Assembly: GCA_016841665.1 (NCBI GenBank)
Contig: JAENYT010000003.1
Coordinates: 1-64,000, forward strand
DNA: 64,000 nt
Source: Methanobacteriota archaeon
GTDB taxonomy: Archaea; Halobacteriota; Methanomicrobia; Methanomicrobiales; Methanomicrobiaceae
Direction: 5' to 3'
The position numbers and the translations under genes are program-made. The notes beneath the pieces are model-generated. The model did not search any database, was not told where the DNA came from, and was given only the letters and a program-made list of their open reading frames with translations. Position 1 is the first letter of the stretch, and each line of letters begins with the position of its first letter. Positions 1-64,000 of the stretch are shown here, piece by piece.

Positions 1-162
1 GCCCGGGGGCTGGACGGGCCTTCGATCCGCCGGTTCGGCTGCAGCGACTGCCGCTGCGGCTCCCACCTCTTTTTTCGTCCGCACGACCCCGGCGAAGAGA
101 TCACGGGCGTGCTGGCCGTGCTCGGGCTCGCGGTCCACCGGCATGCCGTTCCCAATGAATGA
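1..162 (+). CDS. C-terminal fragment of an unrecognised protein
   Basis: The reading frame is open from the first base of the window and stops at TGA 160-162, giving 53 residues of a protein that begins outside the window. It contains a Cys-rich stretch, FGCSDCRCGSHLFF, which could bind metal. I do not recognise the family. The same frame continues after the TGA for another 38 sense codons to a second TGA at 277-279, and that continuation also reads like protein (for example VVDPEGEGCIIPP). The gene may therefore be interrupted by a nonsense mutation or a sequence error. Third-position GC is high on both sides of the first stop. No promoter is visible between the two parts. Confidence 0.45.
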   Translation, partial: ARGLDGPSIRRFGCSDCRCGSHLFFRPHDPGEEITGVLAVLGLAVHRHAVPNE

Positions 163-452
163 GGCAAAGAGGGCAGTTACGTCGTGGATCCCGAGGGGGA
201 GGGCTGCATCATTCCCCCGGCCCTGCACATCTCATCCGCACAGCAACCGCAGCTGATCGAGGCGTTGTTGCGGGCATGAGCGGAAGAGAGGCACTCGAGC
301 TTCTCTGATGCCGCCGCCATCCGGGCTTCCCGCCGGGCTATGGCGCGATTGGCCCAGGATGGGGATCCGGAGGGAAAACGCTCCCCGCGCCGTTACGCCG
401 CCGTTTTGCAACGAGCAAAACTATGAAATAACTACACGCCAAGCATTACAAT

Positions 453-1031
453 ATGAAGGTTCTCGGCATCTCCGGAAGCAACAGGAAGGACGGCAATACC
501 GCATTTCTCGTCAAAAGAATTCTCGAACACGTCGACGAGGAGGAGTGTTATGAGATCGAGACCGAATTCGTGTCGCTGGCGGGAAAAACTATCAAGCCCT
601 GCACGGGGTGCGAACTGTGTAAAGAGAAGAAGACGTGCGTGATCCAGAATGACGACTGGGGGGACATAGCGGAGAGGATTCTTGACTGCGACGTGCTCAT
701 CCTGGGGTCGCCCACCTACTACTACGACGTCTGCGGCCACCTGAAAAATTTCATGGACCGGACCTACTCGTTCTATCATGACCGCAAACTCGCGGGGAGG
801 AGCGCCATCGTCGTCTCCGTCTGCGCCGACCGCGGGTGCGAGCGGACGCTGGAGACCCTGGAGGCGTTCGTCAACACCCACGAGTTCTCCTACCTCGGCT
901 TCGTCGGGGGGCGGGGCTACCTGCCGGGCGATATCCTCAGGGACGAGCGCGCGCTGGCCAAATGCAAGAAAGTCGCCGGCAATGTCATCAAGCTCCTGAG
1001 AAAAAATTCCGAGTATATCAAGTCGCTGTGA
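453..1031 (+). CDS. Iron-sulfur flavoprotein (NADPH-dependent FMN reductase family)
   Basis: This 192-residue protein has the flavodoxin-like fold of the FMN reductase family. The N-terminal phosphate loop is GISGSNRKDGNT (residues 5-16), and GSPTYYYDV (85-93) lines the flavin site. A compact cysteine motif at C50, C53, C56 and C62 (C-x2-C-x2-C-x5-C) matches the 4Fe-4S site of the methanogen iron-sulfur flavoprotein Isf. Isf is a small cytoplasmic electron carrier linked to ferredoxin and to reduction of O2 or peroxide. The physiological partner here is unknown. No Shine-Dalgarno site precedes the ATG, and an AT-rich box lies about 25 bases upstream, so the message may be leaderless. A T6 run at 1052-1057 follows the stop. 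Confidence 0.85.
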   Translation: MKVLGISGSNRKDGNTAFLVKRILEHVDEEECYEIETEFVSLAGKTIKPCTGCELCKEKKTCVIQNDDWGDIAERILDCDVLILGSPTYYYDVCGHLKNFMDRTYSFYHDRKLAGRSAIVVSVCADRGCERTLETLEAFVNTHEFSYLGFVGGRGYLPGDILRDERALAKCKKVAGNVIKLLRKNSEYIKSL

Positions 1032-1121
1032 GGAGGGGAAGCGGCTCAATCTTTTTTCAAGACCACACCGCGAACATTCACTGTGTTCTTTTTAAAAATT
1101 ACGAAGAGGGGAGGGGAGCCC

Positions 1122-1904
1122 TCATTTCGTCTTCTGTTTCAGCTGCCCGGGTGGGGTGCCTTTCTCCTTCGTGGAGTTATTGCCACGCTCTGTGGCGGAT
1201 GTGCCTTTTTGGTGGCCTTCCCCGTTTCCTGAGATTTTGACCGTATCCTTTCCGGAGGCGATAACACCCTGTCCGGAATTCCCGGTTGCATTGACCTGCA
1301 GCGTTGCCTCGTCACCCTCTGCATCCAGATCGAACGCCTGACGTCTGAACTTGAGCATCAGGGTACCGCCATTCTTCATGTTCATGTGCACGCGTTCAGG
1401 TTCGGCTCCATTGAGCGTATAGTTCCCGATATCTTCTGCAAGATTCAGCCCGCAGATATCGGAAAGAGTGATGAACACGGTCATGATCCCGTTGCTCCAG
1501 GGGTTCAACGATCTCGGGACGATTTTGGTGGTAAGCGGGACCGGCTCAACGGTGACGTTGAGGGTGTTGGTTCCGTACCCTCCGTCAATGTGGGTAACAT
1601 TGACCTCCACCGCATAGGTTCCGGCTGCTGAATACGCGTGCTGCGCCGTCACCGTGCTGTTCTGTTCATCAACCTCTCCGGCGTCCACCGCACCGTCGCC
1701 CCAGGCAACCCGGGCGCTGTGATTGTCGGCAAAAACGGGGTCTTTGAAGGTTGCATTGATTGCCACCGCATCCGCCGCACATACTGTCTGGTCCTCTCCC
1801 GCATCCACCACGATGCCCGTGGCTGCTGCCGGCGTACAGGCAAGGGCGAGGAGCAGGATGACCAGCACTCCAGAATGTGATCGATTCATATGCACCATCC
1901 TCAT
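1122..1904 (-). CDS. Exported PKD-domain protein
   Basis: This 260-residue protein has an N-terminal signal peptide (hydrophobic LVILLLALACTPAAA, about residues 14-28). A PKD-type beta-sandwich follows at about 30-120, with the typical WGDG and a C-terminal strand GTYAVEVNV. A second, less recognisable beta domain (125-205) carries several N-x-S/T sequons. The tail, rich in Lys, Gly and Thr, has no membrane anchor, so the protein is probably secreted or wall-associated. PKD domains usually mediate protein-protein or carbohydrate contact on methanogen surfaces. A strong TATA-like box (TTTATATATTT on the minus strand, about 1930-1940) lies about 26-30 bases upstream of the first ATG. An alternative start is the ATG at 1889, which has GGTG just before it. 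Confidence 0.75.
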   Translation of the reverse strand: MRMVHMNRSHSGVLVILLLALACTPAAATGIVVDAGEDQTVCAADAVAINATFKDPVFADNHSARVAWGDGAVDAGEVDEQNSTVTAQHAYSAAGTYAVEVNVTHIDGGYGTNTLNVTVEPVPLTTKIVPRSLNPWSNGIMTVFITLSDICGLNLAEDIGNYTLNGAEPERVHMNMKNGGTLMLKFRRQAFDLDAEGDEATLQVNATGNSGQGVIASGKDTVKISGNGEGHQKGTSATERGNNSTKEKGTPPGQLKQKTK

Positions 1905-2075
1905 GTAAGTACCTTAACTTCATATAACAAATATATAAAACCTTTGGTCTATGATAATCACTGCTGATAACAGGTCCGCTCCCCGCGCCGCTCTGGCTAT
2001 GCTTCGCAGGAGAGTTCCAAAACGGCACTTGCAATATGCTATTGGCGGAAGGAGAAGGACACGGCGTGCATCCGC

Positions 2076-3170
2076 TCAGAGACGCCCGTACAGCGTGGTC
2101 CGCTGGACCAGGTTCCGGCCGAGATCCTCGACAATCCGCCGCATCTCCACCGGATCGAGGTACTCAGTATCGGAAGCACCGGCTTCCCTGGAGATGCTTT
2201 CCTCAAACAGCGTTCCCCCCAGATCGTTTGCGCCGGCAAGCAGGGCCAGCTGGGCCATCTTCAGCCCCAACTTCACCCATGAGATCTGGATGTGGTCAAA
2301 ATTGTCAAGGAACAGCCGGGAGACCGCGTACATCAGAATATCTTCACGCCCGGTTGCGCCGGGGCGGGCCAACCCGGACCGGTAGAGAGGGGTGCGGAAA
2401 TGGATGAAAGAGAGGGGCACAAATTCGGTAAATCCTCCCGTATCGTCCTGAATATCCCTGATAATGGAGAGGTGCCGGATCTGGTCCGCCGCCGACTCCA
2501 CATGCCCGTACATGATGGTGGCCGTGGTGGGAATGCCGAGATCATGTGCCTCCCTGATGATCCGCTCCCAGGTGGCGGTATCGATCTTTCCCGGGCAGAT
2601 GACCCGGCGCACCCCGTCAACCAGGATCTCCGCGGCGGTCCCGCACAGTGAATTCAACCCTGCATCTTTCAGCCGCTCGAGCATTTCCCGTGTGGTGATG
2701 CCGCTTTTTTGGGCACCGTAGGCGACCTCCATCGGGTTACTGGCGTGGATGTGCACGCGGGGAAGCGCCTCGCGGATCCAGTCGATGATGCCGGTATAGG
2801 AATCGGCAGAAAAATCGGGATGAAGACCGCTCACCGTACAGATCTCGGTCACCCCCCTCGATCCAGCGAGGCGCGCCTTCTCCTGCACCTCGCGTTGCTC
2901 CAGGCAGAATGCATCCGCATCCCCGGGTTTTCTGGAAAATCCACAAAACCCACAGGAGTTCACGCACAGGTTGGTCACATTTATGTTCTGGTTGCGGACA
3001 TAGGTCACCGCATCCCCGACACGCTGCTCTCTGGCCGCATCGGCAGCGCTCGTGATCTCCCAGATCTCCCGGCCGCGTGCCGAGAGAAGTTCCAGGCCCT
3101 CATCCCCGGTCAGGCGGTGCCCCGCGAGGACATCGGCGAGAAGGGTGGTGGTTCTGATACCGGACACCAT
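2076..3170 (-). CDS. cofH: FO synthase subunit 2 (5-amino-6-ribitylaminouracil--L-tyrosine 4-hydroxyphenyl transferase)
   Basis: This 364-residue radical SAM enzyme of coenzyme F420 synthesis joins the 4-hydroxybenzyl unit of tyrosine to 5-amino-6-ribitylaminouracil. Its product is closed by CofG to the deazaflavin FO. The radical SAM cluster cysteines are C69, C73 and C76 (CVNSCGFC). Sequences I recall as characteristic of CofH are present: AEILVDGVRRVICPGKI, GIPTTATIMYGHVE and EFVPLSFIH. This copy looks like canonical CofH, whereas the second copy at 6223-7299 departs at several of these sites. cofG is not in the window. A TATA-like box (ACTTATAG on the minus strand, about 3195-3203) suggests a nearly leaderless transcript. 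Confidence 0.9.
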   Translation of the reverse strand: MVSGIRTTTLLADVLAGHRLTGDEGLELLSARGREIWEITSAADAAREQRVGDAVTYVRNQNINVTNLCVNSCGFCGFSRKPGDADAFCLEQREVQEKARLAGSRGVTEICTVSGLHPDFSADSYTGIIDWIREALPRVHIHASNPMEVAYGAQKSGITTREMLERLKDAGLNSLCGTAAEILVDGVRRVICPGKIDTATWERIIREAHDLGIPTTATIMYGHVESAADQIRHLSIIRDIQDDTGGFTEFVPLSFIHFRTPLYRSGLARPGATGREDILMYAVSRLFLDNFDHIQISWVKLGLKMAQLALLAGANDLGGTLFEESISREAGASDTEYLDPVEMRRIVEDLGRNLVQRTTLYGRL

Positions 3171-3256
3171 GCTATATGTTCACAAGGCTCGCGCGACTAT
3201 AAGTGTGTTCTGTTCCCGGCAGTATCCCTCAGGGACACAAAAAAGTGATTCGCGGG

Positions 3257-3463
3257 TTATTTCCACAACCAGCCCAGCACGCCCCTGCTCTCCGTTTCGT
3301 TCCGGGCGAGTCCCTGCAGGCGGTTCATCTCCTGCTCCATATGCTGTACCTGTTCCCGGAGCATTGCCTTCGTCTCCCCATCGCAGTCGCACTCCCTGAT
3401 AAGACGATGCATCTTGCGGATCCTCGCACCGTTCGCCTGCACCTCTGCGGCGATTGCTCGCAC
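3257..3463 (-). CDS. Small coiled-coil protein, function unknown
   Basis: This 68-residue, highly charged alpha-helical protein has heptad-like spacing through about residues 15-58 (KMHRLIREC, MLREQVQHMEQEMNRLQ), so a short coiled coil is likely. It has no signal peptide or membrane segment, and the C-terminus is hydrophobic (VLGWLWK). The frame upstream of residue 1 contains no ATG before a stop, so the GTG at 3461-3463 is the best start, preceded by AGAGG. Two cysteines (CDC) lie mid-protein. It stands alone between cofH and recQ. The coding-like base composition and coherent helix support a real gene, but no function can be assigned. Confidence 0.5.
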   Translation of the reverse strand: MRAIAAEVQANGARIRKMHRLIRECDCDGETKAMLREQVQHMEQEMNRLQGLARNETESRGVLGWLWK

Positions 3464-3679
3464 CGCCTCTTCATCGCCCCGGCAAAGATGCGGACAAATC
3501 CTTTGCGTTCATGGATACGCTCATCAAATGGTATGAACTCAGGGGTTCATCGAGGGAACCGCATGGTTATATGGAATCACGCATCGCAGCTCCTCGGCCC
3601 GCCACACCCTGCACCCCTGCCGGGATCATGTGCACGTGCACAACAGCAAAAACGAATCAACACAAACGTTCACTGAAGC

Positions 3680-5833
3680 ATGGAACGTCCGCCCGATGCA
3701 CTGGAGCGCAGGGACGCCTGCCGGGTGCTGAAACGCTATTTCGGCTACACGTCGTTTCTTCCCCACCAGGAGGAGATTATACGGGCCGTCCTCGAAGGAC
3801 GGGACGTGCTCGCCGTGATAGCCACAGGAGGGGGGAAATCGCTCTGCTATCAGCTTCCCGCCCTCCTGCAGGACGGGCTCACCGTCGTCGTCTCCCCGCT
3901 TATCGCCCTGATGAAGGACCAGGTGGACGGGCTGCGGGAATGCGGTGTCGCCGCGGCCCACCTCAACAGCACCCTTGCTTTCGAGGAGCGGGTGCGCATC
4001 GAAGAGGACCTTCGCCGGGGCACCCTGAACATCCTCTATGTCTCTCCCGAGAAGGTGGTACAGCCCGGGTTCCGGCAGCTTCTGCAGGGGCTGAAGATCG
4101 ATCTTGTCGCCATCGACGAAGCACATTGCATCTCCCAGTGGGGCCACGAGTTTCGGCCCGAGTACCGGCAGCTGGCCCTCCTCAAGCGCACCTTCCCCAA
4201 AACCCCGGTCATCGCACTGACCGCGACGGCAACCCCGGCGGTGAGAAGGGATATCTGCGAGCAGCTCCACCTAGATTCCCCGGTGATGTGCGTCGGCAGC
4301 TTTTTGCGGCGCAACCTCCACTACCGGGTGGTACCGAAGAGCAGCGCCTACGCCCAGATCGTGGGGTATCTCGCAAAGCACCGCGCTGATTCGGGGATCA
4401 TTTACTGCACGAGCAAGAAAACCGTGGGGGATCTGGCACAAAAATTGAACAGGGACGGTTTCCTGGCACAACCCTACCACGCCGGGCTCGACGCCCGGGT
4501 GCGGAGCAGGACGCAGGAGAGATTTATCCGGGATTCGGTGCGCATCATCGTGGCCACCGTCGCATTCGGGATGGGCATCGACAAGCCTGACGTGCGGTTC
4601 GTCATCCACTACGATCTCCCCCAGACCCTGGAGCAGTACTACCAGGAGACCGGGCGGGCAGGCAGGGACGGGGAGAAGAGCGACTGCATGCTCCTCTACT
4701 CCCGGGGAGACCGTGCGAAGGTGCAGTACTTCATCGAGAAAAAGAGCAGTGAGGCCGAAAAACGGGTCGCCAGGAGAAAAATGGCAGAAATGATCGAGTT
4801 CTGTGAGAGCGGTTCATGCCGGGTGCGGATGCTGCTGCGCTACTTCGGGGAGGAGCTCTCCTCCGAGTCCTGCGGGACCTGCGACAACTGCCTCGAGCCC
4901 CGGCGGACGTTCGACGGCACGGAGATCGCACGGACGGTGATCGCCTGCGTCTCCCAGTTCGGCGCCCCGTTCGGTGCGGGCTACCTCGCGGATGTGCTGC
5001 GGGGGGCGAAGAGCGCGAAAATACGGGAGCGCGGCCATACGACCATCCCCGCATACGGCTCGGGCAGGTGGCGGACGAGGAACCAGTGGACGGATTATAT
5101 CGGGGAACTCGTCCGCAAAGGATACCTCTCCGTGGAAGGCGACCGCTACCCGGTCATCGTCCTCAACGCACAGAGCAGGGCGGTCGCGGAAGGGCGCATG
5201 GAGGTGGTGCTGAGCGAACGGCGCGAAGTACCGGCGGCACACCGCGGATCCGCAGGAGAGGGCTATGATGCTGCCCTGTTCGCCTGCCTCAAAGACCTGC
5301 GCTCCGATCTTTCCCGGGAGGAGGGGGTCGCCCCGTTCATGATCTTCTCCGACGCCACCCTCCGGGAGATGGCGGCGGTTCTCCCCCGCACTCGAGAGGA
5401 CCTCCTCGCCATCCGGGGGATCGGCGCCCACAAGCTGCGCAACTACGGTGATGCGTTTCTGGCCGCGATCGTCGAGCACCGCGACGCCCGCCCTGAGGCG
5501 TCAGCACCGCTGCAGGGCGGGACCGCTCTTGCCCCCGACTCGATCGCCACGACCCTCGCCCTCTACCGGCGTGGCTACACCGTGCGGGAGATCGCGTACG
5601 CACGGGAAATGGCGGAAGAGACCGTAGGGGCCCAGATCGAGGCGATCATCATGGGCGGTGAGGCCATCTCCCTCGACGATCTGGTCATGCATGCCAAACA
5701 GGAGGCGATCAGGGATGCGATTGCCCGATGCGGACCCGGGAATCTCCGGCTCCTGAAATCGCACCTCGGCGACCGCTATTCCTACAACGAGATACGCTTT
5801 GTGCGGGCGTGGATGGCGGTGCGTGCGCAGTAG
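3680..5833 (+). CDS. recQ: ATP-dependent DNA helicase RecQ
   Basis: This 717-residue 3'-5' superfamily 2 helicase acts in recombination repair and restart of stalled forks. The order is: RecA-like domain 1 with Walker A ATGGGKS (48-54) and DEAH (146-149); domain 2 with IVATVAFGMGIDKPDVR and the QETGRAGRDG motif VI; a zinc-binding region with Cys ligands around FCESGSC and CGTCDNC (about 375-412); a winged-helix RQC region; and an HRDC domain (about 530-605). A C-terminal helical region of about 95 residues carries an HTH-like segment (YTVREIAYAREM). RecQ is patchy in archaea and typical of bacteria, so ancient acquisition is possible. It lies between the two cofH copies but is transcribed the opposite way. 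Confidence 0.95.
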   Translation: MERPPDALERRDACRVLKRYFGYTSFLPHQEEIIRAVLEGRDVLAVIATGGGKSLCYQLPALLQDGLTVVVSPLIALMKDQVDGLRECGVAAAHLNSTLAFEERVRIEEDLRRGTLNILYVSPEKVVQPGFRQLLQGLKIDLVAIDEAHCISQWGHEFRPEYRQLALLKRTFPKTPVIALTATATPAVRRDICEQLHLDSPVMCVGSFLRRNLHYRVVPKSSAYAQIVGYLAKHRADSGIIYCTSKKTVGDLAQKLNRDGFLAQPYHAGLDARVRSRTQERFIRDSVRIIVATVAFGMGIDKPDVRFVIHYDLPQTLEQYYQETGRAGRDGEKSDCMLLYSRGDRAKVQYFIEKKSSEAEKRVARRKMAEMIEFCESGSCRVRMLLRYFGEELSSESCGTCDNCLEPRRTFDGTEIARTVIACVSQFGAPFGAGYLADVLRGAKSAKIRERGHTTIPAYGSGRWRTRNQWTDYIGELVRKGYLSVEGDRYPVIVLNAQSRAVAEGRMEVVLSERREVPAAHRGSAGEGYDAALFACLKDLRSDLSREEGVAPFMIFSDATLREMAAVLPRTREDLLAIRGIGAHKLRNYGDAFLAAIVEHRDARPEASAPLQGGTALAPDSIATTLALYRRGYTVREIAYAREMAEETVGAQIEAIIMGGEAISLDDLVMHAKQEAIRDAIARCGPGNLRLLKSHLGDRYSYNEIRFVRAWMAVRAQ

Positions 5834-5894
5834 CCGCTGCGGGCTTGCGGGGGGAGGGATACGCTTATAGTGTCCGCCAGCTATCCCGCCTACC

Positions 5895-6215
5895 ATGACA
5901 CAGGTGCTGCACAAGTTCAGGCATGAGCGGGTCAAGCTCGCGATGAAGGAGGGTGAAGGTTATGTCATCCCCATGGGGCCGACAAGCCTGGTGGCCGTGG
6001 TGACCGACCACGGGGTGGTGGGCAACGACCTCCTGGATACGGAGATGCTCGAAAATTTCGATTTCGCTGCGGCAAAGATCGCACCCACCGAAGGTGATGT
6101 CATCGAGAGCCTCGAAGACCTGATGGAGGGCGAGGTCAAGGCGGCCAACCTGCACGCGGTCCAGCGCCACGTCGAGGTGGGCATGAGCGCTCTCGAGGCG
6201 CTGAACCGCCTCTGA
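5895..6215 (+). CDS. DUF1805 (YunC-like) protein
   Basis: This 106-residue soluble protein resembles the DUF1805/YunC family. A beta strand (TSLVAVVTDHG) is followed by GNDLLDTEMLENFDFAAAKI, then a region (DVIESLEDLMEGEVKAAN) and the C-terminal VGMSALEALNRL. The last part aligns by eye with the GMSGREAL ending of Bacillus YunC. The family has no established biochemical function. The start ATG lies about 17 bases after a TATA-like CTTATAGTG (5863-5871), so a short leader or leaderless message is likely. The gene sits between recQ and the convergent second cofH gene, separated from the latter by only 7 bases. Confidence 0.65.
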   Translation: MTQVLHKFRHERVKLAMKEGEGYVIPMGPTSLVAVVTDHGVVGNDLLDTEMLENFDFAAAKIAPTEGDVIESLEDLMEGEVKAANLHAVQRHVEVGMSALEALNRL

Positions 6216-6222
6216 GCCCGCG

Positions 6223-7299
6223 TCATACCCGTTCGTAGGTCGTCGTCCGCTGTCGCAGCGTAACCCCAAGATCGTCGGCGATACGCCGCATCTCCGCCGG
6301 ATCGAAGAAGCCGCCCGCCTCGCCGCCGGCATCGGCCGAGACCGCGTCGACGAACATCGTGCCGCCGATATCGTTGCCGCCGGCACGCAGGAGGATCGAG
6401 GTCATTTTGAGGCCCACCTTCTGCCAGGGGACCTGGATGTGGTCGAAATTATCCAGAAAAAGGCGGGAGACGGCGAGAAGGAGGAGGTCTTCTCGGCCCG
6501 TGGCGCCCCGCGGGGCGATGCCCGACTCAAAGAGTGGGGTATGCTCGTAGAGCCAGGAGAGGGGAACCAGCTCCGTAAATCCCCCTGTTTCATCCTGGAT
6601 ATCGCGCAGCACGGAGATGTGGCGGATGCGGTCCTCCTCCGATTCCACCGAGCCGTACATGATGGTGGCCGTCGATTTGATCCCCATCCCGTGGGCTTCT
6701 TTGATGATCCGCACCCATTCATCGGTTGACACCTTCCGGGGGCAGATGATCTCCCGCACCCGGTCAACCAGGATCTCGGCAGCTGTTCCCTGTAGCGTGC
6801 CGAGACCTGCATCCCGCACCATGCGGATCACCTCTTCGGTGGAGATCCCGCTCTTCTTCGCCGCCCAGGCGAGCTCGTCCGGGCTGCCGGTATGAATGTC
6901 CGCCCGGGGAACGACCTCGTGCACCCAGGCGATGATATCCCGGTACGATTCGGCGTTGAAATCGGGGTGGACCCCGGAGAGCAGGCAGATTTCGGTCACC
7001 TCCCGCTCCTTTGCCAGCACCGCCTGCTCCTGGATCTGTTCCTTGCCGAAAAAATACGTCCCTTCCGCTCCCCTCGGCTTCCCGAAGCCGCAGAAGCCGC
7101 AGACATTCTTGCAGATATTGGTGACGTGCAGGTTCTGGTTGCGCACGTAGGTGACCGTGTCCCCGACCTTCATCTCCCGCACGCGGTCGGCGGCAGCGGC
7201 GATCTCCCATACCCTCCGGTCTCTGGTCTTCAGCAGTCCGACCGCCTCCTGTTCGGTGAGGCGGTGCCCTGCGATTACATCTTCCAGCAGTTGTTTCAT
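6223..7299 (-). CDS. Second CofH-type radical SAM enzyme (divergent paralogue)
   Basis: This 358-residue paralogue of the gene at 2076-3170 keeps the radical SAM cysteines C63, C67 and C70 (CKNVCGFC) and the AEILVDRVREIICPRKV region. It differs from canonical CofH at sites near the active barrel: GIKSTATIMYGSVE in place of GIPTTATIMYGHVE, ELVPLSWLYEHTPL in place of EFVPLSFIHFRTPL, and WQKVG in place of WVKLG. It may be a redundant FO synthase subunit or have a changed substrate. The adjacent minus-strand signal peptidase gene ends 19 bases upstream of its start, so the two may be cotranscribed. Family assignment is firm; the exact reaction of this copy is not. Confidence 0.85.
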   Translation of the reverse strand: MKQLLEDVIAGHRLTEQEAVGLLKTRDRRVWEIAAAADRVREMKVGDTVTYVRNQNLHVTNICKNVCGFCGFGKPRGAEGTYFFGKEQIQEQAVLAKEREVTEICLLSGVHPDFNAESYRDIIAWVHEVVPRADIHTGSPDELAWAAKKSGISTEEVIRMVRDAGLGTLQGTAAEILVDRVREIICPRKVSTDEWVRIIKEAHGMGIKSTATIMYGSVESEEDRIRHISVLRDIQDETGGFTELVPLSWLYEHTPLFESGIAPRGATGREDLLLLAVSRLFLDNFDHIQVPWQKVGLKMTSILLRAGGNDIGGTMFVDAVSADAGGEAGGFFDPAEMRRIADDLGVTLRQRTTTYERV

Positions 7300-7318
7300 G
7301 GATCCCCTACCAGATTAC

Positions 7319-8008
7319 TCACGATTTCGGTTGTTTCTTCGTTTTCCCCGCGGGCTGGTCCTGTGCCTTTTGCCGCATGCGCATCCAGGCCTCATGCAGG
7401 ATCATGATGACCAGCACCACCACGGCGAGGGGGACGATGTTGAGGGGGAGGTAGCCTACCAGGGGAATGGCAAAGAGAGCTTTGCCCACGATCCACTCTT
7501 CCCTGACCGGCTGAATGACCCCAACCCCCGGCAGAAACGAGTTCTGGTCCACGACCGGGTTGTTGTCCCCCTTCGTGATGTAGCCACCCTGTCCGTCCGC
7601 ATCGGTCCATGCCATCGCCCGGTGGATGATAGGGTGGATCGAATCCGCCCCATTGGGCCGGTAGATGATCACGTCGCCGTAGACGGGATCTCCGTCGAGG
7701 TCGGGATACGCAGTGAAACGGCCGCTGCCCGTCCGCATCCCCTCCTCATTGGTGAGGAGCTCGCCGAAGCGGTGTTCCTCCACGACAAAGACGAGATCGC
7801 CCACCTGCATGTTGGGCACCATGCTCTCCGATTCTACGGCGACCACCGCCGGCCAGGTGCCGCTTACCAGGAAGAGCACGAGGGCGATTGTTCCCACCAC
7901 ACCGACGACCCAGAGGAGATCGCGGGCAAATGATGCTGCAGGATGGTCGCTCCTGAGGAGTCCCGAGAGCAGGGACCGGTCCTCTTCCCGCTTCCCCGAG
8001 GTCTTCAT
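7319..8008 (-). CDS. Signal peptidase I, archaeal/ER type (S26B)
   Basis: This 229-residue membrane protease removes signal peptides from exported proteins. An N-terminal membrane segment (about residues 30-50) precedes the catalytic serine in VESESMVPNM (S62). A histidine replaces the bacterial general-base lysine in IIHRAMAW (H129), followed by GYITKGDNN with D148, as in the S26B Ser-His-Asp type. A second hydrophobic segment lies near the C-terminus (about 185-212), followed by a basic tail. An insertion between S62 and H129 (residues about 78-108) is longer than in minimal archaeal enzymes. It presumably processes signal peptides such as those of the exported proteins at 1122, 38968 and 40574. 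It reads in the same direction as the second cofH gene. Confidence 0.88.
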   Translation of the reverse strand: MKTSGKREEDRSLLSGLLRSDHPAASFARDLLWVVGVVGTIALVLFLVSGTWPAVVAVESESMVPNMQVGDLVFVVEEHRFGELLTNEEGMRTGSGRFTAYPDLDGDPVYGDVIIYRPNGADSIHPIIHRAMAWTDADGQGGYITKGDNNPVVDQNSFLPGVGVIQPVREEWIVGKALFAIPLVGYLPLNIVPLAVVVLVIMILHEAWMRMRQKAQDQPAGKTKKQPKS

Positions 8009-8170
8009 ACCTATCGGTATAGTCTATTCCCTCCCATAATAGTTTGTTACCCCGCATTTTCCCCGCAGGGCGAAATAGCGGCATATTCCGGGATGCGTCC
8101 GCCCGGACAGGAGCGCGCCGGCGCGGGGTAGCGACATCTTTTCTTCATTTCCCACCAAACCACTTCAGCA

Positions 8171-9592
8171 ATGCTTGACGATCAGGAGATCGTGTCCCGG
8201 TTTCTGGATACCAAACTCCAGGTGCACCCCGATGTGGTGCAGTTTCTCCGCGAACAGGGGACACCCTCCATGATCGACGAGATCGTTGCCGGCCTCCCCG
8301 CTAACTGCCTTGTGGTGGCACCCCGGCACATCCCCGGCTGGAAAACCGAGCGGGACGGGGCACGCTTTCTCGCCGACCCCGAGCTCGATGTGCTGGCCGG
8401 TAAAGCAGTATCAGGCATCGAAAAGGTCGATTTCAACGATTTCTACTTCTATTTCCGGGATCGCTACAACCATCTCGCGGCCATGATGCGCTCACGCGTC
8501 AACCCCCTGCCCATCGAGGCCCTCGCCAGGAATACCCGGTACCGTGAGCAGGAGTGCAGCATCGTCGGCATGGTGGTCGAGGCGCGGTCCACGGCGAAAG
8601 GGCACCGCATGGCCGAGCTGGAGGATCCCACCGGCACCATCAACGTGCTCTTCAACAAGGACCGCGATGTGTTCGCGGAGGCGGAAAAAATCGTGCCCGA
8701 CGAGGTCATCGGGGTCAAGGGCAAGCTCTCCAACGACGGCAGCCTCTTTTTCGCCGATACCCTCGTCCGGCCGGACATCCCTCTCCAGCACGCTCCCTAC
8801 ACGAGCGAGACGCCCGGTACCGCAGTGCTCATCTCGGACGTGCACGTAGGCAGTGACACCTTCATGGAAGAGGAGTGGTTGCGGTTCTCCAACTGGCTCG
8901 ACGACGCCCGGCCCCAGTACCTGCTCATCGCCGGAGACCTCGTGGACGGCATCGGCATCTACCCGGGGCAGGACCAGGAACTGACCATCCCGGACATCGA
9001 CGAGCAGTACGATGTATTCGCCTCCATGCTGCGCGATCTTCCCGCATCCTGCCGGATCGTCGTCTCGCCCGGCAACCACGATGCGGTGCGGGGCTCGGAG
9101 CCCCAGCCCGCACTGCCCACACGGTTCACCGAGACCTTTCCCTCCAACGTCACCCTCGTAGAGAACCCGAGCCTGGTGAGCCTGCAGGGCGTCCGCGTGG
9201 CGATGTACCACGGCCGCTCCTACGACGACCTGATTTCCATGATCCCCGGCGCCTCCTACACAAAGCCTGAGGAGATGATGGAGGAGATGCTCAAACGCCG
9301 CCACCTCGCCGCCACCTACGGGATGCGGACGCCCGTCAAACCGGCGAAACAGGACAAACTGGTCATTGATCCCATCCCAGAGATCCTGCACACCGGGCAC
9401 GTGCACATCTGCGGGATGACCCGGTACCGGGGTGTGCTGGGCATCAATGCCGGGGCATGGCAGGCGCAGACGAAGTTCCAGAAGCAGATGAACATCCAGC
9501 CCACCCCGGCACGGGCGGCGGTTGTCGACCTGCAGACGCTCGAGGCGAAATTTTTTGATTTCAACGAACCGGGCGCGCCGCGCACGATCTGA
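8171..9592 (+). CDS. polB: DNA polymerase D small subunit (DP1, proofreading exonuclease)
   Basis: This 473-residue subunit is the 3'-5' exonuclease and accessory subunit of the archaeal replicative polymerase D. An N-terminal helical region is followed by an OB fold (about 125-200; CSIVGMVVEA, AELEDPTGTINVLF). A calcineurin-like phosphoesterase domain then carries the full metal-site series: LISDVHVGSD, AGDLVDGIG, SPGNHDAVRG, YHGRSYDD and the final TGHVHICG. All expected His and Asp ligands appear present, so proofreading activity is likely intact. The large subunit DP2 is not in the window. The gene follows a divergent signal peptidase gene across about 160 bases. Confidence 0.95.
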   Translation: MLDDQEIVSRFLDTKLQVHPDVVQFLREQGTPSMIDEIVAGLPANCLVVAPRHIPGWKTERDGARFLADPELDVLAGKAVSGIEKVDFNDFYFYFRDRYNHLAAMMRSRVNPLPIEALARNTRYREQECSIVGMVVEARSTAKGHRMAELEDPTGTINVLFNKDRDVFAEAEKIVPDEVIGVKGKLSNDGSLFFADTLVRPDIPLQHAPYTSETPGTAVLISDVHVGSDTFMEEEWLRFSNWLDDARPQYLLIAGDLVDGIGIYPGQDQELTIPDIDEQYDVFASMLRDLPASCRIVVSPGNHDAVRGSEPQPALPTRFTETFPSNVTLVENPSLVSLQGVRVAMYHGRSYDDLISMIPGASYTKPEEMMEEMLKRRHLAATYGMRTPVKPAKQDKLVIDPIPEILHTGHVHICGMTRYRGVLGINAGAWQAQTKFQKQMNIQPTPARAAVVDLQTLEAKFFDFNEPGAPRTI

Positions 9593-9763
9593 CCGCCCCG
9601 GCTGACGGGGGAGAAGAGGAAAAACTCCTCCCGTGACGCCGATACCATGACGGAGGATGGCGCTCCCGAACAAAACGTTGTATTTTTATCATGAAAGTCG
9701 ACAATTATAGTAAATCTCGATTTCGAGTTCTTTGCATGCGTCAGTACTCGGAGGAAACGTTTA

Positions 9764-11791
9764 ATGGATTATTTATTATATCTTGCACCAGTCTGTGCCC
9801 TTGTGGCCCTTCTCTTTGCTGGATTTCAATACACGATCATCCGCAAAGAGGGCGAAGGCACGGAATTGATGAAAAAGATCACCACTGCGATCCACACCGG
9901 TGCGATGGTCTACCTGAACCGCCAGTACCGCGCCATCGCCATATTCGTGGTGGTGCTTGCTATCATCATCGCACTCATTCTGCCCAACGGGGCGCTCACC
10001 GCAGGATGTTTCGTCTCCGGTGCGGTGCTCTCCGCCACGGCAGGGTACATCGGAATGTTCACTGCGACATCCGCAAACGGCCGGACCACGAACGCCGCCC
10101 GGCGCGGGATCGCGGATGCCTTCAAAGTGTCGTTTGCGAGCGGCACGGTCATGGGCATGTCGGTCGTTGGCCTCGGGCTCTTCGGGCTCTCCCTCTGTTT
10201 TATCGCCCTCGGCTTCATCCTCCCCGGGATGGCGGAGGGTGACTTGGTCAATATCCTGGCAGGTTTCTCGCTGGGTGCGAGCTCGATCGCCCTCTTCGCC
10301 CGTGTCGGTGGCGGTATCTTTACCAAAGCCGCCGATGTGGGCGCCGATCTCGTTGGGAAGGTCGAGGCGGGCATCCCCGAGGACGACCCCCGCAACCCCG
10401 CCGTGATCGCCGACAACGTGGGCGACAACGTGGGTGATATCGCCGGCATGGGCGCCGACCTCTACGAGAGCTACGTCGGCTCCATGCTGGCCACCATGCT
10501 CCTCGGCGCGGCGACCGCCACACTCTATGCCGAGATCCCGGTGACCAACTTCATCATCTTCCCGCTGGTCCTGGCGGCGCTGGGCATCCTCGCCTCCATC
10601 ATCGGGACGTTCTTTGTCCGCACCAGCAAGACCGAGAGCAGCGCCATCCACAACGCCTTCAACCGCGGGCTGCTCATCGCCCTCGCTCTCGTGGTGATCG
10701 TCACCTACTTCGCCTCCGATATCCTGCTGGGAAGCTTCGGGTTCGGCGTCTTCGTGGCCACCGTGGGCGGATTGATCGCCGGGTTCCTCATCGGGCAGAT
10801 CACCGAATACTATACCTCCTTTGAGCGTTCCCCCACCCTCTCCATCGCCAGGTCCTGTGAGACCGGTGCGGCCACCAATATCATCACCGGGTTTGCCAAG
10901 GGCATGGAGTCCACGATCTTTCCGGTGATCATCATCGCCCTCGCCATCTACCTGGCCCACACCTTTGCCGGCCTCTACGGCATCGCTCTCGCCGCGGTGG
11001 GCATGCTCGCCACCCTCGGCATCTCCCTCGCCGTGGATGCATACGGCCCGGTGGCGGACAATGCCGGCGGTATCGCCGAGATGTCCCACCAGCCCGCAGA
11101 GGTGCGCAAGATCACCGACACGCTCGATGCGGTCGGCAACACCACCGCAGCCATCGGGAAGGGATTCGCCATCGGCTCAGCAGCGCTCACTGCACTTGCC
11201 CTCTTCTCCTCCTACGCCATCGCGGTGAACCTGGCCCAGATCAGCATCCTCGACACCCCGGTCTTTATCGGGGTGCTCATCGGCGCAATGCTTCCCTTCC
11301 TCTTCTCCTCCATGACCATGCTGGCGGTCGGCAAGGCGGCCTACCAGATCGTGCTCGAGGTCCGCCGCCAGTTCAAGGAGATCACGGGGCTGATGGAGGG
11401 CAAGGCCGATCCCGACTACGAGACATGCATCGCCATCTCCACCAGTTCCGCACTTCGTGAAATGATCGCACCCGGCCTTCTGGCCATCGCCGCACCGGTG
11501 ATCGTGGGCCTGGCCCTCGGACCCGGCGCATTGGGAGGCCTGCTCGTCGGATCGCTCGCCGCGGGATTCATGCTGGCTATCACCATGGCCAACGCAGGCG
11601 GTGCCTGGGACAATGCCAAGAAATACATCGAGCAGGGCCACCTCGGCGGCAAGGGCTCCGACTCCCACAAGGCCGCGGTCACCGGGGACACGGTGGGCGA
11701 CCCCTTCAAGGACACCTCCGGCCCCGCCATCAACATCCTGCTCAAGCTGATGTCCATCGTGGCAGTGGTCTTTGCACCCCTGTTCCTCTAA
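9764..11791 (+). CDS. hppA: Membrane-bound ion-pumping pyrophosphatase
   Basis: This 675-residue integral membrane protein with about 16 helices hydrolyses pyrophosphate and pumps H+ or Na+. The substrate loop [19 protein letters not shown] and the Mg-binding [19 protein letters not shown] lie around residues 187-240, and a second acidic site, [14 protein letters not shown], is near the C-terminus. At the K+ switch the sequence is [10 protein letters not shown] with A462 and G465. The K+-independent class has Lys and Thr at these sites, so this belongs to the K+-dependent class, which includes the Na+ pumps. A good Shine-Dalgarno site (GGAGGAAACG) precedes the ATG. Upstream AT-rich boxes near 9680-9715 may be the promoter. 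Confidence 0.95.
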
Positions 11792-12504
11792 TTTTATCCT
11801 TTTTTTGAACCGCCACACCCGAACAACCACCGTTCCGGGGGGAGGGCAACTACTACCTGTTCGTGAAATCGATGTGCCCTTATGACCGTTGATGTAGCAT
11901 GCCTTCCATTGCCGTTTCCCCGCAAATCGCTCCGGGGATCTGCGAAAGCCATCCGGCCGCCTGTTGCATGAAAAAAGGATCCGGGTTTTTTCAGGTCCCG
12001 GATCAAGCCCATTGCGTGGTTTTGCGGATAATGCCCTATCACGGTCGCACGTTGCACGTGCATCCGTATCTGGAAGCATGAGGCCACACTCCCCCTTTTG
12101 CGGCCTCTTGCAGGTCAATTGGGGAGCATGCGCCCCCCTTCACGATTGATGCCGGTGAACAGATGGTGTCTTGGAACCGTTGACGCGTAAAGGGATTTGC
12201 ACGAACGCGGCGAGGAAATCGTGGATGAGATCAGGTGCATAACACCCGGCCTCGCCGTTGCGCCCCCTGCGCATCGGGTACCGGTGCAGTGTCATACCGG
12301 AACACGGAACCGGCGGCCGCCTCCGGGTACGTTGACTAGCGGTTAGCGATAACGCGTAACCAGATTGAATGTGGAGCGCCGGCGAGGTTTATTATATGCG
12401 GTGTGATCATTCCATCACAGAACATAATATATACTAGAACTGCATCGGGTCGGAGAATACTCTTTTTCACCACCTCTGCCCATAGGTAGGAAGGAGGACA
12501 TACC
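11792..12504. other. Long non-coding region before gpmA with candidate promoter elements
   Basis: I find no convincing gene in these 713 bases; the short frames have no coherent composition or motif. The right-hand end carries regulatory-looking DNA. GGTTAGCG and CGCGTAACC form an imperfect inverted repeat at 12341-12361. GTGAT and ATCAC arms at 12403-12418 flank a 6-base spacer. A TATA-like run AATATATA is at 12426-12433, and a second weaker one (TTATTATATG) is at about 12389-12398. From the 12426 box, transcription should start near 12457 and give a leader of about 48 bases carrying AAGGAGG. Confidence 0.45.
11799..11805 (+). terminator. Oligo-T terminator after hppA
   Basis: Seven consecutive T residues lie 8 bases after the hppA stop codon, within a T-rich stretch. 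Archaeal RNA polymerase commonly terminates at such T runs without needing a hairpin. This assignment rests on position and composition only. Confidence 0.4.
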
Positions 12505-13257
12505 ATGTACACACTCGTACTGCTCCGGCATGGTGAAAGCACCTGGAACCGGGAGAACAGATTTACCGGATGGACCGACGTCGATCTCTCCGAGAAGGGG
12601 GTGGCAGAAGCTCATGAGGCGGCGCGGCTTCTCACCGGGGAGGGGTATACCTTCGATGTGGCCTACACCTCGGTGCTGAAGCGGGCCATCCGCACCCTCT
12701 GGATCGTGCTCGACGATATGGACCTGATGTGGCTGCCCGTGACACGGTCATGGCGGCTGAACGAGCGCCACTATGGGGCGCTCCAGGGGCTCAACAAGGC
12801 CGAAATGGCGGAAAAATACGGCGATGAACAGGTATTCACCTGGCGGCGGAGCTATGAGACCCCTCCCCCCGCTCTCGAAGCCGACGACCCCCGTAATCCC
12901 GCAAACGACCGTCGTTACGCCGATCTTGCCCACGAAGAACTGCCGCTCACCGAATGCCTCAAGGACACGGTGGAGCGCTTCATGCCCTACTGGCACGACG
13001 AGATCGCCCCGGCTGTCATCGAGGGAAAGCGGGTGCTCATCGCCGCACACGGGAATTCCCTGCGGGCGCTGGTCAAGTACCTGGACAACATCTCCGACGA
13101 GGAGATCCCCCATGTCAATATCCCCACCGGCATCCCCCTTGTGTACGAGCTGGACGGCGATCTTCAGCCCATCCGCCACTACTACCTGGGCGACCAGGAG
13201 GCGGCGGCAGCGGCCGCAGAAGCAGTGGCCCGGCAAGGGGTGGCAAAAAAAGAATGA
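12505..13257 (+). CDS. gpmA: 2,3-bisphosphoglycerate-dependent phosphoglycerate mutase
   Basis: This 250-residue histidine phosphatase-superfamily enzyme interconverts 3- and 2-phosphoglycerate in glycolysis and gluconeogenesis. The phosphohistidine is H9 in [10 protein letters not shown], followed by the dPGM-specific [28 protein letters not shown] carries the acid residue, and the second histidine is in [16 protein letters not shown]. The length equals bacterial GpmA, and this type is typical of bacteria, whereas most archaea use the cofactor-independent enzyme. An acquired origin is therefore plausible. A strong AAGGAGG (12491-12497) precedes the ATG. The Ala- and Glu-rich tail ([12 protein letters not shown]) is probably a solvent-exposed helix. 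Confidence 0.93.
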
Positions 13258-13312
13258 GTTCGCACCGGTTCCACCCGCGCCGGGCAGCCGGGTATATCCC
13301 ATTTTTCTGGAA

Positions 13313-13765
13313 TTAGCAGATAAGCCCGATCTCCTTGAGCACCCGCTCCACCGCGCCGATGCCCCCGTCGAGGTAGACGGCGCCGATCAGGGCCTCCATG
13401 CACTCGGCGAGCACGCGCCCCGAGGTCCAGACGGCCTGCGCATCCTCCCCTTTTCCCCAGTACACGTAATCTTCGACCGACATTTGCTCGGCGAGCCGCC
13501 GCAGGACGGTCATATTGACGCAGTTGGTCTTGCGGTTGGTGATGGTTCCCTTGTCGTGCTCCCCGGCGGCGACGAGGGACTGGATGACCACGATGTCGAC
13601 GACCGCATCCCCGAGGGTGGCGAGGGCGTCCATGTGTGCTGCGTCGCCGAGCCCCTGCTCCTTGGCATAGGCGAGCCTGGTCAACGCACGGTTGAGCAGG
13701 CTGGGATCGGAGAACGCATAGCCCATCGCCTGTTCGAGAGCTGAGGGATCACGCGGCGGTCGCAT
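13313..13765 (-). CDS. RNase III-fold protein without dsRNA-binding domain
   Basis: The reading frame is longer, but its upstream part lies inside the cyclophilin gene. The ATG at 13765 gives 150 residues that begin right before the domain. The RNase III signature is present as DALATLGDAVVDIVV, and the second acidic site as AECMEALIGAVYLDGG. Aligning by eye, the catalytic acids map to D46, D53, E121 and E124, so all four positions stay acidic although two are conservative swaps. No double-stranded RNA-binding domain follows. The size recalls bacterial Mini-III, which trims rRNA, but this is an analogy only. The start is 22 bases downstream of the cyclophilin stop on the same strand, so the two are probably cotranscribed. 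Confidence 0.8.
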   Translation of the reverse strand: MRPPRDPSALEQAMGYAFSDPSLLNRALTRLAYAKEQGLGDAAHMDALATLGDAVVDIVVIQSLVAAGEHDKGTITNRKTNCVNMTVLRRLAEQMSVEDYVYWGKGEDAQAVWTSGRVLAECMEALIGAVYLDGGIGAVERVLKEIGLIC

Positions 13766-13787
13766 GCGAACACACAGGAGGGGGCGT

Positions 13788-14276
13788 TCAGAGAACCTCT
13801 GCACGCTCGATGACCACCTTCTTGACGGGGCGGTCTGCTCGGTCGGTTTTAAGGGCGCCAATGGCATCCACCACGTCCATACCCTCGATCACCCTGCCGA
13901 AGACGGGGTGTGCATACGGGGTGGAGGGGTTGTCCCAGTCGAGGTAGGTGTTGTCCACCATGTTGATGAAAAACTGGCTCCCCCCGGTATTGGGCTGCCC
14001 GGTGTTGGCCATGGAGAGGGTGCCCCGGACATTGGAGTGGCCCTTCACCCGCTCGTCGGGGATGGTGTAGCCGGGCCCGCCGGTGCCGTCGCCCTTCGGG
14101 CATCCCGCCTGGATCATGAAATCCCTGATCACGCGATGAAACCCGATCCCGTCATAAAAACCTTCACGGACCAATTTTTCGAAATTTCCTGCAGTGACGG
14201 GCATGTCGTCGAAGAGCTCGATGACGATGTCGCCCATGTTCGTGTGCAGTGCCACTTTCCTGGAATTGTCACTCAT
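13788..14276 (-). CDS. Cyclophilin-type peptidyl-prolyl cis-trans isomerase
   Basis: This 162-residue cytoplasmic proline isomerase, a folding helper, carries the standard cyclophilin core: ALHTNMGDIVIELFD, the catalytic FHRVIRDFMIQAG, the RGTLSMANTG strand, GSQFFINMVD and HPVFGRVIEGMDVVD. The longest frame starts further upstream with an Arg-rich, non-conserved extension. The ATG at 14276 is preferred because GGTGAG lies just before it and the product then begins at the usual place. A TATA-like element (AATATTTATAG region, about 14350-14360) lies upstream. It is followed on the same strand by the RNase III-fold gene. Confidence 0.92.
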   Translation of the reverse strand: MSDNSRKVALHTNMGDIVIELFDDMPVTAGNFEKLVREGFYDGIGFHRVIRDFMIQAGCPKGDGTGGPGYTIPDERVKGHSNVRGTLSMANTGQPNTGGSQFFINMVDNTYLDWDNPSTPYAHPVFGRVIEGMDVVDAIGALKTDRADRPVKKVVIERAEVL

Positions 14277-14418
14277 CTGTCTCACCGTAACCAAGGTTCG
14301 TTGCAGGAGGCAAAAAAGGAGCCGCAGGCGGCGGTTCCCGCGACGCACCCAATATTTATAGTCCCGAAAAAATATTAATCTCCAGCCGCCCAATGCAGCC
14401 TCAAGGAGCGCGGTGGGG

Positions 14419-15063
14419 ATGGAAAGGGAGAGGGCGATGCATATGGTCTACAGCCTACAGGGGCTGGTGCTGCTCTTCTCCCTGGCCACCTTCATGATGG
14501 GCGATCTCGGCCACGCGGCATCGGCCGCAATCGTCTTTGCCTTCACCCTCGTCCCCTACGCCCTCGAGCGGCGCCACGAGGTGGCCTTCGAGGCGCCGGT
14601 CTACCTGGCCATATTCGCCGCCGTCTACCTGCACGGGCTCGGAGACCTCATGGGCTTCTACGATTACCTCCACCCGGTATTCGACAAGATCACCCACATC
14701 ACCTCCGCCGGCATTATCACCCTTCTCGGGCTGGTGCTCGTGCTGCTCCTCGACCGCTACAACCGCCAGCAGCTCGAGGGGAAGATCATTGTCGTGGGCA
14801 TCGTCAGCATGACCATCGCCCTGGGGGCGCTCTGGGAGGTGATGGAATTCGCCGCCGACCAGGCCTTTTCCGCCGGCCTGCAGCGGGGGCTGGAAGACAC
14901 CATGCTCGACCTGTGCTTCGATATCGCCGGGGCGATCATCGCCGGCGCCGCAGGGTACCTCTACCTGGTCACTCTGCCCAGAAAACAGCTGGAAGAACGG
15001 TTTTTTCAGGAACAGCAGGGGTCGAACGAACTCGCCCACACCGGTACTGCAGAGGGGCGGTGA
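14419..15063 (+). CDS. DUF2238/YjdF-like integral membrane protein
   Basis: This 214-residue protein has about six membrane segments: residues about 12-30, 35-50, 60-75, 90-112, 125-145 and 168-188. Polar residues inside the membrane region resemble the YjdF/DUF2238 family: HPVFDKITHITSAG, LGALWEVMEFAAD and GLEDTMLDLCFDIAG. The conserved His, Glu and Asp could form a metal or proton site, but no function is established. The C-terminal 30 residues are charged and probably cytoplasmic. AAGGAG at 14403-14408 supports the ATG at 14419; in-frame ATGs at 14437 and 14443 are alternatives. Confidence 0.65.
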   Translation: MERERAMHMVYSLQGLVLLFSLATFMMGDLGHAASAAIVFAFTLVPYALERRHEVAFEAPVYLAIFAAVYLHGLGDLMGFYDYLHPVFDKITHITSAGIITLLGLVLVLLLDRYNRQQLEGKIIVVGIVSMTIALGALWEVMEFAADQAFSAGLQRGLEDTMLDLCFDIAGAIIAGAAGYLYLVTLPRKQLEERFFQEQQGSNELAHTGTAEGR

Positions 15064-15151
15064 TGGGGGAAGAACCGCCCCTCGCCGAGGTTGGCGCCAT
15101 GCGGTCACCGCCGGCCTGAAAGGAGGAGAACTGGCGGCCGCAGCCTCTCGA

Positions 15152-15568
15152 TTATCCCCGGCCTTCTCCTGACGCCTCGCACGCACGGCGTATGGTGTGC
15201 ACAAGCACGGCGCAGCCGTCCGCCAGTCCTTGTTCTTTGGAAAGATAGTGGGTGAGCACTCCGTCGAAGAGCGATGGAGTGAAATGGCGCCGTGCCATGG
15301 AGGTGAACAGGATGAAGGGTACGTCCGTGTCCTGTACCCGAAGCATTGCAAGGAAGTCGACGCCGTTCACCGGAGGCATTTTATAGTCGGAGACAATGGC
15401 ATCGAAGGTCCGTTTTTCGAGCAGTGCCAGCGCTTCAGGGACTGAACGCGCCACCCGCACCTGAAACTCGCCGTCTCGCTCGAGAGAGAGCCTGGTTATC
15501 ACCAGTATGGAGGGATCGTCGTCGACGACGAGCACGCTGATCTTCGATGCTCCGGGCATGTCGGTCAT
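15152..15568 (-). CDS. Stand-alone response regulator receiver protein
   Basis: This 138-residue CheY-like receiver domain has no output domain. The acidic pocket is VVDDDP (15-19). The phosphoacceptor is D61 in VSDYKMP, the switch Thr/Ser is in LFTS (89-90), and the conserved lysine is K111 in LSKEQG. It probably carries phosphate from one of the orphan sensor kinases to another protein. The local FILFTS and SDYKMP sequences resemble the receiver fused to the kinase at 43529-46402, suggesting a family of related archaeal receivers. It stands alone, convergent with the membrane protein gene and about 200 bases from the winged-helix gene. Confidence 0.88.
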   Translation of the reverse strand: MTDMPGASKISVLVVDDDPSILVITRLSLERDGEFQVRVARSVPEALALLEKRTFDAIVSDYKMPPVNGVDFLAMLRVQDTDVPFILFTSMARRHFTPSLFDGVLTHYLSKEQGLADGCAVLVHTIRRACEASGEGRG

Positions 15569-15765
15569 GAGATTGGGGGGGCAATGGGGGAGGGGAGGAA
15601 CCGGCTCCCCCGGTCTTTCTTCATGTCATTGACAGGGTTTATCGGCAGATTCCAGTACCGTTGGAAATATTCAATGGTACTGAAATCTACCTTTCAATGA
15701 GGAGATGTCAGTATAAAAATGTTATGTATTGTTGCCCGGATGCGGGAAACAACCCCAAGGTGCGT

Positions 15766-16461
15766 TCATTTCTCGCCGGTATCCGGGGCGGACGCGGGAA
15801 CGGGGTCTCTCGCCGCCGCCTCGATCAATTCGGCAAGGAGCCCCACCACCCTCCTGCCCGGCCCCGTCAGGGCGTAGAAGTCGCCCCGCTCACTGACAAT
15901 GCCCATATTGACCAGGGTGGCGAGGTCCTGCGCTTTTACGGCCTCCGCCCCGCCGTATATCCGGTGGTAAGCGCCCGCGGAGCGCTGCCCCTGTTGCAGG
16001 AACAGGAGAAAGAGCAGCACCCCCTCGTTGCCGATCAAAAATCGCACATCGCTGCGGTTGTCCTCGTAGACCTCGAGCGGGGTGATGGATTCTGGGAGTG
16101 CCTCCTCCACCGCCACCGCCCGCCGGTCGTCCTCCTCCAGCACGCCGCCGAGGATCTCCGCCTGGTTCATCATCCCCACGGCGGTCAAGAAGCGAATGAG
16201 GCTGTCGGTGACCTCCCTGCCCCGTTCGGTCAGGTGGTAGCCCCCGTTCCCCCGGGCGATGATCCCGTCCTGCACGCACCGGCGGACGTAGGGGAGCACC
16301 GAAAGGGAGACGCTGTCGGCGATGTCCCAGATCTTGGGCAGCGGTTTTTCGCCCTCGTGCAGGGAGAGCAGGATCATCAGGCAGGCATGCGAAAAATAGT
16401 GCGCCTGAAAGGTCGAACGGTTATCTTTGTAGATCTCTACAACACTGATCCCGCCGGTCAT
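15766..16461 (-). CDS. Protein of two fused winged-helix-like units
   Basis: This 231-residue protein consists of two homologous halves. VVEIYKDNRS near the start recurs as PLEVYEDNRS about 125 residues later. Each copy is followed by a hydrophobic helix (ACLMILLSLHEG and GVLLFLLFLQQG), a helix pair ending in VRRCVQDGIIARGNGGYHLT or LATLVNMGIVSERGDFYALT, and a closing helix. The INDGIIxxxxGGYxLT-type segment is a wing, so each half looks like a winged-helix domain. It is probably a DNA-binding regulator that acts as a built-in dimer. A TATA box (TTTATAAAAAG read on the plus strand, 16486-16496) sits about 29 bases from the ATG at 16461, favouring this start; 16482 and 16476 are alternatives. 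Confidence 0.6.
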   Translation of the reverse strand: MTGGISVVEIYKDNRSTFQAHYFSHACLMILLSLHEGEKPLPKIWDIADSVSLSVLPYVRRCVQDGIIARGNGGYHLTERGREVTDSLIRFLTAVGMMNQAEILGGVLEEDDRRAVAVEEALPESITPLEVYEDNRSDVRFLIGNEGVLLFLLFLQQGQRSAGAYHRIYGGAEAVKAQDLATLVNMGIVSERGDFYALTGPGRRVVGLLAELIEAAARDPVPASAPDTGEK

Positions 16462-16666
16462 AGGTGAAATATGCATCACCACCAGTTTATAAAAAGGTAA
16501 TCCGTAGGGGTGAACTCCCGCGGGAGAAGGCAGGGACTCCCGGTCACATGGCGATGAATCCTGCCGGATCTGTCATACGTTGAAGCGAAATGAGGCCCAC
16601 CATCTCGAGGAGATTTTCGCGGGGTACGGAAAAAAAACCTTTTTTTTGGGGGGAGAGCGCCCCCTC

Positions 16667-17245
16667 TCACCTGGTATCCTGCAGACGTTCCAAAAACATC
16701 CGGTGCAGACGGCGGTCGCCGCCCAGTTCGGGATGGAAAGAGAGGGCCATGTGCAATCCGGACCGCACCGCCACGATGCCCCGGTCGACACGCCCGAGCA
16801 CCGTTGTCTCCGGGCCGACGCGTGTGGCAACGGGAGCGCGGATAAATATGGCATGAAAGGGGGTATCAAGGCCGGAAATGGGAACTTCCGCCTCGAACGA
16901 CTCTCGCTGGCGGCCGAAGGCGTTACGTCCGACGGCCATATCGATCAGGCCCAGCGGGGTGATCCGGGGGTCGTCCACGTCCCTGGCGACCAGCACCATG
17001 CCGGCGCAGGTGGCGAAGATCCCTCCCTCGAACTCCTCAATGGGGCGCCGCATCGCGTTTTTGTCCACAAGACGGCCGATGGTCGTGGATTCACCGCCGG
17101 GAATGGCGAGCCCGTCGAGATCGCCGATCGCCCCGGCATGCCGGACGGCCGTCACCGCTCCCCTGCCGCCCAGAGCATCCCGGAACGCCCGCATATGTTC
17201 GCTCACATCGCCCTGCAGGGCCAAAACACCGATCCTAACGCCCAC
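16667..17245 (-). CDS. pdxT: Pyridoxal 5'-phosphate synthase, glutaminase subunit PdxT
   Basis: This 192-residue class I-type glutaminase releases ammonia from glutamine for Pdx[13 protein letters not shown] begins the protein, [10 protein letters not shown] is the oxyanion region, the nucleophile Cys is in FATCAGMVL, and SFHPELGGD supplies the His-Glu pair. The longest frame begins inside pdxS; the GTG at 17245 gives the standard PdxT N-terminus and length. It therefore overlaps the pdxS stop (17235) by 11 bases in another frame, the mark of translational coupling of the two subunits of one complex. There is no frameshift or missing catalytic residue. Confidence 0.93.
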
Positions 17246-18131
17246 GGTACTGCAGCACCTCGTCCTCGCGGAGGGTATGGACATCGATCCCCCGCATGGC
17301 CTCACCGAGCCCCGTGCTCACCCTGGCCAGAACGGCGGGATCGTCGTAGTTGTTGACCGCCTCCACGATGGCACGGGCCATCCGCTCCGGGTGTTTGGAG
17401 AGGAAGATGCCTGATCCCACGAATACGCCGTCCGCCCCCATCTGCATCATCAGGGCGGCGTCCGACGGGGTGGCGAGGCCGCCCGCGGAGAAGTTGACCG
17501 TGGGAAGGCGTCCCAGGTCGGCACACTCTTCCACCAGCGCAGCCGGCGCCTCGATGGTGCGGGCGCGGTCGATCCGCTCCTGCGCACTCATCCCCTGGAG
17601 CACACGGATCTCGCCCATGATGGCCCGCATGTGCCGCACAGCCTCCACCACGTTGCCGGTGCCGGCCTCCCCTTTGGTGCGGATCATGGCGGCGCCCTCG
17701 TCGATGCGGCGGAGGGCCTCGCCGAGGTTTCGGGCACCGCAGACGAAAGGCACGGTAAATTTCTTTTTGTCGATGTGGTATTCCTCATCCGCGGGAGTGA
17801 GGACCTCGCTCTCATCGATCATGTCCACCCCGACGGCTTCGAGCACCTGGGCCTCCACGTAGTGCCCGATGCGGACCTTGCCCATCACCGGGATGGAGAC
17901 GGCGTCGATGATCTCTGCAATGATCTGCGGGTCGGCCATTCTCGCAACGCCGCCCGCTTTCCTGATATCGGCGGGCACACGTTCGAGCGCCATGACGGCC
18001 ACCGCGCCAGCTTCCTCGGCGATCTTTGCCTGGTCGGCGTTCACCACGTCCATGATGACGCCGCCCTTCTGCATGGAGGCAAAGCCGCGTTTGATAAGCT
18101 CGGTGCCGAATTTCAAATCCTCGAGCTTCAT
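17235..18131 (-). CDS. pdxS: Pyridoxal 5'-phosphate synthase, lyase subunit PdxS
   Basis: This 298-residue TIM-barrel enzyme makes PLP from ribose 5-phosphate, glyceraldehyde 3-phosphate and PdxT-derived ammonia. The two lysines that carry covalent intermediates are K85 ([14 protein letters not shown]) and K153 ([11 protein letters not shown]). The phosphate-binding [24 protein letters not shown] is complete. The full-length protein starts [12 protein letters not shown] as usual. It is the upstream gene of the pdxS-pdxT pair and follows cbiB with no gap (its ATG abuts the cbiB stop), so vitamin B6 and cobamide genes may share a transcript. PLP is needed by the aminotransferase at 21346 and the glucan phosphorylase at 46655. 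Confidence 0.96.
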
Positions 18132-19055
18132 TTACCATAGGTATGTCTGTAGTAGGGTAATAAACACGAGGGTGATGCTCAAAAGGAGGGCCGAGAGCAG
18201 GGTCACCACCCGGACCGCAGCGACGATCTCCTCTCCCGCCTCCCGCAGGCTCCGCACATCATCGCCGATAACGTAACAGCCCGGCTTTTCGAAACGTATG
18301 CCCACCCCGCCGGCCATCACGGCCATGGGAATGCCGCCGTTGATCCCCGGGCGCCGGTGCGCATCCCGCCGCCACATTTGCAGGGCCGGCCGCATCCTCC
18401 CCTTCGCCGTAAAATAGAGGAGGAGGAGGAGGCCGGTCAGCCGGGCGGGGATGAGGTTGAGCAGGTCGTCGAGGCGCGCCGGAAACCACCCAAGAAGGGC
18501 CCGTTCATCCCGGTAGCCCAGCATGGCGTCCATCGTATTCACCGCCCGATAGAACGCCGCCCCCCCGAGGCCGAAGAGGGCGAAGAAGAAGAGCGGGGAG
18601 ACGATGCTGTCCACCAGGTTTTCGGTCATGGACTCGTAGGCCGCCGATCGCACACCCTCCTCGTCGAGGGTGCCGGTGGCGCGGGAGACCAGGTAGCCCA
18701 CCTTCTCTCTCCCGCCCTCCATTCCCCCTTCGAGGGCCTGCTCGACGGCCCGGACATGCTCTTCAAGGCAGCGCCATGCAAAACAGAGCTTGAGCAGCAC
18801 GGGCCCGGCGACGAGGAGGAAGAGCGGGGGCGCAAGCCTGTCGAAGAGCAGAAAGGGAAGAGCAAACAGTGAAGCGGTTGCCAGGGCGCCCAGGATGCCC
18901 GCACACCGCTGCAGCGGCACCGGATAGCGTTCCGGCCGCCCCCACCATCCGATGAACCTGCCCAGATGGGCGGTGGGATGAAACGCGTTCGGCGGGTCGC
19001 CGGCGATCCGGTCGACGGCCAATGAGAGCCAGAGGATCAACGCCGGGAAAGCCAT
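18132..19055 (-). CDS. cbiB: Adenosylcobinamide-phosphate synthase (CbiB/CobD)
   Basis: This 307-residue membrane enzyme attaches the aminopropanol linker to adenosylcobyric acid in cobamide synthesis. Methanogens need cobamides for methyltransferases such as Mtr. The N-terminus DRIAGDPPNAFHPTAHLGRFIG, the loop YESMTENLVDSIVSPLFFF and NTMDAMLGYRDERALLGWFPARLDDLLNLIPARL are CbiB hallmarks. Four or five membrane helices are visible. Its start lies inside the 3' end of the upstream gene (19-base overlap with 19037-19561), and its end abuts pdxS, so the run is tightly packed. Cobalamin riboswitches are not expected in archaea, and none was seen. Confidence 0.93.
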   Translation of the reverse strand: MAFPALILWLSLAVDRIAGDPPNAFHPTAHLGRFIGWWGRPERYPVPLQRCAGILGALATASLFALPFLLFDRLAPPLFLLVAGPVLLKLCFAWRCLEEHVRAVEQALEGGMEGGREKVGYLVSRATGTLDEEGVRSAAYESMTENLVDSIVSPLFFFALFGLGGAAFYRAVNTMDAMLGYRDERALLGWFPARLDDLLNLIPARLTGLLLLLYFTAKGRMRPALQMWRRDAHRRPGINGGIPMAVMAGGVGIRFEKPGCYVIGDDVRSLREAGEEIVAAVRVVTLLSALLLSITLVFITLLQTYLW

Positions 19056-19561
19056 GCCGCGAGGACCGCGCTCGAGAGCGCCGCAAAGGCTGCATAATTG
19101 AAGATATCAACCCTTTCGACCAGCCAGGCACCGTACACAATGCCCGCGGCGAGAAGGAGGAGGACAATCAGCACGGGGAATGATCGCGGCGGTTCGGGCG
19201 ACGGGATCTCGACGGGCGGAGCCTCGGGCACCGGCTCCTTCTTTTTGACGAACCTGTTGACCTGCACCCGGATGGTGCCCCGGTGCATTCCGTAGCCGGT
19301 GATCACCGCGAGCTCAAACGACCCCTCGAAGGCGTTCTCGTACACCGGGATGCGGTACTCCTGCCGCTCCCCGAGATAGAGGTTTTCGTGGAAAAATTCC
19401 GTGAAAGGAGCAGAGTTGTCGGAGGAGAGGGTGAGGTGGATGGGAGGGCCATGGTTGACGATGTCCAGGACCAGAGATTCGCCCGCGGAGATCTCCACCT
19501 GGGAAGGGGCCTCGATGCTGTTGATCCCCCGCCGGTTGATATGAATCTCGGCATGCACCAT
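19037..19561 (-). CDS. Membrane-anchored beta-domain protein, function unknown
   Basis: This 174-residue protein starts at the ATG at 19561, which is preceded by GAGGGAT; a longer frame upstream overlaps the Trm112 gene and is unlikely. Residues 1-110 look like a beta-sandwich (AEIHINRRGINSIEAPSQ, SLVLDIVNHGPPIHLTL, EYRIPVYENAFEGSFELAVI). A Pro- and Glu-rich linker (about 118-135) and two C-terminal membrane segments (about 136-156 and 160-174) follow. With no signal peptide, the beta domain either stays inside, anchored by its C-terminus, or is placed outside by the tail anchor. It lies between trm112 and cbiB in the packed minus-strand run. Similar proteins occur in methanogens to my memory, but no function is known. 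Confidence 0.6.
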   Translation of the reverse strand: MVHAEIHINRRGINSIEAPSQVEISAGESLVLDIVNHGPPIHLTLSSDNSAPFTEFFHENLYLGERQEYRIPVYENAFEGSFELAVITGYGMHRGTIRVQVNRFVKKKEPVPEAPPVEIPSPEPPRSFPVLIVLLLLAAGIVYGAWLVERVDIFNYAAFAALSSAVLAAWLSRR

Positions 19562-19568
19562 TGATCCC

Positions 19569-19769
19569 TCAGCACTCCCCGCCCGTCCGGGGGAGGAGAT
19601 CGGGAATTCCTTCATGGATGGGGTATTCCACATTACAGGCAGCGCAGTAGAGCACCCCCTCGAGGATCTCCTCCTCACTGTCTTTTTGCACGTTCACCTC
19701 GTCCGCCCGCAACGTCAGCTCCTCCTTGCAGACCGGGCAACAGAGGATGGCCATGGTCGACCGTTTCAC
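19569..19769 (-). CDS. Trm112-type zinc protein (methyltransferase activator)
   Basis: This 66-residue Trm112 family protein has two Cys pairs, CCPVC near the N-terminus and [11 protein letters not shown], plus the ending HEGIPDLLP. Trm112 proteins bind and stabilise several SAM-dependent methyltransferases that modify tRNA, rRNA and release factors. The GTG at 19769 is preferred over the ATG at 19754 because GAGGGATGAG lies 7-8 bases before it and the product [14 protein letters not shown] then matches the usual start. The GTG overlaps the purA TGA by 3 bases, so it is coupled to purA. Confidence 0.8.
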
Positions 19770-20776
19770 AACTCATCCCTCAGGTCGATGATCTGGGAGA
19801 CGTCGGGACCGGTGGAGATCAGCCCCACCGGCGCGCCAATGTCCTCTTCCGCCTGTTCGATAAAATCACGGGCTTTTTTCGAGAGCCGGTCTGCGGTGGT
19901 CACGCCGAAGCAGTCGGGGTCGATATGGTCGATGCCGGTGATCGCCCCCACGGTGCAGCCGTTGATCATAGCCGAATAGCGAGCCATCTCGCCGTCCCAA
20001 ACGCCAATGCGGCGTTCCCGGTGGGTCACCGTGCCATACTCGACGATCCCCAGGCGGTGCGACTCCTCACGGGTCATTTCGGTGCCGAACGGCCCCTCGC
20101 CCACCCTGGTGGGATAGGCCTTGAAGACCACGACCACATCATCGATTCGGGTGGGGCCGACCCCATTGTCCGCGGCGATCTGGGAAGCCGAGGTGTCCTT
20201 GCTCGTCACGAACGGATAGGTACCGAAATAGAGGGAAATGCCGAACCCCTGCGTCCCCTCGAGAATGACGTTCTCCCCCCGATTTATGGCCTCGTTCACC
20301 TCCAGGGCCACATCGGTGATGAAATCCGCGAGCTCGGGCACATCCTTGGCCTGCCGTGCGACCCGCATCACCCGGTCGACATTGGCCGGCCCGCACCCCG
20401 TTCCCGTCGATCCGATGGTCTTGGCAAGGTGCGTATCGCCCCGGTCCTTTCTGATGTGCTCCTCCTCGATGATGCTGCACCGTTTGTCGATAAAAATTCG
20501 GTCAGCCACACCGAGCTCCTCGACCTCCCGGAGAAATACCCGGGGGTCAACGAGCACACCACTCCCTATGCAGAGCCGGGCTTCGGGGTACACGAATCCG
20601 GACGGCACCATGCGGATACCGTACTCCCGCTCTCCCGCCTTGACAGTGTGGCCGGCATTGGGCCCTACGCCACCCCGGGAAATAATCGAGGGTCTGTCAT
20701 GATACGCAATGTGCGCAACAATCTTTCCTTTCCCCTCGTCACCAAAAAAACCGCCGACGACTATTGTACAGCTCAT
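19766..20776 (-). CDS. purA: Adenylosuccinate synthetase
   Basis: This enzyme forms adenylosuccinate from IMP, aspartate and GTP in AMP synthesis. The protein is 336 residues, the short archaeal form, compared with about 430 in bacteria. The P-loop-like [18 protein letters not shown], the IMP site [10 protein letters not shown] and [20 protein letters not shown] are present. The ATG at 20776 gives the family start MSCTIVVGG; an upstream in-frame ATG at 20806 would add 10 residues. It leads the run purA, trm112, membrane protein, cbiB, pdxS, pdxT. The upstream region holds origin-like repeats (see 20777-21345). Confidence 0.94.
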
Positions 20777-20941
20777 TGTTATATCAAGTAGGGTGGAGCG
20801 ATACATAGCAATAAAGATTGATATGTGAAGTTAACCAGGAGAACGCATCCGGCGCCCGCGGGGCGATCCTGTCACCGGGTCGTCCCCATAAAAATCAAGC
20901 AAACCCGCTATTTTTTCGAAATTACTGCAGATTTTCATTAT

Positions 20942-20962
20942 TGCAGTAGAAATGAAGGGGTC
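20942..20962 (+). other. ORB-like element D (weak)
   Basis: TGCAGTAGAAATGAAGGGGT keeps the right half of the element (GAAAyrAAGGGGT) but departs in the CCAsTGG core. It points the same way as the strong element 270 bases to its right. Confidence 0.4.
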
Positions 20963-21212
20963 ATAGCCCTCCTGCACATCGCGGCGGAACGGAGTGCTTC
21001 TCCCAATCATCGCGCATATTCGTCGTACCACAGGTAACTGTTGAATTTATGAGATTATTCATATTTTATACATTATTCGTAATCTCAAACGGACGACGAG
21101 CGCGTAATCACCGCATTTCGGGGCGTGGTGAGAGTAGATTGCCAAACCCCCTTTGTGTACGGCAGGGGCACCGATGGATAGCGCTCTACCGCAGTTCTGT
21201 GTTTTTTCGACA

Positions 21213-21236
21213 TCTCCAGTGGAAATAAAGGGGTTC
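21213..21236 (+). other. ORB-like element E (strong)
   Basis: The core CTCCAGTGGAAATAAAGGGG is followed by TTC. It matches the origin recognition box style of archaeal Orc1/Cdc6 (inverted CCA-TGG core, AAA, then a G run) and the element upstream of cdc6 at 24368-24390 with two substitutions in the 20-base core. Confidence 0.6.
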
Positions 21237-21345
21237 AACCAGCCTTTTGCATGACCGATGTGAATATGCACATAATCGGCCAATGGTCCGGGAATTTGAA
21301 ATTATATGACTATTTGTATTAAAAAAGGGTTAAAAAAAGATAGCC

Positions 21346-22503
21346 TCAGAGGCCGGCCATGAACGCCTCCATACGATCGAGTGCAATCCGCAGGTTGTCG
21401 CGGGACACGGCATAGGCGCACCGCAGGTGGCCTTCGGCGGACTCCCCGAACACCCGCCCCGGGACCACCGCCACCCCCTGTTCGCTCAGCAGACGCTCGG
21501 CAAATGCGAGGTCGGAGAGGCCGGTTTCCGCAACCGAGGGAAACGCGTAGAACGCCCCGTTGGGCATGTGGCAGGATAGGCCGATGCGGTTTAACCCGCG
21601 GACAAACATGTTCCGGCGGATGCAGTACTCCCGCACCATGGCGTCGCGTTCCCTGCTGCCGCGCCGGAGCGCCTCAATTGCCGCCACCTGAGCCATCACG
21701 GGGGCGCACATCATGACATACTGGTGGATTTTCAGCGCCGCGTCGCAGATCTCTTTCGGAGCGCAGAGGAACCCGATCCGCCAACCCGTCATTGCATAGG
21801 CCTTGGAAAACCCGTTGAGGGTAATGGTCCGCTCCCGGAGAGCGTCCACCGTCACCGCTGAGGTGTGGGAGCCTTCGTAGGTGAGTTCCGCGTAGATCTC
21901 GTCGCTGATGAGCAGCAGGTCATGGTCCACGATGACATCGGCAATCGCACGGTAGTCCGCAGTTCGCATCACCCCGCCGGTGGGGTTGTTGGGAAAATTG
22001 ATCACCACGGCTTTGGTCTTCGGGGTGACCGCATCTACCAGGGCATCCGCATTCAGCGCAAAACCGTCCTCCTCACGGCACTGCACCGGCACCGGGGTAC
22101 CGCCGGCGAGCATCACGCAGGGCGAGTAGGCCACAAAGGAGGGTTCGGCAACGATCACCTCGTCCCCTGGATCGACGACCGTCCTGATGGCGACATCGAA
22201 TGCCTCGGAGACCCCGCTGGTCACCACGATCTCCGTTTCCGGGCTGTACCGGATGGAAAACCGGTCGTCGAGATAGCGGGTGATCTCCTGGCAGAGCACG
22301 GGCATCCCGCGGTTGGAGGTATACGAGGTCGAGCCCTGCTCGATGGAATAGATCGCCGCCTCGCAGATGTTCCACGGGGTGGCAAAATCCGGCTCCCCCA
22401 CCCCGAGGGAGATGACGTCTTCCATGTCCTGGACCATGTCGAAAAATTTCCTGATCCCGGAGGGAGGGATTTTTCGGGCCTGCGCTGCTACGAAATCTCT
22501 CAT
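21346..22503 (-). CDS. Pyridoxal phosphate-dependent aminotransferase (aspartate/aromatic class I)
   Basis: This 385-residue fold-type I aminotransferase carries the PLP Schiff-base lysine in NGFSKAYAMTGWRIGF. The conserved NFPNNPTGG supplies the Asn that contacts PLP, ISDEIYAELTYEG contains the Asp-Tyr pair, and the substrate Arg lies in the C-terminal LRCAYAVSRDNLRIAL. The N-terminal GVGEPDFATPWNI is typical of archaeal aspartate/aromatic aminotransferases, but substrate range cannot be read from sequence. It is followed upstream on the same strand by an Lrp-type regulator (9 bases away) and cdc6, suggesting one transcript. Confidence 0.9.
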   Translation of the reverse strand: MRDFVAAQARKIPPSGIRKFFDMVQDMEDVISLGVGEPDFATPWNICEAAIYSIEQGSTSYTSNRGMPVLCQEITRYLDDRFSIRYSPETEIVVTSGVSEAFDVAIRTVVDPGDEVIVAEPSFVAYSPCVMLAGGTPVPVQCREEDGFALNADALVDAVTPKTKAVVINFPNNPTGGVMRTADYRAIADVIVDHDLLLISDEIYAELTYEGSHTSAVTVDALRERTITLNGFSKAYAMTGWRIGFLCAPKEICDAALKIHQYVMMCAPVMAQVAAIEALRRGSRERDAMVREYCIRRNMFVRGLNRIGLSCHMPNGAFYAFPSVAETGLSDLAFAERLLSEQGVAVVPGRVFGESAEGHLRCAYAVSRDNLRIALDRMEAFMAGL

Positions 22504-22512
22504 GCGATCACG

Positions 22513-23004
22513 TCAGAGGGAAATGGGAAGACGCTCGCCTCCTTCCCGCTCAAAAAACGTATGCCCGTTTTCCTTGTAGGTCTTCATGATGAGGATCGTC
22601 GCCGTCTCGCGGATATGGTCCATGGGGGCGATCTGCTCGGCCACAAAGGAGGTGATCTCGTGGATGTTCCTGCCGACGAGCAATAGCTGGAGATCGTACA
22701 CGCCTGAGATCAGCCGGAGACTGCGCACCTGCGAAAAGCGCCCGATCCGTTCGGCGATCTTGTCGTATCCGAAATCTCGCTCGGGATTGACCTTCAGATC
22801 GATGATCGCCGCCACCTCGGGCTCTCCGGCCTTCTCCCAGTCGACCACTGCACGGTACTTGCGAATCACTCCCTGTTCCTCCAGAATGCCGATCCGCGCA
22901 GCGGCCTCCTCCTCGGAGAGGTCTGCCATATCGGCCAGATCGGCGATCGGGGTTCGGCTGTCGTCCTCGAGAATTGTGAGCAGTAAGCGGTCTTTGTCGT
23001 CCAT
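22513..23004 (-). CDS. Lrp/AsnC-family transcriptional regulator
   Basis: This 163-residue protein has an N-terminal winged helix (DRLLLTILEDDSRTPIADLADMADLSEEEAAARI) and a C-terminal RAM/ACT-like ligand domain (about 62-145; VAAIIDLKVNPERD, LISGVYDLQLLLVGRN). Such proteins usually sense amino acids. Its position directly before the aminotransferase makes control of that gene, or response to its product, a reasonable guess. The ATG at 23004 follows GGTGA; longer starts at 23010 and 23013 overlap the cdc6 stop codon. In either case translation is coupled to cdc6. Confidence 0.88.
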   Translation of the reverse strand: MDDKDRLLLTILEDDSRTPIADLADMADLSEEEAAARIGILEEQGVIRKYRAVVDWEKAGEPEVAAIIDLKVNPERDFGYDKIAERIGRFSQVRSLRLISGVYDLQLLLVGRNIHEITSFVAEQIAPMDHIRETATILIMKTYKENGHTFFEREGGERLPISL

Positions 23005-23009
23005 CGTCA

Positions 23010-24293
23010 TCACCGGAAGAGCGTTTTGAATCGAGCCATATCAATGTCATTCAGTCGTTCGTCGTTCAGCCGTGTGTCCTTGAGGAGGGTGTCCCAGATC
23101 TTCTTAGTGCCGGTGCCAAATGACATCTCCTTGGTCCTGCCGTAACGGCCCCTGCTCACTACGCGCGCGTTGATCACGCCCAGCATGTTCAGCTCGGAGA
23201 TGAGATCGGTGATGCGGCGGTGGGTGAGCACATCGAGGTCCAGGATCCGGGCAACCTCCCGGTAGACCTGGGCGACCTCCCCTGTGGTAAAGACATCCTT
23301 GTTGAGCTTGGTAAAAAAGAGCATCGAATAGAGGACCGCCTTGCTCTGCGTGGGTAGCGTGGAGACACACTCGATGAGGCTGTCGGTCTCGATCCGCTGT
23401 ATGGCCGCCCGGACATTGGTTTCGGCAACCCGGTCTGTGTTCTCCCGCTCCGCGAGCTCCCCCGAGACGCGGAGCAGATCGAGTGCCCTGCGGGCGTCCC
23501 CGTGCTCCTGGGCGGCGAGGGCGGCGCAGAGAGGAATGACCCCATCCTCCAGCGCTGCCTCGACAAACGCCACGTTCGCCCTCTGCTGAAGAATGTCCAC
23601 GAGCTGCATCGCGTTGTACGGCGGAAAGACGATCTCCTCCTCGGAGAGCGAGGAGAGCACACGCGGGTCGAGGAAATCGGTGAACCGGAGATCGTTGGAG
23701 ATGCCGATGATGCTCACCTTCGAGTCCTTGAGGTCCGAGTTGATGCGGGTGAGGTTGTAGAGGGTCTCATCACCGCTCTTTTTGACCAGCTTGTCGATCT
23801 CGTCGAGGACGATGACGTGCACCCCGCCCATCGCCTCCATCTGGTTTTTCAGTTCGGTGTACACCTGGTCGGTGGGCCACCCGGTCATGGGGATGCTGGT
23901 CCGGGGGCGATCGCTCGCCCGGGCATCCGAGTCGTCCAGGTAGTTGGCGATCTGGGCGAGCACCCGGTACTGGGTGTCGATCACTTCGCAGTTGAGGTGG
24001 ATCACGTGGCAGGCGGTACCCATTTCGTTGCTGGCATTCTCCAGTTCTCGTCCCACGTACCGCACACAGGCGGTCTTTCCGGTTCCCGTTTTCCCATAGA
24101 TAAGAATATTGGAGGGAGTCTCGTCCCGGAGAGACGGTGCGAGAATCGACGCGATGGAATCGATCTGCGGCTTCCTGTGGGGAAGCACGTGCGGGCGGTA
24201 GGAATGGCGGAGCACTTCCCGGTTTTTGAATATGCTCGTATTATGGAGAAATTTTTTAAATAATCCCATTGAGGGGCTCTCTTCTTCGGACAT
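23010..24293 (-). CDS. cdc6: Orc1/Cdc6 replication initiator
   Basis: This 427-residue AAA+ protein binds origin recognition boxes and loads the MCM helicase. Walker A is GKTGTGKTACV, Walker B IVLDEIDKL, sensor 1 around IIGISNDLRFTDFLDPRV and sensor 2 near HGDARRALDLLRVSGE. A C-terminal winged helix (about 320-410) includes VLTHRRITDLISELNMLG and the wing RGRYGRTKE. The ATG at 24293 is preferred to the one at 24335, since the extra 14 residues are not conserved-looking. Immediately upstream lie ORB-like repeats in both orientations. That is the usual layout of an archaeal origin next to its own cdc6 gene. Other cdc6 paralogues may exist elsewhere. Confidence 0.95.
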   Translation of the reverse strand: MSEEESPSMGLFKKFLHNTSIFKNREVLRHSYRPHVLPHRKPQIDSIASILAPSLRDETPSNILIYGKTGTGKTACVRYVGRELENASNEMGTACHVIHLNCEVIDTQYRVLAQIANYLDDSDARASDRPRTSIPMTGWPTDQVYTELKNQMEAMGGVHVIVLDEIDKLVKKSGDETLYNLTRINSDLKDSKVSIIGISNDLRFTDFLDPRVLSSLSEEEIVFPPYNAMQLVDILQQRANVAFVEAALEDGVIPLCAALAAQEHGDARRALDLLRVSGELAERENTDRVAETNVRAAIQRIETDSLIECVSTLPTQSKAVLYSMLFFTKLNKDVFTTGEVAQVYREVARILDLDVLTHRRITDLISELNMLGVINARVVSRGRYGRTKEMSFGTGTKKIWDTLLKDTRLNDERLNDIDMARFKTLFR

Positions 24294-24367
24294 GTATACA
24301 CCAGAGCGCACTTGAGAAGCATCCTTACGATGCACGATCTAGTATATGTGATCATTTCGATCCTATT

Positions 24368-24390
24368 AACCCCTTTGTTTCCAGTGGAGA
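24368..24390 (-). other. ORB-like element A (strong)
   Basis: Read on the minus strand, TCCACTGGAAACAAAGGGGT followed by T is an almost textbook archaeal origin recognition box: a CCACTGG dyad, AAAC, then the G run. It lies 75 bases from the cdc6 start and points toward cdc6. Confidence 0.72.
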
Positions 24391-24486
24391 GGGTGTTGGT
24401 AGAAAAGAAGACGCCTGGAAGACGGATAAAGGATTTGGGGCGCTATTTTGGGGTGGATTGATGGTGCAGGGAGGGAGGGGAAGCCC

Positions 24487-24513
24487 CACCCCATGGTTTC
24501 GAGTGGAGAAGGA
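24487..24513 (-). other. ORB-like element B
   Basis: Minus strand CTCCACTCGAAACCATGGGG followed by TGG keeps the TCCACT, GAAAC and GGGG blocks with one change in the dyad core. It has the same orientation as element A and lies about 120 bases from it. Confidence 0.55.
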
Positions 24514-24693
24514 ATATGAGAAGACCTTCTTCTCATATATAATAAAACAGAAGAAGACTCATTGATGGATCTCTTTCTCATGGTACTTAAGGGATCCGGA
24601 TCGCGATCCGATCACACAGGGCAGCTCACAGTGTGGGTGAACGTCTGGCGATCCGTTCATCGGCTCGGTGGGTGCAGGCACCTTCTCCACTGG

Positions 24694-24717
24694 CTCCACT
24701 GGCAACAGGAGGGTCCC
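24694..24717 (+). other. ORB-like element C (inverted relative to A and B)
   Basis: Plus strand CTCCACTGGCAACAGGAGGG followed by TCCC. The CTCCACTGG core is exact and also occurs 12 bases earlier as a partial tandem copy (TTCTCCACTGG). The right half is degenerate. Its orientation is opposite to A and B, with the AT-rich block between them. Confidence 0.5.
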
Positions 24718-24785
24718 CCTCTCGTTATGAACCTATCCGCGGATCGACCACTACCCTCATCAGATCTCCCCGCCAATGGGGATTC

Positions 24786-25274
24786 ATGGATCCAAGCCAT
24801 GTCAGGGATATTCCCCTTGCCATTTCTGTCATCACCGTTTCTACGAGCCGCGATGAGTCCACCGACAGGAGTGGTCCGGTGATACGGGATCTCCTCTCCT
24901 CCTCCTCCCTCCCGGTGGTGCGGTCCCGCATCGTACCCGACGATATCGAGGAGATCCGCCGCGAGCTCTTCGCCTCCCTCGAGGTTGCGAACTGCGTGAT
25001 CTTTACCGGGGGGACGGGCCTCACCTCTGATGACTGCACCATCGAGGCCATCGAACCCCTCCTCCAGAAAACAATGCCCGGCTTCGGCGAACTCTTTCGT
25101 TCGCTCAGCGTCCGGGATATCGGCACCCGAGCCCTGCTCTCCCGAGCCCTCGGAGGGGTGACCCGGGGGAAAGCGGTCTTCTGCATCCCTGGATCGGTCG
25201 GCGGCGCGGACCTTGCGGTCCGGGAACTGATCATCCCCCAGCTCAAGCACATCCTGACACACGCATCGCAGTAG
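24786..25274 (+). CDS. moaB: MoaB/MogA-family molybdopterin-binding protein
   Basis: This 162-residue protein adenylylates molybdopterin or otherwise acts late in molybdenum/tungsten cofactor synthesis, needed by formylmethanofuran and formate dehydrogenases. AISVITVSTSRD opens the fold. The MPT-binding FTGGTGLTSDDCTIEAIEPLL is conserved, and SRALGGVTRGKAVFCIPGSVGGADLAV is the second site. The frame is open far upstream into the origin-like region, but the ATG at 24786 starts right before the domain and the upstream residues are non-conserved-looking. The end of the gene converges on cgi121 with a 4-base gap. Confidence 0.88.
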   Translation: MDPSHVRDIPLAISVITVSTSRDESTDRSGPVIRDLLSSSSLPVVRSRIVPDDIEEIRRELFASLEVANCVIFTGGTGLTSDDCTIEAIEPLLQKTMPGFGELFRSLSVRDIGTRALLSRALGGVTRGKAVFCIPGSVGGADLAVRELIIPQLKHILTHASQ

Positions 25275-25278
25275 CGGA

Positions 25279-25800
25279 TCAGCGGTAGACGTCGAGGAGG
25301 GCGACCCGCTCACGGACGAGTTCGGCAAGGCGCCCCTCTCCGACGGTCGCCAGCTCCTCCGGGGTAATCCCAAAAAGTTTCATCAAATGCACTTTTTTTG
25401 CAGCATCAATGCCTTCCCAGTCTTCCTCGACGAAATGGACCAGATCCCCGAGGATGTCGCGTGCTTCCGGTGAGGGGGGGCAGAAGCAGACATACCCGGC
25501 ATTTTCGCCCCGGTGAATGCCGAACCGCACGGCGTCCAGCACCTGCCTGCTCCCCGCGGCATAGAGCAGTGCCTCCATCTCGAATGAATTTGCTATGGGG
25601 CTCTCCTCGAAAAAGGAGCGTTGCGCATGGTCGAGTGCGGTGATGACGTGGGCGGTCCCGGCCATGTTCGCGGCATTGAACACCACGATATGCACCCCGA
25701 ATCTGTCGGCGATCTCCCGTGTTCGTACAAGGAAATCGGCTTCGTCATCCACAGCAAACCGCGCCTGTGCGATCTCGCAGTCCACTTTCATCTCGGTCAC
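25279..25800 (-). CDS. cgi121: KEOPS complex subunit Cgi121
   Basis: This 173-residue protein is the tRNA-recruiting subunit of KEOPS, which forms N6-threonylcarbamoyladenosine on ANN-reading tRNAs. The key segment SFEMEALLYAAGSRQVLDAVRFG matches the family's conserved helix, and the mixed alpha/beta N-terminal half is consistent. The Kae1, Bud32 and Pcc1 subunits are not in the window. It directly follows hel308 on the same strand (the hel308 stop and this start adjoin the same base run around 25800), a gene pairing I recall from other Euryarchaeota. Confidence 0.85.
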   Translation of the reverse strand: MTEMKVDCEIAQARFAVDDEADFLVRTREIADRFGVHIVVFNAANMAGTAHVITALDHAQRSFFEESPIANSFEMEALLYAAGSRQVLDAVRFGIHRGENAGYVCFCPPSPEARDILGDLVHFVEEDWEGIDAAKKVHLMKLFGITPEELATVGEGRLAELVRERVALLDVYR

Positions 25801-27945
25801 CTAAAAAAAGGACAGGGTTTTCTGTCCTGTGGTTTCGTATCCGTCGTCCTCGCCCCCGCCATCCGGCCGGTCCAGCTGCGCGAAGATGGATTCGGCGATC
25901 TTCTGGCCCAGGATGATACTGACGCGCTCAATGCCGGCAGTACGGAGCGCCTCCGGGGAGGTGATGTTGTTATTGAAGAGCCGGCGGGCGCGCACCCGCC
26001 CGATCCCCCGCAGGCTGATGAGGGGCAGGAGCTCGCGCTTGATCCCGTGCTTCACCCGCAGCTCGGTCTCCCTGATCGGGCCGGCACAGTCCGGCGTCTC
26101 CATGCGTGCGATCCTCGCCGAGGCGTGGATCAGCCACCCGATGCCCTCGACCGCATTATAGATGTCTCCCGGGCCCACATTGTACCGCTCGCAGATCACG
26201 GCTTCGCCGACCTCATCCATCCAGTCGGCGATGAGCATCGCCGTCTTCAGGCTGCGGAAGAAGCCCTCGCCGTCGTCCCACGAGAATTCCATCCAGAGGT
26301 CGTCCTCGTGGGCATAGACGAACTGTTCAAGGACAGGGAGGTCCTGCTTGCGCACGTAGAGGGTGTACATGTCGGGTGTGCTGCACAGCAGCTGGAGCAG
26401 CCCGATCTCGGACCAGTGCTCATGGGACCGGAGGGCAGCGCTGATCATCTCCGCGCCGCGGGGGTTGATGTAGAGGCGGGAGACCAGGGTCCCGTAGGAG
26501 GTGGCATGCAGGAGCCCGCCCACATCGGTGATCATCTCCGCACTGTTGAGGAACTCGAGTACGCTGTCGACAATTCTTGAGAGGTACCGGCTGTTTTTCT
26601 TCTGGTACACGTAGAACGTCTTTTCCAAAAACCCGATCAGGTCCTCGCTCGAGGAGACGAACCCGGTGGCGACCAGGGAGAGGATGTGGGTGGTGAGCGC
26701 CGATTCCGAAGCGCACTTCGAGTGGATGTCCTCTGCCGGCGCCTCGATATAGGCGGCGAACAGGTCCTCGACCGCCCCGCGTTCTTTGGCAATGAGGATT
26801 GCCTCGCCGTACGGGTCGAGGTGCGGCCTTCCCGCCCTTCCCGCCATCTGCCGGTACTCCCGCACCGGAATGGGCCGCATGCCCTCCCCGGCCTGGAAGC
26901 GGAGGTAGTCGCGCACCACCACCCGGCGGGCGGGGAGGTTGAGCCCCGCGGCGAGGGTGGGGGTGGAGGAGATCACCTTGATCAGGTTCTCCCGGAACCC
27001 CCGCTCCACGATATGGCGCTGCTTTTTCGAGAGCCCGGCATGGTGGAACGCCGCCCCGTTCGCCGCACAGGCGGCGAGCACCTTGCCCATATCCGTCTCG
27101 GCAGCCGCCTCGAGCTCGCGGCCGAGTTCGGCGAGCCGGGGGTCGTCGAGTTTGCACGCCGACGCAGCCCGTTTGGCAAATCCCTCCGCGTTCTTGCGCG
27201 AGCCGACGAAGACCAGGCACTGCCCTCCTTCGGCGATGGTGTCCAGGAAGAGGTTGATGTCCTCCTGTTTGGAGGGGGTGGCGATCTCCTTCTCGCCGTC
27301 GGCAAAGTGCACGGTGCCCCGGTAGCAGACCCCCTCCCGCAGGTCCACCGGCCGCCATTCAGAGGTGATCAGTGCGGCATCCAGCCAGCCGGCGAGCGCT
27401 TCGGGGTTGCCGATAGTGGCCGAGAGGGCGATGATCTGCATGCCGGGGTTGAGGGTGCGCAGCTTGGTGATCACCATCTCAAGGGTCGCCCCGCGGTCCT
27501 CGGAATCGATCAGGTGCACCTCGTCGACCACGAGCAGGGAGATCTCCCGAAGCCAGTGCGTGGCGTTGCGAAGCAGGGAATCCACCTTCTCGCTGGTGGC
27601 GATGATGATGGCGTTTTGTCCCAGGTACTCGTCACGCCGGTCGTAGTCCCCGGTGGCGATCCCCACCGATGCCTGCTTTCCGCTGAACTCATCGTATTTT
27701 TCGGACGCGAGCGCTTTCAGGGGCACGATGTAGAGGCACCTGCCCTTCTCTTCGATATGGTGGTGCATGGCCATCTCGGCGACGAGGGTCTTTCCGCTTG
27801 CCGTGGGGATGGCGATGAGGAGGTTTGCATCTGAAAAGAGGCCCGCCTCGATGCACTCCTCCTGCGGGGGGTAGAGATCGGTGATCCCCCGTTCCCGGTA
27901 ATACTGCACCAGGTGGTCCGGTACCGGCAATGATTCGATTTTCAT
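25801..27945 (-). CDS. hel308: ATP-dependent DNA helicase Hel308
   Basis: This 714-residue superfamily 2 3'-5' helicase unwinds lagging-strand forks and recombination intermediates. Motifs in order are: Q motif LYPPQEECIEAG, Walker A IPTASGKT, Ib-type MYIVPLKALASEKY region, DEVH in LLVVDEVHLID, motif III LSATIGN, FHHAGLSKKQRH, and motif VI YRQMAGRAGRP. A winged helix and a seven-helix ratchet follow. The C-terminal domain contains a helix-hairpin-helix (ISLRGIGRVRARRLFNNNI). The ending QKTLSFF resembles a PCNA-binding tail. A longer frame exists, but the ATG at 27945 begins with the family start and is preceded by a G run. The cgi121 gene follows it on the same strand. Confidence 0.94.
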   Translation of the reverse strand: MKIESLPVPDHLVQYYRERGITDLYPPQEECIEAGLFSDANLLIAIPTASGKTLVAEMAMHHHIEEKGRCLYIVPLKALASEKYDEFSGKQASVGIATGDYDRRDEYLGQNAIIIATSEKVDSLLRNATHWLREISLLVVDEVHLIDSEDRGATLEMVITKLRTLNPGMQIIALSATIGNPEALAGWLDAALITSEWRPVDLREGVCYRGTVHFADGEKEIATPSKQEDINLFLDTIAEGGQCLVFVGSRKNAEGFAKRAASACKLDDPRLAELGRELEAAAETDMGKVLAACAANGAAFHHAGLSKKQRHIVERGFRENLIKVISSTPTLAAGLNLPARRVVVRDYLRFQAGEGMRPIPVREYRQMAGRAGRPHLDPYGEAILIAKERGAVEDLFAAYIEAPAEDIHSKCASESALTTHILSLVATGFVSSSEDLIGFLEKTFYVYQKKNSRYLSRIVDSVLEFLNSAEMITDVGGLLHATSYGTLVSRLYINPRGAEMISAALRSHEHWSEIGLLQLLCSTPDMYTLYVRKQDLPVLEQFVYAHEDDLWMEFSWDDGEGFFRSLKTAMLIADWMDEVGEAVICERYNVGPGDIYNAVEGIGWLIHASARIARMETPDCAGPIRETELRVKHGIKRELLPLISLRGIGRVRARRLFNNNITSPEALRTAGIERVSIILGQKIAESIFAQLDRPDGGGEDDGYETTGQKTLSFF

Positions 27946-28092
27946 CCAAACCCCTTCAATTCCACTGCACAAACGAGCCTTTTCGCGCGCAATCGTAAAC
28001 AGCGCCCGCTGATCCGTTTCGATCTCCAGTTGCAACCCCCCTTTGCGGCAAAACGGCGGTATCCGGGAGGATGCAGGCCCCCGCACCGGCAG

Positions 28093-28638
28093 TCAGTAGT
28101 AGTACTCAAGGATGTCGGTTTTTGCCTCTTTCTTTTTTCTATCAAGAAAAGAAAAGACCGTCTCATGGGGCAGTCCCTCGAGCAGCATGTCCACCGCGGA
28201 CCGCGTCACCTTCAGCTGCTCGGGCATCCCGATCAGGGCGATGGTCTTGCCGTGGACGGAGATCGCCACCCCGGTCATGTCCTCGATCTGTGCGCGGGCC
28301 TTGCCGCTTTTGCCGATGATCCGTCCGCGGATCCGCTCCATCTGCTTGGTGGTGGTGCATACGCCGGAGAGATCGATGATCTCCAGGATCATATCCTCGT
28401 CCTCGAGCAGCAGAAATGCACGTTCGGGGGAAAATCCCCGGTTGATTGCCTTGATGATCTCGATGGTCCTGAGCACCGCCAGGGCATCCGTCCCTTCCAC
28501 GGTCACAGTCCCCTCCTCGCTGTCGATGGCAAGCTCCGTGCCCGTCTTCTCTTCGATCAGCCGCTTTGTCTCGCCGCCTTTTCCGATAATCACCGCAATG
28601 CGGCTTGCGGTGACCTTTACTTCCTGTATGGTCGTCAT
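28093..28638 (-). CDS. KH-domain RNA-binding protein (Pno1/Krr1-like)
   Basis: This 181-residue protein has two KH domains: KVTASRIAVIIGKGGETKRLIEEKTG with its GxxG loop at the start, and GRIIGKSGKARAQIEDMTG near residues 98-120. It is the archaeal relative of Pno1 (Dim2), an assembly factor at the 3' end of small-subunit rRNA. The ATG at 28638 has GGAG before it; the longer frame runs into rio1. The gene is 20 bases downstream of rio1, and the RIO1 kinase also acts in late small-subunit maturation, so the pair forms a ribosome assembly unit conserved in archaea. Confidence 0.9.
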   Translation of the reverse strand: MTTIQEVKVTASRIAVIIGKGGETKRLIEEKTGTELAIDSEEGTVTVEGTDALAVLRTIEIIKAINRGFSPERAFLLLEDEDMILEIIDLSGVCTTTKQMERIRGRIIGKSGKARAQIEDMTGVAISVHGKTIALIGMPEQLKVTRSAVDMLLEGLPHETVFSFLDRKKKEAKTDILEYYY

Positions 28639-28657
28639 GGTATTCTCCGTCGAATGA

Positions 28658-29434
28658 TCATGGTTCGAACCGCCCCGGCCCCACGATCTCCTGAAAAATC
28701 TCCTTTTCTTCCCGCACCGCGCAATGTTTTGCAAAAAACCGGTTGATGTTTTTTATGTCCCTGACCAGGAAGGCCAGCGCCCGCGGGTGGTCGGGGGTGA
28801 CCGCCTGGCCCATATCGATGATATAGGGCTGCTCGTGGTAGAGGATGTTGAACTCCGAGAGGTCGGCGTGGATGAGCCCGGCTTTGTTGAAGAGCGTATC
28901 GATGTAGCCGAGGATCCGGGCGTAGCACTCCTGGGGGTCGTCGAGCTCTGCGTTGCGCAGCTGCGGATAGGGCCGCTCCTCTTCGCCGAGAAACTCCATG
29001 AGCAGGATGTTGCGGTCGAAGGCGATCGGTGCGGGAACAGGGATGCCGGCCTCACGCGCCCGCGAGATGTTGGCGTACTCCTTTTTGGTCCAGGCAAAGA
29101 CGAGCTCTTTTCTGGATTTCCTGATGGAGGCGAAGCGGGGGTCGCCCACGATGTACTCGCTCATCCCCTTGAAGTTCGCCGACCTGATACGGTAGATCTT
29201 GATGGCGATGGCCGCCCCGTCCTTCTCCCCGTAGAAGACATTGGCTTCCTTGCCGGTGGAGATGGACCCTCCGATGACCGAGATGTACTTTTTATGGACC
29301 AGGCGGTAGAGGGCGAGGAGGGTGACCTCGTCGAAGACGTTGTCCATCACCTTCATCTGGTCGGCGTCCCTGATGCGGACGCCCATCTTCGCCACTTCCC
29401 GGTCGAATTTGTCCTGCAGTGAATCCAGATTCAC
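28658..29434 (-). CDS. rio1: RIO1-type atypical serine protein kinase
   Basis: This 258-residue RIO-family kinase/ATPase functions in maturation of the small ribosomal subunit. The RIO1-specific ATP loop is GGSISTGKEANVFYG, the ATP lysine is in AIKIYR, the hinge is ILLMEFLGE, the catalytic loop IHADLSEFNILYH and the metal-binding IDMGQAV. The archaeal length is typical, without a eukaryotic tail. It lies between tyrS (9 bases upstream) and the KH-domain gene (20 bases downstream) on the same strand. Confidence 0.95.
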   Translation of the reverse strand: MNLDSLQDKFDREVAKMGVRIRDADQMKVMDNVFDEVTLLALYRLVHKKYISVIGGSISTGKEANVFYGEKDGAAIAIKIYRIRSANFKGMSEYIVGDPRFASIRKSRKELVFAWTKKEYANISRAREAGIPVPAPIAFDRNILLMEFLGEEERPYPQLRNAELDDPQECYARILGYIDTLFNKAGLIHADLSEFNILYHEQPYIIDMGQAVTPDHPRALAFLVRDIKNINRFFAKHCAVREEKEIFQEIVGPGRFEP

Positions 29435-29443
29435 GGTGTCCCT

Positions 29444-30388
29444 CTAGTCATTCATGTAGGCGCATGCGTCGGCGAGGATCTCGACAAGCCCCTCTGCGGC
29501 CGCGTTCTTGAGGTCCATCGGGTGCACCTCCCCTGCGGCATAGGCCTGCTCGAGCGCCTCATAGGCGCAAAAGTCCCGGTCGCCCCCGAATTTCTCCGGG
29601 CGCCTCAATGAAACGGTGCCGAGGCGGGGGAAGACATGGTACTGCATCAGCTGCAGCACGGGGTTGTTCTCCAGCTCGGGCGGGCAGAACGCCTTTTTGA
29701 TCTTTTTCTTGATGGCGTCCTCTGTATCGGCGATGGAAATATAATTACCGGCCGATGAGGACATCTTGCTGCCGTCCAGCCCGTTGAGGATGGGGGTATG
29801 GATGCAGACCGGCGCGGGCATGCCGAGGGAGGGGAGGTACTCCCGGGCGAGCATGTGGATCTTTCGCTGGTCGATGCCGCCGACCGCAGCGTCAACCCCG
29901 AGGGTGGCGATGTCCACCATCTGCATGATGGGGTAGATCATCTGCGAGACGGAGGGGGCCTCCATCTGCCTCCCCACCTCGTCCATGCTGCGCCGCGCCC
30001 GGTTGAGGGTAATCTTCTGGGAGAGCTCGAGCACCCGCAGCTCGTAGTCGGGGTTCAGCTGCACGTCGGATCCGAGGACGAACTCGACGTCTGTTAGGCC
30101 AACCGCTTCAAAACAACGCCTGTTGTAGTCGGCAAGTTCTCGCACCTCCTCCATGGAGCCTTTCCTGTTGAGAAACGCATGCAGATCCGCGAGGAGCACC
30201 ACGACCTCGAACCCAGCATCCCGCAGGTCCATGAGTTTGTTGATGGTCACCATGTGCCCGAGGTGGATCTCCCCGCTCGGCTCGTACCCCGCATACACTC
30301 TCTTTTTCTCTTTCTGGATGAGTGCCTGCAGTTCGTCGTCGGTGATGACCTCCACAGTATTGCGCGTGGCGAGTGCGTAAGCGTCCAT
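29444..30388 (-). CDS. tyrS: Tyrosyl-tRNA synthetase
   Basis: This 314-residue class Ic synthetase is of the short archaeal type. The HIGH-like motif is GEIHLGHM, the KMSKS-like motif is DGSKMSSSAGNYI, and the tyrosine pocket includes YAGYEPSG and YPIMQMVDI. The length is close to the M. jannaschii enzyme, with the compact anticodon-binding C-terminus (AYEALEQAYAAGEVHPMDL). It is followed 9 bases later by rio1, so the two are likely cotranscribed. The start ATG matches the family N-terminus. Confidence 0.95.
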   Translation of the reverse strand: MDAYALATRNTVEVITDDELQALIQKEKKRVYAGYEPSGEIHLGHMVTINKLMDLRDAGFEVVVLLADLHAFLNRKGSMEEVRELADYNRRCFEAVGLTDVEFVLGSDVQLNPDYELRVLELSQKITLNRARRSMDEVGRQMEAPSVSQMIYPIMQMVDIATLGVDAAVGGIDQRKIHMLAREYLPSLGMPAPVCIHTPILNGLDGSKMSSSAGNYISIADTEDAIKKKIKKAFCPPELENNPVLQLMQYHVFPRLGTVSLRRPEKFGGDRDFCAYEALEQAYAAGEVHPMDLKNAAAEGLVEILADACAYMND

Positions 30389-30424
30389 TAAAGAATATGG
30401 GAAATGGAGGGAGTTAATGGTTCT

Positions 30425-31447
30425 CTAGATGGCGGTAAAGGAGAGCGCCTCGTTGGTCATTCGAATGGATTCCGCCGCATCCTCCACCGTCCCCATCAGG
30501 GCGCGGATGGCGTCGATGTTCTCCACCACCACGTCGGCTTCCTGGTGGATGGCCTGGAAGAGGTAGAGTTCGGTGTCGTTGACCACGGAGACCGATTCCT
30601 CGTAGATGGCGTTCTCCCAGAGGTCGGCTCTGGGGCGGCCCATGTCCAGCGCATACTCCTTCAGTTCTGCCGTGCTCGTGATCCCGGTGCCCTTCCGCAC
30701 CAGCCCCATGCGGGGGTGCTCCTCGATGAGGGCGAGGATGTCCTCGCGGGTGGCGGCTTTTTCGAGGTCGATATGCACCACGTGCATGTGCATGAACGTG
30801 GTGGGCACGATCATGGCCATGGTGACGATATCGATGTGCGGGAGGACCGTCTGGACATCAGGCCCGTGGTGGCTGGGAATGGTCGGTGGGTTGAGCACCA
30901 CGGCGTCTATCGGGCCTTTCTTGATCCCGCCGGGATCAGATCCGCGGCGCACCATGGTGGCCCGCACTTTCCGTGCCCCGTACGCCTTGTCCACGGCGTT
31001 GATGATGCGGCAGAGCCCGGTGGTGTTGCAGGAGACCACCCGTGCGTATTGCCGGTTGAGGGCGTCCGCGTAGTTGCACGAAGCGTTGAAGGAGAAATCT
31101 GCCACCTCGTGCTTTTCCCCTCCCTGCCAGATGGCCTTCAGGTTTAAGAGCTGGTAGAGCGGCTTGTTCTTCATGCCCACGCCGCCGGGAGTGGCATCCA
31201 CCACCACATCGGCGTGCTTGAGCATCTCCTCCACGTCGCCGGCCACTTCGATGCCGGCGCGATCGAATGCCGGCTTGTTCTGGAGGTCTGCGATGTAGAG
31301 GGGATATCCCCGCCGGTTGGCGATGTATGCTTCCGCGCTGGGCTTCGTCTTGGAGACGCCGATCACTTCCATGTCGGGCTGTGCGGCGACCACATCGGCG
31401 ACGCGCTTGCCGATGGTGCCGTACCCGTTCACTGCGACCTTAATCAT
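30425..31447 (-). CDS. gap: Glyceraldehyde-3-phosphate dehydrogenase (archaeal type)
   Basis: This 340-residue enzyme is the phosphorylating dehydrogenase used mainly in gluconeogenesis. The Rossmann start is IKVAVNGYGTIGKRVADVV. The catalytic cysteine is in RVVSCNTTGLCRI, followed by AYGARKVRATMVRRGSDP. The ATG at 31447 gives the exact family start; the frame stays open for 96 further residues upstream that look non-coding. With GpmA in the window, it completes part of the triose-phosphate pathway. It is 36 bases upstream of tyrS, with a possible common transcript. Confidence 0.95.
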   Translation of the reverse strand: MIKVAVNGYGTIGKRVADVVAAQPDMEVIGVSKTKPSAEAYIANRRGYPLYIADLQNKPAFDRAGIEVAGDVEEMLKHADVVVDATPGGVGMKNKPLYQLLNLKAIWQGGEKHEVADFSFNASCNYADALNRQYARVVSCNTTGLCRIINAVDKAYGARKVRATMVRRGSDPGGIKKGPIDAVVLNPPTIPSHHGPDVQTVLPHIDIVTMAMIVPTTFMHMHVVHIDLEKAATREDILALIEEHPRMGLVRKGTGITSTAELKEYALDMGRPRADLWENAIYEESVSVVNDTELYLFQAIHQEADVVVENIDAIRALMGTVEDAAESIRMTNEALSFTAI

Positions 31448-31716
31448 ACAATCGATGTCATACGGAAAGGATTGTAATAAAGGTTGCTGCCGCACCGGAC
31501 TGTTTCCGGCGGCGGAATGCATACCATGATCCGGTGCGGATTTCGCATTTCCAGGCAGCAGGGGGGATTTTTTTTGTGGCGGTACCCCTGGCCGACGGGA
31601 AGGTGTCCAATATCGTATAAAGTATAAGGCATTGCCTGTGGTAATATACCCTGCACTCGCGTGCGCTCTCTTCAAATGAGCAGATCCTATATGTTCAAAG
31701 ATGCAATGGATTTGTA

Positions 31717-32556
31717 ATGGATAATGCTGCGGCATATATCAAAATGCTGAGAATAGGAGACTGGATCAAATTCTACCCCCTCTTCCCCCTCGCGGGGGCG
31801 CTCTGCGCCGGCGGGTTTGCCCCGGAGCTTATACCGGTTCTGATAATTTTTATGTGTATCACCGGATACGGCTTCGTGGTCAACAATTTCTATGACGTGG
31901 AGATCGACCGCAGCCATGCGGGAAAGGTCGAGAAGAACACCAACCCTCTTGTGAACGGAGCCGTGAGCAGGGAAGGCACCCTTGCCCTCATGGCCGTACT
32001 CGTGGCCTTCCCCCTCTGCATCGCCGCAGTGATGAGCCTTTCAGGCTTCGTGTGCTGCCTGCTCTGCATCGGCGCTCTCACCGTCTACTCGGCGGCGCCG
32101 TTCAGGTTCAAAGACCGTCTCCTTGTCGATATCCTCACCCACGGGCTGATGTTCGGGGGGCTGCCCGTGCTTGCCGGCTACGCCCTCGCCGGAGGACGAT
32201 TCGCCCTCCTCGATCCCCTCATGGCGGGCTGCGCCCTGATCGGGACGATGGTGTGCTTCGAGGCGCTGGTCGCCCACCAGGTCTGCGACTACTGGGAGGA
32301 CATGGATACGGCGTCGACCACCGTGGTGCACCTCGGGCACAGGAAGGGAGGGATCCTTCTCTCCAGCATGGCACTTGCCTCGATTGCCGCGCTGGAGCTC
32401 GTTGCCCTCGCCGTCCCCCTCGACTCAATGCTGCACGCCGGGGTGCTGGTCTCCCTCGCCGCCTATCCCGCCCTCAGCTGCAGGCAGGAGGTCATGGTGC
32501 AAATGAAGAGCACCTACTCCCGGGTGCTCGTGGCCTGTATGAATCTGCAGCGCTGA
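31717..32556 (+). CDS. UbiA-family prenyltransferase
   Basis: This 279-residue integral membrane protein has about eight helices. The first Asp-rich motif is NNFYDVEIDR (a variant of NDxxD), and the second conserved site is VYSAAPFRFKDR. The segment CDYWEDMDT replaces the classical second Asp motif. The family includes digeranylgeranylglyceryl phosphate synthase (archaeal lipids) and quinone or chlorophyll prenyltransferases; the sequence alone does not decide which. The divergent neighbour is gap. A possible micropeptide gene starts 24 bases after its stop. Confidence 0.8.
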   Translation: MDNAAAYIKMLRIGDWIKFYPLFPLAGALCAGGFAPELIPVLIIFMCITGYGFVVNNFYDVEIDRSHAGKVEKNTNPLVNGAVSREGTLALMAVLVAFPLCIAAVMSLSGFVCCLLCIGALTVYSAAPFRFKDRLLVDILTHGLMFGGLPVLAGYALAGGRFALLDPLMAGCALIGTMVCFEALVAHQVCDYWEDMDTASTTVVHLGHRKGGILLSSMALASIAALELVALAVPLDSMLHAGVLVSLAAYPALSCRQEVMVQMKSTYSRVLVACMNLQR

Positions 32557-32579
32557 AATATCCCGTTTTTGGATGAAGA

Positions 32580-32687
32580 ATGAGGCGGAACGTTTCTGAA
32601 ATCAAAGCCGAGGAGCTCGCAGGAGCCCTCGCCTTCTCCCTTCTGCTGGCCTGGTTTCTCTGGCGGTTCTGGCCCTATCTCTCCTGA
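32580..32687 (+). CDS. Putative 35-residue single-span membrane peptide
   Basis: This short frame has a charged N-terminus (RRNVSEIKAEEL) followed by a hydrophobic helix (ALAFSLLLAWFLWRFW), a typical type of small membrane peptide. GGATGAAG overlaps the region just before its ATG, and it follows the UbiA-type gene by 24 bases on the same strand, so it could be the last gene of that transcript and a partner of that membrane enzyme. The evidence is the amphipathic layout and position only; chance cannot be excluded for such a short frame. Confidence 0.4.
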   Translation: MRRNVSEIKAEELAGALAFSLLLAWFLWRFWPYLS

Positions 32688-32911
32688 CCGGGGCGCTGGC
32701 TGCTCCCCATTCTTGTCCATCCCGCTCTTTCTACGGTGGCCCACCTGCGAACATCCGGGATACCCGCCGGGGAGGTTGTCGTCCCCGAATCCCCGCAGCG
32801 CGGTGCCCTCGGTCACATGCACAGGGAGGCGCATCACGCGAGGTGAGCCCCGAACAGGGTGTTCGCTGGTGCGCATTCTCCTGAACCCTCGGTGTTCCCG
32901 GGCTTATAGAC

Positions 32912-33355
32912 TCATTCACGCACCCTGTCGGGCCAGATGATCTTGGAGAGCCCGGCGGCCAGCACCACCACAAAGACGAGCGCCTTGAGGAAGGGAGCGA
33001 ACCATGCAAAGATCCCGAAAAGTGCCAGTCCGGTGATCTTGTCCACCAGCAGAAAGATACGGACCAGGAACTCCACCAACAGCACTGCGCCTGCGGCGTT
33101 GAGGAAGGGGGCGGGGATATTGACCGGAAAAGGGAGTGCGGCGAAAACGTCGGCGACAAGGAAGATGAGCGAGAAGAGGATGATCAGCCAGAAGTTATCG
33201 GTGAGGAATACGGCAATGGTGCGCACCGGTGCGATCTCCGTGGTGCCGGCGAGAGCGTTCAGCACCACCACCACGATGAGAAAGATGACGATGCCGATGA
33301 TCCGGTGGAGGATCAGCCAGGGAAGGGGTTCCCGATCATGCCGTGCCGTGCCCAT
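32912..33355 (-). CDS. Small integral membrane protein
   Basis: This 147-residue protein has four predicted membrane segments: about residues 15-38, 45-70, 75-100 and 110-138. The ATG at 33355 is chosen because it starts just before the first segment; the longer frame adds a poor-quality Cys/His-rich extension overlapping the divergent promoter region. Few polar residues lie in the membrane (EFLVRIFLLVDKITGLALFG), and no family was recognised. It is divergent from the CGCAxxGCC gene at 33473, separated by 117 bases. Confidence 0.6.
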   Translation of the reverse strand: MGTARHDREPLPWLILHRIIGIVIFLIVVVVLNALAGTTEIAPVRTIAVFLTDNFWLIILFSLIFLVADVFAALPFPVNIPAPFLNAAGAVLLVEFLVRIFLLVDKITGLALFGIFAWFAPFLKALVFVVVLAAGLSKIIWPDRVRE

Positions 33356-33472
33356 TGCAGCCTCCTTTCGTGTTCTTCCCGCACGGTGCGTGTGGTACCG
33401 TACAATGGCGCCGCCCCTATATAGGCATGCAGGGGGCGATACCGTTTTGGTGTCTGCCTGTAATGGGGGGGT

Positions 33473-33904
33473 ATGGCACATGCCGATCGCGCGGTGGAGA
33501 AGTTCCGGCAGGGCTACAACTGCTCCCAGGCGGTGGTGACAGCCTTTGCGGAGGACTACGGGGTGGATGAACAGACGGCGGCGCTGGTTGCCCTGGGATT
33601 CGGCGGCGGGATGGGCCGCACCGGGGGCGTCTGCGGGGCGGTGAGCGGCGCGGTGATGGTGATCGGGCTGTCCACCCGTGAGATCACGGATACCGATCAG
33701 GCCAAACAGCGGGCGTATGCCCTGGTGCGGGAATTTTTCCGTCTGTTTCGAGAACGGCAGCCGTCGCTTGAGTGCAGGGATCTTCTGGGCTACGATGTCG
33801 GCGACCCCGAGATGTACATCCTCATCAAGGAGCTGAACCTCTTTGAGACGATCTGTGCCGGGGTGATCAGGGATGCTGCGGACGTTCTCGATGAGATTCT
33901 CTGA
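33473..33904 (+). CDS. CGCAxxGCC family (C_GCAxxG_C_C) putative redox protein
   Basis: This 143-residue protein has the four-cysteine layout of the C_GCAxxG_C_C family: C17 in GYNCSQAV, C54 in GGVCGAVSGAV, C101 in LECRDLLG and C128 in TICAGVI. The Gly-rich GFGGGMGRTGGVCGAV loop is typical. These helical proteins are thought to bind a metal cluster or act in redox chemistry, but their reaction is unknown. It reads in the same direction as the DUF72 gene 54 bases downstream, which may be cotranscribed. Confidence 0.85.
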   Translation: MAHADRAVEKFRQGYNCSQAVVTAFAEDYGVDEQTAALVALGFGGGMGRTGGVCGAVSGAVMVIGLSTREITDTDQAKQRAYALVREFFRLFRERQPSLECRDLLGYDVGDPEMYILIKELNLFETICAGVIRDAADVLDEIL

Positions 33905-33957
33905 TGCCCCGGAAAGCCATACGGTTTCCGTTTGCGGGACGAAAGGAGGAATGAGGG

Positions 33958-34641
33958 ATGGAGGTCTATGTCGGCACGAGCGGATGGTACTACGAATGGA
34001 ACGAGGATAAATCGCTGGACTGGTTTTATGCGCACTCCGGCCTGAACGCGGTGGAGCTCAACGCCAGCTTCTACCGGTTTCCCTTTCCCAACCAGATCAA
34101 ATCTTGGGCGGAAAAAGGGGCGGATCTCTCCTGGTCGGTGAAGGTGCACCGTTCGGTCACCCACAGCCACCTCTTCAACGAGGAGGGATTTGGGGTGTGG
34201 GAGAAGTTCAGGGACGCATTTGCTCCTCTGGACGATTCCATCGCCTTCTACCTCTTCCAGGCGCCGCCGCGGTTCGACGACGCGGACCGTCTCATCGGCT
34301 TCGTGGAAGATGCTTGTCTCGGCGACCGCTGCGCCGTGGAGCTGCGCAACACCGACCTTCTGGGCGATGACGACCTCTGCACCCGCATCGCCGATAAGGC
34401 CGTGCTGGTCTCGGTCGACTCTCCCGATTTCCAGAACCGCATCTTTGCAGGCCCCCTCATCTACCTGCGCATGCACGGGCGGGATGACTGGTACAGGCAC
34501 GATTATGCCCGGGAGGAGCTGGAGGAGACGGCCTCGATCATCCGCGACCAGAAACCGGAACGTGTGCATGTTTTTTTCAACAACGACCACGCGATGCTCG
34601 ACAATGCCCGGGCGATGGCCCGCATTCTCGCGGGAGATTGA
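33958..34641 (+). CDS. DUF72 (YecE-like) TIM-barrel protein
   Basis: This 227-residue DUF72 protein shows VYVGTSGWYYEWNE at the start, ELNASFYRFP, SVKVHRSVTH, VELRNTDLL and YLRMHGRDDWYRHDY, all conserved strand ends of this barrel. The last motif and VHVFFNNDHAMLDNA form the presumed active site. The biochemical role of DUF72 is not established. A GGAGG-type Shine-Dalgarno site (AAAGGAGGAATGAGGG) precedes the ATG. It lies 54 bases after the CGCAxxGCC gene. Confidence 0.88.
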   Translation: MEVYVGTSGWYYEWNEDKSLDWFYAHSGLNAVELNASFYRFPFPNQIKSWAEKGADLSWSVKVHRSVTHSHLFNEEGFGVWEKFRDAFAPLDDSIAFYLFQAPPRFDDADRLIGFVEDACLGDRCAVELRNTDLLGDDDLCTRIADKAVLVSVDSPDFQNRIFAGPLIYLRMHGRDDWYRHDYAREELEETASIIRDQKPERVHVFFNNDHAMLDNARAMARILAGD

Positions 34642-34725
34642 GTTCTCGCCGGATGCAGGCGAGGGACGGGGCCTTCTCCGTCCATCAACGGGCCCGACCA
34701 GCGAAGGTGAAAAGGAAAAATCCGA

Positions 34726-35244
34726 TTATTGCCGTCGTTTTATATGCATCTCACATGCATCGTCCCCCATGCAGAGTCCGCTGGTGGTGTGAACCTGGTA
34801 GTCCGGATTGAGACTCTCCACTGCAGATGTGGTATACGCCCTGCACGATCTGCACACAGCCTTCCCCTCGACTCCGAATTTCTGTGCGCGGCGGGCCATT
34901 GGACACTTTTTCGTGATCACTATGGCACTGTCACCGTCCCCGCCCTCGATACTGCCGCCGCCAAGTTCCGGGCCCAGGAATAGCCTGGAGATCGCGACGA
35001 AGGTTTCCGCGACTTCCCGTGCATTGCCCCGAGGGAAGTTGAATGCCTTTGCTACCACCGCCTGATTCCGTCCTGCCTGCCGCCACAGGCCCTCCAGACC
35101 CTCATCCAGCTCCTCTGCATACGCGCCTTTCGTTGCTTCCATGAACGTAAGGCGATAGCCAAAGATCATATCATTCATGGCACTTGCTGCGATTTTCCAC
35201 CGGGCTTCCACCGGAATAGCGCTGATGTCGACCATCTCTCTCAC
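34726..35244 (-). CDS. Cysteine-rich cytoplasmic protein, possible ligand or metal sensor
   Basis: This 172-residue protein has no membrane segment. Residues 1-100 are mostly helical (EARWKIAASAMNDMIFGYRLTF). The C-terminal half carries five cysteines, C114, C131, C134, C158 and C164, in ITKKCPMARR, AVCRSCRAY and LCMGDDACEM. The layout recalls methanogen proteins related to the V4R/ATC-hydrolase-like group in which a C-terminal Cys set binds metal, but I cannot name the family with confidence. GAGAG-type Shine-Dalgarno sequences precede the start. The gene is alone and convergent with the DUF72 gene. Confidence 0.6.
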   Translation of the reverse strand: MREMVDISAIPVEARWKIAASAMNDMIFGYRLTFMEATKGAYAEELDEGLEGLWRQAGRNQAVVAKAFNFPRGNAREVAETFVAISRLFLGPELGGGSIEGGDGDSAIVITKKCPMARRAQKFGVEGKAVCRSCRAYTTSAVESLNPDYQVHTTSGLCMGDDACEMHIKRRQ

Positions 35245-35581
35245 CTCCCCATACCGGGATTGCGGGTCTTTCCGCGAGGGAGACGATTATCCATGATGCG
35301 TGAGACGAAATGATCGCCTGTTCCCTCGCAGGTGAAGACGGGGGGACTACACAATACTACTATTAAAATCATTGTGCGGCAGAGCTGTGGGAAATGACCT
35401 TCCCGCGGAAAAAATCCCCGTATACTCTTTTGTTTGTCTGCCATCACGACACTGCCGGGCTGCATTTCGCAGGTACTACCCCGGTTCCCCTTCAGGCATG
35501 GGCGAGTTAGATTAAAATAACAATATGTTATATCTTTCTCACACAGTGTGAGATATAGTTCACAAGTTCAGTGATGCACGC
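35245..35581. other. Intergenic region with promoter and palindrome before the ABC operon
   Basis: No gene is supported in these 337 bases. The left part is the leader of the minus-strand Cys-rich gene. The right part is AT-rich (35505-35565) with TTATAT at 35528-35533 as a TATA box candidate and a palindrome at 35538-35552 (see the separate entry). Confidence 0.5.
35538..35552. promoter_or_regulatory. Palindromic operator candidate for the ABC operon
   Basis: CTCACAC-A-GTGTGAG is a perfect inverted repeat with 7-base arms around one central base. It lies 5 bases after a TATA-like TTATAT (35528-35533) and before the expected transcription start (about 35557). Binding there would block transcription. 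The operon's last gene encodes a small Xre-type repressor-like protein, the obvious candidate ligand. That pairing is inference. Confidence 0.5.
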
Positions 35582-36004
35582 ATGACAATGGAACAGAACA
35601 AATGGTACAGGAGCCGCTGGTGGATGACCGCCATGTTCCTCTTCGGCGTGATCCTCCTCGCAGTCGGCCTCTTCCAGATGCTCACAATGCCCGCCGGTGC
35701 GCCGGGCAACATCTCCGACTACGCGATCGCCACGGGGTTCGTCATGATGATCCTCGCCGGTGCACGGATGCTCCGGAGGGAATCCCACTATATGCAGGAC
35801 GAGCGCACCCGAAGGATCGGCGCCTGGGGCCTCTCCTACTCGTGGTTCGTGACTTTCCTGGCAATGTTCGGGGTTTTCTGGCTCGACTATCTTGAGATCG
35901 CCTCGCCCGATGCGGGCACGCTCTCGGTGATCTTCATCCTGCTGATGGGCATCTCAGCAAAGCTCTTTCAGAGCTACTTCTTCCGCAAAGAGGATGTGGC
36001 GTGA
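35582..36004 (+). CDS. DUF2178-like membrane protein
   Basis: This 140-residue protein has four membrane segments (about 15-33, 45-63, 85-103 and 110-128) and a cytoplasmic loop, RRESHYMQDERTRRIG. The DER motif between paired helices resembles DUF2178, a family often found beside small Xre-type regulators and ABC transporters. Its stop overlaps the start of the ATPase gene by 4 bases (GTGA), which shows translational coupling. It may be an accessory or sensing subunit of the exporter. Function is inferred from context only. Confidence 0.65.
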   Translation: MTMEQNKWYRSRWWMTAMFLFGVILLAVGLFQMLTMPAGAPGNISDYAIATGFVMMILAGARMLRRESHYMQDERTRRIGAWGLSYSWFVTFLAMFGVFWLDYLEIASPDAGTLSVIFILLMGISAKLFQSYFFRKEDVA

Positions 36005-36933
36005 ATATCATCGAGACGTCCTCTCTCGGCAAGGCCTTCGGGGGACGGGAGGTGCTGGACGGAGTCAGCTTTGCCGTGAAGAAGGGAGAGGTCTTCGGGT
36101 TCCTGGGCCCCAACGGGGCAGGGAAGACCACCACATTGCGCCTGCTCCTGGGCCTGTTGGAACCTTCGGAGGGCGAAGCGCTCGTTTTCGGGGAGCGGCT
36201 CGCCGATCGGGAGGATCTCCGCCGGCGGGTGGGGGTGCTGCTCGAGCACAACGGCCTCTTCGATCAGCTCTCCGCCCGTGAGAACCTGGACTACTACGGC
36301 CGTCTCTACGGTGTCCCTGAACTTCAGCGGCGTATCAGCGAGATCCTGGCACTCACCGGGCTCGAAGAGCGAGCCGATTCGGCGGTCGGCACCTTATCCA
36401 CGGGCATGAAACGCAAACTGGGCCTGGGCCGCGCCCTCCTGCACGAGCCGGAGATCCTGTTCCTTGACGAACCCTCATCCGGGCTCGATCCCGAAGCCCA
36501 GCGGATGGTCAGGGAGCTCATCAACGAGGTTTCGGGGCGTGAATCGGTCACCGTATTCCTCAATTCGCACAACCTGGATGAGGTGCAGCGGGTCTGCGAT
36601 ACGGTGGCCATTCTGGATCGGGGCCGACTACGGGCCTATGACCGGGTAGCAGCACTCCAGGAGAATCGAGGCGGGGTGCATTTTGCCCTGACTCTGGCAG
36701 ATGCGGGTGACATAACCCGCGCGGAGGGCATTCTTGCCTCCATGGAGGAGGTGAGCAGGTACTGGATTGAGGATGGGGTGATCACCGCCGTGCTCCTGGA
36801 TGGCGCCGCCCCGGCGCAGGTGCTCGCCCGGCTGGTCAGGGAGGGCGTCCTCGTAGAAGAAGCAAGGAAAACACGCCGTTCTCTCGAGGAGATCTACCTC
36901 GATGCGGTAGGATCGGCGGAGGGCGGAGCATGA
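36001..36933 (+). CDS. ABC transporter ATP-binding protein
   Basis: This 310-residue ABC-2 type exporter ATPase (DrrA/CcmA-like) has Walker A in LGPNGAGKTTTLR (about 37-49), the Q loop near LLEHNG, signature LSTGMKRKLGLGRAL, Walker B ILFLDEPSSGLDP and switch His in LNSHNLDE. The last 80 residues are the usual C-terminal extension of this exporter class. It starts with GTG inside the previous gene's stop and overlaps the permease start by 4 bases (ATGA). It pairs with the permease at 36930. The substrate is unknown. Confidence 0.93.
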   Translation: MNIIETSSLGKAFGGREVLDGVSFAVKKGEVFGFLGPNGAGKTTTLRLLLGLLEPSEGEALVFGERLADREDLRRRVGVLLEHNGLFDQLSARENLDYYGRLYGVPELQRRISEILALTGLEERADSAVGTLSTGMKRKLGLGRALLHEPEILFLDEPSSGLDPEAQRMVRELINEVSGRESVTVFLNSHNLDEVQRVCDTVAILDRGRLRAYDRVAALQENRGGVHFALTLADAGDITRAEGILASMEEVSRYWIEDGVITAVLLDGAAPAQVLARLVREGVLVEEARKTRRSLEEIYLDAVGSAEGGA

Positions 36934-37628
36934 ACCCGATGCTGACGGTGGCCCGCAAAGAGACGGCCCAGCTCCTCCACAGCCGGATGTCCATGATCAC
37001 CACGGCATTCCTGGCCATGTTCTTCGCATTTACCGCCGCCCCGGCGGTCACCATGGAAGATGGGAGTGCCGCGGTCCTCGACCAGCTCCTTTTCTCGATG
37101 GTTCCGGTGATCGGACTTTTTGTGGGCTATATCTTCGCGTCACAGATCTTTTTGCGGGAGAAGCAGCAGGGAGTCATCGAAACCCTCCTCTGCACCCCGC
37201 TCACCGTAGGTGAGCTCTGGCTTGGGAAGGTGCTGGGAGCAACCCTCCTCGCCTGGGGAATGGCCCTTGGTGCCGCAGTGCTCATCATCGTGGTTTCCGG
37301 CGGGAACAGCGGGGGGTTGGTGCTCCCATCCGCGCCGGTCATCGTCCACCTGGCGGTGGTGATGCCTCTTTTTATCGCTGCGGGAACGGGGTTGCTCGGT
37401 CTGGTCCAGTTCATCCTGGGCCTGCGCCAGGTCCAGATCGTCAATGTGGCGGTGATCTTTGTCCTCATCTTTCTGCTCACCTTCACCCGGCAGCTGCTCA
37501 ATCCGGAGACCGGCATCACCTGGCCGGTGGTGGGTGGATCCTTCATTGCCGGTGTCAATGTCCTGGGAGCGGTGCTGGTGATGGGGAGGTTGTTGAACAC
37601 CGAACGGATCGTGACCAGCCTGCCCTGA
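36930..37628 (+). CDS. ABC-2 type transporter permease
   Basis: This 232-residue membrane protein has six helices. It begins [19 protein letters not shown], the N-terminal cytoplasmic helix typical of ABC-2 permeases. [33 protein letters not shown] is the conserved loop between the second and third helices that contacts the ATPase. The operon order DUF2178-like, ATPase, permease, Xre regulator suggests an exporter for a small molecule or peptide, or a membrane stress function. Confidence 0.9.
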
Positions 37629-37639
37629 GGTGCCCGGAG

Positions 37640-37843
37640 ATGAAGACCCGCATCAGGGAATTTCGGGCCAGAGAGCAGATGACCCAGGCGGAGCTTGCCG
37701 AACGGGTGGGGGTGCGCAGGGAGACGATCGTCTTTCTGGAGAAGGGCACCTACAACCCCTCGCTGCGGCTCGCGTATAACGTCGCCCGGGCGCTGGGGGC
37801 CGGTATCGAGGAGATCTTTTCGTTCGAGGACGAAGAGGAGTGA
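37640..37843 (+). CDS. Small Xre-family HTH regulator (YozG-like)
   Basis: This 67-residue protein is little more than one helix-turn-helix domain: [48 protein letters not shown]. An acidic tail, FSFEDEEE, follows. Such proteins bind DNA as dimers. It starts 11 bases after the permease stop, making it the last gene of the operon. The palindrome at 35538-35552 in the operon promoter is its likely site, giving autoregulation. No ligand domain is present, so signal input may come through the DUF2178-like membrane protein. Confidence 0.88.
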
Positions 37844-37932
37844 CTGCAGGACGCGCACCGCATCCGCTCGCTGCATAATTATAATTCGGGAAAAGAAGAG
37901 GCGAGCTGCGATATACAAGGGAAAAAGGAGAT

Positions 37933-38205
37933 TTAGTAAAATCTCCTGCTGCTGTTAAAGTCCCTTCGGGGCCGGGGCGGGCGAGCTTCGTCGATCCGCA
38001 GTGTCCGGCCAGCAAATTCGGTTCCGTTCAACGCTTCCATTGCTTTTTCTGCTTCTTCAACGGTTTCAAATTCTACGAAACCGAATCCTTTGCGCTCGAT
38101 GACACGAACGTCCTTGACATCGCCGTAACTTGAAAATAACTCTTTTAATTGAGCTTCATCTACAGAGTATGTCAGATTGCCGACATAGAGTTTGGGATTT
38201 TCCAT
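37933..38205 (-). CDS. RRM-domain RNA-binding protein
   Basis: This 90-residue single RNA recognition motif has RNP2 as LYVGNLTYSV and RNP1 as KGFGFVEFET, with a short Arg- and Pro-rich tail (RPPRPRRDFNSSRRFY) that can add nonspecific RNA affinity. The domain order and tail resemble bacterial and cyanobacterial Rbp proteins. RRM proteins are uncommon in archaea, so lateral transfer is possible. Its base composition is lower in GC than the neighbours (frequent AAA, GAA and TTT codons), consistent with that or with high expression. The gene is monocistronic and followed by a 762-base region without a recognised gene. Confidence 0.92.
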   Translation of the reverse strand: MENPKLYVGNLTYSVDEAQLKELFSSYGDVKDVRVIERKGFGFVEFETVEEAEKAMEALNGTEFAGRTLRIDEARPPRPRRDFNSSRRFY

Positions 38206-38967
38206 TTACGTTCCTCGTTCCTATCTATATCGTAACCCATTATCAATTAAGTTTGGGTCACCGCCAGTGTTCTCCGCACCGCGGATCCGCGGGGCACCGG
38301 CGCATGGAACATCCGGTTCAAGGCCTGAATCGGCGACAATTCCCCTATTTCCGCCACCATTTTCCGAATATATCCCTGGGCTCCATTCCCTATCAGAAGA
38401 TGAGCGGGGCATCCCCGGATACCCCCACCATCCCCCGGAGCGCATTGCCCCATGAAGCGGCTCACCCTGCCCACCCGGATCCTCGCGGAGCACCGTTCCT
38501 GCGCATGGTTTGCGAACTGTGCACCGCCCCGCCAGCGGCACAGCCGATCGACCCCTCCCGGAATCCAACCGATCTATGGCGCTCCTGGCCGGAGTACCCT
38601 TGCGCCCGCATATCCTTAGGACTCCTGCGTCATCAGACATCTTGAGCTACAGGGCTGCGAGAGCCCCGGTGCAGTCGATCTGTGCCTGCGCCAACCCCCA
38701 CTGCGGCAGGGCACTGGAGGCCTCCCGGGAAGGCACCTCCACCAGCCCGGACAATCCATCTGTCTTCTACCGCAACGCTGACTGCTGTACGCTCGCCGGC
38801 CTTTCCCACCCTATACCAGCGGGATGGTGCGGCCTCCTCCTATCTTCAGGATTAAAAGGCCGAATATTCTCTGAAAATGTAAAAAAATAGTAAAATAGAT
38901 ATGAATTATTTCGTAGTCAAGATATTCTTTATCATCTTGGGTGTGCCACTCTCATTCGGTGAATACC
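38206..38967. other. 762-base region without recognised gene
   Basis: No frame here reads like a protein; the longest (139 codons, minus) is Arg/Gly-rich with no motif. The GC-rich part (38270-38850) contains several short inverted repeats (for example CCGCGGATCCGCGG at 38279-38292). A T-poor stretch then gives way to an AT-rich promoter-like block (38865-38925). A structured RNA or a decayed gene is possible. I could not match it to 7S RNA, RNase P RNA or tRNA features. Confidence 0.35.
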
Positions 38968-39609
38968 ATGAACAGGATTGTGGTGTACGGCATTGCCGCA
39001 CTGGCAGTCATCTGTCTTCTTGCTGCGGGAACATGGGCGCTCTTTGCCCCGGGACACGAGAGCAAGGACAGTGGAAGCGAGGCCGGCCTCGCCAACCCCG
39101 CCGCCGTATGGTGCGAGGAGATGGGCTATCGCTACGAGATACGGACCGATGCGGCCGGCAACCAGTACGGCATATGCATCCTGCCGGACGGCACAGAACA
39201 GGACCCCTGGCAGGCCTATTATGAGGCGCACCCTGACGGCGGCACACCCGAAGGAGTACCCCCGCTCGATGCGCATATCGGATGCGGCTGCATGATTGTT
39301 CTCACTGAGGCTGAAGATGGTGAGACGGTGTCGTTCGAGGCGGGCCGGGTTTTTGCCGTCCGCCTGGAGGAAAATCCTTCTACCGGGTATGCGTGGAAGC
39401 TGAACGTGACCGAAGGTCTGATCCAGGACAGCGAGGGCTTCGAGCCTGCTTCAGGTGACGGGGGACTCGTGGGTGCACCCGGCGTGCATACCTGGACCTT
39501 CCACGGGGAAGCGCCGGGCACGTACCTGATCGAGGGTGTCTATGCCCGGCCCTGGGAGGAGCCGACGGGGGCGGAGGAGCGGTTCAATCTCACGGTCGAG
39601 ATCGTATAG
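38968..39609 (+). CDS. Membrane-anchored DUF333-chagasin (I42) fusion protein
   Basis: The ATG at 38968 with GGTGA before it gives 213 residues. An N-terminal membrane anchor or signal (IVVYGIAALAVICLLAAGTWALF) precedes a DUF333 domain (about 42-80; ANPAAVWCEEMGYRYEI, GICILPDGTEQDPWQAYYE). A chagasin-type domain (about 110-213) carries the three inhibitor loops NPSTGYAW, a Gly-rich loop (GDGGLVGAPG) and the RPW loop (YARPWEEP). Chagasins inhibit papain-like cysteine proteases, so the protein may protect the cell surface or regulate a secreted protease. There is no lipobox. The fusion order matches exported proteins I recall from other methanogens. Confidence 0.85.
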   Translation: MNRIVVYGIAALAVICLLAAGTWALFAPGHESKDSGSEAGLANPAAVWCEEMGYRYEIRTDAAGNQYGICILPDGTEQDPWQAYYEAHPDGGTPEGVPPLDAHIGCGCMIVLTEAEDGETVSFEAGRVFAVRLEENPSTGYAWKLNVTEGLIQDSEGFEPASGDGGLVGAPGVHTWTFHGEAPGTYLIEGVYARPWEEPTGAEERFNLTVEIV

Positions 39610-39627
39610 CGGGAAGGGCGGCCCCCC

Positions 39628-40497
39628 TCACGCCCCCTCCTCGAAGATGAGGACTGTCTCTCCTGCCGCATTGCTCATCACCAGTTGCTCTTTTTCGCGT
39701 TCTGCCGAGGCTATACTCTCCAGCGCTATCAGGTAAGCCGATTCCTGCTCCATCACCCCTACCGGCTCGGCGCAGTACATCATCGTGGTGGCGACATGGC
39801 CGATGCGGATCGCGTCCCCCTCCTGTGTGAAGTTCGTGGCATAGTGGTTGCAGCCTGCCGAACCGCCCAGGTCCCCGTCATCGCCGAAGACCGCGGTGAT
39901 ACGGGTGCCCTTGAGCACCGGGCGGACCTCGTCGGGGCCGGTTGCGAGGGAGACCAGATGCCAGGCGGTGCCGTTCAGGTTCACAGGCCCGCCGGGCGGT
40001 TCCCCTGCCTCGAATACGAGCAGCACCTCACCCCCGCCATCACTCAGGGAGAGCTGGTTGGCAGCAAGGTAGAATGCTGCCGCACGCTCCAGCGCGGAGA
40101 GGTACCCGGTCTCCTGGCGCATTACCCCGGGCGGTTCGGTGCAGTACATCTCAGTCCAGGCCAGCTGGTGAATCTGCAGGGTGGCACCGTCGACGGTATA
40201 ACGCGCAGTGTAGTGGTTGCAGCCGGCGTTTCCAGAGAGTTCTCCCAGAGACTCGTTGAATATGGCGGTGATATCGGTACCCTCGATCACCGGCTGTCCC
40301 GCACCGCTCTCGTTTCGGTAGGAGATCAGGTGCCATGTGGTGCCGGAGAGCTCCATGACGTGGGGAGGGGTGGGAGTAACGACGGGCGTGGGCCCATAGA
40401 CGGGCTCGTGCACGCCCGGCTCCGTGCAGCCGCAGGCACAGGCGGCGATGATGAGGAGTATCGCAGCACAACGCGGGATCAATACACTGGACTTCAT
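39628..40497 (-). CDS. Lipoprotein with two META (HslJ-like) domains
   Basis: This 289-residue protein starts at the ATG 40497. The signal peptide ends in a lipobox-like ACACGCTEP, so an N-terminal lipid anchor is probable. Two tandem META domains follow: about 45-150 (LSGTTWHLISYRNE, AGCNHYTARY, TEMYCTEPPGVM) and about 170-285 (LNGTAWHLVSLATG, AGCNHYATNF, TTMMYCAEPVGVMEQE). Each keeps the GCNxY turn and MxCxEPxGVM segment with a pair of Cys that could form a disulfide. META proteins contribute to stress tolerance in bacteria (HslJ). It is convergent with the DUF333-chagasin gene. Confidence 0.88.
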   Translation of the reverse strand: MKSSVLIPRCAAILLIIAACACGCTEPGVHEPVYGPTPVVTPTPPHVMELSGTTWHLISYRNESGAGQPVIEGTDITAIFNESLGELSGNAGCNHYTARYTVDGATLQIHQLAWTEMYCTEPPGVMRQETGYLSALERAAAFYLAANQLSLSDGGGEVLLVFEAGEPPGGPVNLNGTAWHLVSLATGPDEVRPVLKGTRITAVFGDDGDLGGSAGCNHYATNFTQEGDAIRIGHVATTMMYCAEPVGVMEQESAYLIALESIASAEREKEQLVMSNAAGETVLIFEEGA

Positions 40498-40573
40498 TTC
40501 TTTCCTCAGTGGTGGTGTATCCACAGGGGGGAATTAAATGCTTTTCCGGAAGACAGTGCTGCCGGGGAGGGGC

Positions 40574-42814
40574 TCAGGGCCGCCTGCGCAGCAGCAGGGC
40601 GAGGGGCAGCGAGAGGAGTGGTGCGGCGGCGAGGGGACTTTTTGGCACCGCAGTCGGTGCCGTTGCACCGGCAGGGTCGGGGCGCACGGGTGGTGCCGTG
40701 GCTGCAGTAGGGGCGAAGGTAGCCTGAGAGGTATCCTTTCCGGCATCGCCCTGGTCTGTACCGGACGGGGAATCCGCCTTGCAGATGATGGCGAAGAGGG
40801 AACAGCCCGGGCTTTCTGCCTGGAACCAGGCCATGCCGTTTCGTTCCCCGAGAACCTCCGTTGGAAGCTCCTGCCAGGCGCCCTCGTGGAAGCGGAACAT
40901 GGTCACGCCCGCCGGGGAGAACCGCTGCTCCTCGAGCCAGGACAACGGAAGCGAGAACGTAAACCAGGCTGCGTCGACCTCCTCGCCGCGGATCCGGTAG
41001 AAGGTCACCTCGGTGCACTGGTAGAGGGTACCGTTCGGGTGCGCGATATCTACGGGAATAGTGCACTCCTTTGCCGTCACCAGAACCGAATCAACGGGCT
41101 CGGTTACCCTGAGGGTCACCGTCTGTAAGGCCCCTGTGATGAGTTTCAGCGTGCAGTTCACCCCCGGGCTGAGGTCCGCGGCATATGCAACCGCGGTGGA
41201 TGAGGGACCGCCGTTCCCGGACGACGCGTGCCGGGAAAACGGGGTGGCGGTGGGCTCGGCCGTGGGGATGATGGTCGGCTCAGGCGAGGGTGTGGGTTCG
41301 GCGGTGGGTTCGGGCGTGGGGGTGACGGTCGGCTCAGACGAGGGTTCAGGTGCGGGCGTCGCCGGTTCACTGACCGTGAATCCCCCACTGAGCATATCCT
41401 CCTGGCCATCGCTGTTTTTCACGATCACGTCCCAGGCGCCCGGGGCCGTGCTGGCGAGGTCGAGAGAGCAGGTGATGCGGGTGCCGTTGATGTATACGGC
41501 GTCATCGGCGTAGAGGTACGGCTGGCCGGGCTGGTGGAGTTTGACCAGGGGTGCGGGGAGGAATCCGGACCCCGTGATCTGTACTCCGGCCAATGTGTCG
41601 CCCGAAACTCCCGCATCGGGCGCAACTGCGGCGATCTGAGGGGGCGGGTTGGTGACGGTGAACCCGTCGATAAGCATTCCTTCCTTTCCGTCGTCGTTGA
41701 TCACCCGCACGTCCCACAGCCCGGCGTCCGCGGATGAAAGGTTGAGGGTGCAGGTGATGGCTTCAGCCGAGAGGCGGGTGACATTGGTGGCAATGATGGT
41801 TCCCGCCCCTTTTCGAAGCCGTATTTCAGGGTTACTTTGAAAATCGCTACCGTTCAAGGTGGCGGCCACGCAGGAAGAGCCGCGGGTCGCCGACGAGGGG
41901 GTGATCCCGGTCACGGAGGGAGGAGGCGGTATCCGGTAGACCTTCACACAGTCGGTGCTGAATGAGGTTACGTAGACGCGGTTCCCAGGTCCGGTTGCAA
42001 TGCCGCAGGGTTTGGTGCAGGAAAATGCATCCACAAAATCGCCTGCCTGGGAAAAGATCTCCACGCGGTCGTTATCCGTATCGGTGATGAAGAGCAGGCC
42101 CGAACTGTTGATCGCCATATCATAGGGGTGGTCGAAGTCGCCCTCTGCTGCACCCGATGCAGTATCAGAAGGCCATTTGCGGAGAAAGGTGCCGTCTTCG
42201 GCGAAAACCTGGATGCGGTGGTGGTCGGTGTCGACGACGAACACCTCGCTTGCCGTCACCGCGATGCCGGTAGGATTCCAGAATTGACCGTTGCCGCTCC
42301 CGCTGCTCCCTATCGTGCCTTCGAGTGCGTACGTGTCGTTGTAGACGTTGACGAGGTCGGTATCCCGATCGGTGCAGAAGGCCCGGGATGCTTCGTCGAC
42401 CGCAATGCCCTTCACTTCTTTGGGGAAGGGGTGAGTGCTGAGATGCGCCCCGGCGGGAGTGAATATTTTGAGTTTTTCATTGTTGTAGTCGGCAACATGC
42501 ACCGCGCCGCTCTGGTTTACCGCCACCGCATAGGGATACCAGAATTGATCGATCCCGATTCCCTGTGAACCCCACGCAGTGACAAAGGTGCCGTCCGCGG
42601 AAAAGACCTGGATGCGGTTGTTGTAGGTATCGGCCACATATACATAGCCGGATTCGTTCACCGCGATGCCGTAGGGATTGTTGAACTGTCCCTCGCCGCT
42701 GCCCAAACTCCCAAAGGAAGATTCCAGTGCGTAGGTATCCGCCGACGCGGGAGCGATTAGGAGCAGCATGGAGAGGATGATCGAAAAACGCAGGATTGCG
42801 GGGCGGGTATGCAT
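40574..42814 (-). CDS. Surface protein: NHL propeller, two IPT/TIG domains, PGF-pre-PGF domain
   Basis: This 746-residue exported protein has a signal peptide (residues about 8-25) and a six-bladed NHL-type propeller (about 30-305) with repeats like GQFNNPYGIAVNESGYVYVADTYNNRIQVF. Two IPT/TIG domains follow (about 308-395 and 396-485). Next is a Pro/Thr/Glu repeat linker (about 488-530) and a domain resembling PGF-pre-PGF (about 550-690; FTFSLPLSWLEEQ, CSLFAI). The C-terminus is KSPLAAAPLLSLPLALLLRRRP, a short hydrophobic helix plus Arg cluster like archaeosortase sorting signals, though without the PGF triplet. It is probably cleaved and lipid-attached at the cell surface. Confidence 0.88.
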   Translation of the reverse strand: MHTRPAILRFSIILSMLLLIAPASADTYALESSFGSLGSGEGQFNNPYGIAVNESGYVYVADTYNNRIQVFSADGTFVTAWGSQGIGIDQFWYPYAVAVNQSGAVHVADYNNEKLKIFTPAGAHLSTHPFPKEVKGIAVDEASRAFCTDRDTDLVNVYNDTYALEGTIGSSGSGNGQFWNPTGIAVTASEVFVVDTDHHRIQVFAEDGTFLRKWPSDTASGAAEGDFDHPYDMAINSSGLLFITDTDNDRVEIFSQAGDFVDAFSCTKPCGIATGPGNRVYVTSFSTDCVKVYRIPPPPSVTGITPSSATRGSSCVAATLNGSDFQSNPEIRLRKGAGTIIATNVTRLSAEAITCTLNLSSADAGLWDVRVINDDGKEGMLIDGFTVTNPPPQIAAVAPDAGVSGDTLAGVQITGSGFLPAPLVKLHQPGQPYLYADDAVYINGTRITCSLDLASTAPGAWDVIVKNSDGQEDMLSGGFTVSEPATPAPEPSSEPTVTPTPEPTAEPTPSPEPTIIPTAEPTATPFSRHASSGNGGPSSTAVAYAADLSPGVNCTLKLITGALQTVTLRVTEPVDSVLVTAKECTIPVDIAHPNGTLYQCTEVTFYRIRGEEVDAAWFTFSLPLSWLEEQRFSPAGVTMFRFHEGAWQELPTEVLGERNGMAWFQAESPGCSLFAIICKADSPSGTDQGDAGKDTSQATFAPTAATAPPVRPDPAGATAPTAVPKSPLAAAPLLSLPLALLLRRRP
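41245..41360 (-). repeat. Low-complexity Pro/Thr/Glu-coding repeat
   Basis: A degenerate tandem repeat of 12-24 bases (on the plus strand GTCGGCTCAG, GTGGGTTCGG and similar units) encodes PTPEPTAEPTPSPEPT-type linker in the surface protein. Such tracts are prone to length change by slippage. Confidence 0.7.
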
Positions 42815-43052
42815 ATATGGGGGTAAATTTTTGCCCCGATAAATTCCTTCTTGTTTTTGTCCGGGCGTTTAAGAGGGGAGATTCTGGAATCGGACTTCCA
42901 GGCGGAGGGTCACCCCGCCGCCTTGAGGGGGGACTGTGTGCGTCCAGGCAGGGGCATCTCCTGTTGTCGGGGACGTCTCCGGGAAGCGTCCCGGTAACCC
43001 AATAGTTAGCTTATTATAAAATGGAGCTGATGGCACCCCTGAGGTGTGTGAG

Positions 43053-43301
43053 ATGGCATATGGAGACATTGAGCGAATGCGCCAGGAGGGTGACCTGAAA
43101 GGCCTCTACGGCGTGCTCGAAGGAGAAGACCAGTATGCACGCAGGATGGCAACCGAAGCCCTATGCACATTCTGCGATGAAGCAGTGGCAGAGAAGCTTG
43201 CGGAGCTTAAATTCCAGGATACCGATCAGCGTGTCCGTGATACGGCCACCCGCGGGCACGCGCAGGTCGTTGCAGCCCTGAAATCGCGGGAAAGTCCCTG
43301 A
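43053..43301 (+). CDS. Small HEAT-repeat-like protein
   Basis: The ATG at 43053 follows GAGGTG (43041-43046) and gives 82 residues. It contains one or two HEAT-type helical repeats: LKGLYGVLEGEDQYARRMATEALCTF, then AVAEKLAELKFQDTDQRVRDTATRGHAQV. The Arg-rich helix faces suggest protein or nucleic acid contact. HEAT-repeat miniproteins are frequent in Methanomicrobiales in my memory. It stands alone between the surface protein and the large kinase gene. The function is unknown. Confidence 0.7.
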   Translation: MAYGDIERMRQEGDLKGLYGVLEGEDQYARRMATEALCTFCDEAVAEKLAELKFQDTDQRVRDTATRGHAQVVAALKSRESP

Positions 43302-43528
43302 ATGGGTGGCGCGTTCGGCCCGGGATGACAGGGCGAAAAAATGTAATTATTTTAATTATTCCCGGTGGTTCCTTCAGAAGGTGGTCGGCACACCACTGGC
43401 CCCCCTCGTATGCAGCTACAGACCGAATATCAGCGAAATGCTGCCTCTTCGCAGAGGATCTCTGACCCTGATTCACCCCAGGGTTCCCTAATTCGCACCG
43501 GCTGCCGCGCGGTTCCCACGCATACCCC

Positions 43529-46402
43529 TCAGGAGCCGGCTCTGGCCATCTCTGCCGGAACCTCGATCTCGAACCGCGCCCCCTCACCGGCCCTGCCGCA
43601 TTCCCTGATGGTCATGTCGGTGATGGAGAGTATCTCCTTTGCCAGAAAGAGACCGTATCCTTTGTGCTTGCCGATGCCCTTGCGAAAGATGTCCTCTTTC
43701 GTCTCCTCAGGAATGCCAACCCCGTCGTCTTCCACGACGATCACGGCACCACCATCCCTCTCGCAGGCAGAAACGCTGATCGCCGTCACCTTCTCCCCGT
43801 GCTGGATCGAATTGCCGATCAGGTTGAAAAAGACCTTTTCCAGCATCGGATCGGCGAAGATTTCCAGTGTGCCGGTCTCGACGGAGAGATCGATGGCGTC
43901 GAGGGGGAGGCTGCCGCGCACCCGCTCCACCGTCTCCCGGACGTTCTGCCAGATCGGCTGCTTCACGCCCATGTCCTCGTAGTCACGGGTAAACGAGATC
44001 TGGCCCTCGATGCGGTAGGTGAGCTGCTCGATGAGGTCGATATACCGCTGAATTTCTGGCTTTTCAGGCACTTCCTCTTTGAGAAGGGTGACGTAGGCCA
44101 GCAGCGCCGTGATCTGGTTGAGGATGTCGTGGCGGGTGATGCCGGAGAGCAGTTGCAGTTTGGCGTTCGCCTGTACTAACGACTGTCCCAGCTGTTTCTG
44201 TTCGGTGATGTCGCGGGCGACGCAGCAGAGCGTGATCACCTGTGTCTCCTCCCGCTGCAATGGCACTATGGTCACGTCAAACCAGCGATTGATCATAGGG
44301 TAAAAAAAGGTAAAGCTGGCTACGTCTCCAGAATCGAATACCCTATTGGACATTTCTCTCGCCGGTTCGACCACCTCGGGGGGGAGCAGCTTTTCGTAGG
44401 TACTACCCTGTAAGGATGCCTGATCCCGTCCCAGCATCCGCGCCACATACGGGTTGACGTAGGTGACCCGGTAGGCGCGGTCGATGATCATGACCCCTTC
44501 TTCTGTGCTCTCCACCAGGGTCCGGAACCGGCGTTCGCTCTCCTCGAGGGCTTTTGTTACCTTGAGCCGCTCGGTGATATCCCTCCCCACGGTCTGGACG
44601 CCCACGACTTTTCCGTGGTGCATGATGGGTGATTCGCTGACCTCGATCACGGCCGCGGACCCGTCTTTGCGCCGGAATTCGATCACCTCGCCCTCGATCG
44701 TCTTCCCTCGGGATACCGCATCGTAGCATCGCTGCCACACATCACTGCTCGATTCGAGAATGTAGTCTCTGCACTTTTCCCCGATCAGCTCATCCGGGGT
44801 ATACCCGAGGATACGCTCCACTGCAGGCGAGATGTATGCGATCCCTCCCTCGTGATAGCAGGTATAGATCATGTCCGAGCTGCGCTGGGCGATCTCCCGG
44901 AACATCTCCTCGCTTGCCCTGAGCGCCTCCTCCGTCCTGATGCGTTCCCTCAAATCTCGGACAATCGAACAGATGACAGGCCGGTCCCTGATCCTGACCA
45001 GGGTCCCCCTGATCTCCACAGGGATCGTCTCACCGTTCCTGGTGCGCAGGACGGTACGAAGAAAGCCGCCCCCTCCCTTCTCTGCCTTCCTCCATTCGTC
45101 GTCCCAGGACGAGGGGGGGAGTTCGGGGCTGATGTCCGGAACCCGCATGTCCAGCAGCTCCTCGCGGCGATACCCGAGGAGACTGCAGGCAGCGTTGTTG
45201 ATGTAGATGAACCGTCCGTCCTTTCCAAACCACAGGATCAGATCCTCCGCCTGGTCGATGGAGTACTGGATCATCCGCAGCAGATCCTGCGACTGTCTCC
45301 GCTCGGTGATATCGAGAGTGGTCTCCACCGCCCCCTGCACCTTTCCTGCATCATCGAGCACCGGATACCCGGCGACAAACCAGACCCTCCCGTCCGGGGT
45401 GGTCATATCTCCTCTCTGCGGTTTTTTTGTCCTCATCGCCTTCTCCACGGGGCATCCGAAGCACGGCACGTCGCGCTGGTGCCAGAGTTCGTAGCAGTGG
45501 CGCCCCACGAGCTCTTCCGGCTTCATGGCGATCGATTCTGCTGCCGCCCTGTTGGCCCAGAGGATGCGCAGGTCAGTGTCCTGGAAGGTGATGTTTTCGC
45601 GCACCGAGTCGAGAATGATCCCCTTCTCCTCCTCGCTTGCCCTGAGCGCCGCTTCCGCCTCCTTGATCTCGGTGATGGGTACGGCGACCTCGAGGGCGGC
45701 ATATACCGCCCCCTTCTCGTCCCTGAGCGGTGTGGAGATCACCTCGAAATAGTTCGGTTTTCCCGCTTTCCCCGTGAAAATACGCTCAAACGTGGCCCTT
45801 TCTGCGCCGTTCTCGAAAATCCGGCGGATCCCGCATCCCGGGCACTCATCGCTCCTCCCGTGAAGGGCGCGGTAGCATCTCTCTCCTTCCGTGTCCCCGC
45901 AGATCTCCCTGGTCACAGTGTTGGTCCAGAGCACGCGGAAATCAGGGCCGATAATGGCCAGGCAGGCGCCGATATTCTCCGAGACCTGCTCGAGCCGGTT
46001 GCGTTCGTCCTCCAGCTTTATCTCCATCTTCCTATGGTGGACCGCCTGCCTTATCTTGTGGATCAGGTCGGTGAACTGGGAGGTGGGATCCCCGCCTTTC
46101 TGCACATAGAAATCCGCACCGCTGTTCAGTGCTTCGATCACTACCTCCTCCCGTCCCTTCCCGGTGAAGATGATGAACGGTACGCTATCCCCCCGGCGTT
46201 TCAGTTCCTTGAGAAATGCGATGCCGTCCATCCCCGGCATCTGGTAGTCGGACACCACGATGTCAAACTCGCCTTTTTCGAGGCACTCGAGCCCTTCCTC
46301 TGCCGACGCTGCGGTTTGCACCCGGATCCCCTCCTGCCGCTCGAGGAAGAGTTTCCCGATATCGAGGAGCATTTGTTCGTCGTCAACGAGCAGTACGTGC
46401 AT
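43529..46402 (-). CDS. Hybrid sensor: receiver, five PAS domains, histidine kinase
   Basis: This protein has about 957 residues and no membrane segment. The receiver domain is at 1-118; D52 lies in VSDYQMPGMDG and the conserved Lys in YVQKGGDP. Five PAS domains span about 135-740, each ending in DIT-type linker motifs (ITERRQSQ, RDITEQKQ). A kinase helix around RHDILNQITALLAYVTLLKEE follows, with an ATPase domain (about 840-955) carrying NSIQHGEK, DDGVGIPEE and KGYGLFLAKEI. The first two PAS domains contain Cys sets, CYRALHGRSDECPGCG and CYELWHQRDVPCFGCP. The ATG at 46402 is preceded by GGTGG; GTG 46408 is an alternative. The receiver-first order is typical of methanogen sensor kinases. Confidence 0.92.
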   Translation of the reverse strand: MHVLLVDDEQMLLDIGKLFLERQEGIRVQTAASAEEGLECLEKGEFDIVVSDYQMPGMDGIAFLKELKRRGDSVPFIIFTGKGREEVVIEALNSGADFYVQKGGDPTSQFTDLIHKIRQAVHHRKMEIKLEDERNRLEQVSENIGACLAIIGPDFRVLWTNTVTREICGDTEGERCYRALHGRSDECPGCGIRRIFENGAERATFERIFTGKAGKPNYFEVISTPLRDEKGAVYAALEVAVPITEIKEAEAALRASEEEKGIILDSVRENITFQDTDLRILWANRAAAESIAMKPEELVGRHCYELWHQRDVPCFGCPVEKAMRTKKPQRGDMTTPDGRVWFVAGYPVLDDAGKVQGAVETTLDITERRQSQDLLRMIQYSIDQAEDLILWFGKDGRFIYINNAACSLLGYRREELLDMRVPDISPELPPSSWDDEWRKAEKGGGGFLRTVLRTRNGETIPVEIRGTLVRIRDRPVICSIVRDLRERIRTEEALRASEEMFREIAQRSSDMIYTCYHEGGIAYISPAVERILGYTPDELIGEKCRDYILESSSDVWQRCYDAVSRGKTIEGEVIEFRRKDGSAAVIEVSESPIMHHGKVVGVQTVGRDITERLKVTKALEESERRFRTLVESTEEGVMIIDRAYRVTYVNPYVARMLGRDQASLQGSTYEKLLPPEVVEPAREMSNRVFDSGDVASFTFFYPMINRWFDVTIVPLQREETQVITLCCVARDITEQKQLGQSLVQANAKLQLLSGITRHDILNQITALLAYVTLLKEEVPEKPEIQRYIDLIEQLTYRIEGQISFTRDYEDMGVKQPIWQNVRETVERVRGSLPLDAIDLSVETGTLEIFADPMLEKVFFNLIGNSIQHGEKVTAISVSACERDGGAVIVVEDDGVGIPEETKEDIFRKGIGKHKGYGLFLAKEILSITDMTIRECGRAGEGARFEIEVPAEMARAGS

Positions 46403-46654
46403 GGCCACCGTCCCCGGAAAAGATACCCCAATGAAAAGATGTTCTTCTTTTTATATCTATGCAGCGATACGAACTCCTCTGTGTGTGGGGGGAGGTGGAC
46501 ACCGTGTTCGGGAGAGGTTTGTGGCAATCAGATACACGAATGCACCACCGGATATGCGGTAGGTTGATATGTCCTTTTGCTCCTGTATCCGGGGGCGGCG
46601 ATCAGCACTTAACCTCAGAGACGTAATCACTGCTATCCCATCCTGGTGATCGCC

Positions 46655-48808
46655 ATGCAGGAGATAGACAGGGAGCGCTTTGATCATGTTCCCGAGAGGC
46701 TTTCGGGACTGGTCGATCTCTCCTACAACCTCTGGTGGAGCTGGCATCCTGCAGCAAAAATGCTCTTCAAGCAGCTCAACCGGCAGGCCTGGAAGGAGAG
46801 CATTCACAATCCGGTGAGGATGCTGCAGCACATCCCGCCGGAGTTTCTCGAGGCGGCCTGTGAGGATCCTGAGTACCTCCACCGATACGATATCATCATC
46901 GACCGCTTCGGACGCTACATGAACAGCCGTGGGTCATGGTACGGGGAGGAAATCCACCCGGATCAACACTCCTCGATTGCCTATTTTTCCGCCGAATACG
47001 GACTTCAGCATTCATTGCCGTTTTTTGCGGGCGGTCTCGGCTTCCTGGCGGGCGACCAACTCAAGGAATGCAGCGACCTGGGGATCCCGCTCGTCGGCGT
47101 GGGGTTCATGTACGCCCAGGGCTACCTCGACCAGGACATCAGCACCGACGGCTGGCAGGGAAGTATCGAGGAGCTGCTCGATCGCGATGCGGCTCCTATC
47201 ACCCGCGTGCTCGGCGGCGACGGCGGCCAGCTTGTGGTGCAGGTCCCGCTCATCGACCCGCCCATGTACGTCGCCGTCTGGAAGGTCCAGGTGGGGCGCG
47301 TCCCCCTCTACCTGCTGGACACCGACATCGACAGCAACCGCCCCGAATACCGGACAATCTCCCACCGCCTCTATATCGGGGATCGGGAACAGCGGCTTCG
47401 TCAGGAGATCGTGCTCGGTATCGGGGGGTGGCGCGTGCTCCGGCACCTCGGGATAAGCGTTTCCGCGGTCCACCTCAACGAAGGACACCCTGCATTCGCC
47501 CTGCTGGAGCTGATCAGGGAGGAACGGGAGGCGGGAAAAGACATGGAGGAAGCCATGGAAGCGGTGCGGAACAGGACCGTGATCACCACCCATTCCTCGG
47601 TCCCGGCAGCGATCGACACCTTCCCCGCAGCCCTGATTGAGCCCTATTTTAAGTCCTACCTCCACGCCATGGGCATGGAGAACACCGATTTTTTCGACCT
47701 AGGGGAGCGGCCGGGTCATCGTGATGAGGGGTTCAACATGACCGCCTTCGCCCTGAGGACGGCAGGGTACCACAACGCGGTCAGCAAAAAGCATGGCTCC
47801 GTAGCTCGCCAGATGTGGCGGCAGCTCTGGCCCGATATCCCGGAGGACTTCGTGCCCATCGACTTCATCACCAACGGCGTGCACCTGCCCACGTGGCTTA
47901 ACCCGAGAATGGGAGGGCTTTACAGCAGGCATATCGGAGGGACATGTCCGTACTGGAAGCAGGAGCATGATAACCCCGCGATCTGGGAGTTGATCGACGA
48001 GCTCCCTGATCAGGAGCTCTGGGAGCAGCACAACTGGCTCAAGAACAAGTTGTTCAACCGTATCAAGGAGAGGAAACGAAGGAAATGGGCGGAGGGGCTC
48101 GACGATCCCCTGAACCTGGTCGCGGAGGGGCTGATGCTCGACCCATCGGCCCTCACCCTCGGATTTGCACGCCGGTTTTCAACCTATAAACGTGCGGATC
48201 TCATCTTCCAGGACCAGGAGCGTCTCAAGAGAATCCTCATCAATCCCCTCATGCCGGTCCAGATCATCTTCGGGGGCAAAGCGCATCCCGACGATGACGA
48301 AGGCAAGAGGATCCTGCAGCGCATCTACCGGTTTGCGCAAGACCCGGCGTTCGGGGGACGGATCGCCTTTCTCGAGGACTACGGTGAACAGTCCGCCCAG
48401 TACATGGTCCATGGCGTGGATGTCTGGCTCAACAACCCCCTCCCTCCCTGGGAAGCGTGCGGTACGAGCGGGATGAAGGCCGCGCTCAACGGTGTTCTGA
48501 ACCTGAGCATCCTCGACGGCTGGTGGATCGAAGGTTATAACGGCCGCAACGGCTGGGCGTTTGGCGAACAATCCCCGCCGGTGGACCGCGACGCTGCCGA
48601 CGCCGCCGCGATCTACGACCTCCTCGAACGAGAAATCGTCCCCCTGTATTACCGGCGGTCGCTCGACGGCATCCCCCACGGCTGGGTGGCGATGATGAAG
48701 GAATCGATAAAGAGCGTCACACCCGCGTTCTGCGCCCGGCGGATGGTCAAGGAGTATGTGCACCGCTACTACCGCAATGTGCTGGGGCGCGAGTCCGGGC
48801 CCCTCTAG
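46655..48808 (+). CDS. glgP: Alpha-glucan (glycogen) phosphorylase, GT35
   Basis: This 717-residue PLP enzyme releases glucose 1-phosphate from storage glycogen. It is of the short archaeal/thermophilic type with the N-terminal DUF3417-like segment LSYNLWWSWHPAA. Near the active site are YFSAEYGLQHSLPFFAGGLGFLAGD, HLNEGHPAFALLELI, TTHSSVPAAIDTFP, FARRFSTYKRADL, and the PLP-lysine region EACGTSGMKAALNG followed by LDGWWIEGYNGRNGWAFGE. GGTGAT lies just before the ATG at 46655. Glycogen as an energy store fits with the gluconeogenic GapDH and GpmA. It is convergent with the AI-2E transporter gene, 16 bases apart. Confidence 0.93.
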   Translation: MQEIDRERFDHVPERLSGLVDLSYNLWWSWHPAAKMLFKQLNRQAWKESIHNPVRMLQHIPPEFLEAACEDPEYLHRYDIIIDRFGRYMNSRGSWYGEEIHPDQHSSIAYFSAEYGLQHSLPFFAGGLGFLAGDQLKECSDLGIPLVGVGFMYAQGYLDQDISTDGWQGSIEELLDRDAAPITRVLGGDGGQLVVQVPLIDPPMYVAVWKVQVGRVPLYLLDTDIDSNRPEYRTISHRLYIGDREQRLRQEIVLGIGGWRVLRHLGISVSAVHLNEGHPAFALLELIREEREAGKDMEEAMEAVRNRTVITTHSSVPAAIDTFPAALIEPYFKSYLHAMGMENTDFFDLGERPGHRDEGFNMTAFALRTAGYHNAVSKKHGSVARQMWRQLWPDIPEDFVPIDFITNGVHLPTWLNPRMGGLYSRHIGGTCPYWKQEHDNPAIWELIDELPDQELWEQHNWLKNKLFNRIKERKRRKWAEGLDDPLNLVAEGLMLDPSALTLGFARRFSTYKRADLIFQDQERLKRILINPLMPVQIIFGGKAHPDDDEGKRILQRIYRFAQDPAFGGRIAFLEDYGEQSAQYMVHGVDVWLNNPLPPWEACGTSGMKAALNGVLNLSILDGWWIEGYNGRNGWAFGEQSPPVDRDAADAAAIYDLLEREIVPLYYRRSLDGIPHGWVAMMKESIKSVTPAFCARRMVKEYVHRYYRNVLGRESGPL

Positions 48809-48824
48809 TGGATCCCATGCGTGT

Positions 48825-49850
48825 TCACCCGGGCTCCTCGTACGGTTGGACCTCTTCGAGCAGGATATGGTAGGCGGCAACACCCAGGGTGACGAGCAGC
48901 GGGCCCAGGATGATCCCCACGACACCGAGCAGGGCGAGCCCGCCGAAGATCCCGATCATCATCAGCACCGTATTGATGGCCACCCGCCCCCCCATCATCT
49001 GCGGCCTGAAATAGAAATCCGACACTCCTGATATGAGGGGGTAGCCGAGAAACACGATGATCAGCGCCCCTCGCGGATCGCCGATGGCGAGGGCGTAGAG
49101 GGCGAGAATGAGGATGAGGATCTGGGGGCCGAGAAAGGGAACCAGCTGGAACAACCCGGAGAGTGCGGAGAAAAAGAGAATATTGCCGTATCCCAGCAGG
49201 AAAAAGACAGGAATGGCCAGAAAGAAGGTGATGATCGCCACCTCGACGTTCACCACGTAGACGGCGTAGAGGGTATCGACGGTGATGGTGGCGAGCTTCG
49301 ATGCCGACCGGCGTGTCCGGACGGGGAGGCGGCGGATAAGATCTTCCCAGACATGGTCGCCCAAGAGCACGAAGAGGTAGAAGGCCAGCAGCATCAAAAA
49401 AAGCTGGAGCAGGAGGAAGGGGAGGCCGAGGGCAAACCCGGAAACCCCCGATTCAATGAATCGTACCAGGGCGGCGGCGCGTTCTGCGATCTCCTCGGGG
49501 GTGAGGGGAAGATTCGTGACATCGACCTGCAGGTTCCTGATGCCCGCAACGATGGCCCGGAGTATCTCGAAGAGGAGATCAAGGTTGCCGGCGATCAGCG
49601 AGACCGTGGCGATGAAGAGCCCGGTGAGGACGGCGAAGGTGACCACGGTGGTCAGGGTTGCAGCAATCCATGGGCGCATTCTTGTGCGCAGGCGCCGCTG
49701 CAGGGGCATAGTTACGACGGCGAGCGAGAGGCCGAGGATGAACGCGGTCAGGAGCGGAAGCGTCACGATGAGGATGATGAGAAAGATCGCGCCCACAATG
49801 ATGAGAGAACGGGCATCCGCCCGCCGCCGCTCCGCTGTCATCTCATTCAC
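48825..49850 (-). CDS. AI-2E family permease (TqsA/YdiK-like)
   Basis: This 341-residue protein has eight membrane segments: a hydrophobic pair at about 15-60, one at about 65-85, a long helical region (95-145), then paired segments from about 145 to 320. The pattern of GNILFFSALSGLFQLVPFLGPQILILILAL and the final VVGIILGPLLVTLGVAAYHIL matches the AI-2E transporter family (PF01594). Members export quorum signals or are Na+/H+ antiporters; the substrate here is unknown. The start ATG is the longest-frame one and precedes charged residues typical of this family. Confidence 0.88.
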   Translation of the reverse strand: MNEMTAERRRADARSLIIVGAIFLIILIVTLPLLTAFILGLSLAVVTMPLQRRLRTRMRPWIAATLTTVVTFAVLTGLFIATVSLIAGNLDLLFEILRAIVAGIRNLQVDVTNLPLTPEEIAERAAALVRFIESGVSGFALGLPFLLLQLFLMLLAFYLFVLLGDHVWEDLIRRLPVRTRRSASKLATITVDTLYAVYVVNVEVAIITFFLAIPVFFLLGYGNILFFSALSGLFQLVPFLGPQILILILALYALAIGDPRGALIIVFLGYPLISGVSDFYFRPQMMGGRVAINTVLMMIGIFGGLALLGVVGIILGPLLVTLGVAAYHILLEEVQPYEEPG

Positions 49851-49919
49851 ACTATGGGTTCAGGAGAATAAAAACGCACACATTTCCTCTCATCCCGAAA
49901 GATTGCAGAACGCGCCGCC

Positions 49920-50417
49920 TCATTCATCGAGATAGAGGGCCTGAATTGCCACGACTTCGGTGCTGTCCGCGGCGGCAGCGTAGGCCTCGAGGGGTTCGGC
50001 GTTGACCTCTAAAAAGCGCATCCCCCAGCCGAACTGCCCCAGGATCCGTTCTGCCTGACTGCGCTCCCCGAGAATGACGAGGGCGGCGGCAAGCGCTTCT
50101 ACCGAGGTGAGGCGAAACGGGCGCCCGAAGTTGACCGGGTTTGCCGCAACAAGAAAGGGGAGCGCACGCCGGCGTTTCCAGGCCCGGATGGCGTCGGTGT
50201 CGAGCATCTCCCATGAGCAGTCCAGCGCGGTGATGGAGGGTGCATTTCGATCTGAGGGGGAGAGTGCGCGTTCCGCAGTGGGATCGAGGAGGAGCGTGTT
50301 CTTCGGTACATTCCGGAGTGAAGGCACAATGGTGATCAGTTCTTTTCGCGCCAATTTTTTGACCGTACATTTCCTCGGGTCGCACGTATTGTCCCGGTAC
50401 GCGAAAAGCGGTATCAT
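49920..50417 (-). CDS. tsr3: Tsr3/DUF367 rRNA aminocarboxypropyl transferase
   Basis: This 165-residue enzyme transfers the 3-amino-3-carboxypropyl group of SAM to a methylated pseudouridine of small-subunit rRNA. Recognised by the N-terminal CDPRKCTVKKLARK (Cys pair), the nucleotide-binding LLLDPTAERALSPSDR, ALDCSWE, and AANPVNFGRPFRLTSVEALAAAL. All the strongly conserved segments of Tsr3 are present at the usual length. It is divergent from the deoxyribosyltransferase fusion gene, with just 30 bases between starts, so both promoters overlap. Confidence 0.9.
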   Translation of the reverse strand: MIPLFAYRDNTCDPRKCTVKKLARKELITIVPSLRNVPKNTLLLDPTAERALSPSDRNAPSITALDCSWEMLDTDAIRAWKRRRALPFLVAANPVNFGRPFRLTSVEALAAALVILGERSQAERILGQFGWGMRFLEVNAEPLEAYAAAADSTEVVAIQALYLDE

Positions 50418-50447
50418 CTATGTGGGGTAAGCGCCCACATTCTATCA

Positions 50448-51275
50448 ATGTACGTACTGCTCTGCCCCTGCATCCTCGACCCAGAGCTCCGGGCTCGTGG
50501 CATCACCCGCCAGTCCGACTTCGAGATCTTCTCCCGCTGCCTCGAGCGGTGCAGACATTTCGGCATCGACACCGTGCCCCTTCCCTGCCCCGAGACCATG
50601 TATCTCGGGCCGGATCACGAGCCGGGGAGCTTTGAGGAGCGCCTCGACACCCCGGCATTCACCCGCCTCCTCGACCGTTGCGAGGATGAGGTGCGGGACC
50701 ATATTGCCCGGCATGGTGACCCCCTCTGCATCCTTGGTGTTGACTCCTCGCCGGTCTGCGGCGTGAATTTCACCTACCGCACGGATGAGCGGGAGCCGGG
50801 GCGGGGCGCATTTCTCTCCCGCTTCCCCGAGCAGAAGGCGATGGACGTGAAAGACTTCGCCCGCTACAAGGTGTACCTCGCAGCTCCTCTCTTTTCCGAG
50901 GCAGAGGAGATGTACAACCGGGCCCTCCATGACGATCTCGCGGCCCATTTCTTCGAGGTCTACCTGCCCCAGGAGGTGGGGGATACCAGCCATACCCGCG
51001 AGAAGGATGAGCACAGGGCCATATTTGTGCAGCACGTCCGTGCACTCGACGAGGCGGATCTCGTAGTCGCCGTGGTGGACGGCGCCGATGCAGATTCGGG
51101 AACGTCGTGGGAAATGGGCTATTCTTTCGCACAGGGAAAACCCGTCATCGCCCTCAGGACCGATTTTCGCCGTGCCGGGCACCACGAGCTGGTCAATCTC
51201 ATGCTGGAGGAATCGTCGGCCGTGGTGACAGATAGAAACGGCCTGCCGGCGGCACTAAAATCCCCGCTCGCCTGA
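50448..51275 (+). CDS. TudS/DUF523-like domain fused to nucleoside 2-deoxyribosyltransferase-like domain
   Basis: This 275-residue protein has two domains. Residues 1-130 resemble the DUF523/TudS family: cysteines C8 (PCILDPE), C47 (PLPCPE) and C104 (GVDSSPVCGVN) lie at the spacing of the three ligands of the 4Fe-4S cluster in 2-thiouracil desulfidase TudS. Residues 138-270 resemble nucleoside 2-deoxyribosyltransferases: KVYLAAPLFSEAEEMYN, ADLVVAVVDGADADSGTSWEMGYSFAQGKPVIAL, with the Asp and Glu nucleophile-type positions. Together they suggest salvage of modified nucleobases or nucleosides, perhaps thiolated ones from tRNA. Both halves are intact and in one frame, with no sign of a sequencing fusion. 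Confidence 0.75.
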   Translation: MYVLLCPCILDPELRARGITRQSDFEIFSRCLERCRHFGIDTVPLPCPETMYLGPDHEPGSFEERLDTPAFTRLLDRCEDEVRDHIARHGDPLCILGVDSSPVCGVNFTYRTDEREPGRGAFLSRFPEQKAMDVKDFARYKVYLAAPLFSEAEEMYNRALHDDLAAHFFEVYLPQEVGDTSHTREKDEHRAIFVQHVRALDEADLVVAVVDGADADSGTSWEMGYSFAQGKPVIALRTDFRRAGHHELVNLMLEESSAVVTDRNGLPAALKSPLA

Positions 51276-51381
51276 ACGCGGATTGGTAGGGGGCGAGGGA
51301 GGTTGGGGGTGATGACGGCCACCGCGTTGCAGGGCACTGCCCCTGATTCGATGGTAAGGGTTCCGGTGTGTCCCGCATCCC

Positions 51382-52041
51382 TCAGCCGACCCTCCACACC
51401 GGCGCCAGCCCTCCGCCCAGGTTCATCTGCACATAGAGCGACCCGGGCGTCGCCTCAGCCGGCACCTCGTAGATCAGGAAGCCCTCCCTGGTCTCGTAGA
51501 TGTGGATGATCCCCCCGTAATAATCGTCGGTGCCGGAGAAATCCACGACATCGGTGACCGATTCCACCCGGTCGGTGCGATACCCGAAAGAGGCCCCCTC
51601 GCAGACGACATTGATGCTCGCCGGATGGGGGGCTCCCGTCTCTTTGGCAGTTCCTGTGTGGACAATCCGCACGAATACGAAGAAAAACTGCATGCCGGGG
51701 GCAGGCTCCGCAATGCCGTAATTGGTCCCCCATTCGGGGTGGGAGAACTGGTAGGATGGTTGCAGCTCCGCACGGTAGACGGTCAGTTTGCGCACCGTCC
51801 CCTTCTCCTCATCACCGTAGGTAAATACGCCGCCCACGGGCAGGGCACTGGGGAAGGGTTCGGGATCGGCGGTGGGTTCCGCCGTTGCCGGTGCGGGGGT
51901 CGGCGGCGCGGCGGTCGGGTTCTCCGGTGCCGGGGAAGGGATCTGCGATGCGCTCTGATCATTGTCAGGGGGTGCCTGGGTGCATCCGCAGGATATGCAC
52001 AGGAAGACGAGCAGCAACGAACACAGGAGTGCAGGGTGCAT
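51382..52041 (-). CDS. Exported lipoprotein with DUF4352-like beta domain
   Basis: The ATG at 52041 gives 219 residues. It starts with a signal peptide ending SCGCTQA (lipobox-like), followed by a Pro/Thr/Ala-rich linker to about residue 75 and a beta-sandwich to the end (RKLTVYRAELQPSYQF, MQFFFVFVRIVHTG, GGIIHIYETREGFLIYEVPAEA). The FFVFVRIVHTGT and final ATPGSLYVQMNLGGG resemble DUF4352/telokin-like surface domains. The longer frame upstream has non-coding character. Like the META protein, it has a lipid-anchored Pro-rich stalk and is likely a cell surface binding protein. Confidence 0.75.
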   Translation of the reverse strand: MHPALLCSLLLVFLCISCGCTQAPPDNDQSASQIPSPAPENPTAAPPTPAPATAEPTADPEPFPSALPVGGVFTYGDEEKGTVRKLTVYRAELQPSYQFSHPEWGTNYGIAEPAPGMQFFFVFVRIVHTGTAKETGAPHPASINVVCEGASFGYRTDRVESVTDVVDFSGTDDYYGGIIHIYETREGFLIYEVPAEATPGSLYVQMNLGGGLAPVWRVG

Positions 52042-52276
52042 GCAGTGGGTATCGGTCCTGCGCCTGATAAAAGAGCAGGAATCGTTCCTGAAGGTGGATT
52101 CGGGGGGAATATCGGCAGTGTGTTCATGTGTACGGGTGCCGTTTCCGGGTGCCGGGCTCTCCAAAATCGTGTGGTAATGGATAATCCCTTCAAAAATCGT
52201 TGAATCAACGGATCGGGGAACAAATCGATGCTTTTTATAGTGGATTGGTATCACCCTCTTTCTGCAGGTGAACGGC

Positions 52277-52624
52277 ATGGTAGACGAAGAGCGGGGCTCC
52301 TTCCCGGATAACGGCAGCGATGAACTGGCAATGGCCCTGGCGACCATGCTTCCAGAGCCGGTGATCGAGCATGCGAGCACCATCTGCTACGCGCTCTCCA
52401 ATCCCATCCGGATGAAAATACTCCTTCTCCTGGCCTCCCGCACGTATTGCGTCTATTCGATCAAGGATCTCTTTGCAATAAGCGATTCCAGGCTCTCCTA
52501 TCACCTGAAAATTCTCCGTGACTGCGGCCTGATCGAGGGCAGCAGGGACGGAAAGTGCATCAACTACGCTGCCACGCCGCTGGGTGAAGAAGTCTGCCGG
52601 ATGATCGGGTCATTCCGGCGGTGA
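52277..52624 (+). CDS. ArsR-type winged-helix regulator
   Basis: This 115-residue protein has the ArsR fold: ALSNPIRMKILLLLASRTYCVYSIKDLFAISDSRLSYHLKILRDCGLIEGSRDGKCINYAATPLG. The recognition helix is SDSRLSYHLKIL and the wing GSRDGKCINY. Four Cys residues are scattered (C38-like, YC, DC, KC), with no clear ELCVCDL metal site. The ATG at 52277 follows AGGTGA (52266-52271); the GTG at 52268 is less likely. It may regulate itself or the divergent lipoprotein gene. The convergent GAF kinase gene ends 24 bases downstream. Confidence 0.85.
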   Translation: MVDEERGSFPDNGSDELAMALATMLPEPVIEHASTICYALSNPIRMKILLLLASRTYCVYSIKDLFAISDSRLSYHLKILRDCGLIEGSRDGKCINYAATPLGEEVCRMIGSFRR

Positions 52625-52648
52625 AGGGCGGCGCAAAAAAAAAGATTG

Positions 52649-55318
52649 TTATCTGGTTTTATATTTGTCAATCAGGAACGCCAGCCGCTCCGGCACCGCC
52701 CCTGCCTCCCCTTCGGCGATATCTGTGCCCTCGTGGGCGGCAATTTCCGGGAAACCGGAGAACGTTCCCTTTTTCAGCAGGAACCGGAACGAAACACCCT
52801 GGCCCGGGTGGCCGAGGACGCGGTCCTCCACCCAGACCTCGCCCCCGTAGCGGGAGACCAGCATCCGCACGATATAGAGCCCGAGCCCCTTGCCGCTCGT
52901 GGATTTGCTTCCTTTCTGGAATCTGTCGAAGATGACGGTCTTCATCGCATCGGGTATCCCCGGTCCCGTATCCTCGACGATCACCTCGATCTCGCTCTGG
53001 TGCTCCTCCGCCCTGATGAACACGACCACCTCATCGCCTCCAAATTTGAGGCTGTTGCCGATGAGATTGGCAAATATTTCGCTGATGAGGTCATCTGCGA
53101 GGACGGTGTGCCCGCCGGGGTTGTAGTGGATACGGTGATCGGGGTAGCGGTCGATCTCCTTTTTGATAACCTCGTCGAGGTTCACGGGCTTCAGCTGCGG
53201 TTTTTCCTCGTGCAGCCGCCGTATGGTGGAGACGTGGTCGGTGATCTCGATGTTCCGGCTGATGCTCTCCATCAGCTTCGCCGCGAACTCCTTGGGTTTT
53301 CCTGCGAGCATCTCGGTGAGCATATCCGCGTACATGACCGAGACGGTATTGGCGTTCTTGATATCATGGGTGAGGATGTCGAGGTACAGATTGGCCTTCT
53401 CGTAGGACTCCTCCAGCTCCTGCTGGAGCAAGCCGCGGTGGATGGCCGTTCCGATCTCCTGGCCGACGGTGATGAGCGTATGCCGCTTCTCCGCGGAAAA
53501 CGGTCTGCCGCTTCCCGGTGCAGAGAGGAACAATACGCCGACAACGGAGCCCCCTCCGGAGAGTGGGACCCAGGATACCTGTGTACGCTCGCCTGATTCC
53601 CCTGCGATCATCTCGTTGAACGCCGGGATCCCCTCCTGGAAGATGGAGGCGAAAGGTGCCCCCTCCAGCGGGAGCAGTTCGGAAAATGTGCTCGCATCAT
53701 GTTCTTTTCCGGCGGTGCACGCAAGCACCGCGTAATGCTCCTCGCGGTCGATCAGGTAGATCGCTCCCCTCTCCATCCCCAGCACCGCGACGATCCTGTG
53801 CAGGGCATGCACCAGAAGATCATAGAGGGTCTCCACAGAACCGGCGGCGGAGATGATCTCGTTGATGGCGGTGAGCTGGCGGTTATGGCGCCGGATTTCC
53901 TCCTCATGCTCGCTGCGCTCGATGGTCGACCCTATTGCATCTGCCGCGGTTTTCAGGGCGTCGATCTCCGGTTTGTGCCATGTGCGTACGCCGGAGCAGT
54001 CCTCGAATACCAGAAAACCCCAGCATCGCCGTGCGACGGATATGGGCAGCACCGCGAAGGAGAGGACGCCGCGGGACGAAAAAAGGGCGGCCACATCTGA
54101 TGCCAGGTCGCCCACCGCACCCGTGAGCACATGGCCAAGAGTGAGAGCGGTTTTCCACTGCACCAGTTCTTCTGTGTTCCAGAGTGATTTCTCATCGACG
54201 GCGCTCTCCGAAAGCGTATGGAACGGACTGGCAGCCCAGATGTAGCGGCGGGGCGGCTGGTGGGCCACGCTGCCGTTTTCCGTCAGGTAGACTCTGCTCG
54301 ATCCTGTACCGTTCCCGAGCGCGTTCAGCACTTCTTCGATGTCTGCCTCCCAGGACGAGGTCCGGTGGAGCCTGCCTGAGGCGATCATAACCGACTCGCA
54401 TATCGCATCGTGCCGGTTAATGCGCTCCTCCATGAAGCAGCGCTCCAGCATGCTGATGAGGATGTCGCCGACCATCTTCAGGAGGTCGCGGTGCTGGTTG
54501 AGTGCGGTGAGATCACGCAGTTCGGATTCAAATCCGAGGAACCCCTGGATGGTCTTTCCCCTGAGGGGAAGCATAAAGCTCTGGCGGTGCCGGGGGGCGT
54601 TGTGCGTGTGGATGAGATCCGGCTGCGTCGCGGCCCTTTCCGTCCAAAAGGAATCGATGATCCGCACTCCCGAGAGGCTCCTGGTGGGTGTATCCCGGTG
54701 GGCGAACCATTCAAAACTCCCCCCGATCCCGGTGTGGTCGCCGTTGATGAGGGTGAGGTAACAGTGGTCGGCACCGGCACACATCCCCAGGTCACGGATG
54801 AGTGCGGTGATCCTTCGGTCGAATTCCGGGTGTGCAAGGTCGGTGAACGAGGTGGATATGCGCGCGATGATCTCCTGAAACGCGTGGTACCGGGCGGTCT
54901 CCTCCTCCGCACAAATTTTACCGCTGACAAAGGACACGATGTCGATGCGGCCTCCGGCAAGCGTGCCGGTGGTGATGGGAGCACTCTTCAGTTCTATCCA
55001 TTCGTCTTTCCTTCCCCCGGGAACGAAATGGTAGATCTGTGCATTGAAACGCTCTTTGCGTTCGATTGCGCTGAAAAGATCGTGCAGGAATGATGCGGTT
55101 TCTTCGATGAAGGGGGCGATGTACGAGGTGATCAGCTCACGGTAGTCCATTCCCGTTGCCTTTTCCCTCGAAACGCCGGAAAATTCTTCCATCGCGGCAT
55201 TGAGCCAGCGGACTTTACCGTTTCCGTCACTCAGGAGCATAGGGATGTCGATTTCATCCTGTAGATTGAAAAAAAAGGCAAGATCGTCAAATTCACTGCT
55301 CCTCGATGCTCCCGACAT
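52649..55318 (-). CDS. PAS-GAF sensor histidine kinase
   Basis: This 889-residue protein has no membrane helix. A PAS domain (about 8-130; MLLSDGNGKVRWLNAAMEEFSGVSREKA) precedes a region with three GAF-like domains (about 140-310, 320-480 and 490-640). The kinase helix DILTHDIKNANTVSVMYADMLTEM follows. The ATPase domain (about 750-870) carries NLIGNSLKFGG, VEDTGPGIPDAM, DRFQKGSKSTSGKGLGLYIV. Cys and His residues in the GAFs could bind a chromophore or metal, but no classical bilin motif was seen. Like the other sensor proteins here, it probably signals to a stand-alone receiver such as 15152-15568. Confidence 0.9.
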   Translation of the reverse strand: MSGASRSSEFDDLAFFFNLQDEIDIPMLLSDGNGKVRWLNAAMEEFSGVSREKATGMDYRELITSYIAPFIEETASFLHDLFSAIERKERFNAQIYHFVPGGRKDEWIELKSAPITTGTLAGGRIDIVSFVSGKICAEEETARYHAFQEIIARISTSFTDLAHPEFDRRITALIRDLGMCAGADHCYLTLINGDHTGIGGSFEWFAHRDTPTRSLSGVRIIDSFWTERAATQPDLIHTHNAPRHRQSFMLPLRGKTIQGFLGFESELRDLTALNQHRDLLKMVGDILISMLERCFMEERINRHDAICESVMIASGRLHRTSSWEADIEEVLNALGNGTGSSRVYLTENGSVAHQPPRRYIWAASPFHTLSESAVDEKSLWNTEELVQWKTALTLGHVLTGAVGDLASDVAALFSSRGVLSFAVLPISVARRCWGFLVFEDCSGVRTWHKPEIDALKTAADAIGSTIERSEHEEEIRRHNRQLTAINEIISAAGSVETLYDLLVHALHRIVAVLGMERGAIYLIDREEHYAVLACTAGKEHDASTFSELLPLEGAPFASIFQEGIPAFNEMIAGESGERTQVSWVPLSGGGSVVGVLFLSAPGSGRPFSAEKRHTLITVGQEIGTAIHRGLLQQELEESYEKANLYLDILTHDIKNANTVSVMYADMLTEMLAGKPKEFAAKLMESISRNIEITDHVSTIRRLHEEKPQLKPVNLDEVIKKEIDRYPDHRIHYNPGGHTVLADDLISEIFANLIGNSLKFGGDEVVVFIRAEEHQSEIEVIVEDTGPGIPDAMKTVIFDRFQKGSKSTSGKGLGLYIVRMLVSRYGGEVWVEDRVLGHPGQGVSFRFLLKKGTFSGFPEIAAHEGTDIAEGEAGAVPERLAFLIDKYKTR

Positions 55319-55981
55319 GAACGGCGCCCGCTCCTCCTTTATGAAAGGATATGAGGGGCCCGGGTATATCAGTTTTGCTTCTCATATACCCTTCATGCAT
55401 CGTATACCCCCCCACGCGCTTTTTTTGACGGTGTATGGGCGAGAAATCCTGAGAACAGTGTGCAGATTGATACCGGAAGGATGATTGTGTTCGTTCCCCG
55501 TGGTGCAAACACCACCCCGGGCTCGTGAAAGGTTCTGCGAAATAATTGCCGTGAGACGATGCATGGCACCGGCTGTCGGGATGGTAGTGAGAAAAGGGGG
55601 GGAAGGGCACCGTCCGGCTGAACGTGTGTGAAGTACGTGTGGACAACGGGTGGGAATGGTGCGTTCCCACCATGGATGTGGTTGAAAGGTGCCCGGTGCT
55701 CTTCTCCCCTGAGAAGGTGTGAGGTGTGTTCCCTGTCTATGTTAGTTCGGCATTCGGGCCCGGTTCCCCAATCGGGCACCGTATGCAGTCTTTATTCCTT
55801 CTCCTGTCGAGTAGTGTAGAGATAACCCAGAGCAGTCACCTGATCTGGTGATCACATGTTGTGATGGATTCAATATAATGTTTTCGCCCAACGCCTTGCA
55901 TTAATGCTGGCATTGGCGTTGCCGACAATGTCGCCATCAACGAAATGAATAAGTAGGCACTATGTATATCTTTATGTACGG
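55319..55981. other. Intergenic region before the HTH-PAS gene, with palindromes
   Basis: There is no convincing gene in these 663 bases; the short frames are rich in His, Ser and Thr and have no motif. At the right end TCACCTGATCTGGTGA (55837-55852, near-palindrome) and TCACA-TGT-TGTGA (55853-55865) sit within 30 bases of each other, about 130 bases before the HTH-PAS start. CGCC...GGCG arms occur at about 55889-55916. A TATA-like stretch (CTATGTATATCTTT, 55960-55973) lies directly before the ATG. These could be operators of the following regulator. Confidence 0.4.
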
Positions 55982-57682
55982 ATGAGCAGTTTTCCTGAGG
56001 AATTGCCGAAAATTCTTGACGTATTAAAGGCCAATCCCAAGGGTATGTCGGTGAGCGATATTGCGCAGGAGCTCGGGGCAAACCGCAACACCGTTTCCCG
56101 GTATCTGGATATGCTCCTCATTTCCGGCGAGGTGGAGATGAGGACCTACGGGAAGGCCAAGGTATTTTATCTCTCCCAGCGCGTGCCTATCTCCGCAATG
56201 CTGAATTGTTCGTCGGACATGGTGATCGTCCTCGATCAGGACCTACGCGTCGTCCAGGTCAACACCCCGCTCTGCGAGTTCATCGGCGCGGGACGCGATG
56301 AGATCCTCAACACCACGCTCAGGGAATCGCCGCTTGTGATGTTCGATCACCCCGTGATCATCGAAAAAATCAGGGACGCGATGGCCGGCAGGGAGATCTC
56401 GGAGAACCTGCGGTTTTTGCGGGTGGATGAAGAGCTCTTCTTCCGCTTTAAAATCGTGTCCACGGTGTTCAATGATGGATCACCCGGCGTGACCCTGATC
56501 CTGGAGGACATCACCGAGCAGCAGACGGCAGAGGAGGCCCTTCGTAAAAGCGAAAGCACGTACAGGACGCTCGTCGAGGAGATCAACGATGTGATCTGGA
56601 ATATCGACGAGGAGAGCAGGTTCACCTTCGTAAGTCCCCGCGTCCGGGATGTGCTGGGCTATTCGCCGGATGAGATGCTCGGAAAACCGATCCATGCGTT
56701 CATGGACCCTTCCGGGGCCGATACGAGGCAGCAGATCGTGATACCGGGTGAGCGGGTGCCGGAGGAGAGTTCCTACGCCGAGTACGTCATGCGCCATAAA
56801 AACGGGAGGCTGGTTGCCATGGAGACCAGCTGGCGCCCCATTCTCGACGAGATCGGCGAGCTGGCCGGTTATCGCCTCGTGAGCCGTGATATTACGGAGC
56901 GAAAAGAGGCCATGGGGCGCGTGCGGCAGTGGAAATCGTTTCTCCATTCTATCGTTCAGAATATCCCCGCCGTGGTGCTGGTCAAGGAAACCCGCGAGGG
57001 ATGCTATGTGTTTGTCAACAGGACGGCGGAAACCCTGTTCGGGGTGATCCGGGAGGATATCGGCGGAATGCGCGGGGATGAGATCTTTTCCCCCGCTCTT
57101 GCTGCGGTGCTGGATGCGGGCGACGATGCGGTGGAAAATAGCGCATCCGCCGTGGATATCGGGGAGAAGGAACTTGCACTGCCGGCACAGGGCACCGGAA
57201 CATTTCATCTCCGTAAGATTCCCATCTTCAACTCGGGCGGCAGCGTCAAGTATATCCTCACCATTGCCGAGGACGTCACCGGGAGAAAACAGGCCGAGGA
57301 GCAGATCCTCAAGGAGCGTGATCGCGCCGAAAGCTATCTCGACAATGCCGGCGTGATGATCGCGGTGGTGGATGCCGGCGGGCGGATCAGCAGGATGAAC
57401 CGGAAGGGGTGTGCCATCCTCGGCTACGAGGAGGAGGAGCTGTTGTCGCAGGACTGGTTTACCACGCTCATCCCCGATCGGCTTCGTGACGAACTGAGGG
57501 CTGATTTCATGCGGTTCATCTCCGGAAGCGGCCAGCAGTCCGTGGACGAGGTGGGGATTGTCGTGACCAGGAACGGAGAGGAGCGCACCATCCGGTGGCA
57601 CAATACCCTGCTTCGGGACGCCGAGGGCAGGATCGTGGCCATGGTATCGTCAGGGGACGACATCACCGGGCACAATGCCTGA
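55982..57682 (+). CDS. HTH-PAS one-component sensor
   Basis: This 566-residue protein has an N-terminal winged helix (LDVLKANPKGMSVSDIAQELGANRNTVSRYLDMLL, wing EMRTYGKAKVFYL) followed by four PAS domains: about 75-185 (LNCSSDMVIVLDQDLRVVQV), 195-315 (INDVIWNIDEESRFTFVSP), 320-440 and 445-565. There is no kinase or output domain, so the DNA-binding head must be the output. Such HTH-PAS proteins are known from Methanomicrobiales. The TATA-like box directly upstream suggests a leaderless transcript. The palindromes at 55837-55865 may be its own operator. Confidence 0.88.
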   Translation: MSSFPEELPKILDVLKANPKGMSVSDIAQELGANRNTVSRYLDMLLISGEVEMRTYGKAKVFYLSQRVPISAMLNCSSDMVIVLDQDLRVVQVNTPLCEFIGAGRDEILNTTLRESPLVMFDHPVIIEKIRDAMAGREISENLRFLRVDEELFFRFKIVSTVFNDGSPGVTLILEDITEQQTAEEALRKSESTYRTLVEEINDVIWNIDEESRFTFVSPRVRDVLGYSPDEMLGKPIHAFMDPSGADTRQQIVIPGERVPEESSYAEYVMRHKNGRLVAMETSWRPILDEIGELAGYRLVSRDITERKEAMGRVRQWKSFLHSIVQNIPAVVLVKETREGCYVFVNRTAETLFGVIREDIGGMRGDEIFSPALAAVLDAGDDAVENSASAVDIGEKELALPAQGTGTFHLRKIPIFNSGGSVKYILTIAEDVTGRKQAEEQILKERDRAESYLDNAGVMIAVVDAGGRISRMNRKGCAILGYEEEELLSQDWFTTLIPDRLRDELRADFMRFISGSGQQSVDEVGIVVTRNGEERTIRWHNTLLRDAEGRIVAMVSSGDDITGHNA

Positions 57683-57695
57683 ATTCTTTTGGCTT

Positions 57696-59219
57696 TTACT
57701 GCTGCAGACCCGATGCGTGGGTATAGCGCAGGCATGCGGCGGCGGGCGCGAGCCCATCCTCTTCCAGCACCGAGACGGCGCCGTGGCCTCCGCAGATGAT
57801 ACACCAGCCGCCCAAACCCGGGATCGTTGATTTCGCCGCCTGTGCGAGTTCCACCAGGGCTTTTCGTTCTTTGCTGGCGCGATCGCTGTCCACGTTCACC
57901 GAGGTGATGAGGAAGTCTGCGTGGGAATTGTACCGCCGCCGCTCTTCGGTCAGGCTCCTGAAGTTGAAGAGACTGTCCGCGGTAAAAAGCAGCCCGGTAT
58001 CGGGTGAGAAGAGAAAGACCTGACCGTAGAGGTGGCCGCCAAGGCTCTCCAGCACCTCGAATTCGATGCCACAGATGCGGAGCGTAGCGAGGACGGGAAA
58101 GATCGAGCGTACCGCACCTCCCGCCGGGGAAAAGAGGTGGACCCTCTCGGGCGGGGAGAAGCGCGAGAAGAGGTTGATCATCGTGGTGTACACCTCTTCG
58201 AGGACGGAGTCCTGGCTGGCAGACCCGTAAGCCCGGTTTGCCTCTCTGATAATATCCTGCGTGCCTCTATGCATGCAGGCCGCTGCGCCATAGAGCCCCC
58301 CGGCGCCGCAGTGATCAGCATCGGCGTGGGTGATGATGATGCGGGTGATGCGCGACCCGTCGCCGAGGCCCATCGTCTGGAACATACGCAGTACGTCCGC
58401 ATGGTAGATGCCGTAGCCGGTGTCCACCATCACCTGCTCGTCTCCCCCGTCGAAAAGGAAGATGTTCCCTCCGCCGGGCATCTGGAAGCAGTAGAGGGTG
58501 GTATCCGTACTGACATCGATGCGCTGCACATCGCAGTAAAACCCCTCACCCGTGGTGATTTTGAGGGTGGTCCCGGTCTGGAGGACATTGTCGAACACCT
58601 CGTGCGGATCCTCACCGAGGTTGGTCAGCTCCTGGACGATGTGGTTGATGTCGTGGAGAAACGAGAGGAGGAAGTCTTCTTCTGCGTTGCCGATGATGGC
58701 CCGCAGTTTCTGCGCCAGCTGGATATAGAAGATGGTGGTGTCGAGCTGTTCGCCGGTGGTGTCGTATTCCAGGATCTCCATGGGATAGCGCGATTTGAGC
58801 TGGTTGAGCAGCTCGTCGGCGATCCTGCTCTCGGTGAGGTTCAGGCTCACCGTCACCCGGTCGGGGTGCTGTCCGGTCTCATCAAAGTCGATAAAGGCGA
58901 TGTTGGCGTTTGCCGCGGTGGTGTAGCCGAGAAACTCGAACAACGCCCCCGGCCGGTGGGGAAGGTGGACGTGAAACCTGAGGAAACTGAAATTGCCGAG
59001 CGATGTCTGCAGGTAGCCGATCGCGGCGAGTTCCTCCTCGATAGCCGCATACGTCCCACTATAGCACCTGACCTCGAAAAAGACGGTCTGCGGGTCGATC
59101 CGCCGGTCGTAGTGGATCCTGGAGATATTACCGCCGTAGCGCTTCATTATCTCCGCCGCCCGGTGCAGCGCCCCGGGCTGGTTGGGCATCCGGGCGATAA
59201 ACGAATGGCCGTCAGGCAT
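57696..59219 (-). CDS. ACT-ACT-metallo-beta-lactamase fold protein
   Basis: This 507-residue protein has two N-terminal ACT domains (about 5-75, GHSFIARMPNQPGALHRAAEIMKRYGG, and 79-152, RFHVHLPHRPGALFEFLGYT). A helical middle (155-215) leads to an MBL fold (220-500). The metal motif is H298-x-D300-x-D302-H303 (THADADHCG), the HxDxDH variant also found in ComEC-type hydrolases. Later candidates are ESLGGHLYGQ, FTADSLF and CIICGGHG. The ACT pair implies amino-acid control of an MBL hydrolase. The start overlaps the methyltransferase gene by 8 bases, so the two are translationally coupled and probably share a pathway. Confidence 0.85.
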   Translation of the reverse strand: MPDGHSFIARMPNQPGALHRAAEIMKRYGGNISRIHYDRRIDPQTVFFEVRCYSGTYAAIEEELAAIGYLQTSLGNFSFLRFHVHLPHRPGALFEFLGYTTAANANIAFIDFDETGQHPDRVTVSLNLTESRIADELLNQLKSRYPMEILEYDTTGEQLDTTIFYIQLAQKLRAIIGNAEEDFLLSFLHDINHIVQELTNLGEDPHEVFDNVLQTGTTLKITTGEGFYCDVQRIDVSTDTTLYCFQMPGGGNIFLFDGGDEQVMVDTGYGIYHADVLRMFQTMGLGDGSRITRIIITHADADHCGAGGLYGAAACMHRGTQDIIREANRAYGSASQDSVLEEVYTTMINLFSRFSPPERVHLFSPAGGAVRSIFPVLATLRICGIEFEVLESLGGHLYGQVFLFSPDTGLLFTADSLFNFRSLTEERRRYNSHADFLITSVNVDSDRASKERKALVELAQAAKSTIPGLGGWCIICGGHGAVSVLEEDGLAPAAACLRYTHASGLQQ

Positions 59220-59964
59220 GGCTCCCGCCTCCTCCCGGCCTGATCAGGTACATCGCCCACCCGAGGTATTCGCGGCCGAACGCCAGATATTCCTCCTGCA
59301 CGCGGTGGAAGTAATCGAGAACCTCCCCCGAGTGGGGATGATCGGGATGGCTCTCGAGCCAGGCGAGGCATGATTGCCAGATCCCCGATTCATAGGCGTC
59401 CCAATCCTCGGTGTTCGAACGTATCACCCCCACAAGGTCAAGGCCTCGCTCGCGCAATGAGCAGAGCAGTTCGTACTCGGTGGGGATCTCACCCCATTCC
59501 CGTGCGAATTCGGGGGGTACCCGTTCAACCCGCCAGTATCGGGTCCCCAGTATGATGGCGCCATTGCCGTGCACCATGCTGCACAGGGCGTCGAGTGCCG
59601 GGCCGATGCCGCCCCAGATATCGGATGCTCCCAGGGCGACGGCCAGGTCATAGGGGATGTCCGGCGACGCAAAGAGGGCGGCGTCCATGCAGCGGATCTC
59701 CACCTTTCCTGCAGCGTGCGCCTCCGAGAGCCGTGTTTTCGCCTTTCGGCACGCCTCCTCCCTGATATCGATGCCCGCACCAGAGATGCCGAACGCCTCT
59801 GCCCAGAGTGCGAGGACGGTCCCGTTGCCGCAGCCGAACTCCACCACCCTTGTGTCCGCCGAAAGCCCGGCCATCACCCCCATGGCCAGCACCTTGTCCG
59901 GGGTGGTGGGGTTCATGATTGCCAGCGTTCCCTGTGAGATGGTGAGCAGGTCAAGGTAGTGCAT
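59212..59964 (-). CDS. SAM-dependent methyltransferase (class I)
   Basis: This 250-residue protein has SAM motif I VVEFGCGNGTVLAL (about 40-53) and GAGIDIREEACRKAKTRL as motif II. LAVALGASDIWGG and AIILGTRYWRVERVP are later strand ends. A C-terminal region (about 175-250) with a Trp-rich segment is less conserved. It resembles small-molecule or protein methyltransferases of the UbiE/Coq5-like group rather than rRNA enzymes; the substrate is unknown. It overlaps the next gene (ACT-ACT-MBL) by 8 bases. The upstream region is the AT-rich stretch before the transporter. Confidence 0.82.
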   Translation of the reverse strand: MHYLDLLTISQGTLAIMNPTTPDKVLAMGVMAGLSADTRVVEFGCGNGTVLALWAEAFGISGAGIDIREEACRKAKTRLSEAHAAGKVEIRCMDAALFASPDIPYDLAVALGASDIWGGIGPALDALCSMVHGNGAIILGTRYWRVERVPPEFAREWGEIPTEYELLCSLRERGLDLVGVIRSNTEDWDAYESGIWQSCLAWLESHPDHPHSGEVLDYFHRVQEEYLAFGREYLGWAMYLIRPGGGGSHA

Positions 59965-60507
59965 GGGGATCAGTCCGTGGAAATGGTACAGGGAGCAGGT
60001 CTAAACCCTTTGGGGGGCGTTCCATATAGGTATTGTCGAGCGATCCGAAAAAGGTTCCATCCGTCCTTGATTGAAAAGGCATGTGGGGCGCTTTTCCGGG
60101 CATACTACCCGTTCCTTCACGGAATGATACCGAGGCGCACCGCAACCTCCATGGGATCGGGCGGGATCATTTTATCGAAGGTGTGATATGCAATTTCGTG
60201 GCGCGGCGAACCTGGAGGGATCATAAAATTATATCTATGGGTAATAAAAGGATCCATTAAATGCGGGTAAAAAATGCCCACTATTAATATTTTTAAACCA
60301 TCAATATCGTCTCCATTTGGGTTAAAATTCTTATTATGTGGTTAAAATGAATTTTTATGCAATATTGCGGCTTTTCATTTAGCACGTGCTATAAATACCA
60401 TTAAACTGCGCAAAAAGGCTAAAAATAGCATTTGGGGAATTATTGCCCGCAAAATATTACATCTGCTTTTTAAAAAAAAGGAATACTAATTATACTACCG
60501 AAAGCGA
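59965..60507. other. AT-rich leader/promoter region before the DASS transporter
   Basis: This 543-base region has no gene. Its right half (60220-60507) is much more AT-rich than the rest of the window. It carries repeated short motifs of the form GGGTAAAAA or GGTTAAAAT (60240, 60267, 60314, 60338 and 60418), and GGG...CCC arms at 60266-60280 around TAAAAAAT form a small hairpin. A TATA-like CTATAAATACC (60389-60399) lies next to the palindrome at 60380-60391. A second possible box (ATTATACTA) is at about 60489-60497. From the first box the leader would be about 90 bases long. Confidence 0.5.
60380..60391. promoter_or_regulatory. 12-base palindrome overlapping a TATA box
   Basis: TAGCACGTGCTA is a perfect palindrome whose last three bases overlap the TATA-like CTATAAATA. 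An activator or repressor bound here would contact the promoter of the DASS transporter gene at 60508. The identity of the regulator is unknown. Confidence 0.5.
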
Positions 60508-62043
60508 ATGATTTACGTAATGAAGAAAACTATAGGAAAATTTCTTGGTGTTCTTGTCTTTCTCCTCATCATCCTGTTTCCGGTAGATCCCTCCACCTTT
60601 CCTATAGAGGCAAAGTACGTCGCGGCCGCAACATCATTGATGATCGTCTGGTGGGTGACCGAAGCGATCCCCATCCAGGCGACCGCGCTGATCCCCATTG
60701 TCCTGTTCCCCCTGCTTGGGGTGCTCTCCGCTTCCGAGGTTACTGCCGCGTACGGCGACAAGATCATCTTCCTCTTTATGGGCGGGTTTATCATCGCCAT
60801 GTCCATGCAGCGCTGGGGGCTGCATGAACGCATCGCCCTGTTCATCATCGATAAGATGGGCACCAGTCCACGGCAGCTGATCTTAGGGTTCATGGTGGCC
60901 ACGGCGTTTCTCTCCATGTGGATCTCCAACACCGCCACCGCCATGATGATGGTCCCCATCGCTATTGCCATCATCGCCACGGTTCTCCCCAAGAAGGAGA
61001 TGAATCTCGAAGATATGAGCGATGAGCAGCGTGATTTCTCCGAGTGTCTTGTCATCTCCATCGCCCATGCGGCGACCATCGGCGGGATCGCAACCATCAT
61101 CGGCACGCCCCCGAACGGCATCTTCATCGCCCAGCTGGAGACGATCTTTCCCAGCGCCCCGGCAATCGACTTTTTCACCTGGATGAAGTTTGGTGTTCCG
61201 CTGGCGATCGTGTTCATCCCCATCTCGTGGCTGTGGCTCACCTACGGGCCGTATCGGCATATGCCGAAGAAGATCGCCCACGGTAAGGAAATCATCCGGG
61301 AGCGCATGGCAGAACTCGGCGCCATGAGCCGGGGAGAGAAGTGGACGCTTCTCGTCTTCTCTCTCACCGCACTGGCGTGGATTTTCCGGACATCGAAGGT
61401 GATCGGGACCTTCACCATCCCCGGGCTGAATGTGATATTCCCGTCGATCGATGACTCGACCATCGCCATATTCGGGGCGATCCTCCTCTTCCTTCTCCCC
61501 GTGGACCGCGAAAAGGGCATCTTTACCATGAACTGGGAATGGGCGAAAAAGATCCCCTGGGGTATTCTCATCCTGTTCGGAGGGGGCATCGCCCTCTCCA
61601 AGGCGTTCATTTCCAGCGGGCTCGCCGAGATCATCGTCGACTACCTGGCGTCCTTCCACGCCCTGCCAATCATCGCCCTCATCATTCTGGTGGGCACCAT
61701 GGTCTCCCTGCTCACCGAGGTCACCTCGAATACGGCGATCGCCTCGGTGATGATGCCGGTGATGGCCGTCACCTCGGTCTCCCTGGGCATCCACCCCTAT
61801 ATCCTCATGATCACCGCCGCGCTCGCTGCCTCGATGGCGTTCATGCTCCCCGTGGCAACCCCGCCCAATGCGGTCGCCTACGGGACGGGGTATATCTCTA
61901 TGCGGGACATGATACGCAGCGGCTGGGTGATCAACTTCATCGGCGTCGGCCTCACGGCCATGTTCATGTTCACGGTCATTACGTGGGCGCTGGGCTTTAC
62001 CCCCGAAATGCCGGTCTGGGCCGTACCCGCCATCACCCCGTAA
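60508..62043 (+). CDS. DASS/SLC13 family sodium-coupled anion transporter
   Basis: This 511-residue membrane protein has about 12-13 helices. Typical DASS motifs occur in two inverted repeats: SNTATAMMMVPIAIAII and GGIATIIGTPPNGIF in the first half, and TSNTAIASVMMPVMAV and LPVATPPNAVAYGTGYI in the second. The two SNT motifs bind Na+ and carboxylate in the family. Substrates are usually succinate, malate, citrate or sulfate; which one is unclear. The first ATG is at 60508; the one at 60520 would start MKKTIGKFLG. An AT-rich regulatory region lies upstream. Confidence 0.92.
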   Translation: MIYVMKKTIGKFLGVLVFLLIILFPVDPSTFPIEAKYVAAATSLMIVWWVTEAIPIQATALIPIVLFPLLGVLSASEVTAAYGDKIIFLFMGGFIIAMSMQRWGLHERIALFIIDKMGTSPRQLILGFMVATAFLSMWISNTATAMMMVPIAIAIIATVLPKKEMNLEDMSDEQRDFSECLVISIAHAATIGGIATIIGTPPNGIFIAQLETIFPSAPAIDFFTWMKFGVPLAIVFIPISWLWLTYGPYRHMPKKIAHGKEIIRERMAELGAMSRGEKWTLLVFSLTALAWIFRTSKVIGTFTIPGLNVIFPSIDDSTIAIFGAILLFLLPVDREKGIFTMNWEWAKKIPWGILILFGGGIALSKAFISSGLAEIIVDYLASFHALPIIALIILVGTMVSLLTEVTSNTAIASVMMPVMAVTSVSLGIHPYILMITAALAASMAFMLPVATPPNAVAYGTGYISMRDMIRSGWVINFIGVGLTAMFMFTVITWALGFTPEMPVWAVPAITP

Positions 62044-62342
62044 CCTTTTTTTCACGCGCTCCGCTCCTGCAGGCAGGAGAGAACATTCTTTATGCCAGGG
62101 CAGCTGATGCAGGGTATGAAACCGGGTGCAATCCAACCTGGCGATCTCTCGGAGGGGAGCGGTGTGGAGGGGCGCCGCGCGAACAGGAGGGAACCGCCCG
62201 CACCACCCGGCGCAGATCAGGAAGCCGGCACCGAACATCCCCCCGCCCCACCCCGCAAGAAAAAGAATTTCAGGGGATCAGGCCGCCTGCATTTTCATGA
62301 CGGCGGCGATGCCGATATCTTCGATTCGACCAGGCCCTGACA

Positions 62343-62747
62343 TCAGGGCAGATGCACGATATCTCCACCTGATTGCGGGACGATCTCCAGCTCCCCGCGA
62401 TACCGCTGGACGATGCCGGTCACCCTGATCCGGTCCCCCTCCCTGATTGCCACCTGTGCAGCGATGGGTGAGGGGAGGAACACGGTGGTGGTGTTGACGG
62501 CAAGGATGAGGTGACCGCCCTCTGCGGTAGCCTGCACCCTGCTGACCACGCCTTCCATGACCACCAGGTCCCCCTCCTGCGATGCGGGAGAAAAAGGCGA
62601 GGAAAACGTTTCTTTTCCCATGAATTCCACTGCGAGAGCTGATACGAGGACGATTGCCGTCACTCCTGCAAGCAGCAGCAGCGCCATGCGCTCCTCCCGT
62701 TCAAGCATGAAATTGTATGGGTTGTCATGGTACTTTAGTCGATACAT
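62343..62747 (-). CDS. Membrane-anchored OB-fold protein
   Basis: This 134-residue protein has one membrane segment (about 20-42; MALLLLAGVTAIVLVSALAV) and a C-terminal OB-like domain (about 60-134; VVMEGVVSRVQATAEGGHLILAVNT, GDRIRVTGIVQRYRGELEIV). The strand pattern resembles OB nucleic-acid-binding or NfeD-like soluble domains. A TATA box on the minus strand (TTATAA, 62769-62774) lies about 25 bases before the ATG, which points to a leaderless transcript. The operator at 62752-62770 covers that box's downstream side. It is divergent from the winged-helix gene. Confidence 0.75.
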   Translation of the reverse strand: MYRLKYHDNPYNFMLEREERMALLLLAGVTAIVLVSALAVEFMGKETFSSPFSPASQEGDLVVMEGVVSRVQATAEGGHLILAVNTTTVFLPSPIAAQVAIREGDRIRVTGIVQRYRGELEIVPQSGGDIVHLP

Positions 62748-62751
62748 TCAT

Positions 62752-62770
62752 ATGTTAACAGCGTTAACAT
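62752..62770. promoter_or_regulatory. Symmetric operator in divergent promoter region
   Basis: ATGTTAAC-AGC-GTTAACAT has perfect 8-base arms and a 3-base spacer. It occupies most of the 30-base gap between the OB-fold gene (minus) and the winged-helix gene (plus). Since the plus-strand neighbour encodes a DNA-binding winged helix, autoregulation of both genes is likely, though not shown. Confidence 0.65.
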
Positions 62771-62777
62771 TATAAGT

Positions 62778-63011
62778 ATGAGTGAGATGAAGCTCCCGCC
62801 CTCCTCGAAGAGGATCATGAACATCCTCGAGGAAGACGGCGAAATGACTCACAAAGAACTGGTGAACAGAAGCCGTCTCGCACCGCGTACGGTGCGGTAT
62901 GCCCTGAAGAAGCTCAAAGAGAACAAGCTCATCCAGGAGAAGTTCAACTTCAGGGACGCACGGCAGATCATCTACCAGTTGAAGTCCGCACCGGCACAGG
63001 TGCATGCATAA
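62778..63011 (+). CDS. Small winged-helix regulator
   Basis: This 77-residue MarR/Lrp-like winged helix alone contains SSKRIMNILEEDGEMTHKELVNRSRLAPRTVRYALKKLKENKLIQEKFN, with the wing in RDARQIIYQL. The recognition helix is APRTVRYALKKL. There is no ligand domain. It is preceded directly by the symmetric operator at 62752-62770 and overlaps the operator-bearing promoter. The downstream small Cys-rich gene starts 7 bases after the stop. Confidence 0.88.
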   Translation: MSEMKLPPSSKRIMNILEEDGEMTHKELVNRSRLAPRTVRYALKKLKENKLIQEKFNFRDARQIIYQLKSAPAQVHA

Positions 63012-63018
63012 GCATCCA

Positions 63019-63300
63019 ATGAACAAAGAAGGCAAACCATCTGAAAAGGGCGTGGTGCACCGTCTCGTCGGTGATTGCGCCTGTTGCGACGATGAGGTCG
63101 CATTCCGCCTCGGCCTTTCGTGTGACGCGGTCAGCGAGCACATAAAGAGGAAACAGCGGGGAGAGATGATCGATTTCGCCGAGGAGTACGGCCCGGCCAT
63201 CGACCTCAGAACAGGAGTGGCGTATGCAGGCGGCAGCGTCGCCGCTGCGCTCGGAACCCTTTTTTCCTGCGAGGTTCAGCTTCGCTGCCTCCTCGCGTAG
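63019..63300 (+). CDS. Small cysteine-rich hypothetical protein
   Basis: This product has about 93 residues. Cysteines lie in GDCACCDDEV (three) and single positions SC, SC and RC; no zinc family was recognised. DFAEEYGPAIDLRTGVAYAGGSVAAALGTLF is helical with a Gly/Ala segment. Codons show the high third-position GC of real genes. The ATG at 63019 is chosen; a start at 63004 overlaps the previous stop. Its 3' end overlaps the last 25 bases of the convergent phospholipase D-like gene. Confidence 0.45.
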   Translation: MNKEGKPSEKGVVHRLVGDCACCDDEVAFRLGLSCDAVSEHIKRKQRGEMIDFAEEYGPAIDLRTGVAYAGGSVAAALGTLFSCEVQLRCLLA

Positions 63301-64000
63301 AGCAGCAGGAGCACCAGCAGGACTCCTGCAGCGATTACGATCCTGATCTCGCCGGGACCGATCCCGGCGGGATCGATCGGCGCGATCGATGCGCCTGCGT
63401 GCCAGTCGTCCTCGAAGACGGCGGTGTAGTAGGTGCCGATGTCGGGGTGCTCGAGGATCACCCCCGCTTCGCGGTTGAAGCATGGCGAGTTCTCATTCCA
63501 GTTGATGCTGCTTACGAGCACGCGTGTTCTGTCCACGATGACACCCTTATTGTGAATTTTCACCATGTTGTTCGCGTCCAGATCGGCACACCGCGCCTCT
63601 AAGGGGAGATGCTCGATCTTTGCGATATCGTTGATGAACGCCGCCATCTCGTCGTTGTCGTTGTCCCCTTCGATATTGTAGTAGTAGGAGTCAAGGAGCA
63701 CCCTGACCTGCACTCCCCGCCGCGCGGCATCGATGGCGGCATCGAGGTAGGGATTGGGCTGGCGATCACTCCAGTTGCTGATGTAGGCCTGCTCGATATC
63801 GATGCTCGATTGCGCACTTGCGATGAGGTCAAGGATAAGAAAGCTCGTGTCCGGGGAGAGCACCGGTGTTGCGCGGACGCCTGAGGCGGTCAGGGGTGCA
63901 AATTCCTGTTCATAGGTTCCCTCGGGCCAGAGGTTTACCGCCGGGTCTGCTCCCCCGTACCGGCTGACATCCCCGCCGCCGGTATCATGGGCAAACACCT
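63276..64000 (-). CDS. Phospholipase D-like protein, membrane-anchored (5' end outside window)
   Basis: The reading frame is open to the window edge; 241 or more residues are visible, the C-terminal part of the protein. An HKD-type motif (KIHNKGVIVDRTRVLVSSINWNENS) carries His, Lys and Asp in the PLD arrangement, and a preceding FxEQAYISNWSD-type segment (SIDIEQAYISNWSD) belongs to the same domain. A C-terminal membrane helix (IRIVIAAGVLLVLLLLYARRQRS) ends in a basic tail, so the catalytic domain probably lies outside. Whether a first HKD motif exists upstream is not visible, so the reaction (nuclease, phospholipase or transferase) stays open. Confidence 0.85.
   Translation of the reverse strand, partial: VFAHDTGGGDVSRYGGADPAVNLWPEGTYEQEFAPLTASGVRATPVLSPDTSFLILDLIASAQSSIDIEQAYISNWSDRQPNPYLDAAIDAARRGVQVRVLLDSYYYNIEGDNDNDEMAAFINDIAKIEHLPLEARCADLDANNMVKIHNKGVIVDRTRVLVSSINWNENSPCFNREAGVILEHPDIGTYYTAVFEDDWHAGASIAPIDPAGIGPGEIRIVIAAGVLLVLLLLYARRQRS

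Follow-up and report, generated by a model that had tools for sequence, protein, structure and literature searches.

A probable oriC1-type replication origin with satellite origin recognition boxes in an uncultured Methanomicrobiales archaeon

The intergenic region between the initiator gene cdc6 and a moaB-like gene is very probably the main chromosomal replication origin, of the oriC1 type, of an uncultured archaeon of the order Methanomicrobiales. The 64,000 nt of DNA that were analysed as a whole (in the following called the window) lie on contig C53 of a host genome of 2,221,645 bases (2.22 Mb) in 68 contigs, which is 85% complete. A first-pass annotation had proposed a candidate origin at this site, and this reading is now supported by a match to the group consensus, an Orc1-type neighbour, an order-wide layout and a turn of the nucleotide disparity curves. 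The boxes, their orientation and conservation, the gene neighbours and the disparity turn are direct observations. The origin is of an ordinary, already known kind; it is this uncultured species that is new. The features are as follows, with origin recognition boxes abbreviated as ORB and scores in bits from the weight matrix described below.

20941..20961, plus: second downstream satellite ORB, reading towards the core, score 27.3
21214..21234, plus: downstream satellite ORB, reading towards the core, score 37.7
21346..22503, minus: class I aminotransferase gene (aat), third in the conserved cdc6-lrp-aat run
22513..23013, minus: gene for an Lrp/AsnC-type regulator (lrp), second in the cdc6 operon
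23010..24293, minus: orc1/cdc6-1 initiator gene, AAA+ plus winged helix, ATG at 24293
24294..24785, strand not applicable: proposed core origin, the entire cdc6-moaB intergenic region
24369..24389, minus: ORB-1, full consensus box CTCCACTGGAAACAAAGGGGT, identical in both sister species, score 35.4
24488..24508, minus as ORB-1: ORB-2 CTCCACTCGAAACCATGGGGT, one mismatch to the search pattern, score 24.6
24507..24566: AT-rich block, probable unwinding element, 70% A+T
24694..24714 (24685..24714 with a half copy), plus, inverted relative to ORB-1 and ORB-2: ORB-3 CTCCACTGGCAACAGGAGGGT, score 15.7
25279..25800: small gene for the KEOPS subunit Cgi121
25801..27945, minus: hel308-type ATP-dependent DNA helicase gene (NCBIfam NF002654, 1030 bits, cut-off 887)
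27950..27970, minus: weak ORB-like element, its last base 4 bp before the hel308 start codon (27945), score 17.8

The core is bounded by the ATG of cdc6 (24293, minus strand) and that of the moaB-like gene (24786, plus strand). A minus-strand repeat previously placed at 24368-24390 was found as ORB-1 at 24369-24389. Its close copy, given as 24487-24513, corresponds to ORB-2 (24488-24508, minus strand), whose 25-nt repeat unit is 84% identical to that of ORB-1 at a spacing of 119 nt. The inverted copy reported at 24694-24717 is ORB-3 (24694-24714, plus strand), 81% complementary to ORB-1 and immediately preceded by a tandem half copy, CTCCACTGG, at 24685. Earlier and present coordinates differ by 1–3 bases. 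ORB-3 is degenerate in the window's species and strong in two sister species (score 29). Three further ORBs, at 20941-20961(+), 21214-21234(+) and 27950-27970(-), were absent from the first-pass annotation.

The AT-rich block that had been noticed between the copies extends from 24507 to 24566; its A+T content of 70%, compared with a window mean of 40%, places it among the top 0.6% of 60-mers, and the remaining gap to ORB-3 is G+C-rich. As in oriC1-type origins, inverted boxes thus surround an AT-rich, presumably unwinding region, with one arm degenerate in the window's species. Inside the block, near 24516-24536, lies an inverted repeat, ATGAGAAG..CTTCTCAT, which is exact in three congeneric genomes. 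A palindrome beside the block, ATCGCGAT (24600-24607), is exactly kept in three congeneric genomes as well and was found again between the core ORBs of two relatives (G019 and G024).

The initiator encoded next to the core has AAA+, lid and winged-helix domains (Pfam Cdc6_C, 2.6e-28, and Cdc6_lid) and passes the NCBIfam equivalog NF001625 for ORC1-type DNA replication proteins with 592 bits at a cut-off of 501. Its nearest solved chains are Sulfolobus solfataricus Cdc6-1 (Orc1-1; 2qby_A, 3e-104) and Aeropyrum pernix ORC1 (2v1u_A, 2e-97), and its wing sequence RGRYGRTKE aligns with RGRYGKTKE of 2qby_A. The adjoining orc1/cdc6 gene therefore belongs to the ORB-binding Orc1-1 type, as expected for an oriC1-type origin. 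ORB-1 lies ~76 bp before the cdc6 ATG; between the two, ~20 bp from the end of ORB-1, is a conserved TATA-like stretch of the cdc6 promoter, agtatatgtgatcat. Because ORB-1 is thus located just upstream of the cdc6 promoter, its position suggests autoregulation, in which the initiator probably regulates its own gene via ORB-1.

The repeats fit the consensus of the group. The Methanomicrobia ORB motif published with Ori-Finder 2 is TCCA[GC]T[GT]GAAA[CT][AG]A[AT]GGGGT (PMC4164010), and the best copy in the window fits it exactly. The earlier impression of a known ORB shape next to orc1/cdc6 was therefore borne out, with an exact consensus copy beside an Orc1-type initiator and a box that fits the same regular expression as the Methanomicrobia entries of Ori-Finder 2 and DoriC.

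Searching the whole host genome with a pattern derived from the best copy yielded four matches with at most two mismatches, all inside 3.5 kb. These four best matches are 24369, 24488, 24694 and 21214 on C53, with 0, 1, 2 and 2 mismatches, respectively. We also built a weight matrix from 116 sites around cdc6 in other genera, leaving out the window's own genus. In the 64-kb window, where 0.03 sites scoring 14 bits or more are expected on both strands, it detected six, all between 20.9 and 28.0 kb; 480 kb of unselected sequence from two relatives (L134-L173) contained none scoring 13 or more. No second ORB cluster was found in the host genome; the few ORBs elsewhere in it are isolated. That such repeats arose by chance in a G+C-rich intergenic region has a negligible probability. 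The 12-base core TCCACTGGAAAC alone, allowing two mismatches, does occur in the window at a frequency not above chance (7 found, 4.5 expected), and the full box is needed for this reason; the latter, however, is far above expectation and conserved over the order. The clustering in the host genome, the matrix scores and the conservation in relatives together refute a chance origin of the boxes.

Conservation was assessed by raw genome counts, in which shared ancestry is ignored: the box is present with at most two mismatches in 28 of 30 relatives, with a reversed-pattern control that was almost empty, and a refined box with up to three mismatches occurs in all 61 genomes of a class-level sample. 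ORBs are not scattered over these genomes: among the matches listed (at most two mismatches), 178 of 203 lie within 9 kb of cdc6-1, and the reversed pattern stays near zero. In 31 of 32 Methanomicrobiales genomes, cdc6 is preceded by two ORBs in inverted orientation with AT-rich DNA between them; two of these genomes have the boxes separated by more than 1 kb. The gene order hel308 - cgi121 - moaB - [core] - cdc6 - lrp - aat is largely common to the relatives, and several closed relative records are numbered from cdc6.

The disparity curves turn at the same site. Two conditions that the first-pass annotation had named as refuting an origin, random motif positions and a missing skew shift, were therefore not observed. 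On the 147-kb contig that carries the window, the cumulative curves for MK (G+T minus A+C) and AT reach their extremes ~2 kb from the core, with a minimum at 22,234 and a maximum at 22,412, respectively. For GC the lowest point is at 28,740, 4 kb from the core; GGGT shows a shallow minimum at 14,719. The turn is therefore clear for MK and AT and weaker for GC, with the host genome represented by this one contig. For closed relatives, skew was calculated from samples covering ~10–12% of each chromosome. In G003, represented by 20 evenly spaced 12-kb samples, GC, MK and GGGT skew all divide most strongly into two arms at cdc6; in G020 this is true of AT and MK, with a weak GC skew.

At archaeal origins, ORBs on both sides of an AT-rich element are bound by Orc1/Cdc6, which recruits MCM (reviewed in PMC4010727); every cis part and the trans factor of such an origin are present at this locus. 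Orc1/Cdc6 from the adjoining gene would bind the inverted ORBs flanking the AT-rich block, distort this block and recruit the MCM helicase, and two forks would then depart in opposite directions. We infer binding, melting and firing, as well as all regulatory roles, from the sequence. The boxes could instead be only Orc1/Cdc6 transcription-control sites, serving cdc6 autoregulation and the control of neighbours, with replication starting elsewhere. ORB-1 abutting the cdc6 promoter, the box at the hel308 start codon and the few isolated ORBs elsewhere in the genome would fit such a role. We regard it as very improbable, however, since the disparity curves turn at the locus, the inverted pair with its AT-rich middle is kept order-wide and a search of the host genome gave no further ORB cluster.

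Looking beyond the core, two satellite ORBs follow the cdc6-lrp-aat run. The box at 21214 is invariant in three congeneric genomes amid otherwise diverged intergenic DNA. An aat-side box occurs in 24 of the 35 genomes in which the 3′ side of aat is covered, the box nearest aat being on the same strand in all 24; it is missing in the other 11, which belong to family f5 and part of f6. Regulation of purA was considered as a reason for these boxes and rejected: the box faces away from purA and stays at the aat end where purA lies ~2 kb further off (G008, G013) or was not found nearby (G020, G025, G018, G010, G016), and independence from the position of purA argues that it is not a purA promoter element.

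On the other side of the core, the ORB-like element before hel308 was detected in 34 of 38 Methanomicrobiales, scoring 8.9 to 37.2, with its end 4–23 bp from the start codon; the 17 relatives outside the order all lack it. As the distances to the start codon are not all equal modulo three, the box is not coding. It is kept where hel308 sits 11 kb (G019, G024) or 42 kb (G007) from cdc6, which argues that it is tied to hel308 rather than to the origin. We discarded the idea of satellites placed symmetrically at ~3.4 kb to the left and right of the core, because the upstream box tracks hel308 and not distance (-5988 in G061, ~11 kb in G019 and G024, 42 kb in G007). For Methanomicrobiales, a search found no publication on either kind of box, at hel308 or behind aat; most subscription journals were outside its range.

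DnaA in Escherichia coli is titrated by datA, DnaA-regulated promoters exist, and DnaA controls genes and its own supply in bacteria. These cases resemble our proposal in the principle of initiator boxes outside the origin, as an analogy and not by homology. Through the box at its start codon, the gene for the fork-repair helicase Hel308 is most likely regulated by the initiator, direct control being the simplest reading. Behind the operon, the satellite boxes are most likely targets of the same initiator and may moderate initiation by titration or by looping to the core. All these roles are much less certain than the origin itself and are suggested only tentatively. Titration, by analogy with Haloarcula hispanica, is plausible and not more than that, because only two boxes are present here compared with eleven in oriC2D. 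We likewise consider it possible, though doubtful, that Orc1/Cdc6 both regulates hel308 via the start-codon ORB and meters itself via the satellite ORBs, which would join initiation, initiator supply and fork repair in one network.

Two competing explanations, each of them somewhat unlikely in our judgement, concern these outer boxes. The element before hel308 might be a translation or mRNA leader signal that resembles an ORB by coincidence; in most genomes only 4–7 bp separate the end of its G-run from the start codon, near the position of a ribosome-binding site, and its first half (TCC) is often degenerate. However, full ORBs with scores of 31–37 precede hel308 in several genomes at distances of 4–23 bp, and in 777 kb of Methanomicrobiales sequence no other gene start has the element, the hel308 box being the sole start-adjacent site. 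The satellite ORBs might also be left over from a broader origin zone, as relics or spare components lacking a present function, given their absence from the 11 genomes of f5 and part of f6 and the ORBs known within the gene adjoining cdc6 in Thermococcales (PMC2643942). Against this, the boxes are intact where flanking intergenic DNA diverges, the aat-side box never changes strand in the genomes possessing it, and the hel308 box still stands before the start codon where hel308 lies 11–42 kb away.

The host genome contains a much diverged cdc6 paralogue on contig C64. No ORB was found within 5 kb of it and none in C64:80000-99000; one, at C64:103765 (L126:4765-4785), is 10 kb off, so that a second origin at this paralogue is unsupported in the host genome. 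Being 85% complete in 68 contigs, the genome may have a second origin. Across the genomes searched, 8 of the 25 ORBs away from cdc6-1 among the matches listed have a diverged cdc6 paralogue no more than 15 kb away, and for a ninth the distance is 15.1 kb; this is far above positional expectation, and the ORBs are never directly upstream of the paralogue (L126:4765-4785, L129:11024, L130:10010 and 10060; also in G032, G035, G038, G054 and G062).

An ORB pair 70 bp apart is located far from the origin on contig C68 of the host genome, G000 (364216 and 364286; L127:9217-9237 and 9287-9307), between an acyl-CoA-synthetase-like gene and a receiver-like/ppk region. It occurs at the same gene in both sister species (L179:3670/3740, L180:3058/3128) and is a possible site of initiator titration or control. 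Outside the order, in the same phylum, hel308-cgi121 is closely followed by an ORB with 0 mismatches (L237:3638-3657, L238:2041-2060, L239:3676-3695), which overlaps the end of the downstream gene or lies within ~40 bp of it, ~33–66 kb from cdc6; this box may once have been linked to an origin and have moved along with hel308-cgi121. Family f8 of the phylum sample has two ORB clusters 6–13 kb apart in outward orientation (G116:C2:76805-88371, G084:C1:1217759-1227988, G090:C1:1643994-1657084, G094:C1:585510-591723), which are not beside the Orc1-like cdc6 gene that was found and look like a different origin layout.

Fixing the origin for an uncultured methanogen lineage makes growth-rate estimates from metagenome coverage possible. 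The conserved satellite boxes offer order-wide, easily tested sites at which to examine possible control by an archaeal initiator over genes and over its own supply, and culturable relatives in the order have the same sites.

Compared with known systems, the locus resembles Pyrococcus oriC, Sulfolobus oriC1 and haloarchaeal oriC1 (PMC4010727) in its inverted ORBs flanking AT-rich DNA directly upstream of orc1/cdc6, in the common TCCA-GAAAC...GGGGT type of ORB and in its Orc1-1-like initiator. It differs from them in having lrp-aat and moaB-cgi121-hel308 as neighbours instead of PolD genes, and in its satellite ORBs behind the operon and at hel308. With the predicted Methanomicrobia oriCs of Ori-Finder 2 and DoriC it shares the box expression and the intergenic site beside cdc6; the satellite boxes in Methanomicrobiales are not described in the accessible part of that source, which does note an ORB group at purO/cgi in Haloferax volcanii (PMC4164010). 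In Haloarcula hispanica, the ORB-rich region oriC2D downstream of cdc6E lowers initiation, probably by titration (PMC3936714); among experimentally examined systems it is the nearest parallel to the downstream boxes. The window is like it in having a separate set of intergenic ORBs (20941, 21214) downstream of the initiator gene and its operon; unlike the dense cluster of 11 boxes directly after cdc6E, however, there are two boxes here, they follow lrp and aat, the operon's third gene, and they belong to an oriC1-type system.
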